Shown here in pieces: positions 1 through 64,000 of a stretch of 64,000 nucleotides of DNA. Where the stretch lies: positions 186,001 to 250,000 of the forward strand of contig NC_014831.1 of NCBI RefSeq assembly GCF_000184705.1, read 5' to 3'. Source of the DNA: Thermaerobacter marianensis DSM 12885 (GTDB lineage: Bacteria; Bacillota; Sulfobacillia; Thermaerobacterales; Thermaerobacteraceae). The notes beneath the pieces are model-generated. The model searched no databases and was not told the origin of the DNA. It was given only the letters and a program-made list of their open reading frames with translations. The first letter of the stretch is position 1, and the number at the start of each line of letters is the position of its first letter. The translations under genes were made by a program, and so were the position numbers.

Positions 1-1
1 G

Positions 2-148
2 CGCATGGCTTTAAGTTTTGTTTCACTCTTGGTGGTGTTTTGGGTCACCGGCCGGCCGGTGGCCATCCTTGCGGCCCTGGCCGGGCTTCTGCTGGCCGGT
101 GACGTTCCCCTGTTCTTCCTGAGGCGAGCAAGGAGGGAACGGGCTTGA
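2..148 (+). CDS. C-terminal end of an AtpI-like membrane protein (partial)
   Basis: The frame is open from the window edge and ends with a TGA that overlaps the TTG start of atpB (TTGA). The visible 48 residues contain two hydrophobic stretches separated by a short polar turn and finish with a basic tail (FLRRARRERA). AtpI, the small accessory protein that helps assemble the c-ring, usually precedes atpB and has this kind of hydrophobic hairpin near its end, so position and hydropathy suggest AtpI. No diagnostic motif is visible and the true start lies outside the window, so another small membrane protein is possible. Confidence 0.45.
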   Translation, partial: RMALSFVSLLVVFWVTGRPVAILAALAGLLLAGDVPLFFLRRARRERA

Positions 149-903
149 CCCCATGGCTGCAACTGGCCGCCGTCGGCGGCGAGGCGGCGGAGGGCGGGCA
201 GGGGGCCGAAGAAGGCGCCCACGTCGTCTTCCATTTGTTTGGCCTGCCCGTGCATGAGTCCATCGTCACCATGTGGATCTTGATGGGCCTCATCATCCTG
301 TTGGGCGTCCTGGTTGCCCGCAACCTCCACCAGGTGCCGCGCACGCGGTTCCAGACGGCCGTGGAGTGGGTCGTGGACTCCTTGTACGGTTTCGTTACCG
401 ATATCATGGGCCGCGAGCGGGCGCGGCGATTCACACCCCTGCTCGGTTCCTTCTTCGTGCTCATCCTGTTCAGCAACTACAGCGGCCTGCTGCCGGTGCT
501 GCCCCACGAGAACTGGTTCCAGCCTCCCACCAGCCGGTGGGGGGTCACGGGCGGCCTGGCGGTCTTCAGCTTCGTGGCCGTCCAGGCATACGGCCTGGCG
601 CGCCACGGCCTCGGGTACTTCCGCCGCTTCCTCGAGGGGCCGGTCTTCCTGTGGCCGCTCACCGTGCCCCTGGCGGTGATCGAAGAGCTGATCAAGCCCT
701 TTTCCCTGTCCTTGCGTCTCTTTGCCAACATCTTCGGCGGTGAGGCCGTCCTGGCGGGCCTCCTGGCTGCCCTCCCGTGGTTCCTGCCCATGGGCGTGAT
801 GTTCATCGAGATCATCGCCGGGTTCGTCCAGGCGCTGATCTTCACCATGCTGTCCGCCCTGTACATCGAGGCGGCGACGGCCGATTTCCACCACGAGCAC
901 TGA
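145..903 (+). CDS. atpB: ATP synthase Fo subunit a
   Basis: Membrane subunit a forms the proton half-channels beside the c-ring. The 252-residue protein has five to six hydrophobic segments. It carries the family signature SLSLRLFANIFGGE, in which Arg191 is the essential arginine that faces the c-subunit carboxylate. The TTG start is preceded by AAGGAGG at 130-136 with about 8 bases of spacing, and it overlaps the stop of the upstream gene, which implies translational coupling. It is the first complete gene of the atp operon. The C-terminal DFHHEH tail is polar. Length is normal for the family. Confidence 0.97.
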   Translation: MTPWLQLAAVGGEAAEGGQGAEEGAHVVFHLFGLPVHESIVTMWILMGLIILLGVLVARNLHQVPRTRFQTAVEWVVDSLYGFVTDIMGRERARRFTPLLGSFFVLILFSNYSGLLPVLPHENWFQPPTSRWGVTGGLAVFSFVAVQAYGLARHGLGYFRRFLEGPVFLWPLTVPLAVIEELIKPFSLSLRLFANIFGGEAVLAGLLAALPWFLPMGVMFIEIIAGFVQALIFTMLSALYIEAATADFHHEH

Positions 904-1005
904 AGCGGTTTCTCAACCAGTTTCAAGGTTTGGGTGCAAGAGCTTGACCCGCGGGCGGCTCCGGCGGCCCGACGGGCAAAGTTTGGGAAAGGAGGGGGAG
1001 ACGCG

Positions 1006-1251
1006 GTGGAAGGAATCACCGGGATTGCGTTCTTCGCCGGCCTGGCGGTCATCGGCCTCGCCATCGCCGCCTTCGGCTCGGCCACCGGCCAGGCCCGGGC
1101 GGCGGCGGCGGCGCTGGACGCCATCTGGCGCCAGCCCGAGGCGGCCGGCCGGATCCAGACGGTGCTCATCCTGTCGCTGGCCTTCCTCGAGTCGCTGACC
1201 CTGTTCACCTTCGCCCTCGCCTTCCTGTTCGCCGGCCGGGTGGCGGGCTGA
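1006..1251 (+). CDS. atpE: ATP synthase Fo subunit c (ring proteolipid)
   Basis: The 81-residue hairpin of two membrane helices forms the rotating c-ring. The polar loop RQPE (42-45) is present and the ion-carrying carboxylate is Glu62 in helix 2 (SLAFLESLTLF). Start GTG 1006 was chosen because GGAGGGGG (991-998) precedes it; an upstream GTG at 934 has no ribosome site. Helix 1 is unusual: the GxGxGxG packing motif is reduced (GSATGQA) and Arg31 follows it. Gln29 and Ser63 match two positions of sodium-binding rings, but the Thr and Tyr positions are Leu64 and Phe67, so the coupling ion cannot be decided from sequence. Confidence 0.95.
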   Translation: MEGITGIAFFAGLAVIGLAIAAFGSATGQARAAAAALDAIWRQPEAAGRIQTVLILSLAFLESLTLFTFALAFLFAGRVAG

Positions 1252-1458
1252 CAGGATGCCGGCAGGGGGACGGGCCCGGTCCCGGCACCCCTTCCGGCAA
1301 CGAGGCGGGTTGGGTGGCGGGGGGCGGCCGGCCGCCCGTGAGGGTCTGCCGCGTCGGACCGCCCCCCATGGCGTTATGGGGCCGGTGAACATGCCCCCGG
1401 CGGGGCCGGGCGGGCACCGCCCGCAGGGTGGTGCCCCCCGCGGCTGGAGGGAACGACC

Positions 1459-1937
1459 GTGCAGATTTCACCCGAGCTGATCTGGGCGTTTATCAACTTC
1501 TTCGTGTTCGTCATCCTGATGACCGTCTTCTTCTGGCGGCCGATGCTGGAGTTGCTGGACCGGCGCCGGGAGGAGATCGAGGCCAACCTGGCGGCGGCCG
1601 AGCGGGCGCGCGAGGAGGCGGCCCGCAGCGAGGCCGAGTACCGCCAGCGCCTGGCGGCGGCCCAACGCGAGGCCCAGAGCATCCTGGAGCGGGCCACCCA
1701 GCTGGCGGAGGAAGAGCGCCAGCAGCGGCTGGAGGCTGCCCGCCGCGAGGCGGAGCAGCTGCTGGAGCGGGCGCGGGCCACCATCGAGCGCGAGAAGGAA
1801 CAGGCCATCGCCGCGCTGCGCCGCGAGGTGGCCGACCTCACCCTGCTGGCCACCGAGCGGGTGCTGGGCCGGGCCCTGGACGCCGACGACCAGCGGCGCC
1901 TGGTGGCGGAGGCCGTGGAAGAGGTGGCGAACCTGCG

Positions 1938-1941
<4 letters not shown>
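1459..1941 (+). CDS. atpF: ATP synthase Fo subunit b (peripheral stalk)
   Basis: Subunit b anchors the F1 head to Fo. The 160-residue protein has one N-terminal membrane helix (about residues 8-28, WAFINFFVFVILMTVFF) followed by a long charged, heptad-rich coiled coil rich in Arg, Glu and Ala. GTG start with GGAGGG at 1446-1451. Its TGA overlaps the ATG of atpH (ATGA), indicating coupled translation. Length and architecture are typical. Confidence 0.95.
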
Positions 1942-4068
<2,127 letters not shown>

Positions 4069-4093
4069 GCCGCGCCGGGAAGGGTGAGAGCCC

Positions 4094-4990
4094 GTGGCCT
4101 CGATGAGGGACATCCGGCGGCGCATCCGCGCGGTACGCAGCACCCAGCAGATCACCCGCGCCATGTACATGGTCGCCGCCGCGAAACTGAAGAAGGCCGA
4201 AGAGGCCGCCCGTTCCGGCCGCCCCTACGCCGCCGCCCTGCGGGCCATGCTGGCGCGGCTGGCGGGCTCCGAGCAGGCCCGGCAGCACCCCCTGGTGGCG
4301 CCGCGCCCGGTCGAGCGGGTGGGCCTGGTGATCATCACCGGCGACCGCGGCCTGGCCGGCAGCTACAACGCCAACCTGATCCGCCGGGCGGAGCAGGAGC
4401 TGCGCCAGCTGCCGGACGGCGTGGAGCCGGTGCTGGTGGCCGTGGGCCGCAAGGGCCGCGACCACTTCCGGCGCCGGGGCTACCGGCTGGCCCACGAGCT
4501 GACGGGCATCGGTGAAGACGTGGACTTCGCCACCGCCCGCGACCTGGCCCGCTGGCTGGTGGACCGGTACCTGGCGGGCGAGGTGGACGAGGTGCGCCTC
4601 GTCTACACCGAGTACCGGTCGGCCATCAGCCAGCGGCCCGTGGTGACGCGGCTGTTGCCCGTCGCCGGTCTGGACGAACCGGCCGGCGGCGCGGCGGCCG
4701 GGGCGGATGCCGCCGGGCCGCGGGGCGTGCGCGAGTACATCTACGAGCCGTCGGAACGGGCGATCCTCGAGGCGCTGCTGCCCAAGTACGTGCAGATCCT
4801 GGTCTTCCGCGCCCTGCAGGAGGCCAAGGCCAGCGAGCACGGGGCGCGGATGACGGCGATGAAGAACGCCACGGACAACGCGGGTGAGCTGATCGAGACG
4901 CTGACCCTGGAATACAACCGGGCCCGCCAGGCGGCCATCACCAAGGAGCTGGCGGAGATCGTCAGCGGCGCCGAGGCGCTCAAGAGCTAG
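4094..4990 (+). CDS. atpG: ATP synthase F1 subunit gamma
   Basis: Gamma is the rotating central shaft. The 298-residue protein has the N-terminal helix ASMRDIRRRIRAVRSTQQITRAMYMVAAAKLKKAE and the C-terminal helix ARMTAMKNATDNAGELI typical of the family, which pair as the shaft coiled coil. GTG start with an AG-rich ribosome site (GGGAAGGG). Residues around 193-212 form a Gly/Ala-rich insertion, and one copy of the 13-mer GGACGAACCGGCC (4672-4684) lies there. Confidence 0.97.
   Translation: MASMRDIRRRIRAVRSTQQITRAMYMVAAAKLKKAEEAARSGRPYAAALRAMLARLAGSEQARQHPLVAPRPVERVGLVIITGDRGLAGSYNANLIRRAEQELRQLPDGVEPVLVAVGRKGRDHFRRRGYRLAHELTGIGEDVDFATARDLARWLVDRYLAGEVDEVRLVYTEYRSAISQRPVVTRLLPVAGLDEPAGGAAAGADAAGPRGVREYIYEPSERAILEALLPKYVQILVFRALQEAKASEHGARMTAMKNATDNAGELIETLTLEYNRARQAAITKELAEIVSGAEALKS
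4672..4684 (+). repeat. First copy of a dispersed 13-mer (GGACGAACCGGCC)
   Basis: Nine exact copies were found by reading both strands: 4672-4684 (+), 5057-5069 (-), 15433-15445 (-), 16188-16200 (-), 17318-17330 (+), 18061-18073 (+), 59695-59707 (-), 61117-61129 (+) and 62581-62593 (+). One-mismatch copies are at 16857-16869, 24979-24991, 31769-31781 and 33462-33474. Three exact copies are intergenic. The coding ones use at least two reading frames (DEPA and TNRP), so protein sequence alone does not explain them. Confidence 0.8.
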
Positions 4991-5137
4991 GCGGCGGGTG
5001 CGGGGCGCTGGGCGGGGCGCACCGGCCTGGGGGTGCGGCCAGGGTGCCCCCGCGGCGGCCGGTTCGTCCGGCAAGGGAGCCCGCGCTGCCGGCCGTGCGG
5101 GGCGATGCCGCGGAGGGGCGGCTCCGTGCCCCGGTGA

Positions 5138-6604
<1,467 letters not shown>

Positions 6605-6628
6605 GGCGCGGGGAGAGGGGGCGACTCC

Positions 6629-7051
6629 ATGGCCGAGCGTGCCATCACCCTCGAGGTGATCACGCCCGAGCGGGTGGTCTTCCGCGAGGAAGTGGATTCG
6701 CTGATCGTGCCGGGGGCCGAGGGCCTTCTGGGCGTGCTGCCCGACCACGCGCCCATGGTGGCCGCCTTGAAGATCGGCATCCTCACCTATCGGAAGAACG
6801 GCGAGAAGCGCCGCGTGGCGGTGGCCGGCGGCTTCTTCGAGGTGGCGGACAACCACGCCGTGGTGCTGTCTGATGCCGCCGAACGCGCCGAGGAGATCGA
6901 TGTGGTGCGGGCGCGGGCGGCCGCGGAACGGGCGCGCCGCCGCCTGGCCGAGCGGGACGCCAACTGGGACTTCGAGCGAGCACGGGCGGCGCTGAACCGT
7001 GCCCTGAACCGGCTGCGGGCGGCGGGCGCCGACACCGGCGACCTGGTCTGA
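6629..7051 (+). CDS. atpC: ATP synthase F1 subunit epsilon
   Basis: Epsilon sits at the foot of the central shaft and can inhibit ATP hydrolysis. The 140-residue product has the N-terminal beta-sandwich (EVITPERVVFREEVDSLIVPGAEGLLGVLPDHAP) and a two-helix C-terminal hairpin rich in Arg and Ala. ATG start with a GGGAGAGGGGG ribosome site. It closes the atp operon; no clear terminator with a U-tract follows. Confidence 0.96.
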   Translation: MAERAITLEVITPERVVFREEVDSLIVPGAEGLLGVLPDHAPMVAALKIGILTYRKNGEKRRVAVAGGFFEVADNHAVVLSDAAERAEEIDVVRARAAAERARRRLAERDANWDFERARAALNRALNRLRAAGADTGDLV

Positions 7052-7466
7052 TCGCCCGGGGTCCGGTCCGCTGGCGGGGCATCGCCGCCGGCCCTCCGGT
7101 GCGGCGGGTGGCCCGGGACGCCGCCTGCCGGCAAAAGGCCCTCCGGCGCGGCTTGCGCGGCGGGGTCCGGACGAGCCCCGTCGCCGGTTCTTCCGGCCGA
7201 ACCCGCCGCCGGCGTGGGCGGCCTGCCAGGAGCCGCCTGGAACCCCGGACGGGCCGGTGACGATACCATACATGGGGATCAACGCGGCGGCCGGCCGGGT
7301 GGGCCATAATCCGGCCGCCGCCGGCGAATCCCATAACGGCGGCACGCCTGCGGAACCGGGACCCGGGCGCCGGCGGTGCGCACCGGAAGGTCCGACCGGC
7401 CGCCGGGCAGCGCATCGCCGGGGGCCCGCCCGGCAGCCGGGCGTGGCCCTGGAGGGGGTTGAGACG
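7052..7466 (+). other. Gene-free stretch between atpC and murA
   Basis: About 415 bases without a convincing gene. An open frame continues upstream from murA to a GTG at 7257, but it has no ribosome site and its composition looks non-coding. Short AT-richer words (CCATACATGG near 7266, CCATAAT near 7303) could be promoter elements, but no good -35/-10 pair could be assigned. Confidence 0.4.
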
Positions 7467-8762
7467 ATGGAGCGGATCGTAGTTCGCGGCGGGCGCCCCC
7501 TCAAGGGTCAGGTGAGGATCAGCGGTGCCAAGAACGCGGCCTTGCCGATCCTGGCGGCTACCTTGCTGGCGGAAGAGCCTTGCTTGCTCTACGACATCCC
7601 GGCGCTGGACGACGTGGACACCATGATCCGCCTGCTGACGGAGCTGGGGGTCACGGTGGGGCCGGGGGCGGACGGCGCGCTGGCGGTTCATCCTGCGGAC
7701 GAACTGGCCTTCGCCGCCCCTTACGACCTGGTGCGGCGCATGCGCGCCTCCATCCTGGTCCTCGGTCCCCTGGTGGCCCGCCTGGGGCGGGCCCGGGCGG
7801 CGCTGCCCGGCGGGTGCGCCATCGGCCAGCGCCCCATCGACCTGCACCTCAAGGGCTTTGCCGCCCTGGGGGCCGAGGTGGAAGTCACCGGCGGCGAGGT
7901 GGAGGTCCGGGCGCCGCGGGGCCTGCGCGGGACGTCGATCTACCTGGACGTGCCCAGCGTCGGGGCCACGGAGAACATCATGATGGCCGCCGTTCTGGCC
8001 GAGGGCACCACCACCATCGAAAACGCCGCCGAAGAACCGGAGATCGTCGACCTGGCCAACTTCCTCAACACCCTGGGCGCTGACGTCCGCGGCGCCGGCA
8101 CCCGGGTGATCCAGATCCACGGCGTGCCCGCGCTGGGCGGCGGGACCTACACCGTCATCCCCGACCGCATCGAGGCGGGCACCTTCCTGCTGGCGCCCCT
8201 CATCGCCGGCGGCCAGGTCACGGCGACGGGCGTGGTGCCCGAGCACCTGAAGTCGCTGCTGGCGAAGGTCCGCGAGATGGGGGCGGACGTGGTGGTCGAC
8301 GGCGACCAGGTGACGGTGGCCATGGACGGCCGGCCCCGGGCGGTGGACGTCAAGACCCTGCCGTATCCGGGCTTCCCGACCGACCTGCAAGCGCCCATGA
8401 TGGCCGCCCTGGCCACGGCGGAGGGCACCGCCACGGTGACGGAGACCCTCTTCGAGAACCGGTTCACCCACGTGCCCGAACTGCGGCGGATGGGGGCGCG
8501 CATCCAGATCCAGGGGCAGACGGCCATCGTCACCGGCGTCGAGCGGCTGCAGGGGGCGCCCGTGACGGCCACGGACCTCCGCTCGGGCGCGGCGCTGGTG
8601 CTGGCGGGCCTGGGCGCCGAAGGTGTCACCGAGGTCAGCGGCGTCCACCACATTGACCGCGGTTATGTGACCATCGAGCAGAAGCTGCGCGGCCTGGGCG
8701 CCGACGTGGCGCGCCTCAGCACCGAGGACGATCCGGTGGTGCCGGAACTGCTGCTGCGGTAG
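7467..8762 (+). CDS. murA: UDP-N-acetylglucosamine 1-carboxyvinyltransferase
   Basis: MurA transfers enolpyruvate from PEP to UDP-GlcNAc, the first committed step of peptidoglycan synthesis in the cytoplasm. The 431-residue protein begins [27 protein letters not shown], the standard MurA opening. It has the active-site loop with Cys117 in [10 protein letters not shown], the residue targeted by fosfomycin. ATG 7467 follows GGAGGGGG (7451-7458). Gene order murA-spoIID matches B. subtilis murAA-spoIID. Confidence 0.97.
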
Positions 8763-8827
8763 CAAGGCGGGCATGTCCCTCGCGGTCCCGGCATAGAGAT
8801 GGCCTGGACGCGAGGGAGGGATCGTCC

Positions 8828-9838
8828 TTGCCCGTCTTGCCGGCGTGGCGGCGACCGGTGGCCGGCTGGGTCCTCCTGGCCCTGGTGCTGACGGTGCTGC
8901 TGCCTTTTCTCGTGGTGGTCACCCGCGGCTGGCGGCTGGAGGTGCCCGAGGCCCCGCCCGTGCCGCTGGATCCCGGCCAGCTGCCGGTGCGCGTGTGGGT
9001 CCCCGGGGCGGATGCCGTGCAGGTTCTTCCCCTGGAGGTCTATCTCACCGGGGTCGTGGCGGCGGAGATGCCCGCCTCCTTCCACCCGGAGGCCCTCAAG
9101 GCCCAGGCCGTGGCGGCGCGGACCTACACCGTGCGGCACATGCAGGTCTTCGGGGGCCCCGGTTGCCCCGAGCACCCGGACGCCGACGTGTGCGGCGATC
9201 CCCAGTCGGGTCAGGCGTGGCGGCCCCTGGAGGCCCGGCGGCGGGAATGGGGCCTGTTCAACGGCTGGCGTTTGACCCGGAAGATCCAGCAGGCGGTGGC
9301 GGACACCGCGGGCCTGATCCTGGTCTACCAGGGCGCGCCCATCGACGCCGTCTACCACTCCACCTCCGGCGGCCGGACGGAAGCCGCGGCCGCCGTCTGG
9401 GGCAACGAGGTGCCCTACCTGCGGCCGGTGGACTCCCCCTGGGAGACGAGTTCACCCCACTGGCGCACCACCTGGGAGATCCCCCTGGCCGAATTCGCCC
9501 GTCGCCTGGAGGTCGACCCCAAGGCCGTGCGCGACCTGCCGGGCGACCAGTGCTTCGCCCGCATCGAACCGTCCCCGGGGGGCCGGGTGGGCCGGGCCGT
9601 CCTCGGGGAGAAGAGCTATACCGGTCCCCAGCTCCGCCAGCGCCTCGACCTTCCCTCGACCTGGTGGACCTGCCGCCGCCAGGGCGACCAGGTGGTGTTC
9701 GAGGTCCGGGGGTGGGGTCACGGCGTGGGCATGTCCCAGTACGGGGCCGACGGCATGGCCCGCCAGGGCCGCACCTTCCAGGAGATCCTGCAGCACTACT
9801 ACCCGGGCACCAGCCTGCGGCCCATCTTCAGCGAGTGA
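8828..9838 (+). CDS. spoIID: Stage II sporulation protein D (engulfment lytic transglycosylase)
   Basis: SpoIID cuts glycan strands during engulfment of the forespore, together with SpoIIM and SpoIIP. The 336-residue protein has one N-terminal membrane anchor (about 13-33) and a SpoIID/LytB domain. The motif VVAAEMPASFHPEALKAQAV holds the conserved catalytic glutamate and GWGHGVGMSQYGA is near the end. A Cys/His cluster (CPEHPDADVC) may bind metal, as in clostridial SpoIID. TTG start with GAGGGAGGG (8813-8821). It follows murA directly, as in B. subtilis. Confidence 0.95.
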   Translation: MPVLPAWRRPVAGWVLLALVLTVLLPFLVVVTRGWRLEVPEAPPVPLDPGQLPVRVWVPGADAVQVLPLEVYLTGVVAAEMPASFHPEALKAQAVAARTYTVRHMQVFGGPGCPEHPDADVCGDPQSGQAWRPLEARRREWGLFNGWRLTRKIQQAVADTAGLILVYQGAPIDAVYHSTSGGRTEAAAAVWGNEVPYLRPVDSPWETSSPHWRTTWEIPLAEFARRLEVDPKAVRDLPGDQCFARIEPSPGGRVGRAVLGEKSYTGPQLRQRLDLPSTWWTCRRQGDQVVFEVRGWGHGVGMSQYGADGMARQGRTFQEILQHYYPGTSLRPIFSE

Positions 9839-9959
9839 CGGTCTGAAGGGCGCGGCCGGGGCCGGCCGGCCCGTCGCTGCCCGTTTTCCCGCTGAACCGG
9901 TGGGTTTTCTGCATAAATGCACCATCCCTGGCAACACTACCGGCCAGAGGTGGTGCCAC

Positions 9960-10724
9960 ATGCAGGAGACCCCGCAAAGCGGGCAGCGCCGCATCACCGG
10001 CCGGTTGGCCGGCCTCATGGCCAAACTGCGCGGCCGGCCGGCCCTGCGGTCGCTGGTGGGCTTCGCCGTGCTGCTGGCCGTCTTCGTCGGGTCTTATCTC
10101 TACTTCCAGGGCTGGCCGGGGCTCAGCGGTCCCGAGCCGTCCTCCTTGGAGGAGCCGACGACCCCGGTGGGGGCGGGCGCCGACCAGGGCGTGACGGGCA
10201 CGGCGACCCTGCAGCCTGTCCCCGGCCAGGCCGGCACCGGGCCCGGCAGCGGGACCGGCACCGGGACGGGCACGCCGGCGGAGCCTCGGGACAACGTGCC
10301 CACCCGGGAGGTGACCGGCGAGACCACGCCGGCCTTCGCCTGGCCCGTGGACAACGGCCGGACGGTCATGGGCTTCGGCTGGCAGTACTCGGAGACCATG
10401 GGCGACTGGCGCTGGCACCCTGGCGTCGACCTGGCGGTGCAGCAGGGCGCCCAGGTGCTGGCCGCCGCCGGCGGGCGGGTGCTGAGCGTGGACCGCGATC
10501 CGGACCGCGGCCTGACCGTCATCATCGAGCACGACGGCGGCTACCGGACGGTCTACGCCAGCCTGGCGGAGGCCACGGTCGAAGCCGGCCAGCCGGTGCG
10601 GCGCGGCCAGGCCATTGGCGAGGCCGGTCAAACGGCCCGGGTCGAGTCGGCGGCGGGCGTCCACGTCCACTTCGAGGTCTGGCGCGGCGACGAGGCGGTC
10701 GATCCCCAGACCGTCATCGGCTAG
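9960..10724 (+). CDS. spoIIQ: SpoIIQ-like forespore M23 (LytM) protein
   Basis: SpoIIQ is the forespore half of the channel that bridges the two sporangium membranes, with SpoIIIAH. The 254-residue product has one membrane segment (about 32-50), a Gly/Thr/Pro-rich linker and a C-terminal LytM domain. Zinc-ligand positions His153-x3-Asp157 and the HVHFE motif (235-239) are intact. The catalytic histidine of the usual YAHL motif is Ser201 (YASL), so endopeptidase activity is doubtful. B. subtilis SpoIIQ has also lost catalysis but at a different residue. ATG 9960 follows AGAGGTGG; the position after spoIID supports the name. Confidence 0.85.
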   Translation: MQETPQSGQRRITGRLAGLMAKLRGRPALRSLVGFAVLLAVFVGSYLYFQGWPGLSGPEPSSLEEPTTPVGAGADQGVTGTATLQPVPGQAGTGPGSGTGTGTGTPAEPRDNVPTREVTGETTPAFAWPVDNGRTVMGFGWQYSETMGDWRWHPGVDLAVQQGAQVLAAAGGRVLSVDRDPDRGLTVIIEHDGGYRTVYASLAEATVEAGQPVRRGQAIGEAGQTARVESAAGVHVHFEVWRGDEAVDPQTVIG

Positions 10725-10827
10725 CCCAAGCGGCCGCATCGCCCCAGCGGCGACGGGCCTGCCGGCGAAGGGCCCTGCCTGGCCCCCGCACCGCCGGAGG
10801 CCAGGACCGCAGCGGCGTCCAGCAAGC

Positions 10828-10861
10828 GGGCGGCACCGCCATCGGACCGGCGGTGCCGCCC
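10828..10861 (+). terminator. Hairpin terminator after spoIIQ
   Basis: A perfect 13-base-pair stem (10828-10840 with 10849-10861, GGGCGGCACCGCC and its complement) with an 8-base loop, followed by GTGTATTAT. The stem is very strong; the U-tract is poor, so release may be inefficient. Confidence 0.65.
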
Positions 10862-11116
10862 GTGTATTATGGATGGGTTTACCCTCGTGACCGCAGGCTC
10901 TGCCGGTCGCAGCCCTTCCCAAACGGCTCCGAACCTGCTCTCAACAACACCCGCCCGTTGGCAGCCAGCTTTCCCCACGCCCGCCTTCGAACCGCGCCAT
11001 CCTTCGTCTGCCGGCCTGTCCGCCCGTGCGCGGCCGTGCGCGGACCTGCGGTCAAGGTATGTTTACTTAACGCCCTCATATAGATGGTAACAGACCAGGG
11101 CGAAGGGGGCAGGTCG
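10862..11116 (+). other. Spacer before spoIIID
   Basis: No gene is seen. Together with the hairpin above it makes up the roughly 390-base gap after spoIIQ. The last 60 bases are locally AT-rich and carry the sigma-E-like promoter listed separately. Confidence 0.4.
11057..11084 (+). promoter_or_regulatory. Sigma-E-like promoter for spoIIID
   Basis: GTATGTTT at 11057-11064 and CATATAGA at 11077-11084 resemble the B. subtilis mother-cell sigma-E elements (KMATATT and CATACANT) with 12-13 bases between them. They lie in an AT-rich pocket 33 bases before the spoIIID start. In B. subtilis spoIIID is transcribed by sigma-E, so the match is expected. It was assigned by eye. Confidence 0.5.
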
Positions 11117-11416
11117 GTGAAGGACTACATCTGGAAGCGCGTGGTGGAGGTGAGCACGTACATCGCTCGCACCCGCTCCACCGTGCGCGAAGCAGCCAAG
11201 GTGTTCGGTGTTTCCAAGAGCACCGTCCACAAGGACGTCACCGAGCGCCTGCCCAAGATCGACAGCCAGCTGGCGGCCAAGGTGCAGCAGGTCCTGGAGA
11301 CCAACAAAGCGGAGCGCCACCTGCGGGGCGGCGAGGCCACCCGCCTCAAGTACCTGCAGGAACAGCGGGGCCAGGTGCAAGAGCAAGCCCATTCGGAACC
11401 CCCGGTCGGAGCGTGA
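11117..11416 (+). CDS. spoIIID: Sporulation transcription factor SpoIIID
   Basis: SpoIIID is a small DNA-binding regulator of mother-cell genes. The 99-residue product shows the helix-turn-helix (STVREAAKVFGVSKSTVHKD) and the conserved block HLRGGEATRLKY, both diagnostic. GTG 11117 follows a G-rich site (AGGGGGCAGG). The tail after the conserved block is short and Gln-rich. The pair spoIIID-mbl is also adjacent in B. subtilis. Confidence 0.95.
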   Translation: MKDYIWKRVVEVSTYIARTRSTVREAAKVFGVSKSTVHKDVTERLPKIDSQLAAKVQQVLETNKAERHLRGGEATRLKYLQEQRGQVQEQAHSEPPVGA

Positions 11417-11830
11417 CCGCCTCCCCGCCTGCACCGGCCCTGGCCCCCGGACGAACGCGGCCGTGGCAGCGGCCCGCCGGGCGCGACCCGGTACCACCGG
11501 CCTGCAGCCCGGCCACCTTCCTTCCCGCCCCGGGGAGGACCCGTCCCCCCACGGTCCCCACCGCCCCCGTGTCCCCCGCGTTCGGACAACCCGGGGTCCA
11601 CCCGCAGCGGTGGACACCATGTCACCGGATGGCCGTCAAGAGGAACCCGGCCCGATGGCAAAGAAATCCGCTTCAGACGTCGCGTTTGCGGCGACCGCCC
11701 GCGGCGGAGCGTCCGGAGAACGCCGCCAGGATCCGTGCCAGCCCCAAGGCCCCGGCGCGGCCACCGGCTGCCCGGTGCCGGCTTGCACCGCTGCCTTCCG
11801 GCGCCCGGGCGGTCAGGAGGGAGACGGGAC
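11417..11830 (+). other. Gene-free stretch between spoIIID and mbl
   Basis: About 414 bases, rich in C runs, with no convincing gene. An ATG at 11655 with a GAGGAA site opens a frame that runs into mbl in another frame, but its composition is unlike the neighbouring genes. No promoter or hairpin could be assigned with confidence. Confidence 0.4.
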
Positions 11831-12844
11831 ATGCTCGGGTTCGTCCGGGACCTGGGGGTCGACCTGGGAACCGTCAACACGGTGGTGTATGTGGAAGGCC
11901 GGGGCATCGTGCTCAACGAGCCGTCGGTGGTGGCCGTCGACCGCGAGACGGGCCACGTCCTGGCCGTGGGTTCGGAAGCCCACCGGATGCTGGGCCGCAC
12001 GCCGGGGAACATCGTGGCGGCGCGTCCCCTGCGGGGCGGGGTCATCGCCGACTTCACGGCCACGGCCACGCTGCTGAAGATGCTGCTCAAGCGGGCCGTT
12101 CCCCAACGGCTGGGCTTGCGGCCCCGGATGGTGGTCTGCGTCCCCTCGGGCGTGACCACCGTCGAGCGGCGGGCCGTCATCGAAGCAGGCTACGAGGCCG
12201 GCGCCCGCAAGGTGTACCTGTTGGAAGAACCGGTGGCGGCCGCCCTGGGGGCGGGCCTCGCCATCCACGAGCCCGGCGGCCACATGGTGGTCGACGTGGG
12301 CGGCGGGACGACGGACATCGCCGTGCTCTCCCTGGGCGGGGTGGTGGTGGCCACCTCCACCCGCACCGGCGGCGACACCTTCGACGAGGCCATCGTCCGC
12401 TATGTCAAGCGGCAGTACAACGTGCTGATCGGTGAGCGCACGGCGGAACAGGCGAAGATCGCCATCGGCACCGCCGTCCCCCCCGAGGGCGACGGGGAGC
12501 GCTTCGAAGTCCGGGGCCGGGACCTGGTCACGGGCCTGCCCCGCACCCTGCACCTCTCCGCCGCCGAGGTGCAGCAGGCCCTGGAAGAACCCCTGGCCGC
12601 GCTCCTGGCCGCCCTGCGCGGCGCCCTGGAGCGGGTGCCACCGGAACTGGCGGCGGACATCCTTCACCGCGGGCTGGTGCTCACCGGCGGCGGCTCGCTG
12701 CTGCGCGGCCTCGACCGGCGCATCGCCGACGCCACCGGCCTGCCCGTGGTGCGGCCGGAGCAGCCGCTCTTGACGGTGGCCCTGGGCACCGGCGTCGCCC
12801 TCAGCCGGCTGGACCGGCTGGACGGGGTCCTCATCGCCGGATGA
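11831..12844 (+). CDS. mbl: MreB/Mbl actin-like cell-shape protein
   Basis: Bacterial actin that guides lateral wall synthesis under the membrane. The 337-residue protein has the actin nucleotide motifs: DLGTVNT near the start, VVDVGGGTTDIAVLSLGG (phosphate 2) and LVLTGGGSLLRGLDRRI (adenosine). ATG 11831 follows AGGAGGGAG. Position after spoIIID matches B. subtilis mbl rather than mreB, which lies with mreC and mreD; the symbol rests on that context because the paralogues are alike. Confidence 0.93.
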   Translation: MLGFVRDLGVDLGTVNTVVYVEGRGIVLNEPSVVAVDRETGHVLAVGSEAHRMLGRTPGNIVAARPLRGGVIADFTATATLLKMLLKRAVPQRLGLRPRMVVCVPSGVTTVERRAVIEAGYEAGARKVYLLEEPVAAALGAGLAIHEPGGHMVVDVGGGTTDIAVLSLGGVVVATSTRTGGDTFDEAIVRYVKRQYNVLIGERTAEQAKIAIGTAVPPEGDGERFEVRGRDLVTGLPRTLHLSAAEVQQALEEPLAALLAALRGALERVPPELAADILHRGLVLTGGGSLLRGLDRRIADATGLPVVRPEQPLLTVALGTGVALSRLDRLDGVLIAG

Positions 12845-12902
12845 GCGGCAGGATCGCCGGGGCTATCGTCGAACCCTCACCGAAACGGGCTGCTTGGACG
12901 AC

Positions 12903-13054
12903 TTCAGGCAGCATGGCGACACGCCGCGAACGGGCAAACCCGCCGAAAGGCGGGGGCGCAAAGCCACGGGTCTACCGCGCGGCGGGAGCGGAAGGCGGCG
13001 ACGGGCAGCCGCCGCGCCTCCGGCCCCGCCGGCTACGACGGCCGGGCTGCCGAA
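12903..13054 (+). promoter_or_regulatory. Cyclic-di-GMP-I (GEMM-I) riboswitch aptamer
   Basis: The conserved core is clear: GGGCAAACC (12932-12940), stem CCCGCC/GGCGGG (12939-12944, 12949-12954) capped by the GAAA tetraloop, and CGCAAAGCC (12957-12965). A GC-rich P3 helix follows (12977-12985 with 13009-13017). The closing P1 helix is GGCAGC (12907-12912) with GCTGCC (13046-13051). Known GEMM-I RNAs bind cyclic di-GMP between these elements. It stands in the leader of two flagellar rod-type genes and is followed by a terminator. Confidence 0.88.
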
Positions 13055-13147
13055 CGGGTGGAGCGATTGGATTGCATCGGGCCGCCAGCCTCCCTGCTCC
13101 TTGCCCTGGGGGCGCTGCGGGCGGGCGGCCGGGTCGAGACCGTCCCC

Positions 13148-13176
13148 ACCCCCGGCAGCGGCCGGGGGTTTCGGTT
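13148..13176 (+). terminator. Riboswitch-controlled terminator before flhO
   Basis: ACCCCCGGC (13148-13156) pairs with GCCGGGGGT (13161-13169) around an AGCG loop, followed by TTCGGTTT. The riboswitch segment GGCCGGGCTGCCG (13040-13052), which includes the 3' strand of P1, can instead pair with CGGCAGCGGCC (13153-13163), leaving a two-base bulge. The two folds exclude each other, so bound ligand should favour termination. Confidence 0.72.
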
Positions 13177-13227
13177 TAGCCAGAGCGGGACGATCCGGGG
13201 CGATCCACCCGAAAGGGGGCAAGGGCC

Positions 13228-13977
13228 GTGCTGCGCGGGCTCTATACCGCCGCCAGCGGAATGCTGGCCCGGGTCCTGCAGCAGGAACGCCTGGCCAACG
13301 ACCTGGCCAACGTCAACACGCCGGGCTACAAGGCCAGCCGGAACGTCACCGAGGCCTTCCCCGAGCTGTTCGTCGCCCGGCTGGAACGCGCGGGTGCGGC
13401 GCCCGTGGGGCCCGTGGGCACCGGCGCGGTGGTCGCCGAGCCCGGTCTCGACCTGACCGCCGGCCCCTGGCTGGAGACGGGCCGGCCCCAGGACCTGGCC
13501 CTGGCGGGGGACGGGTTCTTCGTGGTGATGGGGCCCGCCGGTCCGGCCTACACCCGGGCCGGCAACTTCACGGTAGGGCCGGAAGGCTACCTCCAGACCC
13601 CCGACGGCTGGCCGGTCCTGGGCACCGACGGGCAGCCCCTGCTGGTGGGCACCGCGGACTTCACGGTGACGCCCGACGGCCAGGTGCAGGCCGGGGGGGT
13701 GGTCGTGGGCACGGTGGCCCGCGTGACCTTCGCCAATCCGGCGGCCCTGCGCAAGGCCGGCGACAACCTGCTGGTCGATCCGGGCGGCGCCGGGCCCGCC
13801 GTGCCCGTGGACACGCCGGTTCGGCAGGGGGTCCTGGAGCAGTCCAACGTGGATCCCGTGCGGACCGTGGTGGAGATGCTGGCCAACTTCCGCGCCTTCG
13901 AGGCGTCCCAGCGGGCGGTGCAGGCGCAGGACCAGACCCTGGGCCTGGCCATTCAGGAAGTGGGGCGGGTCACGTGA
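13228..13977 (+). CDS. flhO: Flagellar rod/hook-family protein (FlhO-like)
   Basis: Member of the FlgE/FlgF/FlgG family that builds the rod and hook outside the membrane. The 249-residue protein has the N-terminal block LYTAASGM...LANDLANVNTPGYKASR and the C-terminal block GVLEQSNVDPVRTVVEMLANFRAFEASQRAVQ. GTG start after AAAGGGGGC. It precedes a paralogue with a four-base overlap and follows mbl, which is the B. subtilis order mbl-flhO-flhP. Expression is probably set by the upstream cyclic-di-GMP riboswitch. Confidence 0.9.
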   Translation: MLRGLYTAASGMLARVLQQERLANDLANVNTPGYKASRNVTEAFPELFVARLERAGAAPVGPVGTGAVVAEPGLDLTAGPWLETGRPQDLALAGDGFFVVMGPAGPAYTRAGNFTVGPEGYLQTPDGWPVLGTDGQPLLVGTADFTVTPDGQVQAGGVVVGTVARVTFANPAALRKAGDNLLVDPGGAGPAVPVDTPVRQGVLEQSNVDPVRTVVEMLANFRAFEASQRAVQAQDQTLGLAIQEVGRVT

Positions 13978-14843
13978 TCGGGAGGGCTCTCTGGACGTCG
14001 GCTGCCGGCATGGCGGCGGCCGCGCGGCAGGTGGACGTCACCGCCAACAACCTGGCCAACGTCAACACGCCGGGGTTCAAGGCATCCCGGGCCGACTTCG
14101 CCGACCTGGTCTACGCCGCCCTCGCCGTCCCGGCATCACCCGCCACGGCGGCCGCGGGCGGGGTGCAGGCGGGCCACGGCGTGCGCCTGGCGGCCACCCC
14201 TCGCTCCTGGCGCCAGGGGCCGCTCCAGTCCACGGGCTCGCCGTGGGACCTGGCCATCGACGGGGCCGGCTTCTTCCAGGTGGTCGAACCGGGCACCGGC
14301 GAGGTGCTGCTGACGCGGGGCGGCGCCTTCGTCCTGAGCCCGCTGCCCGGCGGCGCGCCGGGGGCGGGACCCGGCGAGGATCCCGGCCAGGGTCCCGGTG
14401 GCGGGCCAGGGGGAGCCGGGGAGGCCCTGCTGGTCACCGACGGCGCCGGCCGGCCTCTCCTGCGGGACGACGGCCGGCCCCTGGTCCTCCCCGCCGGTGC
14501 GCGCAGTTGGGTGGTGACGCCTGAGGGCGAGGTGCGGGCGGTGCTGGCCGGTGGCCGGGAGGTCCCGGCGGGGCGGCTCGCCCTGGTGGTCCCGGCCGCG
14601 CCGGACGCCCTGGAGAGCCGGGGCGAGGGGCTGTATGCTCCCGGTCCCGGGGCGGTGGCGGCCCTCCCGCCGGGGCAGGGCGGCGCCGGCCGCGTCCGCC
14701 AGGGGATGCTGGAGCAGGCCAACGTGGATCTGGCCGTGGAGATGACCCGGCTGCTGGCGGCCCAGCGGGCGTACCAGCTCAACGCCCGGGCCGTGCTGAC
14801 GGGCGACGAGATGATGGGGCTCATCAACCGCCTGCGGCCGTAA
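13974..14843 (+). CDS. flhP: Flagellar rod/hook-family protein (FlhP-like)
   Basis: Paralogue of the gene before it, 289 residues. It starts VIGRALWTSAAGMAAAARQVDVTANNLANVNTPGFKASRADF and ends with QGMLEQANVDLAVEMTRLLAAQRAYQLNARAV, the usual FlgG-family ends. The middle has a Gly/Pro-rich insertion (about residues 120-145). The GTG start overlaps the previous stop (GTGA), so translation is coupled. A long open frame extends upstream to 12894 across the riboswitch, but it is not coding. Confidence 0.9.
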   Translation: MIGRALWTSAAGMAAAARQVDVTANNLANVNTPGFKASRADFADLVYAALAVPASPATAAAGGVQAGHGVRLAATPRSWRQGPLQSTGSPWDLAIDGAGFFQVVEPGTGEVLLTRGGAFVLSPLPGGAPGAGPGEDPGQGPGGGPGGAGEALLVTDGAGRPLLRDDGRPLVLPAGARSWVVTPEGEVRAVLAGGREVPAGRLALVVPAAPDALESRGEGLYAPGPGAVAALPPGQGGAGRVRQGMLEQANVDLAVEMTRLLAAQRAYQLNARAVLTGDEMMGLINRLRP

Positions 14844-14933
14844 GGGGCAGGTGGCCCCCGGCGTGGCCGCCGGGGGTGGCGGGAGGTTTCGCCGGGGCGC
14901 AGGCTTTCGCCTGGGTTACGCCCCCGGCTTTCG

Positions 14934-14947
14934 AACTTTCGAAAGTT
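14934..14947. repeat. Perfect 14-base palindrome AACTTTCGAAAGTT
   Basis: An AT-rich palindrome in a GC-rich spacer, 40 bases before the flhP terminator. It has the shape of an operator, but no promoter next to it could be assigned and no regulator is known to match. Confidence 0.5.
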
Positions 14948-14986
14948 TAGCCCGATGGCCCTTATGGGCCTCCCCCCCTGATGCAG

Positions 14987-15020
14987 CCCGGGGCGGGCGG
15001 CGGCGGCCGCCCGCCCCGGG
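14987..15020 (+). terminator. Terminator hairpin after flhP
   Basis: A perfect 15-base-pair stem (14987-15001 with 15006-15020) with a GGCG loop, followed by CGATTTCAT. It is strong in stem but weak in U-tract. Confidence 0.65.
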
Positions 15021-15147
15021 CGATTTCATGCGGGCGGTTTAATCGACGGCCCGGCTCGAGGGCGTGCCGTCAAGGGCCCCGGCCGCGCCGGTGCGATCCA
15101 CGACCCCGGCACCGGGGGGCATGCCGGCCGGCGGGCCGCCGGCGCGC

Positions 15148-15176
15148 ATGCAAGCTGCCGATCGTTGGTATATACT
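15148..15176 (+). promoter_or_regulatory. Possible sigma-A promoter for sodA
   Basis: TATACT at 15171-15176 is a good -10 in a rare AT-rich spot. The hexamer 17 bases upstream (ATGCAA, 15148-15153) is a poor -35. If used, the sodA leader would be about 310 bases long. Confidence 0.35.
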
Positions 15177-15243
15177 CGTAATCGAGCGCAGGACAGCCTG
15201 GGTCGCGGGATCGGGCCGGCGACGGATACGAGGTGCGGGCCAT

Positions 15244-15277
15244 CCGGCGGGCCGCCAGGGCGCCGGGCTTGTCTTTT
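15244..15277 (+). terminator. Terminator-like hairpin in the sodA leader
   Basis: CCGGCG (15244-15249) can pair with CGCCGG (15261-15266), followed by GCTTGTCTTTT. It lies between the presumed promoter and sodA, so it could act as an attenuator. The stem is short and the assignment is tentative. Confidence 0.35.
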
Positions 15278-15491
15278 CCCTCTGGGGGCAGCCCGGTACC
15301 GGCCGCCTCCGGCTGCCCACCCGCTCAGCGGCGTGCCACCCGGCCGGCGGACTCCGACCCGGTCCGGGGCCATGCCCTCCGTCACCGGCGCTTCGCCGGG
15401 TGCCCGGCGGGGGCGGCACGGGCTCGGGCCGGGGCCGGTTCGTCCCCGCGGCAAGGCGCTGCGCACCCGCCCAAGCAAGGAGGGATCGCCG

Positions 15492-16106
15492 GTGGCTTAC
15501 CAGCTGCCACCCCTGCCGTACGACTACAACGCCCTCGAGCCTCACATCGACGAGCAGACCATGCGGATCCACCACGACCGGCACCACGCCACCTACGTGA
15601 ACAACGTCAACGCCGCCCTCGAGAAGTACCCCGCGCTGCAGAACAAGCCCATCGAGGAGCTCCTGCGCCAGATCGACCAGGTTCCCGAGGACATCCGCAC
15701 CGCGGTCCGCAACAACGGCGGCGGCCACGCCAACCACTCGCTCTTCTGGGAGATCATGAGCCCGCGCGGCGGCGGCCAGCCCTCGGGCGCCCTGGCCGAG
15801 GCCATCAACCGGTCCTTCGGCAGCTTCGACGCCTTCAAGGACCAATTCACCAAGACCGCCACGACCCACTTCGGCAGCGGCTGGGCGTGGCTGGTGGTGG
15901 ACGAGAAGGGCGAGCTGCAGGTCTACAGCCTGCCGAACCAGGACAGCCCGTACATGAAGGGCCACACCCCCATCCTGGGCCTGGACGTCTGGGAGCACGC
16001 CTACTACCTCAAGTACCAGAACAAGCGGCCCGACTACATCGCCGCCTGGTGGAACGTGGTCAACTGGGACGAGGTGGCCCGGCGGTACCAGCAGGCCCGT
16101 GGCTGA
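15492..16106 (+). CDS. sodA: Superoxide dismutase (Fe/Mn family)
   Basis: Cytoplasmic enzyme that disproportionates superoxide. The 204-residue protein keeps all four metal ligands: His27, His82, Asp165 and His169 (in LDVWEHAYY). The Mn-type context [11 protein letters not shown] is present, which favours manganese, although the Fe/Mn choice is not certain from sequence. GTG 15492 follows AAGGAGGGA. A strong terminator lies downstream. Confidence 0.96.
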
Positions 16107-16180
16107 TTCTGGCGGCGGGCCCGGGCGGAAGCGATCCGGGCGCCGGAATCCGCTGGACGCATCCTGGACGCATCTTAGGG

Positions 16181-16213
16181 AAAGGGGGGCCGGTTCGTCC
16201 GGCTCCCCTTTTT
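16181..16213 (+). terminator. Intrinsic terminator after sodA
   Basis: AAAGGGGGGCCGG (16181-16193) pairs with CCGGCTCCCCTTT (16199-16211), with one G-U pair and a TTCGT loop, and runs into five T residues. One copy of the 13-mer repeat forms the top of the hairpin. Confidence 0.85.
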
Positions 16214-16268
16214 GCTACCCGGCAGGGGGAGGCGCCAGGGAGGCGAATTCAATCTCCACGCTAAGCAA

Positions 16269-16276
16269 TTGTCGAA
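16269..16276 (+). promoter_or_regulatory. Possible Spo0A box before fabZ
   Basis: TTGTCGAA matches the Spo0A-box consensus of Bacillus and lies 40 bases before the fabZ start. It is a single 8-mer and could be chance. Confidence 0.25.
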
Positions 16277-16315
16277 CGTTGAGCAGTCGTCCGACGTACT
16301 CAAGGAGGATCGTGT

Positions 16316-16771
16316 GTGACCGCGCAGGACCGCCCCCAGGGCGCCATGGACGTCCAGGACATCCTGAGCGTGCTGCCCCACCGTTACCCCTTCCTGCTGG
16401 TCGACCGGATCCTGGAACTGGAGCCGGGACGCCGGGCCGTGGGCCGGAAGTGCGTCAGCGCCAATGAGCCCTACTTTCAAGGCCACTTCCCCGGCCGCCC
16501 CATCATGCCGGGGGTGCTGATCCTGGAAGCCATGGCCCAGGTGGGGGCCGCTGCCGTGCTCTCCATGCCGGAAAACCGCGGCCGCCTGGCGTTGTTCGCC
16601 GGCGCCGACCGCGTGCGCTGGCGCCGCCCCGTGATCCCCGGGGACTGTCTGGAGATCGAGGTCGAAATCATCGCCATGCGCGGGCCCATCGGCAAGGGCC
16701 GCGCCCGTGCCACCGTGGACGGGGAGCTGGCCGCCGAGGCGGAGCTCAGCTTCGCCCTGCGGCCGGCGTGA
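16316..16771 (+). CDS. fabZ: 3-hydroxyacyl-ACP dehydratase FabZ
   Basis: Removes water from 3-hydroxyacyl-ACP in type II fatty-acid synthesis. The 151-residue hot-dog-fold protein has catalytic His57 ([11 protein letters not shown]) and Glu71 (LEAMAQ), 14 residues apart as expected. GTG 16316 follows AAGGAGGAT; in-frame alternatives are lacking. In B. subtilis the fabZ gene ywpB follows flhP, so its place here is conserved. Confidence 0.95.
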
Positions 16772-17207
16772 CCTGCCACACGACGGGCGTGACCTGCGAC
16801 CCTGGTGCGCTCCCACCCAATCCAGCGCGTTCCGTTTGGTGGATGGTTCCTTCCCCGGAAGAACCGGCCCCCAGCCGGTGGACGCGGTGAGAAGCCACCG
16901 GCTGCCGGCCATGAACCTGTCCCGCCGGCTTGGCGTACACTGGCCACCGTGCACCCGGCCTGCGCCAGGCCCTCGCCGCGGGGATCCCCCGGGCCCGCGG
17001 CTGCCCGGCGGCCGGTGCCGGGCCGGCGGCGATCGGCGTCCGCGTAACCGGTGCGCCTCCCGGACCCGCCGGTGAACGATTTTGGATAAGGCGGGTGCAC
17101 ATTCCATAACCTACATGCAGGGCGCAACGTCAGGATGGTGTGCTTCGGGTCGTGGGCCGGGCACCCCCTGGGCCGGGCGGCCCGGCAGCGAGGAGGCATC
17201 TTGCGGA
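16772..17207 (+). other. Spacer between fabZ and the S1-domain gene
   Basis: About 436 bases with no convincing gene. It contains a one-mismatch copy of the 13-mer repeat (16857-16869), a 7-base-pair inverted repeat around 16872-16904 and weak promoter-like hexamers (TTGGAT at 17082, CATAAC at 17105) that could serve the next gene. Confidence 0.35.
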
Positions 17208-18464
17208 ATGTCGGATGGGTTGAAGGATTCCCTATTGCCTGGCGAGGATTCCCCAGCCCCGGCGCCCGGCGGCCCGAGCCCGGTGGTGGAGCCGGTTCTT
17301 CCCGCCACGACCGCTGCGGACGAACCGGCCGGCGGCCGTCCGGCCCGCCCGGCGGCGGAGGGCAGGGCCGGCGGATCGCCGCCGGTGCCGGCCCGGCGGG
17401 GGGTGGGCCCCGCCGAGGGCACGACAGCCGGCACCCCCTACGGATACCGCTCCGGCTTGCACCGGCCGGCCTCGGCCTTCCCCCGGCGAACCGGCGGCAG
17501 TGGCAACGAGAGCGGCACCAGGACCGGGGCCGGTGCCGGGACGGGGGCAGGGGCTGCGCCAGGGGCCGGTTCGGGGTCGGCTGCAGGGGCCGCTGCAGGC
17601 TCCGGCGCCGAGGTCCGCGACCTGGCCGGGCTCGTCCCCCTGTCGCCCGGGACCCGGGTTCACGGCACCATCACCGGGATCGTCGGTTACGGTGCCTTCC
17701 TGGTGACCGACGACGGCCGCCGCGGCCTGATCCACATCTCCGAGATCTCCGACTGGTACGTGGAGCGGGCCGAGGATTACTTCTACAAGGGCGAGCGGGT
17801 GCAAGTCGAGGTCGTCCACTTCGATCCCAACAGCGGCAAGTACGCCTTCTCCACCCGGCGGCTGGGCGGCAAGCAGCCCCTGGCCAACCGCTACGCGGAC
17901 CGGTTGCTGGAGCTGCACCGGCACGGCATCATCCGATCGGGGTACAAGGGGTGGGCCCGCGAGCCCGGCCGGTGGCCCTGGCGCGGGGAACGTCGCGGGG
18001 GGACCGGGACGGCGAGCACCCCGGGTCCATCTGGCACCGCCGCGACAGGCTCGCCCGGCCGGACGAACCGGCCCGCCGGCCGGAACAAGCCGGGCTCCCG
18101 CCCGGCCGCGGGCGCCTTGGCGGGTACCGGGCAAGGCGCCGGACCGGTGGGCCCCGGGAGCCGCCCCGGAGGCTCGCGCGACGGCACCGGCCAGCCCGCC
18201 GCCGGGGCCTCCCAAACCCCCGGTGCCCGCACCGCCGGTCCTGCCGCGGTGCAGGATGACACGGACCTGCTGCAGCTCCTGCGCCGGCATGTGGGCCAAG
18301 TCTCGCCCGCGGCGCGGGCGGAGCTGGACCGGCTGGTCCAGGCCTACGGCATCGCCCGGGTGGGCCTCGTCCTCGCCCAGGTCCTGGAGGGCATGGACCG
18401 GTCGCTGCAAGTGGTCGAAGCCGCTGGCAAGCGGCTGGCGGCCGGCGCCGGGGCGTCGGCTTGA
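17208..18464 (+). CDS. S1-domain RNA-binding protein with low-complexity arms
   Basis: The 418-residue protein has one S1 domain (about 148-220: GTRVHGTITGIVGYGAFLV...GLIHISEISDWYV), the OB-fold used by ribosomal protein S1 and PNPase to bind RNA. It resembles the small single-S1 proteins of Firmicutes. The arms before and after are long and rich in Gly, Pro, Thr and Arg, and look disordered. A helical C-terminal segment (about 345-410) may be a separate domain. ATG 17208 follows AGGAGG at 11 bases. Two copies of the 13-mer repeat fall in its arms, in different frames. Function beyond RNA binding is unknown. Confidence 0.75.
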   Translation: MSDGLKDSLLPGEDSPAPAPGGPSPVVEPVLPATTAADEPAGGRPARPAAEGRAGGSPPVPARRGVGPAEGTTAGTPYGYRSGLHRPASAFPRRTGGSGNESGTRTGAGAGTGAGAAPGAGSGSAAGAAAGSGAEVRDLAGLVPLSPGTRVHGTITGIVGYGAFLVTDDGRRGLIHISEISDWYVERAEDYFYKGERVQVEVVHFDPNSGKYAFSTRRLGGKQPLANRYADRLLELHRHGIIRSGYKGWAREPGRWPWRGERRGGTGTASTPGPSGTAATGSPGRTNRPAGRNKPGSRPAAGALAGTGQGAGPVGPGSRPGGSRDGTGQPAAGASQTPGARTAGPAAVQDDTDLLQLLRRHVGQVSPAARAELDRLVQAYGIARVGLVLAQVLEGMDRSLQVVEAAGKRLAAGAGASA

Positions 18465-18518
18465 ACCGCCGGCCCCATGACCGGCGCGCGGGCCACGCCA
18501 TGGGCCGCACGCGCCCTT

Positions 18519-19070
18519 CTACGGGACCCCGCCGAGCCGGCCGGCCACGCCCGCGTGCCAGGCCAGCCACCCGGTCAGGGCCGCCAGGATCAGCCACCCC
18601 AGCACCACCGCGACCGCCCCTGCCGCCATCCGTGGCTTGTGCTCGAGGGCCGCGGCCTGTTGCCGGCACTCTGCGAGGACATCCGGCGCAATGAGGCGGC
18701 GGGCCAGGGCGACCCCTAGAGGAACGAGCAGCAGCTCGTCCAGATGGCCGAGAACCGGCACGAAGTCCGGCAGGGGGTCGACGGGGCTGAAGACGTAGGC
18801 GACAAGCAGACAAAGTCCTGCCTTGACGTACCAGGGGACGCGGGGGTGACGAAGGGCCAGGTAGAGGGCCCGCGCTTCGACCTTCCACCGGCCGATCCGG
18901 GCGGCCGTTCCGCCAGGCCGCCCCGTCCCTCCGGTCCGGGCCGCGTTCTCGGGTCCTTGCCGGGGCGCCGCAGGGTCCTCCGACGGGCTTGCGGCGTTCC
19001 TCCGTTCTTGCGCTACAGGCTTAAGCATTCGCGCCACACGCCGATGTGGCGCCCTATTCTTGCACTCCAT
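18519..19070 (-). CDS. DUF1232 (YkvA-family) membrane protein
   Basis: The 183-residue product has the DUF1232 core (ALYLALRHPRVPWYVKAGL...AYVFSPVDPLPDFVPVLGHLDELLLV) with the family's SPVDxxPDxxPxxGxxDD-type motif, then a second hydrophobic segment near the end. The family is common and of unknown function. Start ATG 19070 was preferred to a TTG at 19100 because GAGGCGAGG stands just before it. The gene converges on the S1 gene with 54 bases between stops. Confidence 0.8.
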   Translation of the reverse strand: MECKNRAPHRRVARMLKPVAQERRNAASPSEDPAAPRQGPENAARTGGTGRPGGTAARIGRWKVEARALYLALRHPRVPWYVKAGLCLLVAYVFSPVDPLPDFVPVLGHLDELLLVPLGVALARRLIAPDVLAECRQQAAALEHKPRMAAGAVAVVLGWLILAALTGWLAWHAGVAGRLGGVP

Positions 19071-19157
19071 GGCCTCGCCTCGGGTTCCTCCCTGCTCCAA
19101 GCGGCGGCGGAACCGCCACCGTGCACCGCCTGCCGGCCATGGCGGCCCCTTAACGCC

Positions 19158-19163
19158 TATAAT
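19158..19163 (+). promoter_or_regulatory. Perfect -10 hexamer before the Cof phosphatase gene
   Basis: TATAAT stands 33 bases before the TTG start, in a local AT-rich pocket. The -35 region at the usual distance is GC-rich and unlike TTGACA, so only the -10 is supported. Confidence 0.45.
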
Positions 19164-19195
19164 AGGAGCGGTTTGACATCGAAGGAGGATGCCCG

Positions 19196-20068
19196 TTGCT
19201 CCCCTATCTCATCGCCCTCGACGTGGACGGAACCTTGCTGGACAGTGGCGGCCGGTTGCGTCCCCGGGTGAAGAACGCGGTCAGGGCGGCCGTGGACGCC
19301 GGGCATTACGTCGTCCTGGCGACCGGGCGGCGGTGGGTGGCCACCCGGCCCTTCGCCCAGGAGCTGGGGCTCAAAGCCCCGTGCATCGTGCACAACGGCG
19401 CCGTGGCCGTCGACCCCCTTACCGACCAGCCTGTTTGGAGGCAGCCCTTGCCGACCGAATTCGCCCGCCAGGCGATCTTGAAGGCCCGGGAGCTGGGCGT
19501 GTCCCTGTTCTTCCATGACCTCGATCACCCCCACGGCGACCGCATGCTGTACGAACCCGGCGCCCGCCTGCCCAAGGCGTCCTGGTTCTTCGAGGCGGGC
19601 CGCCTGACCCAGGAGGTCCCCGACCTGATGGAGTGGCTCCAAGTGGGGGCCGTGCGGGTGCTGGTCCGCGACCGCCAGGAGGGGGCCGACGCCTTTCGCC
19701 GGTGGATCACCGCCGAGTGGGGCGACGCCGTCCGCGTCCTGGCGGGCACCGACCTGGAGCCGGGGATCTACGCCGTGGAAGTCTCCGACGCGCCCGTGTG
19801 CAAGGGTTGGGCCCTGGAGCGCCTGGCCGCCCACCTGCAGATCCCCGTGGAACGGGTCGTAGCCGTGGGCGATTGGGACAACGACATCGAGATGCTCCAG
19901 TTCGCCGGCCTGGGCGTGGCCATGGCCAACGGCTCCCCCGCCGCCCGGGCCGCCGCCCGCCGCGTCACCGCCAGCAACGACGAGGACGGGGTGGCGGTGG
20001 TGCTGGAGGAACTGCTCGGCGGGGGTGTCCGCGGGGGCGTGGGTGGGAGTGCCGGCCTGGGCCGCTGA
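19196..20068 (+). CDS. Cof-type HAD-superfamily phosphatase
   Basis: HAD phosphatases of the Cof subfamily remove phosphate from sugar phosphates or cofactors. The 290-residue protein has motif I DVDGTLLD (9-16, nucleophile Asp9), motif II LATGRR, a type C2 cap in the middle, the lysine motif (CKGWALERL) and motif IV GDWDNDIEM. TTG 19196 follows GAAGGAGGAT with ideal spacing. The substrate cannot be told from sequence. Confidence 0.9.
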   Translation: MLPYLIALDVDGTLLDSGGRLRPRVKNAVRAAVDAGHYVVLATGRRWVATRPFAQELGLKAPCIVHNGAVAVDPLTDQPVWRQPLPTEFARQAILKARELGVSLFFHDLDHPHGDRMLYEPGARLPKASWFFEAGRLTQEVPDLMEWLQVGAVRVLVRDRQEGADAFRRWITAEWGDAVRVLAGTDLEPGIYAVEVSDAPVCKGWALERLAAHLQIPVERVVAVGDWDNDIEMLQFAGLGVAMANGSPAARAAARRVTASNDEDGVAVVLEELLGGGVRGGVGGSAGLGR

Positions 20069-20167
20069 GGCCCCGGTACCGTTCGCCGTGCCGTGGGGGG
20101 CATGCCGCAGGCCAATCCAAGGGGCGAAGTGCATCATCCCTCTGTGAATTTGGGACCCCGCCGGCGC

Positions 20168-20195
20168 TAACGCGTTGTCGCCCTCCCTTCGATAT
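20168..20195 (+). promoter_or_regulatory. Sigma-D (sigma-28)-like promoter of flagellin
   Basis: TAAC (20168-20171) and TTCGATAT (20188-20195), 16 bases apart, resemble the flagellar sigma consensus TAAA-N15-GCCGATAA. It is 88 bases before the flagellin start. The anti-sigma factor FlgM is encoded in the same window, which fits. Confidence 0.6.
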
Positions 20196-20282
20196 TCCGG
20201 GTAGCCGTCAGAACCCCCGGAGCGGCAGGCGCGCGATGTCGCCCGGTGGGAAGAACCCGGCAAGAGGGAGGGGCTGTTGTTC

Positions 20283-21734
20283 ATGCGGATCAACCACAAC
20301 GTGGCCGCCCTCAACGCGTGGCGGAACCTCAGCCAGACGAACAGCCTGCTCAACAAGTCGCTGGAGCGGCTGTCGTCGGGCCTGCGGATCAACCGGGCGG
20401 CCGACGACGCGGCGGGCCTGGCCATCTCCGAGAAGATGCGGGCCCAGATCGCCGGCCTGCAGACGGCCCAGCGCAACGCCCAGGACGCCATCTCGCTGAT
20501 CCAGACGGCGGAGGGCGCCCTGAACGAGACCCACAGCATCCTGCAGCGGATGCGGGAGCTGGCGGTGCAAGCCTCCAATGATTCAATGACAGATGCAGAC
20601 CGAGCCAACCTCCAGAAAGAGGTTGAGCAGCTCATCGCCGAGCTTGACCGCATTGGCAACACGACGGAGTTCAATACGAAGAAACTCCTGGACGGCAGCG
20701 CCGGTGTGAGTACCGCAATTGCCAGCGGGAAGGCTCTAAACGTGTCTGCAACAGGAGACACGCAGGCTGGTTCCTATACGATCGACATCAAGGCTGCCGC
20801 GACCCGTGGTGAGGTCTGGCTAGCGCAAGCGGATGATGCCACCAGCACGTTCTGGACCACCTTTAGTGATGTGAACGCTACCCTGGTAAAAGATCTCGAT
20901 ATTACCGTCAATGGACGCAGGTATTTCTTTGCCGCTGGCACGAAGGTTCAGGATGTTATCGATACAGTGAATGCAGATTCGGCTTTGACTGGTGTAGAGG
21001 CGGACTTTAACGCCAATGCGATTCGCTTCCGGACGACAGACGTAGGTAGCGCCCGCCAGGTGTCCGTGACCATCAACTCCAATACCACATTCTTTAACGT
21101 GGCCAACGCCAGTACCGGGGCGACAAGTGATGTGAACGCAGCCACGGTCGCCGGTACCGATGCCGAGTTGGGTAGCCTTGGCGTAAACGGCACGCCCGTC
21201 AATTACGAAGCCGTTGGCAATAGGATTACGATTCTCTCCGGTCCGGCCAAGGGGCTGTCGTTCACAGTTGACGCGAGCGGGACGTACACCGGCGGCAGCA
21301 ACGCTGACGACGATCCCACAATCACGGTGGGAACGAATGGTGCGCTAACCTTCCAAATTGGCGCCAACACCGGACAGAGCCTTAGTGTTGCTATTGACGA
21401 CATGCGCTCTCAGGCACTCGGGGTCAAGACGGTAGACGTGTCGACCCGGTCGGGCGCGTCCAATGCGATCAGTGCCATCGACAGCGCGATCAACACGGTG
21501 TCGGTTCAGCGGGCCCGGCTGGGTGCTGTCCAGAACCGCCTCGAGCACACCATCGCCAACCTGGGTGTGGCGGTGGAGAACCTGCAGGCGGCCGAGTCGC
21601 GGATCCGCGACGTGGACATGGCCCTTGAGATGGCCAACTTCACCCGGAACCAGATCCTGCTCCAGTCCGGCACGGCGATGCTGGCCCAGGCCAACGCCAT
21701 GCCGCAGGCGGTCCTGCAGCTCCTGGGTCGGTAA
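20283..21734 (+). CDS. hag: Flagellin
   Basis: Subunit of the flagellar filament, exported through the flagellar type III apparatus. The 483-residue protein opens MRINHNVAALNAWRNLSQT and has the conserved D0/D1 N-terminal region (1-140), a variable middle and the conserved C-terminal region ending AMPQAVLQLLGR. The middle holds a flagellin hook IN-like stretch (DITVNG...GTKVQDVIDTVNAD). The ends are about 75% GC, the middle (about 20580-21420) near 48% in the stretch counted, so the outer domain may have been exchanged. ATG 20283 follows GAGGGAGGGG. Confidence 0.96.
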   Translation: MRINHNVAALNAWRNLSQTNSLLNKSLERLSSGLRINRAADDAAGLAISEKMRAQIAGLQTAQRNAQDAISLIQTAEGALNETHSILQRMRELAVQASNDSMTDADRANLQKEVEQLIAELDRIGNTTEFNTKKLLDGSAGVSTAIASGKALNVSATGDTQAGSYTIDIKAAATRGEVWLAQADDATSTFWTTFSDVNATLVKDLDITVNGRRYFFAAGTKVQDVIDTVNADSALTGVEADFNANAIRFRTTDVGSARQVSVTINSNTTFFNVANASTGATSDVNAATVAGTDAELGSLGVNGTPVNYEAVGNRITILSGPAKGLSFTVDASGTYTGGSNADDDPTITVGTNGALTFQIGANTGQSLSVAIDDMRSQALGVKTVDVSTRSGASNAISAIDSAINTVSVQRARLGAVQNRLEHTIANLGVAVENLQAAESRIRDVDMALEMANFTRNQILLQSGTAMLAQANAMPQAVLQLLGR

Positions 21735-22131
21735 TGACCGGAACCGCGTACCATATCGACGCGATATAAGCCACACCTCCCAAGCCCAGGTCCGCGGTGC
21801 GCTCCCCCTCACCCGGACCGGAGCGGCGTCTGTTGCGGCGGGCCGGCTGTCTTCCCGACAGCCGGCCCGCCCTGTTCCCGATGCGCAACGCTAACTGTCC
21901 GAGGCAGCCGTGGGCGCCGCGGGGCGGGCATCGGGTCCAACGTCTCCGGCAAATAGGACCACAGGACCGTTAAAAAGCACCGGTTCCCAACCGATATGAC
22001 GGTCAGATCCTGGCACGGACGGCGCCGGTCCGGTGCGTACCGTCAAACGGGCTCCCAGGTCCGGAACCCGGGGACCGGACCGGCTTCCAGGCGACAAGAA
22101 CACCAACGAACCGGCGGGAGACGTGAGGACC
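21735..22131 (+). other. Spacer between flagellin and flaG
   Basis: About 400 bases. It has the strong flagellin terminator and no recognisable gene. A GTG at 22033 would extend flaG upstream, but with no ribosome site. Confidence 0.4.
21837..21871 (+). terminator. Terminator after flagellin
   Basis: A perfect 15-base-pair stem (GGCGGGCCGGCTGTC at 21837-21851 with 21857-21871) and a TTCCC loop, followed by CTGTTCCC. Confidence 0.75.
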
Positions 22132-22524
22132 TTGACCATCCCACCCCAGAATCCGGTGGCCGGAGGCGGGTTCACTGCCGCCGGCGCGGGGTTCGCCGCA
22201 ACGAACCGCACGAGTTCTGGCCGGCAGGTGCGGGACGCCGGCGCCATGGGCGGCACCGGTGCGGCGGGCACGGTGCCGGGTAGCGCCCCGGCAGCGGCGC
22301 CCGCCGGGAGCGATACTCGGACCGGGCCCCTCCAGGATCTGGCTCCTGACCCCTTCGGCTACCGGCTGCAGTTCCACGTGGACGACGCCACGGGCCGCGT
22401 GGTGGCGCAAGTGGTGGACCGGGAGACGGGGGAGATCGTGCGGCAGGTTCCCCCAGAATACGTACTTCGAATCGCCATGTACATTGAGGCACTCCTGGGG
22501 CAGTGGCTGGACCGGCGAGGATAA
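22132..22524 (+). CDS. flaG: FlaG-family flagellar protein
   Basis: FlaG proteins influence filament length and lie between flagellin and fliD. The C-terminal half has the family core LQFHVDDATGRVVAQVVDRETGEIVRQVPPEYVLRI. The N-terminal half is Gly/Ala-rich. The start is uncertain: TTG 22132, GTG 22123 and GTG 22033 are in frame and none has an ideal ribosome site; 22132 gives a 130-residue protein, near the family's usual size. Confidence 0.82.
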   Translation: MTIPPQNPVAGGGFTAAGAGFAATNRTSSGRQVRDAGAMGGTGAAGTVPGSAPAAAPAGSDTRTGPLQDLAPDPFGYRLQFHVDDATGRVVAQVVDRETGEIVRQVPPEYVLRIAMYIEALLGQWLDRRG

Positions 22525-22590
22525 GGTGCTCTCCCCGGAGGCGCGTCCGAACGCACATTGGAAGGCACATCGCACGAGGAGGACGTCACC

Positions 22591-24009
22591 ATGCGCATCA
22601 GCGGCCTGGCCAGCAATCTGGACTGGGAGCAGCTGGTCGAACAGCTCATGCAGATCGAGCGGCGACCGCTGCTTCTGCTGGAGCGGCGCAAGCTGGAGAT
22701 CGAGACCCAGCGCAACGCCTGGAGCGACGTGCGCTCGCGGATTGCGAACCTCCGAGACCGCGTCGACGGAGTCCTAGCACAAGACCTTTTCGACCGCGTC
22801 GAGGTGAAGTCCAGCGACGCGGCACGGGTCAGCGCGGAGGCTGGCAGCGGGGCGGCGCCGGGAACTTATCGGGTCGAAGTTCAGCAGTTGGCGACTGCGC
22901 ACGCCATTGCCACCTATAGCGAGGTAACGACGCCGGCGAACTCCCAAAACCTCAGCGGAACCTTCACCATCTCCGTGACGGTGGGCGCGGCGACCATGGC
23001 AAGCTTTGACGTCACGGTCGACCCCGCCGACTCGCTCTACGCCATCCGGGACAAGATCAACGCCGCGGTCCAGGCCGCCATCAAGGCCAACCCCAACCTT
23101 GAGCCTTATGCCGTTCGCGCGGACGTGATTGGCGGATATCTGGTGATCACCCGCACGGAGACGGGCGCGGGGGGCATCGAAGTGTCGGGAGCCGTTGCGG
23201 AAGACCTCAAGCTGATCGACAACACCGGCGCCGAGCGTGTCGTAAGCGAGGGCAAAGATGCGCAGTTCAAGGTGAACGACGTGTCCTTCACCCGTTCGTC
23301 CAACACCGTCAGCGGCGTGATCCAAGGTGTGACCTTGGAGCTGCACCAGGCCGCCCCGGGCCAGCCGGTCGACATCACCGTGGCGTGGGACGACGACGCC
23401 GTCGTCGACGCCGTCAAGAAGTTCATCGAGCAGTACAACAGCACCCTGTCCTTCATGGCCCAGCAGCAGGATTACCAGGCCGCGGGCGGCGGCAAGCTGG
23501 GCGGCGACGTGCTCCTCATCACCCTGAGCAACGACCTGCGTCGCATGGTGTCGGCCCCCGTGAAGGCCCTGGAGGGGTCGACCGCCCTGGACCGGCTGGC
23601 GGCTGTGGGCATCACCACCCAGGACAAGTCCGGCACCCTGCAGCTGGACGAGGCCAAGCTGCGGCAGGCGCTGGCGGCGGACCGGGCCGGCGTCCAGCGG
23701 CTGCTGGCAGGCGACCCCGATTCCGCGAGTTCTACCGACGACGGGGTCTTCGTGCGGCTGCGCAAGGCGTTGGACGGCTGGCTCCAGGCCAACACGGGCC
23801 TTCTCGACCAGCGCATCGACTCCCTGGACGAGCGGGCCCGCGACTACGCCGACCAGATGGATCGCATGCAGTACCGCCTCCAGCTGCGGGAGCAGAACCT
23901 GACCCGGCAGTTCGAGGCGCTGGAGACCCTTCTCTCGACGCTCCGGTCCCAGGAGCAATGGCTCATCCAGCAGGTGAACCAGCTGGCGTCCCTGCGTCCA
24001 CAGCGGTGA
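22591..24009 (+). CDS. fliD: Flagellar filament cap protein FliD
   Basis: FliD caps the growing filament and helps flagellin fold. The 472-residue protein starts MRISGLASNLDWEQLVEQLMQIERRPL, the standard N-terminal motif, and has the helical C-terminal domain ending LSTLRSQEQWLIQQVNQL. ATG 22591 follows GAGGAGGA. Order flagellin-flaG-fliD-fliS is typical. Confidence 0.95.
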   Translation: MRISGLASNLDWEQLVEQLMQIERRPLLLLERRKLEIETQRNAWSDVRSRIANLRDRVDGVLAQDLFDRVEVKSSDAARVSAEAGSGAAPGTYRVEVQQLATAHAIATYSEVTTPANSQNLSGTFTISVTVGAATMASFDVTVDPADSLYAIRDKINAAVQAAIKANPNLEPYAVRADVIGGYLVITRTETGAGGIEVSGAVAEDLKLIDNTGAERVVSEGKDAQFKVNDVSFTRSSNTVSGVIQGVTLELHQAAPGQPVDITVAWDDDAVVDAVKKFIEQYNSTLSFMAQQQDYQAAGGGKLGGDVLLITLSNDLRRMVSAPVKALEGSTALDRLAAVGITTQDKSGTLQLDEAKLRQALAADRAGVQRLLAGDPDSASSTDDGVFVRLRKALDGWLQANTGLLDQRIDSLDERARDYADQMDRMQYRLQLREQNLTRQFEALETLLSTLRSQEQWLIQQVNQLASLRPQR

Positions 24010-24336
24010 ACGGCGGGGTACCGCGCAGGGTGTACGGGGCAGGGCCAGTCGCAGTGGGTCGCGCACCCAGTGACGCACGCCGTGAAGGGTGAGCACCGCC
24101 AGGGGGCCGTCCCAAGGGGACCGCCGCTGGGAACGCGTAGGCCTCAAAGGGAGCCCGGGGCCTGCCAGTGAACAGGTGTCGCCAACGGGTTTGCTAAAAA
24201 CGGGTTTGCTAAAGTAAAACGGCCGACGCGACGGTCGACGGCCGAGCCATCCACCGCCGAGCACCGGATCGCCGCCGCCGGCGGGGCGGCGCCGGCGGCG
24301 GCGCGACGACGCGGGCACACGAAGGGGAGGAGCACC
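24010..24336 (+). other. Spacer between fliD and fliS
   Basis: About 330 bases with no gene. It carries a tandem 15-base duplication in an AT-rich pocket and, after it, a GC-rich inverted repeat (CGCCGCCGGC and complement, near 24270-24298). No promoter pair could be settled. Confidence 0.4.
24184..24213 (+). repeat. Tandem 15-base repeat upstream of fliS
   Basis: AACGGGTTTGCTAAA occurs twice in a row (24184-24198 and 24199-24213), without mismatch. It is AT-rich against its surroundings and about 125 bases before fliS. It contains TAAA words like a flagellar -35, but no -10 at the right distance. Confidence 0.75.
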
Positions 24337-25128
24337 ATGCAGCCGGGGGATCGTTCCGCAGGGGATGCGCCATCGGGCGCTCAGACGGCGGAGGCGCCCG
24401 GGGGTCCGGATCCAAACCGGCAGGCGCCGGCAGGCGAGGTGGTGCCTCCGCACGCTCCGTTGCGGCCGGCCCTGTCGGGGCAGGTCCCAACGGGGCAGGT
24501 CCCGTCAGGGAAGGACGGGCCCGGCGGGTATGCCGGCGGGCCATCCACCGCCGGCTGGCCGTCCAACCGGTCTTCAAAAGGCGGCTTCCCCCTGGGCATG
24601 CCGCGCCGGGCCGTGGCCCATCCCACGCGCTCCTACCTGGCCACCCGGGTGCTGACGGCACCGCCGCAGGTGCTGGTCCTCATGCTGATGGACGGCGTGC
24701 TGCGGGAGGTGGCCCGCGCCCTGCAGGTCGACCTCAAGGCCCCTGGCGGCCGGGAGCGCCTCCACCGCGCCCTGACCCGCGCCCAGGACTTCCTGCGCGA
24801 GCTCATGCTGGCCCTGGATCACGAGCGCGGGGGCGAGCTGGCCGCGCGGCTGAGTGCCATCTACCTCTTCTGCCAGGAGCGCCTGATCGAGGCCAACGTC
24901 AAGGCGAACCCGCGCCTGGCGGCGGACGCCGTACGGGTCCTGGTACCCATCCGGGATGCCTGGGCGACGCTCTGTTCCGGAGGAACCGGCCCGGCCGCCG
25001 TGGCGGGCGGCGGCGCGGACGTGGCCGCCGGTGCGGGTGCCCGTGGCGGTGCCATGGGGCCGGGTTCTTCCGGCACCGGCGGGGAGACCCGTGACGCCCC
25101 GGGCGACGGGCTGGGGGTGCGCCCGTGA
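24337..25128 (+). CDS. fliS: Flagellin chaperone FliS with long extensions
   Basis: FliS binds unfolded flagellin in the cytoplasm and delivers it to the export gate. The FliS core (about 100-215: YLATRVLTAPPQVLVLMLMDGVLREV...) is normal. It is preceded by about 95 residues rich in Pro, Gly and Ala and followed by about 45 rich in Gly and Ala, making 263 residues where the family has about 130. ATG 24337 follows AAGGGGAGGAG. An internal start near the core cannot be excluded, but no ribosome site is seen there. Confidence 0.85.
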   Translation: MQPGDRSAGDAPSGAQTAEAPGGPDPNRQAPAGEVVPPHAPLRPALSGQVPTGQVPSGKDGPGGYAGGPSTAGWPSNRSSKGGFPLGMPRRAVAHPTRSYLATRVLTAPPQVLVLMLMDGVLREVARALQVDLKAPGGRERLHRALTRAQDFLRELMLALDHERGGELAARLSAIYLFCQERLIEANVKANPRLAADAVRVLVPIRDAWATLCSGGTGPAAVAGGGADVAAGAGARGGAMGPGSSGTGGETRDAPGDGLGVRP

Positions 25129-25568
25129 GCGAGGCCGACCTCTGGGAACTGATTCTGGAGACCCGCAAGGACCTGGACCGGTGGATCGAGCGGGGCCGCC
25201 GCGCCCAGGCGGCAGCGGGACGAGGGGACTGGGAGGCGGCCCGGGCCGAGCTGGAGGCACGCCGGTTCCTCCAGGAACAGGTGAGCGCCCGGCTCCAGCG
25301 GCTGCAGGCGGGGGCGGGGGAAGGGGGCCGCGGGCTCCCCGGCGGCCCGGCCGCCCGCCAGTGGCTGGCCCAGCTGGAAGAGCACCTGCGCCAGGCCCTG
25401 GAGGCGGACCGGCAGCTGCGCCTGGCCCTGGCCGTCCGCCACGAGGCCCTGGGCGAGCGGGCGCGGTTCCTGGAGCAGGCGCGGCGGGCCGTGGCCGCCT
25501 ACGCCCGGCATGGGCACCCGCACCGGCCGGCGTCCTCCGCCTCTAATGAATCCGCCCGCGGGGAGTGA
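25125..25568 (+). CDS. Small coiled-coil protein in the fliT position
   Basis: A 147-residue, mostly helical, Arg/Glu/Ala-rich protein (LWELILETRKDLDRWIERG...) that starts by overlapping the fliS stop (GTGA). FliT, the FliD chaperone, often follows fliS and is short and helical, so the position suggests a FliT-like chaperone. No diagnostic motif is seen, and it could be another flagellar export chaperone. Confidence 0.6.
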   Translation: MSEADLWELILETRKDLDRWIERGRRAQAAAGRGDWEAARAELEARRFLQEQVSARLQRLQAGAGEGGRGLPGGPAARQWLAQLEEHLRQALEADRQLRLALAVRHEALGERARFLEQARRAVAAYARHGHPHRPASSASNESARGE

Positions 25569-25858
25569 CGGCCCGCGGACGGTCCGGGCCAGACCGTTGC
25601 CCGGGATTGGACGCACCGGCGCGACGCGCACGCTGCCGGTTCCGCGGGGCGGAACTCGCCACGTGCTCTGCACGCCGAGCTCCCGCTTGTGCCGAGCCCC
25701 CGCTGGCGAAAGCCGCGGCGTGTCCCGCCGGTCCCACCTCGGCGAACCGGGGCGACCCCGCCCCCGGCGGGCCGCGGCGGCCCCACCCCTGACGTACCGT
25801 CCGGCCCGGCGCGCCGCTGGTTGACCCGCCTGCCGTCGACACCCCTTGACAGCGCCAA
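25569..25858 (+). other. Spacer before the metK promoter
   Basis: About 290 bases of GC-rich sequence with no recognisable gene. It separates the flagellar block from metK; with the leader below, the gene-free stretch is about 520 bases. Confidence 0.4.
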
Positions 25859-25888
25859 TTGACACCGCCTTTCGCAGGTTGCTAGACT
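25859..25888 (+). promoter_or_regulatory. Sigma-A promoter of metK
   Basis: TTGACA (25859-25864, perfect) and TAGACT (25883-25888) are 18 bases apart. A second TTGACA lies at 25846-25851. Transcription from here gives a leader of about 195 bases. Confidence 0.65.
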
Positions 25889-26033
25889 AACCTGGGTTTT
25901 AGCAGGCCCGGGTTTTCGCGCTGGTTCGCCGATTCCGGCGGGGCACTTTCCGGTGGAGCACCGCCCGGGGCGCCGCCGGCCGGGCCCGCCTGCCCGGATC
26001 CCCGTGCGGGGTCCGGGGCCGCAGGGATGGAGG

Positions 26034-26065
26034 CTCCTTCTCCTGGGGAGAAGGGGTTCTTTTAT
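26034..26065 (+). terminator. Attenuator-like terminator in the metK leader
   Basis: CCTTCTCC (26036-26043) pairs with GGAGAAGG (26047-26054), extended by weaker outer pairs, and is followed by TTCTTTTAT. It ends 24 bases before the metK start and downstream of the promoter, so transcription must read through it. A GC-rich hairpin (about 25993-26016) precedes it. No SAM-I, SAM-II or SAM-IV signature was recognised. Confidence 0.65.
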
Positions 26066-26088
26066 CTCGCGGAAAGGAGGAACCCCGC

Positions 26089-27336
26089 GTGACGCGTGCC
26101 AAGGGCCGCCACCTCTTCACCTCCGAGTCGGTGACGGAGGGGCATCCCGATAAGATCGCGGACCAGATCTCCGACGCGGTGCTGGACGCCATCCTGGAGC
26201 AGGACCCCCAGGCCCGGGTCGCCTGCGAGACGGCGGTCACCACGGGCATGGTCCTGGTGATGGGCGAGATCTCCACCACGTGCTACGTCCACATCCCCGC
26301 CCTGGTCCGCGACGTGTTGCGGGAGATCGGCTACACCCGGGCCAAGTACGGCTTCGACGCCGACACCTGCTCGGTGCTCACCGCCATCGACGAGCAATCC
26401 CCCGACATCGCCCAGGGCGTGCTGGACGCCTGGGAGGTCCGCCACGGCCAGGCGCCCGCCGACGAGTTCAGCCGCATCGGCGCCGGCGACCAGGGCATGA
26501 TGTTCGGCTTCGCCTGCCGCGAGACGCGGGAGCTGATGCCGTTGCCCATTACCCTGGCCCACCGGCTGACCCGGCGGCTGGCAGAGGTGCGCAAGTCGGG
26601 CCTCCTGCCCTACCTGCGCCCCGACGGCAAGGCCCAGGTGACCGTCGAGTACGAGGGGACACGGCCGGTGCGGGTCGATGCCATCGTCGTCTCGACCCAG
26701 CACCGCGACGACATCGCCCGCGCCCAGCTGGAAGAGGACATCCGGCGGCACGTGATCGGGGCCGTCGTCCCCGCCCACATGCTGGACGAGAAGACGCGGA
26801 TCTTCATCAACCCCACGGGGCGGTTCGTGGTCGGCGGGCCCCAGGGGGACGCGGGCCTGACGGGCCGGAAGATCATCGTCGACACCTACGGCGGCTACGC
26901 CCGCCACGGCGGCGGCGCCTTCTCCGGCAAGGATCCGACCAAGGTCGACCGCTCGGGGGCCTACGCTGCCCGCTGGGTGGCGAAGAACATCGTGGCCGCG
27001 GGGCTGGCGGAGCGCTGCGAGATCCAGGTGGCCTACGCCATCGGCGTGGCCCAGCCCGTGTCCATTCGTGTGGACACCTTCGGCACGGGCCTCATCCCCG
27101 ACGACCGCATCGAAGAGCTGGTGCGGCAGCACTTCGACCTGCGGCCGGGAGCGATCATCCATACCCTGAACCTGCGCCGGCCCATCTACCGGCAGGTGGC
27201 GGCCTACGGTCACTTCGGCCGGCCGGAGCTGGACCTGCCGTGGGAGCGCATCGACCGGGCCGCCGAGCTGCGGGCGGCGGCGGATCTGGGGCCGATGCCG
27301 GCCGACCCGCTGGCGGAAGTGGCCGTGACGCTGTAG
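26089..27336 (+). CDS. metK: S-adenosylmethionine synthetase
   Basis: Makes S-adenosylmethionine from methionine and ATP in the cytoplasm. The 415-residue protein has the family motifs [32 protein letters not shown] and [22 protein letters not shown] 26089 follows AAAGGAGG at 8 bases. It stands alone behind its own promoter and leader and is followed by a terminator, so it is probably a single-gene unit regulated by attenuation. Confidence 0.97.
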
Positions 27337-27483
27337 GCGCGGTGGATGGCGCCGGGACTTAAGCACTCTAGCGCCGGAACGCCGGCACCCTAGATGGGTA
27401 ACGGGACGGCCGGCGTGGCAGGGGCGGCGGCGCCGCAGAAGCAAACGCGGTGGCCGCCGTCAGGACCTGGCGCGAACGAAAGG

Positions 27484-27510
27484 GCCCGGGTGGGACGAAC
27501 CCGCCCGGGC
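27484..27510 (+). terminator. Terminator after metK
   Basis: GCCCGGGTGGG (27484-27494) pairs with CCCGCCCGGGC (27500-27510), with one G-U pair and an ACGAA loop, followed by TTCGCTCATTT. Confidence 0.65.
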
Positions 27511-27548
27511 TTCGCTCATTTCCGCGGCCTTGAGGCGCCGGCGGCCGG

Positions 27549-27665
27549 GTGACGGGTACGGGGCCGGGTCCGGCCGGGGGGGTATTGGGCCGCTCCAGCG
27601 CCGCGATGTAGTCGGCCGGCAGTTTCGGGGCGTGACGGGCACGAGGCCGGCCGGGGGGGTATTGG
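27549..27665 (+). repeat. Pair of imperfect direct repeats
   Basis: Copy 1 is 27549-27588 and copy 2 is 27632-27665. Both begin GTGACGGGyACGrGGCCGG and end GGCCGGGGGGGTATTGG; copy 1 has an extra short insertion in the middle. Copy 2 is followed by a C run that can pair with its G run. Confidence 0.6.
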
Positions 27666-27812
27666 TCCCCCCCGCACGAGGGCCGGGTCTTGGTTCGAGA
27701 GCTTTGGGCGCCGCGTTACCGGCGGCGCCGTGACCTTCCGGCGTGCCGGTGAATATCCATGGAAGCGCACCATTCCGACCTCCTCCCGGCCCCGCGGGGG
27801 GTGTCCAAGTCC

Positions 27813-28313
27813 ATGGGGCATGACGCGCTTTGGTGGGCCCTGGCCCTGCTCGCCGCGGCAGGGGCCGCGGGCATCGTGGGCGAGATGCGGGCATCGTGGC
27901 GGCGGAGACGCCGGAGCCGCCGGAGCCGGCGCGGCGAGCCGAGCTGGGGCCCCTGGCCGCTGGTCGTCCTGGTCCGGGACGCGGCGTCCTTCATCGAGGG
28001 GTTCGTGGACGACCTGGCCGCCCTGGCGCCGGGCTCGCCCATCGTGGTGGTCGACTGCGGGTCCGCCGACGAGACGGCGTCCATCCTGCAGCGGTTGCGG
28101 CAGCGGGTCCCCACCCTGCAGGTGCTGCGCTGGCCGGCGGCCCGCCCGGGAGCCCCCGGTCCGCTGGAAGCCGCCCTGTTCGTCACGGGCGCGCCCCTGG
28201 CGCTGACCATCGATCTGACGAACCCCGCCGGCTGGCGGTGGCAGGATTTGCGGCCGCCGCTCCTCCACCTGCTCGAAGCGTTCGGATCTTGCAGGAAAAG
28301 CATGACAGGCTGA
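27813..28313 (+). CDS. Membrane-anchored, truncated GT2-like protein
   Basis: A 166-residue protein with an N-terminal membrane anchor (DALWWALALLAAAGAAGIVG) followed by a strongly basic run. After it comes a Rossmann-like segment, IVVVDCGSADETASILQRL, which resembles the first nucleotide-sugar-binding half of family 2 glycosyltransferases. The DxD and acceptor-binding half are missing, so transferase activity is doubtful. Start ATG 27813 was preferred to 27759 because the anchor then begins the protein. It is two bases before the cyclase gene, so the two are likely co-translated and may work together. Confidence 0.6.
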   Translation: MGHDALWWALALLAAAGAAGIVGEMRASWRRRRRSRRSRRGEPSWGPWPLVVLVRDAASFIEGFVDDLAALAPGSPIVVVDCGSADETASILQRLRQRVPTLQVLRWPAARPGAPGPLEAALFVTGAPLALTIDLTNPAGWRWQDLRPPLLHLLEAFGSCRKSMTG

Positions 28314-28315
28314 GA

Positions 28316-30028
28316 ATGTTACAAGGACGCGACACGGGGTGGGGGGCACGAGGGCCCGTGAAGTCATGGTGTAGCCCGCAGCGGCTGTACATCCTTCTGG
28401 TCGGCGTCGGTGGGATCGTCGCGCTCGGCATGGCCCTGCCGCAGTGGGAGCCCGTGCCCGTCCTGCCCATGGCCCTGATGCTGGGGGCGGCCATCCTCAT
28501 GGACGCCTACCCGCTGCCCATGCCGGGCGGCGGGGCCATGTCGCTGACCTTCGGCGTCACCCTGACCGCCCAATTGCTGTACGGCACGCTGCCGGCCGCC
28601 CTGGTCAACGTCCTCGGCAACGTGATCGGCTACGGCCTGTTGAACCGCCGGCCGTGGGATCGCACCCTGTTCAACGCCGGCCAGTTCGCGCTGACCATCC
28701 TGACGGCAGGCGCCGTGGCGACACGGATGGGCCTCCGCCCGTTGCCGGCCTCCACCGGGATCAGCGTCCCGCCGCTGGACCTGGTCTTCATCTATGTGGG
28801 CGTCTACTGGGTGATGAACAACGCCCTGGTGGGGGTTGCCCTCTACTTCCACCAGGCCCACTCGATCCGCGAGTTCCTCCGCGTGTTCTTTCGCTGGCTG
28901 CCCGTGGACGGGCTGAGCACGGCCATCGCGGTGGCGGCCCACGCCGTGGTGATGATCGCCTACCAGAGTTACGGCGTGACGGGCATGGCCGCCGGGCTCA
29001 CCCTGTTCCTCATGGTCAACTACCTCCTGCGGCTGCACATGCGGCTCGTGGAGGCGCACCACGATCTGCAGTCCCTGTACGAGATCACCAAGGGCCTGGC
29101 GGGCGTGCTGGAGCTGGCCGACGCCTTCCGCTGGATCGCCCGGGCGGTGCATCAGCTGGCCCCCGCCGACGCCTTCGCCGTCTACCTGGCGGAAGACGAG
29201 GACGTTCTGCGGGTGCAGTATGCCGCCCACCCCGACGCGGCCGCGATCCGCGGCCGGGTCGCCGGGGACGGGGCCGTGCGGCTTGCCGCCTCCAGCCGCC
29301 AGGTCGTCGAGCAGGTGGAGGAGCTTAGCCTGGTGACGGAGAGCTTCCGGCCCACCCGCGTGCTCGCGGTCCCCCTGTCGGCCGACGAGCGGCTGGTGGG
29401 CTGCCTGTGCCTGGCCCGGCGCGGCCGGGGCTTCGGCGACCGGGAGCGGCGGCTGCTGTCCATCCTCTCGTCCCCCATGGCCCTGGCCATCCAGACCGGC
29501 CTGATCTACGGGCGAACCCAGACCATGGCCCATACCGATCCCATGACGGGCCTCTACAACTACCGCTACTTCAGCATGCGGCTGCGGGAAGCGGTGCGGC
29601 GGGCCAGCGCCTCCGGCCAGCCGCTGGCGCTGATCCTCATCGACCTCGACGAGTTCTCCGATATCAATAACCAGTTCGGCCACCCGGCCGGCGACGAGGT
29701 GCTCCGGCAGTTCGCCCAGGTCCTGCGCAGCTCCGTCCGCCAGCAGGACATCGTGGCGCGGTATGCCGGGGACGAGTTCGTGGCCATCCTGCCCGGCGCC
29801 CGCCGGGAAGAGGCCGAGGCCGTGGCCGAGCGCATCCGCGAGGCGGTGCTGCGCCACCGCTTCACCGATCCCACCGGCCAGATCGTCTTCCCCTTGCGCT
29901 GCAGTCTGGGCGTTGCCGTCTATCCCTTCGACGGTGTCTCCGACGAAGACCTCATCGCCGCCGCCGACCGCAACATGTTCCGCCAGAAGCGCCACCACTT
30001 CGAGCGATACCGCCGGGAGCGCGCCTGA
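28316..30028 (+). CDS. Membrane diguanylate cyclase (sensor-GAF-GGDEF)
   Basis: Makes the second messenger cyclic di-GMP from two GTP. The 570-residue protein has about six membrane helices (20-240), a GAF-like segment (about 255-395) and a GGDEF domain (about 405-565). The active-site signature is AGDEF (484-488), one residue off the consensus but with metal and catalytic residues kept. The inhibitory site RQQD (475-478) sits five residues before it, so product feedback is likely. The membrane part resembles that of the HD-GYP protein at 39583. ATG 28316 lies two bases after the previous stop. Confidence 0.9.
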   Translation: MLQGRDTGWGARGPVKSWCSPQRLYILLVGVGGIVALGMALPQWEPVPVLPMALMLGAAILMDAYPLPMPGGGAMSLTFGVTLTAQLLYGTLPAALVNVLGNVIGYGLLNRRPWDRTLFNAGQFALTILTAGAVATRMGLRPLPASTGISVPPLDLVFIYVGVYWVMNNALVGVALYFHQAHSIREFLRVFFRWLPVDGLSTAIAVAAHAVVMIAYQSYGVTGMAAGLTLFLMVNYLLRLHMRLVEAHHDLQSLYEITKGLAGVLELADAFRWIARAVHQLAPADAFAVYLAEDEDVLRVQYAAHPDAAAIRGRVAGDGAVRLAASSRQVVEQVEELSLVTESFRPTRVLAVPLSADERLVGCLCLARRGRGFGDRERRLLSILSSPMALAIQTGLIYGRTQTMAHTDPMTGLYNYRYFSMRLREAVRRASASGQPLALILIDLDEFSDINNQFGHPAGDEVLRQFAQVLRSSVRQQDIVARYAGDEFVAILPGARREEAEAVAERIREAVLRHRFTDPTGQIVFPLRCSLGVAVYPFDGVSDEDLIAAADRNMFRQKRHHFERYRRERA

Positions 30029-30434
30029 GGGGCCGCCATGGGCCCGCCTTGTGGGGCCGGTTTGTGCGCCCGGCTTGGGGCTCGGCTCGCGACGAACGTT
30101 GAGCAGGCGGCCACCGGGAGGCTTAGGGGGACGGCGCGGAGGGCACCTTGGCGAGCATCGTCGGGGAACGGCCCGGGGCACGGGCGGGAGGGTAGGTTGT
30201 GTTTGTGACCCATTTATGGTAGTTTATGGGTGTCTATTGAACGGGTGGCGGGCCGGCTCGCTCCTCCCACGCCCGGCGGCCCGTCGAGGGTCGATTCCCG
30301 GAGCAGCGCCGGGTCCCGGAGGAGGGGAGTGGCGCCGGTTCCCGGAGGAGGAGCCGGATCCTTTTTCTGAGTTCCAGCTTCCGGTGGCCGAACGGGGGTG
30401 GAGGGCCCTGATCGGCGGTGCCAGCATCGGCGGG
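30029..30434 (+). other. Spacer between the cyclase and comF
   Basis: About 400 bases. An AT-rich pocket (30195-30242) has TTGTGT and TAGTTT 17 bases apart (30197-30202, 30220-30225) and two TTTATGG words 10 bases apart, so a weak promoter is possible. Frames upstream of comF run to an ATG at 30216 without a ribosome site. Confidence 0.35.
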
Positions 30435-31331
30435 ATGGGCGGGCGGCCGGACCGGCGGCTGGCCAGGTTACGCCGGGCCGGGGCCGCGGTGTGGGCCGCC
30501 CTGCGGGACGAGCTGCTGGCGTGGGTCTACCCCTGGCCGCCGTATTGTCTGGGCTGCGGGCGGTACCTGCCGGGCTGGCCGCCCGCCGCACCGGCGCTGT
30601 GCGAGGAGTGCGCAGCACGGCTCGGGCACGGCCCCGGCAGCCGGTGCCCGGTGTGCGATCGTCCCGCCTGGCTGGCCCGGCCCGGGGATGCCTGCAGCCA
30701 GTGCCGCAACCTGGGGCCTCCCTGGGTGGCCGTGCGGTCGGTGGGCGTCTACGGCGGGCTCTTGCGGCGGCTCATCCTGCGGATGAAGTACGGCGACGAG
30801 CCGTACCTGGCAGAGCTGCTGGGCCGGGCCATGGCAGGGCGGGCGGCGGCGTGGCCGCCCGCCCTGCTGGTGGTACCCGTGCCCATGCATCCGGAGCGGT
30901 TGCGGCAGCGGGGGTACAACCAGGCCGCCCTGCTGGCCCGCGCCGTTGCGCGGGCCAGCAGGCGGGCGCTGGCGGAGGGGCTGCTGGTGCGTCGCGAGCC
31001 CGGCGGCGCCCAGGCGGCCCTGGGCGCCGCCGGGCGGCGGGCCAACGTGGCCGGGGCGTTCGTGCCGGCGCCGCGGGTCCGGCCCGGCGCGCTCAGCGGG
31101 CAGCCGGTTCTTCTGGTCGACGACGTACTGACCACCGGCCGCACCCTGGCGGCCGCCTGCGCGGCGCTGCGGCAGGCGGGGGCCGGGGCGATCTACGGGT
31201 TGACGGCCGCCGTCACGCCCCTCGACCCGGGCCGCCTGGCAGGACCCGAGCCCGGGCTGCTTGGCACCGGTCTGCCGCCGGCGGCAACGGAACCCAGAAT
31301 GCCTTTCACCATCGGGGGCCACGGCCTCTAA
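30435..31331 (+). CDS. comFC: ComF-family phosphoribosyltransferase-like protein
   Basis: ComF proteins take part in uptake of single-stranded DNA during competence. The roughly 298-residue product has four CxxC pairs (CLGC, CEEC, CPVC, CSQC) forming zinc fingers and a C-terminal phosphoribosyltransferase domain with VLLVDDVLTTGRTLAAA. The start is uncertain: ATG 30435, GTG 30384 and ATG 30216 are in frame and none has a good ribosome site. In B. subtilis comFC precedes the flgM cluster, as here. The helicase gene comFA is not in the window. Confidence 0.88.
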   Translation: MGGRPDRRLARLRRAGAAVWAALRDELLAWVYPWPPYCLGCGRYLPGWPPAAPALCEECAARLGHGPGSRCPVCDRPAWLARPGDACSQCRNLGPPWVAVRSVGVYGGLLRRLILRMKYGDEPYLAELLGRAMAGRAAAWPPALLVVPVPMHPERLRQRGYNQAALLARAVARASRRALAEGLLVRREPGGAQAALGAAGRRANVAGAFVPAPRVRPGALSGQPVLLVDDVLTTGRTLAAACAALRQAGAGAIYGLTAAVTPLDPGRLAGPEPGLLGTGLPPAATEPRMPFTIGGHGL

Positions 31332-31502
31332 ACACCTGGGCGGCTCCGCACGAAAACCGGTCTAGCAGTGTCTTGGAGCTTGCACCGAACTCGCCCATCA
31401 AGGACGACGGCGGCACGGTTCGCCATGGGGCTCGGCATCGGCATTTGACGAGCGGCGACTGTGAGGTGCGCAGCGGCCACCGTCGTCGAGGAGGACGGGC
31501 CG

Positions 31503-32030
31503 ATGATCATCTCCCGCCAGCAAGTCGTCAACGCGCTGAAAGCCTATGGGATGCTGCCCGGCCCGGGCGTTCCGGGCAACGCGCCCGGACCCGTTCCGCC
31601 GGCGGGCCCGACCGTCCCGCCAGGACCCGGGGCAGCCGGCGGGGAACGGGGTGAACCCCACACCCCTGGTCCTGTCGCCACCTCGGTGGGCAGCGGCAGC
31701 CCGTCGGGCCGTCCGGGGGCGGTCGCCGGGACTTCGCCGGCCGGCGGCGCGGCCGGGGCGGCCGGCGTGGCCGGTTCCTCCGGGGCGGGAGGAGCCGGCG
31801 GCCTGCAGGGCCCCGTGACGGCCCCCCGCGACCGGGTCGATCTCTCCCCGGAAGCCGCTGCCATCCGGCGGCTGGTGGAGGAGGCCCGCCGGTTGCCCGA
31901 CGTGCGCCCGGAGCGGGTCGCGGCCCTTCGCCAGCAGATCGCCCGGGGCGAGTACGCCGTCGATCCCGAGCAGGTGGCGGAGCGCATGCTGTATCGCCTG
32001 CTGGCGGATCGGGCGCAGGAGGGGCGGTAG
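31503..32030 (+). CDS. flgM: Anti-sigma-28 factor FlgM with a long linker
   Basis: FlgM holds the flagellar sigma factor inactive until the hook is complete and is then exported. The N-terminal start (IISRQQVVNALKAYG) and C-terminal sigma-binding region (DRVDLSPEAAAIRRLVEEARRLPDVRPERVAALRQQIARGEYAVDPEQVAERML) are typical. Between them are about 85 residues rich in Gly, Pro and Ala, so the protein is 175 residues instead of about 90. ATG 31503 follows GAGGAGGA. It starts the flgM-flgN-flgK-flgL run. Confidence 0.9.
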   Translation: MIISRQQVVNALKAYGMLPGPGVPGNAPGPVPPAGPTVPPGPGAAGGERGEPHTPGPVATSVGSGSPSGRPGAVAGTSPAGGAAGAAGVAGSSGAGGAGGLQGPVTAPRDRVDLSPEAAAIRRLVEEARRLPDVRPERVAALRQQIARGEYAVDPEQVAERMLYRLLADRAQEGR

Positions 32031-32033
32031 GCC

Positions 32034-32603
32034 GTGGCGACCGGCGAGCACGGGCAGGCGCCTGGGACGGAACCTGCCGCGGCGACGACGAACGGGACGG
32101 CGGCCACGGCGACCGTGGCCCGCGACCTGGTGGCCCTTCTCTCCGCCCAGGTCGAGCCCTGGGCGCGACTGCTGGAGGCGGCCCGGACGAAGGGGCGGGC
32201 TTTGGTTGCGGGCGATGTGGCCGCGGTGGAGTCCGCCCTGGTGGAAGAAAACCGCTGGCTTGAGCAGATCCAGCGCCTGGAGGAGCGCCGGTACCAGCTG
32301 CAACGGGACCTGGCGACCCGCTGGGGCCTTGACGCCCGCGACCTCACCTGGGACGAGCTGGCCCGTCGCTGTCCGGAACTGGGACCGCAGCTCGGCCGGC
32401 TCCGGCAGGCGCTTCGCGCCCTGGTGGAGGGCGTGGACGCCGTCAACCGGGAGAACCGGAGCCTGGCCCAGCAGGGCCTCGCCTGGGCGCGGTTCGCCCT
32501 CAAGACCCTGGTCGCCGGCTCCGGGGCCGCCGCACCGGCGTACGGCCGGGACGGCCAGCGGCAGTGGCGTCCCGCCGGCCTGTCCATCAACCGGGCGTAC
32601 TAG
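32034..32603 (+). CDS. flgN: Flagellar export chaperone FlgN
   Basis: FlgN escorts the hook-filament junction proteins FlgK and FlgL. The 189-residue product is mostly helical (LVALLSAQVEPWARLLEAARTKGRALVAGDVAAVESAL...), as in the family, after a Thr/Ala-rich N-terminus. GTG 32034 begins three bases after flgM, with GGAGGGGCGG as ribosome site. Position between flgM and flgK supports the call. Confidence 0.85.
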   Translation: MATGEHGQAPGTEPAAATTNGTAATATVARDLVALLSAQVEPWARLLEAARTKGRALVAGDVAAVESALVEENRWLEQIQRLEERRYQLQRDLATRWGLDARDLTWDELARRCPELGPQLGRLRQALRALVEGVDAVNRENRSLAQQGLAWARFALKTLVAGSGAAAPAYGRDGQRQWRPAGLSINRAY

Positions 32604-32695
32604 GGAGGCGGCGCAAGGCGGCCGGCAGCCGGCCCCGGGGCCGGCGCCGGAGGCGGGCAGCCGGTTGAACAGACTGTACCAGAGGATGGCGATCC

Positions 32696-34258
32696 ATGCG
32701 CAGCACGTTCTTCGGCCTTGAGCTGGCCCGCCTGGGGCTCTGGGCGCAGCAGCGGGCCCTCGACGTCACCGGCCACAACATCGCCAACGCCAACACCGAG
32801 GGCTACTCCCGGCAGGTGGCCCGCCTGTCGCCCACCCCGGCCTACGCGCCGCCTTCGCTGGCGATGGCGGCCGAAGCCGGGCAGGTGGGCACCGGGGTTC
32901 AGGTGGCCGAGATCCAGCGGGTCCGGGACCTCTTCCTCGACCGCCAGGCGCGGGACCTCAAGGCGCACCTGGGCCGCTGGCAGGTCCGCTCGCAGACGCT
33001 GGCGGAGCTGGAGACCATCCTGGGCGAGCCCTCCGACGCCGGCCTGGCCCGGGCCCTGGCCGACTTCTGGGACGCCCTGGCTACGGTGGCCAATCGCCCC
33101 GACAGCCTGCCGGCGCGGACGGCCGCCATCCAGCAGGCCCACACCCTTCTGGAACGGTTCCAGACGGCCGACCGGCAGCTGGCCGACCTTGCGGACAACC
33201 TGGACGCCAGCCTGGTCGCCCGGGTCGACCGCGTCAACCAGATCCTGGTGCAGATGGCCGACCTGCACCGGCGGATCCGGGTGGCCACGGCTGCCGGCCA
33301 GACGCCCAACGACCTGCTGGACGAGCGGGATCGCCTGCTGGAGGAACTCGGCACCCTGTTGCCCGTGCGCGTGACCGAGCGGCCGGACGGCACCGTACGG
33401 GTCGAGGTGGCGGGCCTGCCCCTGGTGGACGGGCAAGTGGTCCACCGCCTGGCCGTGCAGGAAGAACCGGCCGGCGGTGCCGGCGGGGGCGGCACGGGCA
33501 GCGGGACGTCTGGAGGCCTGGTGGTCCGGATCTACTGGGACGGCACCGCCACGGTGCCCGCCAGTGCAACCCCCCAGGCGGTGTCGGGCCCCGGTGCGTC
33601 CGGGGGCGCAGCGGCCGCGTTCATTCCCCTGGACGACACCGTTCTGGACGGCGGCGAGATCGACGGCTTGCTGGAGGCCCGGGACCGCCTGGTGGCGGGG
33701 CTCCGCCAGGACCTGAAGGCGCTGTTCTTCGCCCTGGCCGACGCCGTCAACGCCGTCCACCGCCAGGGATACGGGCTGAACGACGGCCCGCCGGCCGGCT
33801 CCGGGCAGCAGGGAGCGGGCCGGGACCTGTTTGTCGTCGGTTCGGGAAGCGACTTGCAGCAGGTCGTCGTCAACCCTGAACTGGATGATCCGGCCAACCT
33901 GGCGGCGGCCCAGATGCCGGGCGCCCCGGGGGACGGCCGGAACGCCCTGGCCATGGTGCAGCTGCGCCATGCCCCCCTCAACCTGCCCGGCAGCCCGTCG
34001 GCCCAGGACTATTTGGAGAGCGTGGTGGCGGGGCTGGGCATTGCGGGCCGGCAGGCGGAGGAAGGCCAGCGCACGGCCCAGTTGCTGCTGGACCAGGTGG
34101 CGGCCCAGCGGGAGAGCGTCCGGGGCGTTTCGCTGGACGAGGAGATGACGCAGCTCATCCGGTACCAGCACGCCTACGCGGCCGCGGCCCGGCTCGTCAC
34201 GGCCGTGGATACCATGCTGGGGATCCTCATCGAGCGGACGGGCGTGGTGGGCCGCTAG
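32696..34258 (+). CDS. flgK: Flagellar hook-filament junction protein 1 (FlgK)
   Basis: FlgK is the first junction protein between hook and filament. The 520-residue protein has the N-terminal block LGLWAQQRALDVTGHNIANANTEGYSRQ and the C-terminal block VSLDEEMTQLIRYQHAYAAAARLVTAVDTML. A Gly-rich insertion lies near residue 260. ATG 32696 follows GAGGATGG. Confidence 0.94.
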   Translation: MRSTFFGLELARLGLWAQQRALDVTGHNIANANTEGYSRQVARLSPTPAYAPPSLAMAAEAGQVGTGVQVAEIQRVRDLFLDRQARDLKAHLGRWQVRSQTLAELETILGEPSDAGLARALADFWDALATVANRPDSLPARTAAIQQAHTLLERFQTADRQLADLADNLDASLVARVDRVNQILVQMADLHRRIRVATAAGQTPNDLLDERDRLLEELGTLLPVRVTERPDGTVRVEVAGLPLVDGQVVHRLAVQEEPAGGAGGGGTGSGTSGGLVVRIYWDGTATVPASATPQAVSGPGASGGAAAAFIPLDDTVLDGGEIDGLLEARDRLVAGLRQDLKALFFALADAVNAVHRQGYGLNDGPPAGSGQQGAGRDLFVVGSGSDLQQVVVNPELDDPANLAAAQMPGAPGDGRNALAMVQLRHAPLNLPGSPSAQDYLESVVAGLGIAGRQAEEGQRTAQLLLDQVAAQRESVRGVSLDEEMTQLIRYQHAYAAAARLVTAVDTMLGILIERTGVVGR

Positions 34259-34518
34259 TCCGGCCGCGCCCCACCGGGCGGAACCGAACGGCCCGGCGGG
34301 CCTTTCCCGTTCGGGGTTGGCGAGGCAGGCATCGGCTGCGGGCCGCCGGCATGCCACGGAAGCGGGTGTCCCCGGCCGGCACCGGCAGGTCCAAGGCTTT
34401 GGTTGGCCCCACGGTCTTCGTCGTGTAGTGCCGGCTCGCCAGCGTATCCGGCACCAGCCGGCAGGTCCGTAGGACAGGCGCCCCCGGCGAGGGGGGCATC
34501 GACGGGGAGGGGAATGCG

Positions 34519-35406
34519 GTGCGCATCACCGGCGGCATGATGATCACCACCCTGCTGGCCGACCTGCGCCGGGCCCAGGAGCGGCTCAGCACGTACCAGA
34601 ACCGGCTGGCCTCGGGGAAGCAGGTCCAGCGCCCCTCCGACGATCCCGTCGCCACCGTAGACAGCCTGCGGCTGCGGGCCCGCCTTGCCGAGGTCGACCG
34701 CCTGCGGGCCAACGCCGAGGACGCCCGCGACTGGCTGGAGATCACCGACAGCGCCCTGGACCGGGCGACCCAGATCCTGCAGCGGGCGCGGGAACTGGCC
34801 ATCCGGGCGGCCTCGGGCACCTTGCCCGACAGCTCGCTGGACGCCATCGCCGCCGAGGTCCAGCAACTGCGGGACCACCTGCTGGAGGTGGCGAACACCA
34901 CCCTCGGAGACGCTTACATCTTCGGCGGGCTGGCCACGCAGCAGCCCCCTTACGTGGCGGATCCGGCCAGCGCCACCGGGGTTGCCTACCAGGGGATCAA
35001 CGGGCCCGTCGAACGCGAGGTGGCGCCGGGTACCACGGTGGCGGTCAACGTGCCCGGCGATGCGGCGTTCGACCCGGCCTTCGACGCCCTGGGCCAGATG
35101 GCCGCAGCGCTGGCCGCCCGGGACCTGCCGACGGTGGGCGGCGCCGTGGTGGCCGCCCTGGACGACGCCATTGACGGCTTGCTGCGCTTCCGGGCCGAGG
35201 TGGGGGCCAAGGTCAACCGCATCGAACTGGGCCTGTACCGCCTGGACGAGATCCGCATCGACACGGAGCGCCTACTCAGCGGCGTGGAGGATGCCGACAT
35301 CGCGGAAACGGCCATGCGGCTCTCGGTGTCGGAGGCGGCCTACCGGGCGGCGCTCATGGCCGGCGCCCGCATCGTGCAGCCCACGCTGATGGACTTCCTG
35401 CGCTGA
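34519..35406 (+). CDS. flgL: Flagellar hook-filament junction protein 3 (FlgL)
   Basis: Second junction protein, flagellin-like. The 295-residue product begins ITGGMMITTLLADLRRAQERLSTYQNRLASGKQVQRPSDDPVAT and ends SVSEAAYRAALMAGARIVQPTLMDFLR, both typical. GTG 34519 follows GGGGAGGGG. A 260-base spacer after flgK holds a 7-base-pair inverted repeat (GTGCCGG/CCGGCAC) but no gene. Confidence 0.93.
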   Translation: MRITGGMMITTLLADLRRAQERLSTYQNRLASGKQVQRPSDDPVATVDSLRLRARLAEVDRLRANAEDARDWLEITDSALDRATQILQRARELAIRAASGTLPDSSLDAIAAEVQQLRDHLLEVANTTLGDAYIFGGLATQQPPYVADPASATGVAYQGINGPVEREVAPGTTVAVNVPGDAAFDPAFDALGQMAAALAARDLPTVGGAVVAALDDAIDGLLRFRAEVGAKVNRIELGLYRLDEIRIDTERLLSGVEDADIAETAMRLSVSEAAYRAALMAGARIVQPTLMDFLR

Positions 35407-35547
35407 GGCCGGCCGGTGGGATGTCCCGTTCTTTCGTCTCCCTGTTACCCCGTTCCTTGGGTGTCCGTCACGCTTCGCCCGGCTCAGAACGTCCCGGCGG
35501 GAGGAACCCTAACTCCGGTTGCGAAGGTTCCACCGAGGTGACGCCGG

Positions 35548-37134
35548 GTGAGCGACGCGCCGAAGATCCCGCACGAAGCGCAGCAGACAGCGCATCCGCA
35601 TCATCCACCCCGCACGGAACCGGCCCGGGACCGGGCGACGGGTGAGGGGACGCCCGCCGGTACCGGCGATGCCGGCCCCGCGCCCATCCGCTTTGGTACC
35701 GACGGCTGGCGGGCCGTCATCGCCGAAGCGTTCACCTTCGCCAACGTCCGCCGGGTGGCCTGGGCCCTGGCCGAACATCTCCAAGCCACCGGCCGCGCGA
35801 GCCAGGGGGTGGCCGTCGGGTACGACTGCCGGTTCCTCTCGGACCGGTTCGCGGCCACCGTGGCGTCGGTGCTGGCCGCGGCGGGGATCCCGGTGGTCCT
35901 GTCCCGCACCGCCTGCCCGACCCCGGCCCTCAGCTGGGCCGTGGTGTCCCGGAAGCTGGGCGCGGGCGTGATGATCACCGCGAGCCACAATCCCCCCGAG
36001 TACAACGGGTTCAAACTCAAGGGCTGGTTCGGCGGTCCCGCCCTGCCCGACGAGACCCGCCAGCTCGAGGCGGTGCTGGCCCGGCAGGATGCGACGCGGC
36101 CGCCCGGGCAGGAGCCGCCCCGGGGCATGGACCTGGACGAAGCCCGCCGCCGCGGCCGCATCGAGGAGGCCGACCTCATCGCTCCCTACACCGAGCAGCT
36201 GCGCCGGCTGGTGGACTGGGACCGCCTGCGGGCCGCCCGCCTGCGGCTGGTGGTCGACCCGATGCACGGTGCTGCCCGGGGCGTCCTGGCCCAGATGCTG
36301 CGGGAGGCCGGGGCGGAGGTCACGGAGATCCGGGGCGACTGGAATCCGGGCTTTGGCGGCCTGGCCCCCGAGCCCATCGCCCCCAACCTGGGCCCGGCCG
36401 TGGAGGCGGTGAAATCCCTGGGGGCCCAGGCGGTGCTGGTCACCGACGGCGACGGCGACCGGGTCGGCGCGGTGGACGCCACGGGGGAGGTCCTGGATGC
36501 CCAGCGGATCTTCGCCCTGCTGCTCCAGCACCTGGTGGAGGTCCGCGGCTGGACGGGCTCGGTGGTCAAGACCTTCGCCGGGACCCGCATGGTGGACAAG
36601 CTGGCGGCCCGCTACGGCCTGCCCTTCCGGGAGACCCCCATCGGCTTCAAGCACGTCTGCGAGTACGCCCTCAAGGAGGACGTGCTGATCGGCGGCGAGG
36701 AGAGCGGTGGCATCGGCATCAAGAACCACATGCCCGAGCGAGACGGCCTGCTCTGCAACCTGCTGCTGGCCGAGATCATGGCCACCCGCGGCTGCACCCT
36801 GGGCCAGCAGGTGGCGACGCTGATGGCCGAAATCGGCCCCCACTACTTCCAGCGCCGCGACCTCCACCTGACCCCGGACGGGAAGAACCGGCTCCTCCGC
36901 CATCTTGAGGAGGACCCGCCGGCACGGCTGGCGGGCTGGACGGTGGAGAAGGTGGACCCCTTGGACGGGTGCAAGCTGATCTTCGGGCCGAGCCGCTGGA
37001 TCCTGTTCCGCGCGTCGGGGACCGAGCCCGTGGTGCGGGTGTACGCCGAGGCCGAATCGCCCGCGGAGGTCGAAACCCTGCTGGCCGACGGCCTGCGGCT
37101 GGTGGAGTCCGTGACGGGCGGGACCGGCCGGTGA
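35548..37134 (+). CDS. Alpha-D-phosphohexomutase (phosphoglucomutase/phosphomannomutase)
   Basis: Interconverts sugar 1- and 6-phosphates for envelope or storage polymers. The 528-residue protein has the phosphoserine loop TASHNP (Ser146), the metal loop DGDGDR (300-305) and the sugar-binding region EESGG. Residues before about 45 are Pro/His/Ala-rich and outside the family core. GTG 35548 follows GAGGTGA at 6 bases. Specificity for glucose, mannose or glucosamine cannot be fixed here. It lies just after flgL with no sign of a shared function. Confidence 0.92.
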   Translation: MSDAPKIPHEAQQTAHPHHPPRTEPARDRATGEGTPAGTGDAGPAPIRFGTDGWRAVIAEAFTFANVRRVAWALAEHLQATGRASQGVAVGYDCRFLSDRFAATVASVLAAAGIPVVLSRTACPTPALSWAVVSRKLGAGVMITASHNPPEYNGFKLKGWFGGPALPDETRQLEAVLARQDATRPPGQEPPRGMDLDEARRRGRIEEADLIAPYTEQLRRLVDWDRLRAARLRLVVDPMHGAARGVLAQMLREAGAEVTEIRGDWNPGFGGLAPEPIAPNLGPAVEAVKSLGAQAVLVTDGDGDRVGAVDATGEVLDAQRIFALLLQHLVEVRGWTGSVVKTFAGTRMVDKLAARYGLPFRETPIGFKHVCEYALKEDVLIGGEESGGIGIKNHMPERDGLLCNLLLAEIMATRGCTLGQQVATLMAEIGPHYFQRRDLHLTPDGKNRLLRHLEEDPPARLAGWTVEKVDPLDGCKLIFGPSRWILFRASGTEPVVRVYAEAESPAEVETLLADGLRLVESVTGGTGR

Positions 37135-37264
37135 CGGGCCGGGGGCGCCATGCATGGCAGGGCGCGGCTCGTCCTCCGGTTCCTCCGCCACCGGCCCGCA
37201 TAGCGAGCCGGCGGCTCGGCGATCGGGCCCTTCCGTGACGCGCCCGTTCCGCGACCCCTTCGTG

Positions 37265-37297
37265 CCGGGAGGCCCGGTGGGAAGCCGGGCCTCCCGG
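37265..37297 (+). terminator. Terminator after the phosphohexomutase gene
   Basis: A perfect 13-base-pair stem (CCGGGAGGCCCGG, 37265-37277, with 37285-37297) and a TGGGAAG loop, followed by TGACCCCACCCTTTTCC. Confidence 0.65.
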
Positions 37298-37451
37298 TGA
37301 CCCCACCCTTTTCCCTGCCTTCGACCGCCTGTCTTTCGCCGTGCCTGTCGCCCGCGGTGCAAAGGGTGACCACCGTCGCGTTGCATTCGTTCGGCACGAT
37401 GCGAATGGTGGATGGGAACGGATCCACCCATGGGAGGAGCAGGATGGGCGG

Positions 37452-37571
37452 TTATCCCCAGGTCCATGAACACCACAAGCCGGGGTCCGTCGTCGCCGAA
37501 GGGGACTGCAAGGGCAGTTATCAACAAGTCATCCACATTGTCCACAGCCGGGAACGGGCAGACTATCCACA
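37452..37571 (+). repeat. Cluster of DnaA-box-like 9-mers
   Basis: Five 9-mers on the plus strand resemble the DnaA box TTATCCACA with one or two changes each: TTATCCCCA (37452), TTATCAACA (37518), TCATCCACA (37529), TTGTCCACA (37538) and CTATCCACA (37563). The second to fourth are nearly head to tail. No AT-rich unwinding region, dnaA or dnaN is next to them, so this is more likely a DnaA-titration or regulatory cluster than the chromosomal origin. Confidence 0.6.
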
Positions 37572-37838
37572 CCGGCAGAGTGGAAGTGCAGCGATCGCTA
37601 CCATGAACTGGGTGGCGTCGCCCTCCGTTCCGGCAGGGCCGTTCTGCACCCGGCAGCGCCGTGACGCTGGCGGCAGGACCGGTGGGCTCCCGCCAGGCCC
37701 GTGGCGCTCCCGGCGGGGCCGTTGTGCTGGCAATCGGCGCCAGATGCTGAACCCGTCCAGCTCGGTACGCGGCCGGTAGGAAGAGGCCGGTCCGGCGGGG
37801 AAGTACTTCAATAGCTCCAGGGGAAGGAGTGAGGGCTG

Positions 37839-38402
37839 TTGAACATTTCCATCTACGGCAAGAACGTGGACGTCACGGAAGCCCTCAAGGAGTACGCCCG
37901 CAGGAAGGTTGGCAAGGTGGCCCGGTACTTCACGGGCACGCCCCTGCAGGCGCAAGTCACCCTGAGCATCGAGCGGGACCGGCACATCGTCGAGGTCACC
38001 ATCCCCGTTCCCAACAGCGGCCTGCTCATCCGCGCGGAAGAAGAGTCCGATGACATGTACGCCTCCATCGACCTGGTGGTCGACAAGCTGGAGCGGCAGA
38101 TCCGCAAGTTCAAGACCCGCCTCAACCGCAAGGCCCGGCGCCTCGAAGCCACCACGGGCCAGGCTGTGCCCGAAGCCGATGCCCCCGTGGACGAACCGGA
38201 CTGGACCGAAGGCGAAGAAGAGGGCCGGGTCGTCCGCACGAAGCGCTTTGCCGTCAAGCCCATGACGGTGGACGAGGCCATCCTGCAGATGAACTTGCTC
38301 GGCCACGACTTCTTCGTCTTTGCCAACGCCACCACCGGGGAAATCAACGTGCTCTACCGGCGGCGCGACGGGCAGTACGGCTTGATCGAGCCGGAATTCT
38401 AG
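37839..38402 (+). CDS. hpf: Long-form ribosome hibernation promoting factor
   Basis: HPF pairs ribosomes into inactive 100S dimers when growth stops. The 187-residue protein has the N-terminal S30AE domain (NISIYGKNVDVTEALKEYARRKVGKV) and the C-terminal dimerisation domain (VKPMTVDEAILQMNLLGHDFFVFANATTGEINVLYRRRDGQYGLIEP), so it is the long form. TTG 37839 follows GGAAGGAGTGAG. Its place upstream of secA and prfB matches B. subtilis yvyD. Confidence 0.95.
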   Translation: MNISIYGKNVDVTEALKEYARRKVGKVARYFTGTPLQAQVTLSIERDRHIVEVTIPVPNSGLLIRAEEESDDMYASIDLVVDKLERQIRKFKTRLNRKARRLEATTGQAVPEADAPVDEPDWTEGEEEGRVVRTKRFAVKPMTVDEAILQMNLLGHDFFVFANATTGEINVLYRRRDGQYGLIEPEF

Positions 38403-38447
38403 CCTCGGCCAAGGCGGCAACGCCCCGGTCACCCTTCGACACATTTC

Positions 38448-38471
38448 GCCCCACGCCGGTGCGCGTGGGGC
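38448..38471 (+). terminator. Terminator after hpf
   Basis: GCCCCACGC (38448-38456) pairs with GCGTGGGGC (38463-38471) over a six-base loop, followed by CGCCTGTTTCG. Confidence 0.6.
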
Positions 38472-38511
38472 CGCCTGTTTCGAGCCTCGTGCCGCACCGC
38501 AGGGGCATTCT

Positions 38512-38540
38512 TTGACAAAATTAGGACTATCGGGCCGTAT
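38512..38540 (+). promoter_or_regulatory. Sigma-A-like promoter of the gene at 38625
   Basis: A perfect TTGACA at 38512-38517 with CCGTAT (38535-38540) 17 bases later, in an AT-rich pocket. The -10 is weak. A second TTGACA at 38581-38586 has no -10. Confidence 0.45.
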
Positions 38541-38624
38541 TGCGGCAGGTTAAGGTGAGGAAAGGAAGCATCGTCTTTTCTTGACACGTGGGCCGTGGGG
38601 GCGGCCAGCGGGAGGATGTTGCAG

Positions 38625-39314
38625 GTGTCGCAGCCTTCGTCGTGGTCGGACCAAACCGCCAAGACCATGGAGGCGGCGTTGCTGGGGTTGCCCGGCGTGC
38701 TCTCGTCCCACGTCGAGGTCGACGCGGGCGGCCGCGTGCAGGAAATCCACCTGCTGGCGGGGCCGGGGCGGGCCGAACACCAGTTGCTGCGCGACGTGCA
38801 GTCGCTGATGGCCATCAGTTTCGGCCAGGACGTGGAAACCGGTGTCGTCCACCTCACCCGGGTGGGAGGGGGCGACGAGTACGGCGAGTCCCGCCTCCGG
38901 CTGCTCCGTCACCGCCTGGAGACCGAGGGGACCCAGATCGCGGTCTTGGTGGAACTCGGCAACGGCGACCGGGTCTTCCGCGGCGAGGCGCGGGGCACGC
39001 GGGGGCCGGCGGCCTTGCTGCGCCTGGCCGCGGTGGCCACGGCTCGGGCCGTCATCGCCGCCCTGTACCGCATGGTGGAGGTCCAGGTGTTCTCGGTCCA
39101 GCGGGTGCGCCTCGGTCACCGCACTGTCGCCCTGGTCGGCATCACGGCCGGCGGCGGGATCCTCCCGCCGCAAGAGTACGTCGGCGCGGTGCTGGTCAAG
39201 CTCGACGAGACGGAGGCGACGTGCCGGGCGGTGCTGGACGGGGTGAACCGCTTCTTCGCCCTGGCGGGCCAGCTGGCACCGGAAGGAATCGGCGGGACGG
39301 CCTCGAATGCTTGA
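38625..39314 (+). CDS. Conserved protein of unknown function
   Basis: A 229-residue protein not assigned to a named family. The N-terminal 80 residues (GLPGVLSSHVEVDAGGRVQEIHLLAGPGRAEHQLLRDVQSLM) form an amphipathic beta-alpha unit that recalls small uncharacterised domains in other Firmicutes. The second half has alternating strands and helices (VALVGITAGGGILPPQEYVGAVLVKLDETEATCRAVLDGVN). No signal peptide, membrane helix or catalytic motif is seen. GTG 38625 was preferred because GGAGGATG stands at good distance. It ends just before the low-GC segment. Confidence 0.6.
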   Translation: MSQPSSWSDQTAKTMEAALLGLPGVLSSHVEVDAGGRVQEIHLLAGPGRAEHQLLRDVQSLMAISFGQDVETGVVHLTRVGGGDEYGESRLRLLRHRLETEGTQIAVLVELGNGDRVFRGEARGTRGPAALLRLAAVATARAVIAALYRMVEVQVFSVQRVRLGHRTVALVGITAGGGILPPQEYVGAVLVKLDETEATCRAVLDGVNRFFALAGQLAPEGIGGTASNA

Positions 39315-39353
39315 AGCACGACTGGCACGGATTACCGTTTGCCAACAAGTTTA

Positions 39354-39557
39354 GGTTACTGTGGCCGGGAACCCACCAACGTGGCCATGAGCGGAGACCG
39401 CTTCCCGGCGGTCGAGCGACCGTCGTGGGGGACGATGCAGCGGAGCGATCTGACCATGGCCCGTGCGATTAAGGTTCTCATTCTGCTGGCAACGCTGGTT
39501 TTGGCTGCTGGTTCTAGCGTCCAAGTTAGCTGTTGAGTTCGACCGGCCACAGTAACC
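39354..39557. repeat. 204-base element bounded by a perfect 15-base inverted repeat
   Basis: GGTTACTGTGGCCGG (39354-39368) is exactly complementary to CCGGCCACAGTAACC (39543-39557). The interior has smaller hairpins (for example GACCGC/GCGGTC) and a short open frame. The right arm overlaps a small terminator-like hairpin. It may be a structured leader RNA of the HD-GYP gene or a miniature mobile element. No clear target-site duplication flanks it. Confidence 0.6.
39435..39536 (+). CDS. Possible small hydrophobic peptide
   Basis: An open frame of 33 codons (or 26 from ATG 39456) encodes a peptide with a basic start, a hydrophobic run (ARAIKVLILLATLVLAAG) and a C-terminal Cys. This is the shape of a secreted or membrane peptide. 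The ribosome sites (GGGGGA at 2 bases, GGAG at about 10) are imperfect. It lies inside the inverted-repeat element, so the sequence may have an RNA role instead. Confidence 0.3.
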   Translation: MQRSDLTMARAIKVLILLATLVLAAGSSVQVSC

Positions 39558-39564
39558 GGTTTTC
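39542..39564 (+). terminator. Small terminator-like hairpin before the HD-GYP gene
   Basis: ACCGG (39542-39546) can pair with CCGGT (39556-39560), followed by TTTCTT. Its stem competes with the right arm of the 15-base inverted repeat, so the long-range helix would prevent it. Confidence 0.35.
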
Positions 39565-39582
39565 TTAGTGGGGTTGACTTGC

Positions 39583-41007
39583 ATGGAAGTTCGGCGTGGG
39601 CAGAAATCCCGTTACTATTACGGTGCCTATTTGCTTTATGTACTCTTATCTACGGCCTTCATTTCGTTTATTTCCCGCAATGTTCTTCACGCCGATCTTC
39701 CTACCTCACTACTACTGTTTGCCTTCACCCTGCTCGCTGAGGCGTTTCCTATACCCATTGTTCCGATAAGCGGATCCGTCTCCTTGAGTTTTGTGACAAT
39801 ATTCTCGGCAATCTTGTCGGAAGGACCGGTAGTAGGTACCCTTATTGCGGCCCTAGGTACAGTTCGCCCCATGGATTTTGGTGGGGTGCCAATAAGAGGT
39901 GTTTTGTTCAATCGCATCCAACTAGCGGTGGCTGCCTATTTAAGCGGTTGGGTTTTTCAGTCCGTAGCCGGTGGAAAGTCCATAACCGACGGGATCACTG
40001 TCTTAGCTTTTTTCCTCGCGTCTGTCGTGTACTGTATAACAAATATAACGTTGGCGGGAGTATATATTTACCGGTTTTCGGCGCATAAAATGACAGTTTC
40101 AAAGCTGGTTCGCCAGTTTAGTCGTACGGTGGTCCTCAATTACATTGCCTTAATGCCGTTGGCGTATCTTATTGCCGCCATTCATCAAAAGGTGAGTACG
40201 TATGCGGTCTTATTATTCTTTTTGCCGTTGGTGGTGGCTCGGTTTTCATTTCAGCGATACCTTGACGTCTACCATATGTTCGTTGGGACAATACGTTCTT
40301 TAGCTCTGGCTATGGAGGCAAAAGATCGTTATACGTATGGGCATGCAGACAGAGTAGCTCGGTTGTCCGTAGAAATTGGCAAAGAGTTGAAACTAGGCGA
40401 TGCCGAGCTAGAGCAGTTGCAGTATGCCGGAATTCTGCACGACATTGGAAAAATCGGTGTTCGTGACGAAATATTGAATAAGCCGGGACGATATACACCC
40501 GACGAATATGAGGAAATGAAGAAGCACCCGGTTATCGGGGCGCGGATTGTTGGTGGTATCCAATCCTTAGAAACGGTTGCCCGATGGATTCGACATCATC
40601 ATGAGAGGTACGATGGTACGGGTTACCCCGATGGATTGTGCGGCGACCATATTCCCCTAGGTGCTCGCATCATTGCCGTGGCGGACGCGTTCGATGCGAT
40701 GCTTTACGATAGGCCATATAAGGCCGGGCGTCCGCTTCCCGAAGTCATTGAAGAACTCCGCCGCTGTTCCGGTACCCATTTCGACCCCAAGATCGTGAAT
40801 GTGCTTTTGCGGCTGATTGAAGATCCTGTGCGGCTCGCGGAGTTAACCCGCCCACCCGAGTGGCGATTTGTCGAGTACCTGGCGGCACTGTACGGGTTGC
40901 GGCCCGCTAGCCCGTATCGGGCGGCGGTGTACACCAGAGAGGCGGACGAACTCGCCGACGCGGTCGCGGAAGCGGCGGCAGCGGAAGAACGCTGCCCGAC
41001 GGATTGA
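39583..41007 (+). CDS. Membrane HD-GYP cyclic-di-GMP phosphodiesterase
   Basis: HD-GYP proteins hydrolyse cyclic di-GMP. The 474-residue protein has about six membrane helices (12-215) and an HD-GYP domain (about 225-400) with HD at 286-287 (LHDIGK) and HHHERYDGTGYP at 338-349, so the active site looks complete. The membrane part shares the pattern (AEAFPIPI...SGSVSLSF) with the cyclase at 28316 (MDAYPLPM...GGAMSLTF). Base composition is much lower in GC than the neighbours, a sign of transfer. ATG 39583 follows a GTGGGG word; GTG 39568 is an alternative. Confidence 0.9.
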   Translation: MEVRRGQKSRYYYGAYLLYVLLSTAFISFISRNVLHADLPTSLLLFAFTLLAEAFPIPIVPISGSVSLSFVTIFSAILSEGPVVGTLIAALGTVRPMDFGGVPIRGVLFNRIQLAVAAYLSGWVFQSVAGGKSITDGITVLAFFLASVVYCITNITLAGVYIYRFSAHKMTVSKLVRQFSRTVVLNYIALMPLAYLIAAIHQKVSTYAVLLFFLPLVVARFSFQRYLDVYHMFVGTIRSLALAMEAKDRYTYGHADRVARLSVEIGKELKLGDAELEQLQYAGILHDIGKIGVRDEILNKPGRYTPDEYEEMKKHPVIGARIVGGIQSLETVARWIRHHHERYDGTGYPDGLCGDHIPLGARIIAVADAFDAMLYDRPYKAGRPLPEVIEELRRCSGTHFDPKIVNVLLRLIEDPVRLAELTRPPEWRFVEYLAALYGLRPASPYRAAVYTREADELADAVAEAAAAEERCPTD

Positions 41008-41022
41008 GGCTGGAGGACGAGC

Positions 41023-41652
41023 ATGTTTCTGCTGGCGCTTGCCCTTGGAGTCTTGATTGGGTGGCTTCGCGGTGGGTCCCTGAGCGGGGTGGCCCGCCTT
41101 CCCGTTCGATGGGTGGTCCTGCTCCCGATTCCCTTTCTGATTCGTTCAGCCCTTCGTCATCCGTTGGCTGCGAATGTCGAGCTGTTGAGCGAGTGGGCGT
41201 TCCTTTGGCAGGGCGTGGCGTACGGCTTATTGGTGGTCCTTGCCGTCGTCAACCGCCACCTCCCCGGGTCCACGTACCTCATGGCGGGAACGGCGGCGAA
41301 CGCCCTGGTGATCATGCTGAATGGCGGGCAGATGCCCGTCAGCGAATGGGCGATCCGCGTCGCCGCCGGTGGGGCGGAACAGGTTGTGGCCGTCACCTTG
41401 CTACGCACGGGGAACAGCCTCACCCACGAGGTGCTGGGGCCCGAAACGCGATTGCCGTGGCTGGCGGACATCATCCCCCTGCCCCGACCCTTTCCTTTTC
41501 CCTCGGTGGCCAGTGCGGGTGACGTGGTCATCGCGTTGGGCTTGCTGTGGCTGATCATCACGGCGATGGGGGCGCGACCCCGCCATGCAGCACCGGAAGG
41601 TGCGGTGGCGCACCAGCCGGACGAAGAACCGCGCGTTGCCCATCACGAATGA
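41023..41652 (+). CDS. DUF5317 family membrane protein
   Basis: A 209-residue protein with four to five membrane helices and the family words LNGGQMPVS and LADIIPLPRPFPFPSVASAGDVVIALG. It follows the HD-GYP gene by 15 bases, with TGGAGGA as ribosome site, so the two may be one unit. Function of the family is unknown. GC content rises again here toward that of the host. Confidence 0.8.
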   Translation: MFLLALALGVLIGWLRGGSLSGVARLPVRWVVLLPIPFLIRSALRHPLAANVELLSEWAFLWQGVAYGLLVVLAVVNRHLPGSTYLMAGTAANALVIMLNGGQMPVSEWAIRVAAGGAEQVVAVTLLRTGNSLTHEVLGPETRLPWLADIIPLPRPFPFPSVASAGDVVIALGLLWLIITAMGARPRHAAPEGAVAHQPDEEPRVAHHE

Positions 41653-41769
41653 CGGGTTTCGCCTGACGTGCGTTCCCTGCGCGAAGCTCCCGCCGGTGCG
41701 TAGCGGGGCGGCGGTCCTTTGCCCCTGCAGTCGGAGCTGATCCGCCGGGTAGAGCCCACCCCGCCCCCG

Positions 41770-41778
41770 TGGTAAAAT
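41770..41778 (+). promoter_or_regulatory. Extended -10 promoter of secA
   Basis: TGGTAAAAT (41770-41778) is an extended -10 (TGn + TAAAAT) in a rare AT-rich pocket. No -35 is seen, as is usual for extended -10 promoters. It would give a leader of about 135 bases. Confidence 0.5.
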
Positions 41779-41875
41779 AGAAAGGACGTGCGGTCGTTCA
41801 ATGCGTCCACCCGACACGGCCGGCCGCGGGCGCGTCCCGAGCGCCCCGGTGTGCGGCCGTGGTGCCGAGCGTTCC

Positions 41876-41902
41876 CCGGCGCGACCCAGACGCCGGTTTT
41901 TT
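41876..41902 (+). terminator. Intrinsic terminator inside the secA leader
   Basis: CCGGCG (41876-41881) pairs with CGCCGG (41891-41896) over a nine-base loop and is followed at once by six T residues (41897-41902). It ends 18 bases before the secA ATG, between promoter and gene, so it could act as an attenuator. Confidence 0.7.
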
Positions 41903-41920
41903 CTTCAGGAGATGAGAGCG

Positions 41921-44779
41921 ATGCTCGGGTTGCTGCGCAACCTGTTCAACTACAACGAGCGGGAGATCCGCCGCCTGTCCCGGGAGGTCGAGCGGATCAA
42001 CGCCCTCGAGCCCGAGATGGTGCGTCTCACCGACGCCGAGCTGCGCGCCAAGACCGACGAGTTCCGGCGGCGCCTGGCCGGCGGCGAGAGCCTGGACGAC
42101 CTCCTGCCCGAGGCGTTTGCCGTGGTCCGCGAGGCGGCCAAGCGCACCCTGGGTATGCGGCCCTTCGACGTCCAGCTCATGGGCGGCATCGTCCTCCACG
42201 AGGGCAAGGTGGCGGAGATGAAGACCGGCGAGGGCAAGACCCTGGTCGCCACCCTGCCGGCCTACCTCAACGCCCTCACGGGGCGCGGCGTCCACGTCGT
42301 CACCGTCAACGACTACCTGGCCAAGCGCGACGCCGAGTGGATGGGTCGAATCTACCGGTTCCTGGGCCTGACGGTGGGCGTGATCGTCCACGGCCTGACC
42401 TTCGAGGAGCGGCGGCGCGCCTACGCCGCCGACATCACCTATGGGACCAACAACGAGTTCGGCTTCGACTACCTGCGGGACAACATGGCCCTGTATCCCG
42501 ACCAGGTGGTCCAGCGCGAGCTGTATTACGCCATCGTCGACGAGGTGGACAGCATCCTGATCGACGAGGCGCGCACGCCGCTGATCATCAGCGGCATGGC
42601 CGACAAGCCCACCGAGCTCTACTACCAGTTCGCGCAGATCGCCCGCAAGCTGGAGCGCGACCGCGACTATACCGTGGACGAGAAGGCGCGCACCGTCGCG
42701 CCCACGGAGGAGGGGGTCCACCGGGTCGAGCAGATGCTGGGGGTCGAGAACCTCTACGCCCCCGACAACCCCGTGGACTACGCCCACTACCTGATCAACG
42801 CGCTCAAGGCGAAGGAGCTCATGCGGCGGGACGTCGATTACGTGGTCAAGGACGGCCAGGTGATCATCGTCGACGAGTTCACCGGCCGCCTGATGTTCGG
42901 CCGCCGCTACTCGGACGGCCTGCACCAGGCCATCGAGGCCAAGGAAGGCCTCAAGATCGAGCGCGAGTCGCAGACCCTGGCCACCATCACGTTCCAGAAC
43001 TACTTCCGTATGTACGAGAAGCTGGCGGGCATGACCGGTACGGCCGCCACGGAGGAGGAGGAATTCTCCAAGATCTACGGCCTGGACGTCGTGGTGATCC
43101 CGACGAACAAGCCCATGATCCGGCGGGACTATCCCGACGTCATCTACAAGACCGAGGCGGCGAAGTTCCGCGCCGTGGTGGAGGAGATCGTCGAGTGCCA
43201 CCGGCGCGGGCAGCCCGTGCTGGTGGGCACCATCTCCATCGAGAAGTCCGAGCGCCTGAGCGAGATGCTCAAGCGCCGGGGCATTCCCCACCAGGTGCTC
43301 AACGCCAAGTACCACGAGCGCGAGGCGGAGATCATCGCCCAGGCGGGCCGTGTCGGGGCGGTGACCATCGCCACCAACATGGCCGGCCGCGGCACCGACA
43401 TCCTGCTGGGCGGCAACCCCGAGTTCCTGGCACGCCAGCGCATGCGCAAGCTGGGTTACGATCCCGAGGTGATCAGCGCCGTCTCCGGCCAGCTGGACCC
43501 CGACGACCCCGAACTGGCCCAGGCGCGTCGCGACTACCTGCGCCTGCTGGAAGAGGCCAAGAAGGAGACCGAGGCCGAACACAAGCGGGTGGTGGAGCTC
43601 GGCGGCCTGCACATCATCGGCACCGAGCGCCACGAGGCGCGGCGCATCGACAACCAGCTGCGCGGGCGCGCCGGCCGCCAGGGGGACCCCGGTTCGTCGC
43701 GGTTCTACTTGTCCTTGGAGGACGACCTGCTGCGCCTGTTCGGGTCCGACAACATCCGCGGCATCATGGACCGGCTGGGCGTGGAAGAAGACGAGCCCAT
43801 CGAGCACCCCCTGATCACCCGGGCCATCGAGAACGCCCAGCGCAAGGTGGAGCACCGCAACTTCACCCTGCGCAAGCAGGTCCTCGAATATGACGACGTG
43901 ATGAACAAGCAGCGCGAGGTGATCTATGCCGAGCGGCGCCGGGTGCTGAACGGCGAGGACGTCCACGAGCACGTCCTGGGCATGATGGACGACATCATCA
44001 AGAACGCCCTGGACAACTACTGCAACGAGCACGCCCACCCCGAGGAGTGGAACCTGGAGGGGCTCGTGGAGTACCTGGAGGGCAACTACCTGCCCGCCGG
44101 CACGCTCAAGGCGGACGAACTGGCCGACATGGGGCGGGACGCCCTGGCCCAGGAGATCAAGGCCGCGTTCCTCCGCGTGTATGAGGAGAAGGAGAAGGCC
44201 GTCGGCAGCGCGATGATGCGCGAGCTGGAGCGGGTCGTGCTGTTGCGGGTGGTGGACCAGAAGTGGGTCGACCACCTGGCGGCCATGGACAACCTGCGCG
44301 ACGGCATCGGCCTGCGGGCCTACGGCCAGCGGGACCCGCTGCTGGAGTACAAGTTCGAGGCCTTCGAGATGTTCCAGCAGATGATCGAGAGCATCAAGGA
44401 AGACGTGGTCCGCACGCTGATGCACCTGGAGGTGCGGCCGGGCCAGGCCGAGCCCCAGCGCCGGCGCGTGGCCGTGGGCGCCCGGGAGGAGAGCGGCCGG
44501 GTGCCCGTCTTCGCCCTGGCGGCGGCCGGCGCGGTGGGGGCGGGGGACGCCGGCGAGACGGGCGGCACGGCCCCCGGGTCCGGTGGTGTCCGGCCGGGTG
44601 CCGCGGGGCGCGCGGCGGCGGGCCGCGGCGGTCCGGCCGCCATGGCGAGCGCGGGGGCCGGGACGGCGCCCGATTCCGGACCGCGGGAGCCGATTCGCGT
44701 CCAAAAGGTGGGACGCAACGACCCCTGTCCTTGCGGCAGCGGGAAGAAGTATAAGAAGTGCTGTGGCCGGACGGCCTGA
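41921..44779 (+). CDS. secA: Preprotein translocase ATPase SecA
   Basis: Motor that pushes proteins through SecYEG. The 952-residue protein has the Walker A motif MKTGEGKT (100-107), the DEAD-type motif in [15 protein letters not shown], and the C-terminal zinc motif [14 protein letters not shown] Gly/Ala/Arg-rich linker (about 850-925) precedes the zinc motif. ATG 41921 follows AGGAG at 9 bases; ATG 41912 and ATG 41801 are in frame, and the latter would run through the leader terminator. Order hpf-secA-prfB matches B. subtilis. Confidence 0.97.
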
Positions 44780-44955
44780 CGTCCGGGGCGGCATGGCGGA
44801 GGGCCGGGACCGCATGGCCCGGCCGGCCGGCAGGCCGCCCGCGGCCCGCCCCGACGCGCCGGCGGTCCGACCGGACGCGAGTCGCCGATGCCGAGCCACG
44901 GCGACGGTCCGGCCGGTTCGACCGCGGAAGAAGGTTGCAGTGGGGAGGAACCAGC

Positions 44956-46207
44956 ATGTGGGATGAGTTGCTTCGCCGCATCCGGGCCCTGCGCCCGCGG
45001 CTGGAAGAATTGAGGGATGATCTTTGACCTCGCCGGCAAGCGGCGGGAGATCGAGCGCATCGAGCAGGCGATGACCGATCCCTCCTTCTGGGACGAGCCC
45101 GACCGCGCCCAGCAGCAGGTGCGCCAGCTCAAGGTGCTCAAGGGGCCGGTGGAGCACTACGAGGCTCTCGAGCGCCAGCTGGACGACCTGCAGGTGCTGG
45201 CGGAGCTGGCGGCCGAGGAGGCCGACGTGTCGGTCATCCCGGAGCTGGAGGAGGGCATTGCCAAGGCGGAGGAAGGGTTGCGGCAGCTGGAGCTGGACCT
45301 GCTGCTCAACGGGCCCTACGACGGCTATGACGCCATCGTCTCCTTGCACCCCGGGGCCGGCGGCACCGAGTCCCAGGACTGGGCCCAGATGCTCTGGCGG
45401 ATGTACACCCGCTGGGCCGAGGACCACGGCTACCAGGTGGAAGTCCTCGACCTGTTGGAGGGCGAGGAGGCGGGCATCAAGAGTGTCACCTTCGCCGTCC
45501 GCGGGCCCAACGCCTACGGCTACCTGCGCAGCGAGCACGGCGTGCACCGGCTGGTGCGGATCTCGCCCTTCGATGCCGCGGGCCGGCGGCACACGTCCTT
45601 CGCCTCGGTGGACGTGCTGCCCGACCTGGGGGACAGCCCCGAGATCGAGATCCGGCCCGAGGACCTGCGCATCGACGTCTTCCGCGCGGGGGGCCACGGC
45701 GGCCAGCACGTGAACAAGACGGAGTCGGCGGTGCGCATCGTGCACCTGCCGACGGGCATCGTCGCCACGTGCCAGAACGAGCGGTCCCAGCACGCCAACC
45801 GCGAGACGGCGATGAAGATCCTCAAGGCGCGCCTGGCCCGGTACTACGAGGAGCAGCGGTTGAAGGAGATCGCTGCCCTGCGCGGCGACGTGGGCGAGAT
45901 CGCCTGGGGCAACCAGATCCGCTCCTACGTGTTCCAGCCCTACACGCTGGTCAAGGATCACCGCACCGGGGTGGAGGTGGGCAACGTCCAGGCCGTCATG
46001 GACGGGCACCTGGATCCTTTCATCAACGCCTACCTCAGGTGGGAGGCGGCCCGCACCGGCAAGCTGGGCCGGGGCACCGAGGCGGGCGAGGGCGCCGCTG
46101 CGGCCACGGGAACGGCCCCGGGGACGGGGGCCGGTGGGAACGGTGCCCAGGGTGCCCCTGCGGGAACGGCGGGCGCCGACGCCGGCGCAAGGGCGGGCCG
46201 GCGTTAA
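44956..46207 (+). CDS. prfB: Peptide chain release factor 2 (programmed +1 frameshift)
   Basis: RF2 ends translation at UGA and UAA. The gene is in two frames. From ATG 44956 (site GGGGAGGAA), 23 codons end at CTT TGA (45022-45027), preceded by GAGGG as an internal ribosome-binding word. A +1 shift to GAC at 45026 continues to 46207, giving 416 residues in all. This is the known RF2 autoregulatory frameshift, not a mutation. The stop-codon motif SPF and the catalytic motif GGHGGQ are present. About 45 Gly/Ala-rich residues extend the C-terminus beyond the usual length. Confidence 0.96.
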
Positions 46208-46277
46208 GGCCGTGGCGGCCCGGCGGCAACCGGAAGAACTTGCCGGTCCAAAACCGAGCCCATCGCCCGATCTCTAT

Positions 46278-46308
46278 ACGGGAGGTGCCGACCGCTCCTC
46301 CCGTTTTT
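46278..46308 (+). terminator. Intrinsic terminator after prfB
   Basis: ACGGGAGG (46278-46285) pairs with CCTCCCGT (46297-46304) and leads into a run of T residues, with a second T run shortly after. Confidence 0.8.
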
Positions 46309-46414
46309 CCGTTTTTCGACCCTGGTCCCCAATTCCACCAAAGGATGGGCAGGGTTTGTCCCCCTACCGTCGAAGTACGCCGGGCGCGGGAATTGTCGAG
46401 AGGTGGCACCCTCC

Positions 46415-47101
46415 GTGATCGAGTTCATCAACGTCAGCAAGGTTTACCCCAACGGGGTTACTGCCCTTCAGGACGTCAGCCTGCACATCGACCGCGGGGA
46501 GTTCGTCTTCCTGGTGGGGCCGTCGGGGGCGGGCAAGTCCACCCTGGTGCGACTGATCTACCGGGAGGAGACGCCGACCCGCGGCATCGTGCTGGTGGAC
46601 GGGCTCAACGTCGGCCGCCTGCGACGTCGCGACGTGCCCTTCCTGCGCAGGCAGATCGGCGTGGTGTTCCAGGACTTCAAGCTGCTCCCCAACCGCACGG
46701 CGTACGAGAACGTGGCCTTCGCCATGTTCGTCACCGGGCACACCCAGCGGCAGATCCGCCGGCGCGTGCCCGAGGTCCTGGAACTGGTGGGCCTGCTGGA
46801 CAAGGCGGGCGCCCTGCCGTCGGAGCTGTCGGGCGGCGAGCAGCAACGGGTCGCCGTGGCGCGGGCCGTGGTCAACCATCCGAAGATCCTGCTGGCCGAC
46901 GAGCCGACGGGCAACCTCGACCCCGAGACGGCGTGGGGGATCATGGAGCTTCTGGTGGAGATCAACCGGCGGGGCACCACCGTGGTGGTGGCGACCCACG
47001 CCCACAACATCGTCAACGCCCTGAAGCGGCGGGTGGTGCGCATCGAGGCGGGGCGGGTCGCCGCCGACCAGTCCCCGGGGGTGCAGGAGCGTGCGATTTG
47101 A
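46415..47101 (+). CDS. ftsE: Cell-division ABC ATPase FtsE
   Basis: FtsE drives FtsX to activate peptidoglycan hydrolases during division or elongation. The 228-residue protein has Walker A GPSGAGKST, the signature LSGGEQQRVAVARA and Walker B ILLADEPTGNLD. GTG 46415 follows GAGAGGTGG at 8 bases and was preferred to GTG 46403. It overlaps ftsX by 11 bases. Confidence 0.96.
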   Translation: MIEFINVSKVYPNGVTALQDVSLHIDRGEFVFLVGPSGAGKSTLVRLIYREETPTRGIVLVDGLNVGRLRRRDVPFLRRQIGVVFQDFKLLPNRTAYENVAFAMFVTGHTQRQIRRRVPEVLELVGLLDKAGALPSELSGGEQQRVAVARAVVNHPKILLADEPTGNLDPETAWGIMELLVEINRRGTTVVVATHAHNIVNALKRRVVRIEAGRVAADQSPGVQERAI

Positions 47102-47978
47102 GACGCTGGGCTACTTCCTGCGCGAGGCGTTGACGGGGATCCGGCGCAACGGGTTCATGAGCTTCGCCTCGGCGTCCACCGTCTTCGTGTCGCTGGTGGT
47201 GCTGAGTCTGCTCCTGGTGGTGGCCGCCAACGTGCGTTACCTGGCGTCCTACGTGGAATCCCAGGTGGCCGTGGTGGCCTTCCTCAGCCCCGACATGCCC
47301 CGGGAAGAGGGGCGGGCCCTGGAGCGCCGCATCGCCGCCATGGAGGGGGTGGCGGAGACCCGGTTCGTCACCCGGGAACAGGCCCTGGCGGACCTCAAGG
47401 CGATGTTCGGCGACCGGGCGGACCTGCTGGAGGGCGTGGAGCAGGAGAACCCGTTGCGGGATTCCATCGAGGTGCGGCTGGCCGACCCGCGGTACGGCGA
47501 TCAGGTGTCGGCCGCCCTGCGCCAGGCGCAGGGGGTCCAAGACGTCAAGTACCGGCGGGACCTGGCCGACCGCATCCGGCGCATGGGCGACGCGGTGCGG
47601 GCGGGGTCGGCGCTGCTGGTGGGTCTCCTGGCGGTGACCACCCTGTTCCTCATCTCCAACACCATCCGGCTGACCGTGTACGCCCGCCGGCGGGAGATCC
47701 AGATCATGAAGCTGGTGGGTGCCACCGACTGGTTCATCCGATGGCCGCTGGTCATCGAGGGCGTGCTGCTGGGGCTGGTCGGCGCGGGGGCGGCGGCGGC
47801 CCTGGCCTGGTGGGGCTACGACCGGCTGGTGGTCGAGGTGACCCGAGCGGTGCCCTTCGTGCCGCTGGTCCCGAAGGAGCCGCTACTCAACCAGGTGGCC
47901 CAGGTGCTGGTGGCGGGCGGGGCGCTGCTGGGCGCGCTGGGGAGTGCCATGTCGTTGCGGCGCCACCTGCGGGTGTGA
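47091..47978 (+). CDS. ftsX: Cell-division membrane protein FtsX
   Basis: Partner of FtsE, 295 residues, with one membrane helix near the start (about 24-48), an extracellular domain (VAVVAFLSPDMPREEGRALERRI...), and three more helices at the end. The start RFETLGYFLREALTGIRRNGFMSFAS is typical. The GTG start lies inside ftsE, so translation is coupled. Next comes an EnvC/CwlO-like hydrolase, the kind of partner FtsEX activates. Confidence 0.95.
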   Translation: MRFETLGYFLREALTGIRRNGFMSFASASTVFVSLVVLSLLLVVAANVRYLASYVESQVAVVAFLSPDMPREEGRALERRIAAMEGVAETRFVTREQALADLKAMFGDRADLLEGVEQENPLRDSIEVRLADPRYGDQVSAALRQAQGVQDVKYRRDLADRIRRMGDAVRAGSALLVGLLAVTTLFLISNTIRLTVYARRREIQIMKLVGATDWFIRWPLVIEGVLLGLVGAGAAAALAWWGYDRLVVEVTRAVPFVPLVPKEPLLNQVAQVLVAGGALLGALGSAMSLRRHLRV

Positions 47979-48280
47979 GGCAGCGCAACCCTGTTGAAAC
48001 CCGGCGGTAGCCGGTCGCCGCCTCGGGCGAGCGTACCGGGACGGGTGATCGGCGAAGGGATCCGAGCCGCCGGGCGGGACGAAGCCGGTCGACGCAACCG
48101 GGCCGGCGGACGGGATCACGAACGAACGCGACAGCGAATGCTGCCGGCGCCCTGCGGTCCGACGGGGCGCCGGACGGGGATGAACCGGCTGCCGCGCGCG
48201 GCCGGGCCGGGGTGGGCACCTGGCCAGCGGCCGCGCGGGGGTTCCGCGGCGGCCGGAGGAACCGGGGAGGGCGAAGCAGC
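47979..48280 (+). other. Spacer between ftsX and the M23 hydrolase gene
   Basis: About 300 bases, GC-rich, with no gene, hairpin or promoter that could be supported. Confidence 0.35.
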
Positions 48281-49663
48281 ATGGTGTGGCATGGTATGGG
48301 CCCGCTGGGGCGGAAAGAGCCCGGGCCGGGCGGGGAGGCGGCCGGCCCCGGCGTGCGGCGCACGCTCGCGGCCGCTACGGGCTCGAGCGACGGTGCCGGC
48401 GCGGAGCGCCGGTCCCGAGCCCGCCGGCGGTGGGCCCGGGCCGCGGCGGGCTTGGCCGCCGTGGCGCTGGTGGTGGCCGGCCTGATTGCGGGCGTGGCGG
48501 GGCCGGCGCCGGTTTCCGCCGGATCGGCCAGTTCCATCAGCGAGCTGCGCCAGAAGATCAACGAGGCCAACGAGACCCTGCGCCAGCTGGAGCAGGAACA
48601 GGCCGAGGCGCAGCGCCGGCTCAAGGCCCTCAAGGAGGACGAGGCCTCCATCGCCGAGCGGGTCCGGATCCTGGAGGAGCAGATCCGGGCGACCCGCATC
48701 AAGCTGGCGGAACTGACGGAACAGGTCCGCGAGGCGGAGGCCCGCGTCGCGGCCAAGCAGCAGGAGATCGACGAGGCCACGCGCCAGCTGGAGCAGCGGG
48801 AAGACTACGTGGCCCGGCGCATCCGGGCGATCCAGGAAAACGGCACCGTGGGCGTGCTGGAGGTCCTCTTCGAGGCCAACAGCTTCTCCGACTTCCTGAC
48901 GCGCCTCGACCTGCTGAGCCAGATCCTGCGCCATGACCTGGACGTGATGGCGCAAGTCAAGGCGGAGCGGGAGCGCCTGGTGGCCGAGAAGCAGCAGCTG
49001 GAGGCGGAGCGGCAGCGGCTGGTGGCCCTCAAGGCCCAGGTGGAGCGCCAGCAGCAACAACTCAACGCCACCGTCGCCAGCCACCGGGACGAGCTGGCCA
49101 AGCTGGCCGAGCAGCGCCGGAAGATCGAGGAGCAGCTGGCGGCCCTGGAGGCCGACTCCAAAGAGGTCGAACGACTCCTGAAGAACCTGCAGGCGGACCT
49201 GAAGCGGCGCCTGGCGGAGCTCAACCGCACGCCGCGCCAGGGCGGCGGGCGGTTCCTCTGGCCGCTCCCGGGCGAGTACACCATCACATCCGGGTTCTCG
49301 CCGGCGCGGCGCCATCCCATTTACGGGACGGTGCGGCCCCACACGGGGATCGACATCGACGGCCAGGGGCCGCCGGATCCCGACCCCAGTACCTGGGATG
49401 AGGTCGTGGCGGCCGACGACGGCATCGTCGTCGCGTCCCAGTACATGAGCGGCTACGGGAACGCGATCATCATCGCCCACGACGAGACCTTCTCCACCCT
49501 GTACGCCCACTTGAGCCGGCGGTACGTCGGGCCGGGCGACGTGGTGCGGCGGGGCCAGGTCATCGGCATGGTGGGGACCACCGGCGCTTCGACCGGCACC
49601 CACTTGCACTTTGAAGTCCGCATCAACGGGCAGCCGGTGGATCCCATGCCGTACTTGCGCTGA
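48281..49663 (+). CDS. Secreted coiled-coil M23 peptidase (EnvC/CwlO-like)
   Basis: Peptidoglycan hydrolase or hydrolase activator controlled by FtsEX. The 460-residue protein has an N-terminal signal/anchor (about 52-80), a long coiled coil (85-310) and a C-terminal LytM domain. All catalytic and zinc residues are visible: RPHTGID, YAHL and HLHFE. This contrasts with SpoIIQ above. ATG 48281 follows GGGGAGG. Immediately after ftsEX, the arrangement parallels EnvC- or PcsB-type partners. Confidence 0.9.
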   Translation: MVWHGMGPLGRKEPGPGGEAAGPGVRRTLAAATGSSDGAGAERRSRARRRWARAAAGLAAVALVVAGLIAGVAGPAPVSAGSASSISELRQKINEANETLRQLEQEQAEAQRRLKALKEDEASIAERVRILEEQIRATRIKLAELTEQVREAEARVAAKQQEIDEATRQLEQREDYVARRIRAIQENGTVGVLEVLFEANSFSDFLTRLDLLSQILRHDLDVMAQVKAERERLVAEKQQLEAERQRLVALKAQVERQQQQLNATVASHRDELAKLAEQRRKIEEQLAALEADSKEVERLLKNLQADLKRRLAELNRTPRQGGGRFLWPLPGEYTITSGFSPARRHPIYGTVRPHTGIDIDGQGPPDPDPSTWDEVVAADDGIVVASQYMSGYGNAIIIAHDETFSTLYAHLSRRYVGPGDVVRRGQVIGMVGTTGASTGTHLHFEVRINGQPVDPMPYLR

Positions 49664-49710
49664 GGATGGAGCAGGGACGAGCTCCCCGCCAGGGTGAACA
49701 CCCAAGCAGG

Positions 49711-49748
49711 GCGACAGGCCGGATCCCCGCCGGGATCCGGCCTGTCGC
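49711..49748 (+). terminator. Terminator after the M23 hydrolase gene
   Basis: A perfect 17-base-pair stem (49711-49727 with 49732-49748) and a CGCC loop, followed by TTGCC. It is very stable but has a poor U-tract. Confidence 0.65.
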
Positions 49749-49928
49749 TTGCCGCAAAGGGACGGATGCCGCGGCGCCGGAGGCGCCCCAAACCGATGTG
49801 CTATCCTGAATGGAGATCGCATTGACGGCGACCATTCCCGAGTGCCCCCTTCCGTTCGTCCCCGGCGGCCGGGGGCATAGGCTGGTGGAGGCAGGCGCCT
49901 CGCTCCGGCTGGGAGGATCAAGACCACC

Positions 49929-51305
49929 ATGACGGCATTCGGACAATCCTTTGACACGGGGCCGGCCGGGCGGGAAGGAGACCGCCCGGTTCTCACCTGG
50001 CGCCAGGCGGTGGCCGGCGCCCTGGTCCTGGTGATCCTGACGGCCGCGATCACCCTGGTCGTCTCCGAGCGGGTGGAAGGCTTCTGGCTGCGCCTCTTCC
50101 CCCAGAGCGTGGCGCTGGGTGACGCCGAGAAGCAGCAGCTGCTGGACGAGCTGGTCCGGTCGCCCAACTTCGACCGGTTCCTCCGCGTGGTGCAGCTGGT
50201 CCGGACGCAGTACGTGGACCCGCTGCCCGTCGACCAGCTCCTCGAGGGCGCCGCCCGGGGCGTGGTGGAGGCCACCGGCGACCCCTTCTCGACCTACTTC
50301 AACCCGGAGGAATTCCGGGAGTTCCAGATCGACGTGTCGGGCCACTACACCGGCATCGGCGTGGTGGTCTCCGAACGGGAACAGGGCGGCGTGGTGGTGC
50401 AGACGCCGTTCGAGGGATCCCCCGGCGCCACCACCCCCTTTGAGGGCGCGGGTCCCGGCGACCCCGTGGGGTTGCGCCCCGGGGACCTGATCATCGCCGT
50501 GGACGGCAAGGACGTCACCCAGGAGTCGGTGGAGGCGGTGGCGCGGATGATCCGCGGCCCCGAGGGCACCCAGGTCACGGTGGAAGTCCTGCGCGAGGGC
50601 TACGACAAGCCGCTCAAGTTCGTCCTCACCCGGCGCAACATCGAGGTGCCGTCGGTCCAGGCGCACATGCTGGAAGGCGGCATCGGGTACATCCAGCTGA
50701 CCCAGTTTCTCTCCGATACGCCGCAGGACTTCGATGCGGCGCTGGAGGAGTTGCAGCGCCAGGGCATGCGGGGCCTGATCCTGGACCTGCGCAACAACCC
50801 CGGTGGCGAGCTGCAGGCGGTGGTCCGGGTCGCCGACCGGCTGCTGCCCCGCGGGCCCATCGTCCACATCGAGTACCGCAACCGCGGGCGGGAGACCTAC
50901 TCCTCCGACGCCCAGGCGCTGGGCCTGCCGCTGGCGGTGCTGGTCAACCAGGGCAGCGCCAGCGCGTCGGAGATCCTGGCGGGCGCCATCCAGGACTACG
51001 GGGTGGGCGTGCTGGTGGGCGAGCACACCTTCGGCAAGGGCACGGTCCAGACGGTCTGGCCCCTGGACGACCGCGGCCTGCCCGGCCTCGGCGGGCAGCA
51101 GCGGGACCGGGCGGGCGTCAAGCTCACCGTGGCCCGGTACCTGACGCCCAGGGAGCGGCCCATCGTCATGGGGAAGGGCATCACGCCCGACGTCCAGGTG
51201 CCCTTCGAACTCAACACCCTGGAGGGAATGGGTGACCTCCGCCGCGACCCGCAGCTTCGGGCGGCGTACCAGCGGGTCCAGCAGATGGTCGCCGGTGGGA
51301 AATGA
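49929..51305 (+). CDS. ctpB: S41 C-terminal processing protease (CtpA/CtpB-like)
   Basis: Membrane-anchored serine protease of the envelope; in B. subtilis CtpB cleaves SpoIVFA during sporulation. The 458-residue protein has an N-terminal membrane helix (about 26-47), a PDZ domain (about 130-235) and the S41 domain with the serine motif GSASASE (342-348) and Lys370 in TFGKGTVQT. ATG 49929 follows GGGAGGATC. It overlaps the next gene by four bases (ATGA). A TGCTATCCT word (49799-49807) may be its extended -10. Confidence 0.93.
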   Translation: MTAFGQSFDTGPAGREGDRPVLTWRQAVAGALVLVILTAAITLVVSERVEGFWLRLFPQSVALGDAEKQQLLDELVRSPNFDRFLRVVQLVRTQYVDPLPVDQLLEGAARGVVEATGDPFSTYFNPEEFREFQIDVSGHYTGIGVVVSEREQGGVVVQTPFEGSPGATTPFEGAGPGDPVGLRPGDLIIAVDGKDVTQESVEAVARMIRGPEGTQVTVEVLREGYDKPLKFVLTRRNIEVPSVQAHMLEGGIGYIQLTQFLSDTPQDFDAALEELQRQGMRGLILDLRNNPGGELQAVVRVADRLLPRGPIVHIEYRNRGRETYSSDAQALGLPLAVLVNQGSASASEILAGAIQDYGVGVLVGEHTFGKGTVQTVWPLDDRGLPGLGGQQRDRAGVKLTVARYLTPRERPIVMGKGITPDVQVPFELNTLEGMGDLRRDPQLRAAYQRVQQMVAGGK

Positions 51306-52570
51306 ACGGGCCGTGGGGACTGCCCCTGGGCGAGCTGGCGCGGCTGCTGGTGTTCGACACGTTGCCGGCCACCGTCCTCAGCCCGTCCACGGCCCCGCTG
51401 TTCGTGTTGGTGCTGGGACTGGTGGCGTTTCAGTACGCGCGCATCGGCCGCATGGAGCTGGAGATGTACGGCCGCACCCTGGTGCCCACGTGGCACCGGG
51501 TGCTGACGGCGGTGGCCGCGGGGCTGCTGGGTGGGTTCGTCGGCGGGCTGATCATGACGGCGGCCGGGGTGGTGCTTGAGCCGCGCGACGTCACGCCCCT
51601 GTGGCCCGTGGCCCTGGTCCTCGCCCTGATTCGCCCGCGGTTCATCTGCTTTGCCTATGCGACGGGGATCATCGGGGCCAGCACCCTGCTCTGGGGCTGG
51701 CCCCAGGTGCACGTTCCGGGGCTGGTGGCGCTGGTCGGGGTGTTGCACCTGGCGGAAGCCATTCTGGTCTACATCGACGGTGCCGAGGGGGCCACGCCGG
51801 TCCTGGCTCGCAACGGGCGGGGCGAGGTGGTGGGCGGGTACCTGATGCAGCGGTTCTGGCCGGTGCCGGCGGCCATCCTCGTGCTGATCAACTTCACCTC
51901 GCCGGGGGGCGGCATCGAGATGCCGCCGTGGTGGCCGCTGGTGGGGCCGGCGGATCCCGAGCGCCTGCAAGCCGCCGGCTGGATCGTGGCGGCCCTGCCG
52001 CTGGTGGCGGGGTTGGGCTATACCGACGTGGCCCTGACCGCCACGCCGGGGGCCCGCTCGCGGCGCATGGCGTTGATCATGGTCGCCTACGGGGCGGCCC
52101 TGGTCGGGCTGGCGGCGCTGGCGGAGCGGGATGCGGCGTGGCTGTGGCCCGCCACCCTGGCCTCGCCCCTGCTGCACGAGGGGATGATTCAGCTGGGCTT
52201 GGCCCGGGAACGCTGGGGCCGGCCCCTCTTCGGGCCCGCCGAGCAGGGCGCGCGGGTGTTTTGGGTCTGGCCCGGCTCCCAGGCGGAAGCCCTGGGACTG
52301 CAGGCGGGCGACATCATCCTGGCCGCCAACGGACGGCCGGTGCAGCGGGAAGGCGATCTGGTGAGCGTGGCCATGGACCTGTGGGAAGGGCGGCCCCGCA
52401 TCTACGACCTCAGGCTGGAGGTCCAGCGTGGCGGGCGGCGGGTGACGCTGGAGCTGGCTCGGTTCGATCCCATGAGGCCCTTCGGGGCGGTGCTGGTTCC
52501 TCCGCCGGGGGATCCGGCGCCCCGGCCCGTGGTCGACCTGGGCAGAGGCAAACACTTGTTTGGCACTTGA
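51302..52570 (+). CDS. MinJ-like multi-pass membrane protein with PDZ domain
   Basis: The 422-residue protein has about eight membrane helices and a C-terminal PDZ domain (about 320-395: [36 protein letters not shown]). In B. subtilis the gene between ctpB and uvrBA is minJ, which links DivIVA to MinCD at the septum and has the same layout. Topology and position suggest MinJ; overall identity was not tested. Its start is coupled to the protease gene. The LexA-like box of uvrB lies in its last 25 bases. Confidence 0.8.
52549..52562 (+). promoter_or_regulatory. LexA-box-like palindrome before uvrB
   Basis: CAAACACTTGTTTG is a perfect inverted repeat and differs from the Firmicute LexA box CGAACNNNNGTTCG only at the two symmetrical second positions. 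It overlaps the -35 hexamer of the putative uvrB promoter, a good place for repression. Confidence 0.6.
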
Positions 52571-52585
52571 CGCCGGGGGTACACT
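52556..52585 (+). promoter_or_regulatory. Putative sigma-A promoter of uvrB-uvrA
   Basis: TTGTTT (52556-52561) and TACACT (52580-52585), 18 bases apart, inside the end of the MinJ-like gene and just after it. The LexA-like palindrome covers the -35. Confidence 0.5.
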
Positions 52586-52715
52586 GGAGGCGCGGCCTTG
52601 CGGCGCGGCCCTCGCCGAGGCTGGGGCGGGCGGTCCGGGGGTGCGGCGCCGGGACCGCACGGAACTCGGCCGGGCGGTCCAGGGCCGGGGTGCGCGGGAC
52701 CGGGAGGTGGGAAGC

Positions 52716-54797
<2,082 letters not shown>

Positions 54798-54806
54798 AGC
54801 CATGCC

Positions 54807-57657
<2,851 letters not shown>

Positions 57658-57677
<20 letters not shown>

Positions 57678-59190
57678 TGACGATCCGGGGGCCCGAACCC
57701 GCGGCCGGTGCGGAACCGGCAGCCCCGGCGGCGGAGCCGGACCCGGCTTCCGAACCGGACCGGGGTGCGGGGCCGGACCCGGCCGAAGAGCCCGGTCCCG
57801 GTCCGGGCGAAGGACCGCCCGGTGCCCGCCCGGTCTCCTCCGGACCCGCCGCGCCCTCCGGCTCCGCGGGCGGCGCGTTCCCAGGGCGCGTCCCCGGCGT
57901 TCCGGTTCCGGCCGGAGGGGCCGGGGGCGTGGACGCCGGCGGACCACCTTGCCGGCGGTGCTGCCGCCGTGCCCGGGTTCCACGGCGGCGGGAACCGGCC
58001 CGGTCCGCAGGGTCGTCGGGATCGGGCGGGTTGAATTCCCGCAGCAGGGCCTGGACGAAGGCGACCACGGGGACGGCCAGGATGGCGCCGAGGATGCCGG
58101 CGATCTCGTACCCTGCCAGCAGCGCCAGCAGGGTCGCCAGCGGGTGGAGACCCACGGCCTGCCCGGTGATGCGGGGCACCAGGACGTTGCCCTCGACCTG
58201 CTGGACGACGACGAAGAACAGGGTGACGTAGAGCACCGCCGGCCAGGGCTGGAACAGGGCGACCAGGATGGCCGGGATGGCGCCCAGGACCGCCCCGACG
58301 ATGGGCACGAGCTCCATGACGCCGGCGATGACCCCCAGCAGGGCGGGGTAAGGCATCCCGAGGGCGCTCATGCCGATGCCCACCGCCACGCCGATGATCA
58401 GGCCGAGCAGCAACTGCCCCCGCAGGTAGCCGCCGAACACCCGCAAGGCGACGGCTTGGGCCCGCCGCACCGGCCCCCGGTAGCGCCGGGGCAGGTAGCC
58501 CAGCATCTGCCGGTTCAGGCCGCCCCCGTCGACCACCAGGTAGATCGAGATCACCAGCACCAGCAGGGCGTTGGCCAGCGTGGTCCCGACGCCGGTGACC
58601 ACGGCGGTGACCCCGGCCAGGATCCGGTTGGTGTTGCCGGCCACCCGCTCGAGGAACTGGCTGGCCAGGTCCCGGGGCTCCAGGCTGACGCCATAACGAG
58701 ACAGGTACGCCTGCAGGGCCTCCATGTACGTCTGAAGCAGGGGGACCGCCTGTTCGACCTGCTGGCGGTATTGCGGTACCGCCCAGAAGAGCTCCTGGGC
58801 CTGTTCCTTGATGGGGCCGGCCAGGTAGACCACGCCGAGGGCCAGCAGCGCGACGAAGGCGAGATACAGCAGCAGCGCGGCCAGGGCACGGCTGCGCATG
58901 CCCCGCTCGAGGAAGCTGACGGCGGGCTCCAGCAGGAAGGCCAACACGCCCGCGAGACCGAGCAGGGTGAGGGTGCGGGCGAAGTGGGACAGGACCCACC
59001 ACGCCAGCCACGCGACCCCTGCGGCGGCCAGGACGTTCAGCAAGGTGACCAGGGTCGTCCAGGCCGGGCCGGCCGGCGGCGGGGGCGGCCCACCCGTCCC
59101 GCCCGTGCTCCCGGCGCCGCCGGTTCCCCGGGCCTCACCGGGCGGTTCGCCCGACTGCCGTACGGGTTCCACTGCCGGTTCCGTCGTCAA
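57658..59190 (-). CDS. AI-2E family transporter (PerM-like)
   Basis: Multi-pass membrane protein of the AI-2E/PerM family, some of whose members are antiporters. The 510-residue product has about eight membrane helices with the family region [24 protein letters not shown] and the ending [24 protein letters not shown]. About 130 residues rich in Pro, Gly and Arg follow the last helix and look disordered. TTG start at 59190 with GGAGGG 6 bases before. The gene ends 20 bases inside uvrA on the other strand. The transported substrate is unknown. Confidence 0.88.
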
Positions 59191-59516
59191 AAGGATCCCT
59201 CCGCTTGGGCATGCGGTGGGCGTTGCAACGCACCCCGGCCATCTTCGACGGCCGGGCGGCCGGTTTCCTTCTCCGGTGGCGCCACGCACCGGCGAACCCA
59301 CACTGCGGTCGCAATGAAGGCGGTCGCCGCCGTGCAACCTAGAAAAGAGCCCCAACCAACGGTATGGTGCCATTTCGGCTCCGATATGACCGGCCGGCGC
59401 GGGCAGCAGCCAAGGTGGAGCGGGTTCGATCCAGGGAAGATCCGGCCGAGGGCGAGCGGGCCGGCAAGGGCGGTGCGGTGGCAAAGCGCTGGGTTCGGGA
59501 TGGCAAAGCGCCGGTC
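59191..59516. other. Spacer between the radical-SAM and AI-2E genes
   Basis: About 325 bases. It has two exact copies of TGGCAAAGCGC, 22 bases apart (59479-59489 and 59501-59511), next to the end of the radical-SAM gene, and an AT-richer pocket near 59338-59362. No gene or sure promoter is seen. Confidence 0.35.
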
Positions 59517-60800
59517 TTATGCACCGGGCAACGGCAAGGCCAGTTGCTGGCTGCCGCCGCCACCGTCGCGCGACCCGTACCGGCGACCGTCCCCGTGGCC
59601 GGGCCACAGGGGCCTTCGGGACGGGCCCCGGCCCCTCTCGCCTGCGGACGCGGCCGGACGAGCACGCGGGCCCGACCCTGGCGACGTCCCGAGGGGCCGG
59701 TTCGTCCCCCAGGAACCGGGCAAGATGGGGGTGACGCCGGCCATCGCCGCCACGGGCAGCACCGGGACCGGTTGGCCCGGCGTGGGATCGCGGTCCCGGG
59801 GTCCGATCGGGCCGGACCCCCGAACGGGTCCCGCAGCCAAGGGGCCGGCAGCCAAGGGGGTGGAGTTTCCGGCTCCGTTTCTCCCGGCCCCGCCCGCGAC
59901 GCCCCCGTCCGCCTCCGCCCCGCGGGGCGGTTCCACGGCGTGCCGGCCGGTGGGCAGGCCCCACTTCGTCTTGAGTTCCTCGACCCGCCGCAGCACGCTT
60001 TCCCGGTAGAACGGGGCGGCGTCGCGGCCACGGTACAGGGCGCGGTACATGGGCATCAGGTCGGGGCGGATCCGGGCCAGGGCAGGGAACACCCACTCCC
60101 GGACACCGGGCCCCAGGTGCAGCACGCCCGGCCAGAGGAAGGCGGCGCCGTGCCGGGCTGCCTCCCGGACCACCGCCTCCAGGTGGCGGCGGTCGTCGGT
60201 GATCCCGGGCAGAATGGGCGCCAGGAAGACCCCCGCCCGGACGCCGGCCTCCCGCAGCCGCTGCAGCACCCTGAGCCGCTGGTACGGGTGGGGCGTGCCG
60301 GGTTCCAATTGCCGCCACAGGGCCGGGTCGACGGTGGGGACGGAGAGATTGACGGTGCACCCCGCCCTGCGGGTCGCCTCGACCAGGAGGTCCAGATCGC
60401 GCAACACCAGGGTGCTCTTCGTGGTGATGGAAAAGGGGGTGCCGGCGTCGATCAGTTCCCGCAGGATTCCGCGCATCAGCCGGTACTTGCCTTCGATGGG
60501 CTGGTACGGGTCGGTGGCGGTCCCGATGGCGACCAGCTCCCGGTTCCACCCCGGCCGCCCCAGGTCCCGGCGCAGCGCCTTGACGGCGTCGGCCTTGACG
60601 AAGATCACCGACTCGAAGTCGAGGCCGCCGTCGAGACCCAGGTAGGGGTGCGTCGCCCTGGCGTAGCAGTACACGCACCCATGGGTGCACCCCCGGTACG
60701 GGTTGATGCTCCAGCGGAAAGGCATTCCGGGCGGGACCTTGTTGATCAGGGTCTTGCACGCCAGCCACCGGTACTGGATGCGACGGGCGCGGGGACGCAC
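59517..60800 (-). CDS. Radical-SAM protein (SPL/Rv2578c-like)
   Basis: The 427-residue protein has the radical-SAM cluster CTHGCVYC (Cys38, Cys42, Cys45) and the surrounding words of spore-photoproduct-lyase-like proteins (INPYRGCTHGCVYCYAR...GTATDPYQPIEGKYRLMRGIL). Proteins of this group are often annotated as related to DNA photodamage repair, but the substrate here is not known. About 115 C-terminal residues are Gly/Pro/Arg-rich and hold one 13-mer copy. GTG 60800 was preferred to TTG 60881, which would put the LexA-like box inside the gene. It is divergent from uvrC. Confidence 0.8.
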   Translation of the reverse strand: MRPRARRIQYRWLACKTLINKVPPGMPFRWSINPYRGCTHGCVYCYARATHPYLGLDGGLDFESVIFVKADAVKALRRDLGRPGWNRELVAIGTATDPYQPIEGKYRLMRGILRELIDAGTPFSITTKSTLVLRDLDLLVEATRRAGCTVNLSVPTVDPALWRQLEPGTPHPYQRLRVLQRLREAGVRAGVFLAPILPGITDDRRHLEAVVREAARHGAAFLWPGVLHLGPGVREWVFPALARIRPDLMPMYRALYRGRDAAPFYRESVLRRVEELKTKWGLPTGRHAVEPPRGAEADGGVAGGAGRNGAGNSTPLAAGPLAAGPVRGSGPIGPRDRDPTPGQPVPVLPVAAMAGVTPILPGSWGTNRPLGTSPGSGPRARPAASAGERGRGPSRRPLWPGHGDGRRYGSRDGGGGSQQLALPLPGA

Positions 60801-60829
60801 GGGACCACCCCCGGATCTCGGACGGGTTC

Positions 60830-60843
60830 CGAACAAATGTTCC
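60830..60843. promoter_or_regulatory. LexA box between the radical-SAM gene and uvrC
   Basis: CGAACAAATGTTCC matches the Firmicute LexA box CGAACNNNNGTTCG at all positions but the last. It lies in the divergent region, 30 bases before the radical-SAM start and about 165 before uvrC, and could repress both. Confidence 0.7.
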
Positions 60844-61006
60844 CTACCAGGAATTGTAGGAGGGAATGGGTGTTCGGTCAAGGGGATCGAGGCGTGCTAT
60901 GATCAATCCGGACACCGGTGCCGGGCCGGCGCGCAGGCCGGCCCGGCGCCAAAGCCGGCCGAAGGCCATGCTGGGGCCGGCGGGGCAGGGGAAAGGGGGT
61001 GCGCCT

Positions 61007-63175
61007 GTGGAAACGCGGGACCGTCGACGGCCCGGACGGACTGCCGACGGTGGCATCACGACCGGTACCGGCGCGGGGACGCCGGCCGGAACCTCCGCCG
61101 CCACCAGGGCCCCCGAGGACGAACCGGCCGACGGCTCCGCCGCGGGCGGCACCTCCTCGCTGCGCCAGAAGGCCGCCGAGCTGCCCGAGCAGCCCGGGGT
61201 CTACCTGTTCAAGGACCGCGAGGGCCAGGTGCTCTACGTCGGCAAGGCGCGGTCGCTGCGGCAGCGGGTGCGGTCGTACTTCCAGTCGTCCCGGCACCTG
61301 CCGGCCCGCATCCTGCGCATGGTGGAGCGGGCGGCCGACCTGGAGTTCATCGTCACCCGCAACGAAGTGGAAGCGCTGGTCCTCGAGAACACGCTGATCA
61401 AGCGCTACCGGCCGCGCTACAACGTGCGGCTGCGGGACGACAAGACCTATCCGTACCTCAAGATCCACGTGCACGAGGAATGGCCGCGGGTCAGCATCGC
61501 CCGGCAGGTGCAGGACGACGGTGCGCGATACTTCGGGCCGTACACCTACTCGGCCTCGCTCCAGGAGGCCCTGCGGCTGATCCGACGGGTCTTCCCGTAC
61601 CGCAGCTGCTCCGACCACCGGCTGCGGCGGGGCGGGCGGCCGTGCCTGCACTACTACATCGGCCGCTGCCTGGCGCCCTGCGCCGCCCTCTGCGACCGGG
61701 ACCAGTACGACGCCATGATCCGGGACCTCATCGCCTTCCTGGAGGGCCGGTCGCGGGCGGTGCTGGAGCGGGTGGAGGCGGAGATGCAGGCCGCGGCCGA
61801 GCGGTGGGAGTTCGAGCGGGCCGCCGAGCTGCGGGACCAGCTCCGGGCCCTGCACCAGGTGCTGGAGCAGCAGCAGGTGGACAGCCCCCGCCGCGGGGAG
61901 GAGGATGCCGTCGGCATCGCCCGCCAGGGCGACCGGGCCCACGCCCAGGTCTTCTTCGTGCGGGAGGGCCGGATCATCGGCCGGGAACACCTGTCCATGA
62001 CGGGCGTGGAGGGTCTGGACGACGGCGAGCTGCTGGCCGCGTTCCTCAGCCAGTACTACGGCCGGGCCACCTTCGTGCCGCGGGAGATCCTGTTGCCCGT
62101 CGACCTGCCGCCGGGGGAGGCGGAGCTCATCGGGCGGTGGCTCAGCCAGCGCCGCGGGATCCAGGTGCGCCTGCACCGGCCGCAGCGGGGCACCAAGCGC
62201 CGGTGGGTGGAACTGGCGGAGCACAACGCCCGGCTGCTGCTGGCCCAGGCGCAGACCGACGAGCAGGTCCGCCAGGACCGGGCCCGCCGGGCCCTGGACG
62301 AGCTGGCCCGCTACCTGGAACTGGACGAGCCGCCGCGCCGCATCGAGTGCTACGACATCTCCAACCTGCAGGGCGCCCAGCCCGTGGGATCCATGGTGGT
62401 GATGATCGACGGCGAGCCGGCCAAGGCGGAGTACCGCCGGTTCCGCATCCGCACCGTGGAGGCGCCCAACGACTTCGCCAGCATGCAGGAGGTGCTATAC
62501 CGGCGGCTGCGGCGCGGGCTGGAGGCCCAGGGCGTGCCGGTGGAGGGCCCCGTGGGCGGGCCCGGCGCCGCCGCCGGCGCGGACGAACCGGCCGAGGCGA
62601 GGGGCGATGCGGGAACGGACGCGGCCCCGGGGCATGGGGCGGCCGGGGCGGCCGCGGCCGCCGTACCCAGCGCAACCGTCCGCGCCACCCGGGAGGAAAG
62701 CGACGGCGGCGGGGCCCCGCACGGCTTCGCCGACCTGCCGGACCTGATCCTGATCGACGGCGGCAAGGGCCAGCTGTCGGCCGCCCAGGAGGTGCTGGAC
62801 CGGCTGGGGCTGGTGGACATCCCCGTGTTCGCCCTGGCCAAGCGGTTCGAACTGGTTTTCGCACCGGACCGGGCGGATCCCATCGTGATCCCGCGGGACT
62901 CGCCGGCGCTGCACCTGCTGCAGCGCATCCGGGACGAGGCCCACCGCTTCGCCCTGACCTACCACCGCCAGCTCCGGCAGCGGGCGGGGCTGCACTCGGT
63001 CCTCGAGGAGATCCCGGGCATCGGCCCGCGCCGGCGCAAGGCGCTGCTGGAGGCTTTCGGCTCGCTGGAGGCCATCGCGCGGGCCAGCGAGGATGAGCTG
63101 GCCGCCGTCCCGGGGATGAACCGGGCCGCCGCCCGGGCCGTATACCGGGCCTTCCACCGGCTGCCGTCGACCTAG
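61007..63175 (+). CDS. uvrC: Excinuclease ABC subunit C
   Basis: UvrC makes both cuts around a lesion bound by UvrB. The 722-residue protein has an N-terminal GIY-YIG domain (about 55-140, GVYLFKDREGQVLYVGKA), a UVR motif, the RNase H-like endonuclease domain and a helix-hairpin-helix end (IPGIGPRRRKALLEAFGS...VPGM). The first 48 residues and an insertion at about 513-571 are Gly/Ala-rich; each has one 13-mer copy. GTG 61007 follows GGAAAGGGGGTG. An ATG at 60899 is an alternative start. Confidence 0.95.
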   Translation: METRDRRRPGRTADGGITTGTGAGTPAGTSAATRAPEDEPADGSAAGGTSSLRQKAAELPEQPGVYLFKDREGQVLYVGKARSLRQRVRSYFQSSRHLPARILRMVERAADLEFIVTRNEVEALVLENTLIKRYRPRYNVRLRDDKTYPYLKIHVHEEWPRVSIARQVQDDGARYFGPYTYSASLQEALRLIRRVFPYRSCSDHRLRRGGRPCLHYYIGRCLAPCAALCDRDQYDAMIRDLIAFLEGRSRAVLERVEAEMQAAAERWEFERAAELRDQLRALHQVLEQQQVDSPRRGEEDAVGIARQGDRAHAQVFFVREGRIIGREHLSMTGVEGLDDGELLAAFLSQYYGRATFVPREILLPVDLPPGEAELIGRWLSQRRGIQVRLHRPQRGTKRRWVELAEHNARLLLAQAQTDEQVRQDRARRALDELARYLELDEPPRRIECYDISNLQGAQPVGSMVVMIDGEPAKAEYRRFRIRTVEAPNDFASMQEVLYRRLRRGLEAQGVPVEGPVGGPGAAAGADEPAEARGDAGTDAAPGHGAAGAAAAAVPSATVRATREESDGGGAPHGFADLPDLILIDGGKGQLSAAQEVLDRLGLVDIPVFALAKRFELVFAPDRADPIVIPRDSPALHLLQRIRDEAHRFALTYHRQLRQRAGLHSVLEEIPGIGPRRRKALLEAFGSLEAIARASEDELAAVPGMNRAAARAVYRAFHRLPST

Positions 63176-63278
63176 ACCCGGGGGGCGCATGTCGCGCCGG
63201 ACCGCTCCGCGCCGGTTCATCCGTCCGGTCCCCCCAGCGCCACTCCCGTCACTTCGGTCGAGAAGGAAGGCGATGCCC

Positions 63279-64000
63279 ATGAACCGCCAATGGCAACACG
63301 TCACAGCGTCCCTGGTGCGCCCCTACCGGCCGGCCGCCGTGCTGGCGGCCGGGGTACCCTTGCCGGCCGCCCAGGCCGCGGCCGCGGCCGACGGGGCGGC
63401 GCGGGCGACGGGCCGCCCGGCGGTGCTGCTGGCCGGTTCGGGGGCCGAGCTCAACGCCATGCTCCCCGTCCTGGTCATGGCCGACGCCGACTCGGTGCCC
63501 CTCGTCGTCCTGGTGCGGGGCGGGACGGCCGCCGACCTGGAGGCGGGGCGCGAGCGGGCCGGTGCCCTGCCCGATACCCTGCGGCTCACCGAGCCCTTCA
63601 CCGGCTGGAACACCCGGGTCGACCGGCCCGAAGACGTCCAGCCGGTCCTGGAAGCCGCCTTCACGGACCTGGCCCGGCGCCGCCCGCGCCCCCTGCTCAT
63701 CGAGCTGGCGGACGAGGCGCTGCCCCGGTGGGCTGCCGATCCGCCCGCCGGGACCGGGGCCGGCGACGCCCCGCTCCCCGGCGACACGGCGTTTCCCCAC
63801 CTGTTGGGGGATGGGGACGAACCCGGGGCGGCGGGCCGCACCGCCGCGGACACCGCCGCGGAGGCGGCTGCGGGGATTCCCGGGGCCGCCACGGCTGCGG
63901 CCGGCCGCGGCCGGAGGCCCGCAGCGGAGGAAGAGGGAGAGGACGGGTTCCGTCCTGCGGGCGGGCCGACCGGAAATGGTGCGGTGATCCCCTTCCCCGG
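63279..64000 (+). CDS. N-terminal part of a TPP-enzyme-like protein (runs off the window)
   Basis: The frame from ATG 63279 (site AAGGAAGG) is open to the window end. Residues about 25-150 resemble the PYR domain of acetolactate synthase-type enzymes: AADGAARATGRPAVLLAGSGAELN, ADADSVPLVVLV and RRPRPLLIELADEAL. The catalytic glutamate that normally stands in the HEQ motif seems to be Ala (AAQAAAAADG). From about 165 the sequence becomes Gly/Ala-rich. The first 25 residues are shorter than usual. With the rest unseen, a catalytic role is doubtful. Confidence 0.6.
   Translation, partial: MNRQWQHVTASLVRPYRPAAVLAAGVPLPAAQAAAAADGAARATGRPAVLLAGSGAELNAMLPVLVMADADSVPLVVLVRGGTAADLEAGRERAGALPDTLRLTEPFTGWNTRVDRPEDVQPVLEAAFTDLARRRPRPLLIELADEALPRWAADPPAGTGAGDAPLPGDTAFPHLLGDGDEPGAAGRTAADTAAEAAAGIPGAATAAAGRGRRPAAEEEGEDGFRPAGGPTGNGAVIPFP

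Follow-up and report, generated by a model that had tools for sequence, protein, structure and literature searches.

The window analyzed here, a stretch of 64,000 nucleotides from the genome of Thermaerobacter marianensis DSM 12885 (a single contig of 2,844,696 bases), has a G+C content of about 73%. The leader elements and the genes flanking them lie on its forward strand. A cyclic di-GMP class I (c-di-GMP-I) aptamer sits between a gene of the MreB/Mbl family (positions 11831 to 12844; PF06723, 448 bits) and an flhO-like flagellar rod/hook gene (13228 to 13977; PF00460, PF22692, and PF06429), the gene putatively regulated; a second, flhP-like flagellar rod gene follows in the operon (14118 to 14843, start approximate; PF06429 and PF22692). 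The GTG start of flhO is preceded by a Shine-Dalgarno-like AAGGGGG (13213 to 13219). A scan of positions 12700 to 13300 for sigma-70 promoters recognized none, and a tblastn search of phage records with FlhO returned distant matches only. A gene for a GGDEF (diguanylate cyclase-type) protein is located about 14.6 kb downstream of the riboswitch (27830 to 30028), and the entire genome has just one other GGDEF match. The species has been described as non-motile, yet flagellar genes are annotated in its genome (PMC3035304).

Aptamer and terminator in the flhO leader

The covariance model RF01051 (c-di-GMP-I, GEMM-I) matched the aptamer core at 12923 to 13054 with 39.1 bits, above its curated gathering score of 35. 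With P1 included, the complete class I aptamer spans positions 12920 to 13060, upstream of flhO-flhP. When the aptamer was held during folding, the 5′ strand of P1, CAC(G)CCG-CG (12920 to 12928; conserved in all four genus members), paired with CG-AA-CGGGUG (13051 to 13060), that is, with 13051 to 13052 and 13055 to 13060. In the RF01051 alignment, P2 (12934 to 12959) is capped by a GAAA tetraloop at 12945 to 12948, and P3 (12962 to 13048) retains the conserved receptor flanks GUCUA and GCUACGA and carries a 52-nucleotide apical insert (approximately 12977 to 13028) that forms an extended stem. Residues that we take to be the pocket positions G20, A47, and C92 are present at 12933, 12960, and 13050, a set that presumably marks an aptamer of the c-di-GMP rather than the cGAMP type. 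Judged by its sequence, the leader carries a standard c-di-GMP-I riboswitch aptamer, and ligand binding is predicted.

The P3 insert measures 52 (window), 85, 177, and 180 nucleotides across the four genus members, and its basal part pairs in each. Inserts of such variable length (52 to 180 nucleotides) cause standard covariance models to misplace or truncate the 3′ half of the aptamer, both in the window and in its relatives (L138, L139, and L140). RF03167 (c-di-GMP-I-GGC) was the match with the best E value in a short scan, but it was rejected with 34.8 bits against a gathering score of 59 and a misplaced 3′ half. A palindrome within the P3 insert of two of the relatives (G001 and G002), considered as a genome repeat, had no full-match copy elsewhere.

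Downstream of the aptamer, an intrinsic terminator stem-loop, CCCCCGGC-AGCG-GCCGGGGG, was identified at 13149 to 13168 from the sequence and a terminator scan. Its 8-bp stem is perfect and is followed by an interrupted U tract, TTTCGGTTT (13169 to 13177), with a predicted 3′ end at approximately 13171 to 13178; it is the sole terminator-like site between 12700 and 13300. The three other species of the genus keep this terminator as CCCCCGG...CCGGGGG followed by a T-rich tract. Aptamer, switching strand (see below), and terminator are each retained in all four species, while the intervening sequence diverges.

Switching strand and predicted folds

The 3′ strand of the aptamer has a second potential partner. 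This switching strand, GCUGCCGAACGGGUGG (13046 to 13061; identical in four of four genus members), can serve either as the 3′ strand of P3 and P1 or as the 5′ arm of an antiterminator whose 3′ arm, CCACCCCCGGCAGC (13146 to 13159), overlaps the 5′ arm and loop of the terminator. According to folds and duplex energies, the best antiterminator joins GCUGCCG (13046 to 13052) to CGGCAGC (13153 to 13159) and GGGUGG (13056 to 13061) to CCACCC (13146 to 13151), giving 13 bp interrupted by an AAC × C internal loop at −27.6 kcal/mol. Because seven of the eight bases in the P1 3′ strand (all except C13055) are also antiterminator bases, P1 and the antiterminator are mutually exclusive; P1 and the terminator are compatible.

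The initial annotation had proposed that GGCCGGGCTGCCG (13040 to 13052) overlaps the P1 3′ strand and pairs, with a two-base bulge, with CGGCAGCGGCC (13153 to 13163), taken to be the terminator 5′ side. Both sequences, their coordinates, and the bulged complementarity proved exact. Overlap with P1 is confined to 13051 to 13052, however: 13042 to 13048 belong to the 3′ strand of P3, 13049 to 13050 are junction residues that include the ligand-contacting C, and the remainder of P1 lies at 13055 to 13060. Likewise, CGGCAGCGGCC does contain the upper 5′ arm of the terminator but continues through the loop and partway into the 3′ arm. The proposed pairing stands for 13046 to 13052 with 13153 to 13159, but it missed the second block (13056 to 13061 with 13146 to 13151). 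Its other half, GGCC with GGCC, is a weaker alternative that competes with other local folds, and we rejected it as the best antiterminator half. The central proposal, that the P1 3′ strand doubles as an antiterminator arm, is supported by the folds and duplex energies, and folding with and without the aptamer held agreed that the folds exclude each other and that the terminator becomes free to form once the aptamer is held (P = 1.0).

In the free leader ending at 13160, the probability of the 7-bp antiterminator core was 1.0 at 37°C and 0.89 at 65°C. When the leader was extended to 13178, structures with terminator and antiterminator were nearly equal in energy (−160.3 and −160.4 kcal/mol, respectively), and holding the aptamer in this longer leader brought the terminator probability to 1.0 (37°C) or 0.99 (65°C). 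Within the folding model, near-equal stability combined with early antiterminator formation is what a kinetic OFF switch would require. At the growth optimum of 75°C, where nearest-neighbor parameters are unreliable, the free full-length leader favored the terminator (P ≈ 0.75); read-through at this temperature would therefore depend on kinetics. The aptamer itself costs 6 to 10 kcal/mol relative to other folds in silico, because the G+C-rich insert misfolds in a model that includes neither tertiary contacts nor ligand. In three of the four genus members (window, G001, and G002), the unheld fold forms the antiterminator as transcription passes the terminator 5′ side. The predicted free fold of G003 lacks it because the switching strand is engaged at another place, even though the duplex considered alone is strong there.

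Own-terminator matching across the bacterial class

In a single sequence, the pairing of the terminator 5′ side to the aptamer strand was equaled by 22 of 18,252 other 20-mers of the window, and when pairing was sought anywhere in the shuffled downstream stretch, P was 0.05. Complementarity in one sequence alone is for these reasons modest evidence at 73% G+C; the comparative tests make it convincing. We assembled 29 nonredundant c-di-GMP-I leaders of the bacterial class, each with a recognizable terminator. Since p-values for individual leaders were mixed across the class, a matched-pair test was used, in which the 18-nucleotide aptamer strand of each leader was paired with its own and with the other leaders' terminator 5′ sides, energies were summed, and partners were permuted. 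Own partners gave a summed energy of −479.1, compared to −426.0 ± 13.2 for permuted partners (n = 29; P = 5 × 10⁻⁵, or 2 × 10⁻⁴ with fewer permutations), and the result persisted when the leader from the window was left out (P = 9 × 10⁻⁴). Reversed terminator sequences served as a control (P = 0.16), and all 60 shuffled sets fell short of the real value. Because own-terminator matching was significant and the controls were not, these sequences indicate that strand exchange is maintained by selection across the class. The exchange between aptamer strand and terminator is general in c-di-GMP-I leaders of this bacterial class according to the matched-pair test.

Among 76 flhO loci of the class that were scanned, the aptamer was found upstream of flhO in at least 31, a lower bound given that some scanned loci were short. 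In two flhO leaders (L048 and L174, from G082 and G114), the terminator was not found and a hairpin covers the Shine-Dalgarno sequence instead, which suggests that these two genomes have exchanged transcriptional for translational control.

Direction of switching and known systems

Sequence and computation together give an aptamer, a terminator, and a 3′ aptamer strand (13046 to 13061) with two exclusive partners. The leader is probably a transcription-terminating c-di-GMP class I riboswitch that turns flhO-flhP off, where we infer the direction of switching. With c-di-GMP bound, P1 and P3 would retain the switching strand, the terminator would form, and transcription would end near 13171 to 13178. 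With ligand absent, the strand would capture the emerging 13146 to 13159 before the 3′ arm of the terminator exists, and the polymerase would read through the resulting antiterminator into flhO. The anatomy resembles that of Cd1 (Cdi-1-3), which precedes flgB in Clostridioides difficile and acts as an OFF switch of transcription; its antiterminator consists of the aptamer 3′ strand paired with the terminator side (PMC9262584, PMC6366702). Both leaders combine a class I aptamer, a flagellar operon, an intrinsic terminator, and a 3′ aptamer strand complementary to the 5′ side of the terminator; the T. marianensis leader differs in having flhO-flhP downstream, a long P3 insert, a linker of approximately 85 nucleotides, and a thermophilic, G+C-rich RNA. 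The mechanism is probably transcriptional OFF, as in Cd1. The OFF switch anticipated by the initial annotation is a direct prediction of the exclusive folds and matches Cd1. We count the two GGDEF proteins of the genome as further support. Counted against it are the interrupted U tract and the lack of a recognized promoter in 12700 to 13300, and caution comes from Bacillus thuringiensis, where the class I riboswitch Bc1 is unresponsive in vitro and in vivo (PMC11218506) and another class I riboswitch is an on switch (PMC6366702).

The complementarity could instead be a coincidence of G+C-rich sequence, with a real aptamer followed by a plain terminator or attenuator at 13149 to 13168, for instance one that ends the mbl transcript. 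A G+C content of about 73%, equally good pairing in 5% of shuffled downstream sequences, and the differing predicted fold of G003 are all in keeping with this explanation, but complementarity exactly at the terminator position is rare (about 0.1%), and own terminators are matched across 29 riboswitches; we regard coincidence as unlikely. It is far less probable that the ligand prevents termination. GEMM-I aptamers are in use in both directions (PMC9262584), and the pilM GEMM-I riboswitch of Geobacter metallireducens, which shares the aptamer fold and the transcriptional mode with the flhO leader, is an ON switch, albeit one that senses cGAMP. The pilM terminator, however, incorporates the aptamer strand, whereas in the flhO leader the two elements occupy separate sequence and can form together (terminator P = 0.99 to 1.0 with the aptamer held, leader to 13178). 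Concealment of the flhO ribosome-binding site by the switch is just as improbable: relatives G082 and G114 offer a precedent in their Shine-Dalgarno hairpins, but the Shine-Dalgarno sequence of the window lies about 45 nucleotides past the terminator, outside the switching helices.

The transcriptional OFF design is already known from C. difficile and its mechanism is textbook; as far as we found, the T. marianensis riboswitch has no earlier description in the literature. The switch is defined precisely enough to be tested, and it occurs in a thermophile described as non-motile whose flagellar genes are nevertheless sufficiently intact for annotation. A second c-di-GMP-I aptamer of the same genome lies upstream of flgB (G000:C1:1187425-1187517; L001), with its own terminator and with orthologues in G002, G003, and G004. 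It shares with the flhO leader the aptamer class, a terminator, and a rod gene downstream, and differs in its normal-length P3 and its terminator sequence. We speculate, with considerable doubt, that the flgB and flhO-flhP riboswitches are both c-di-GMP OFF switches that silence rod genes under laboratory conditions, and that the long variable P3 insert helps to set the switch at 75°C. If so, silencing of rod genes by the two riboswitches would explain the reported lack of motility despite the presence of flagellar genes.
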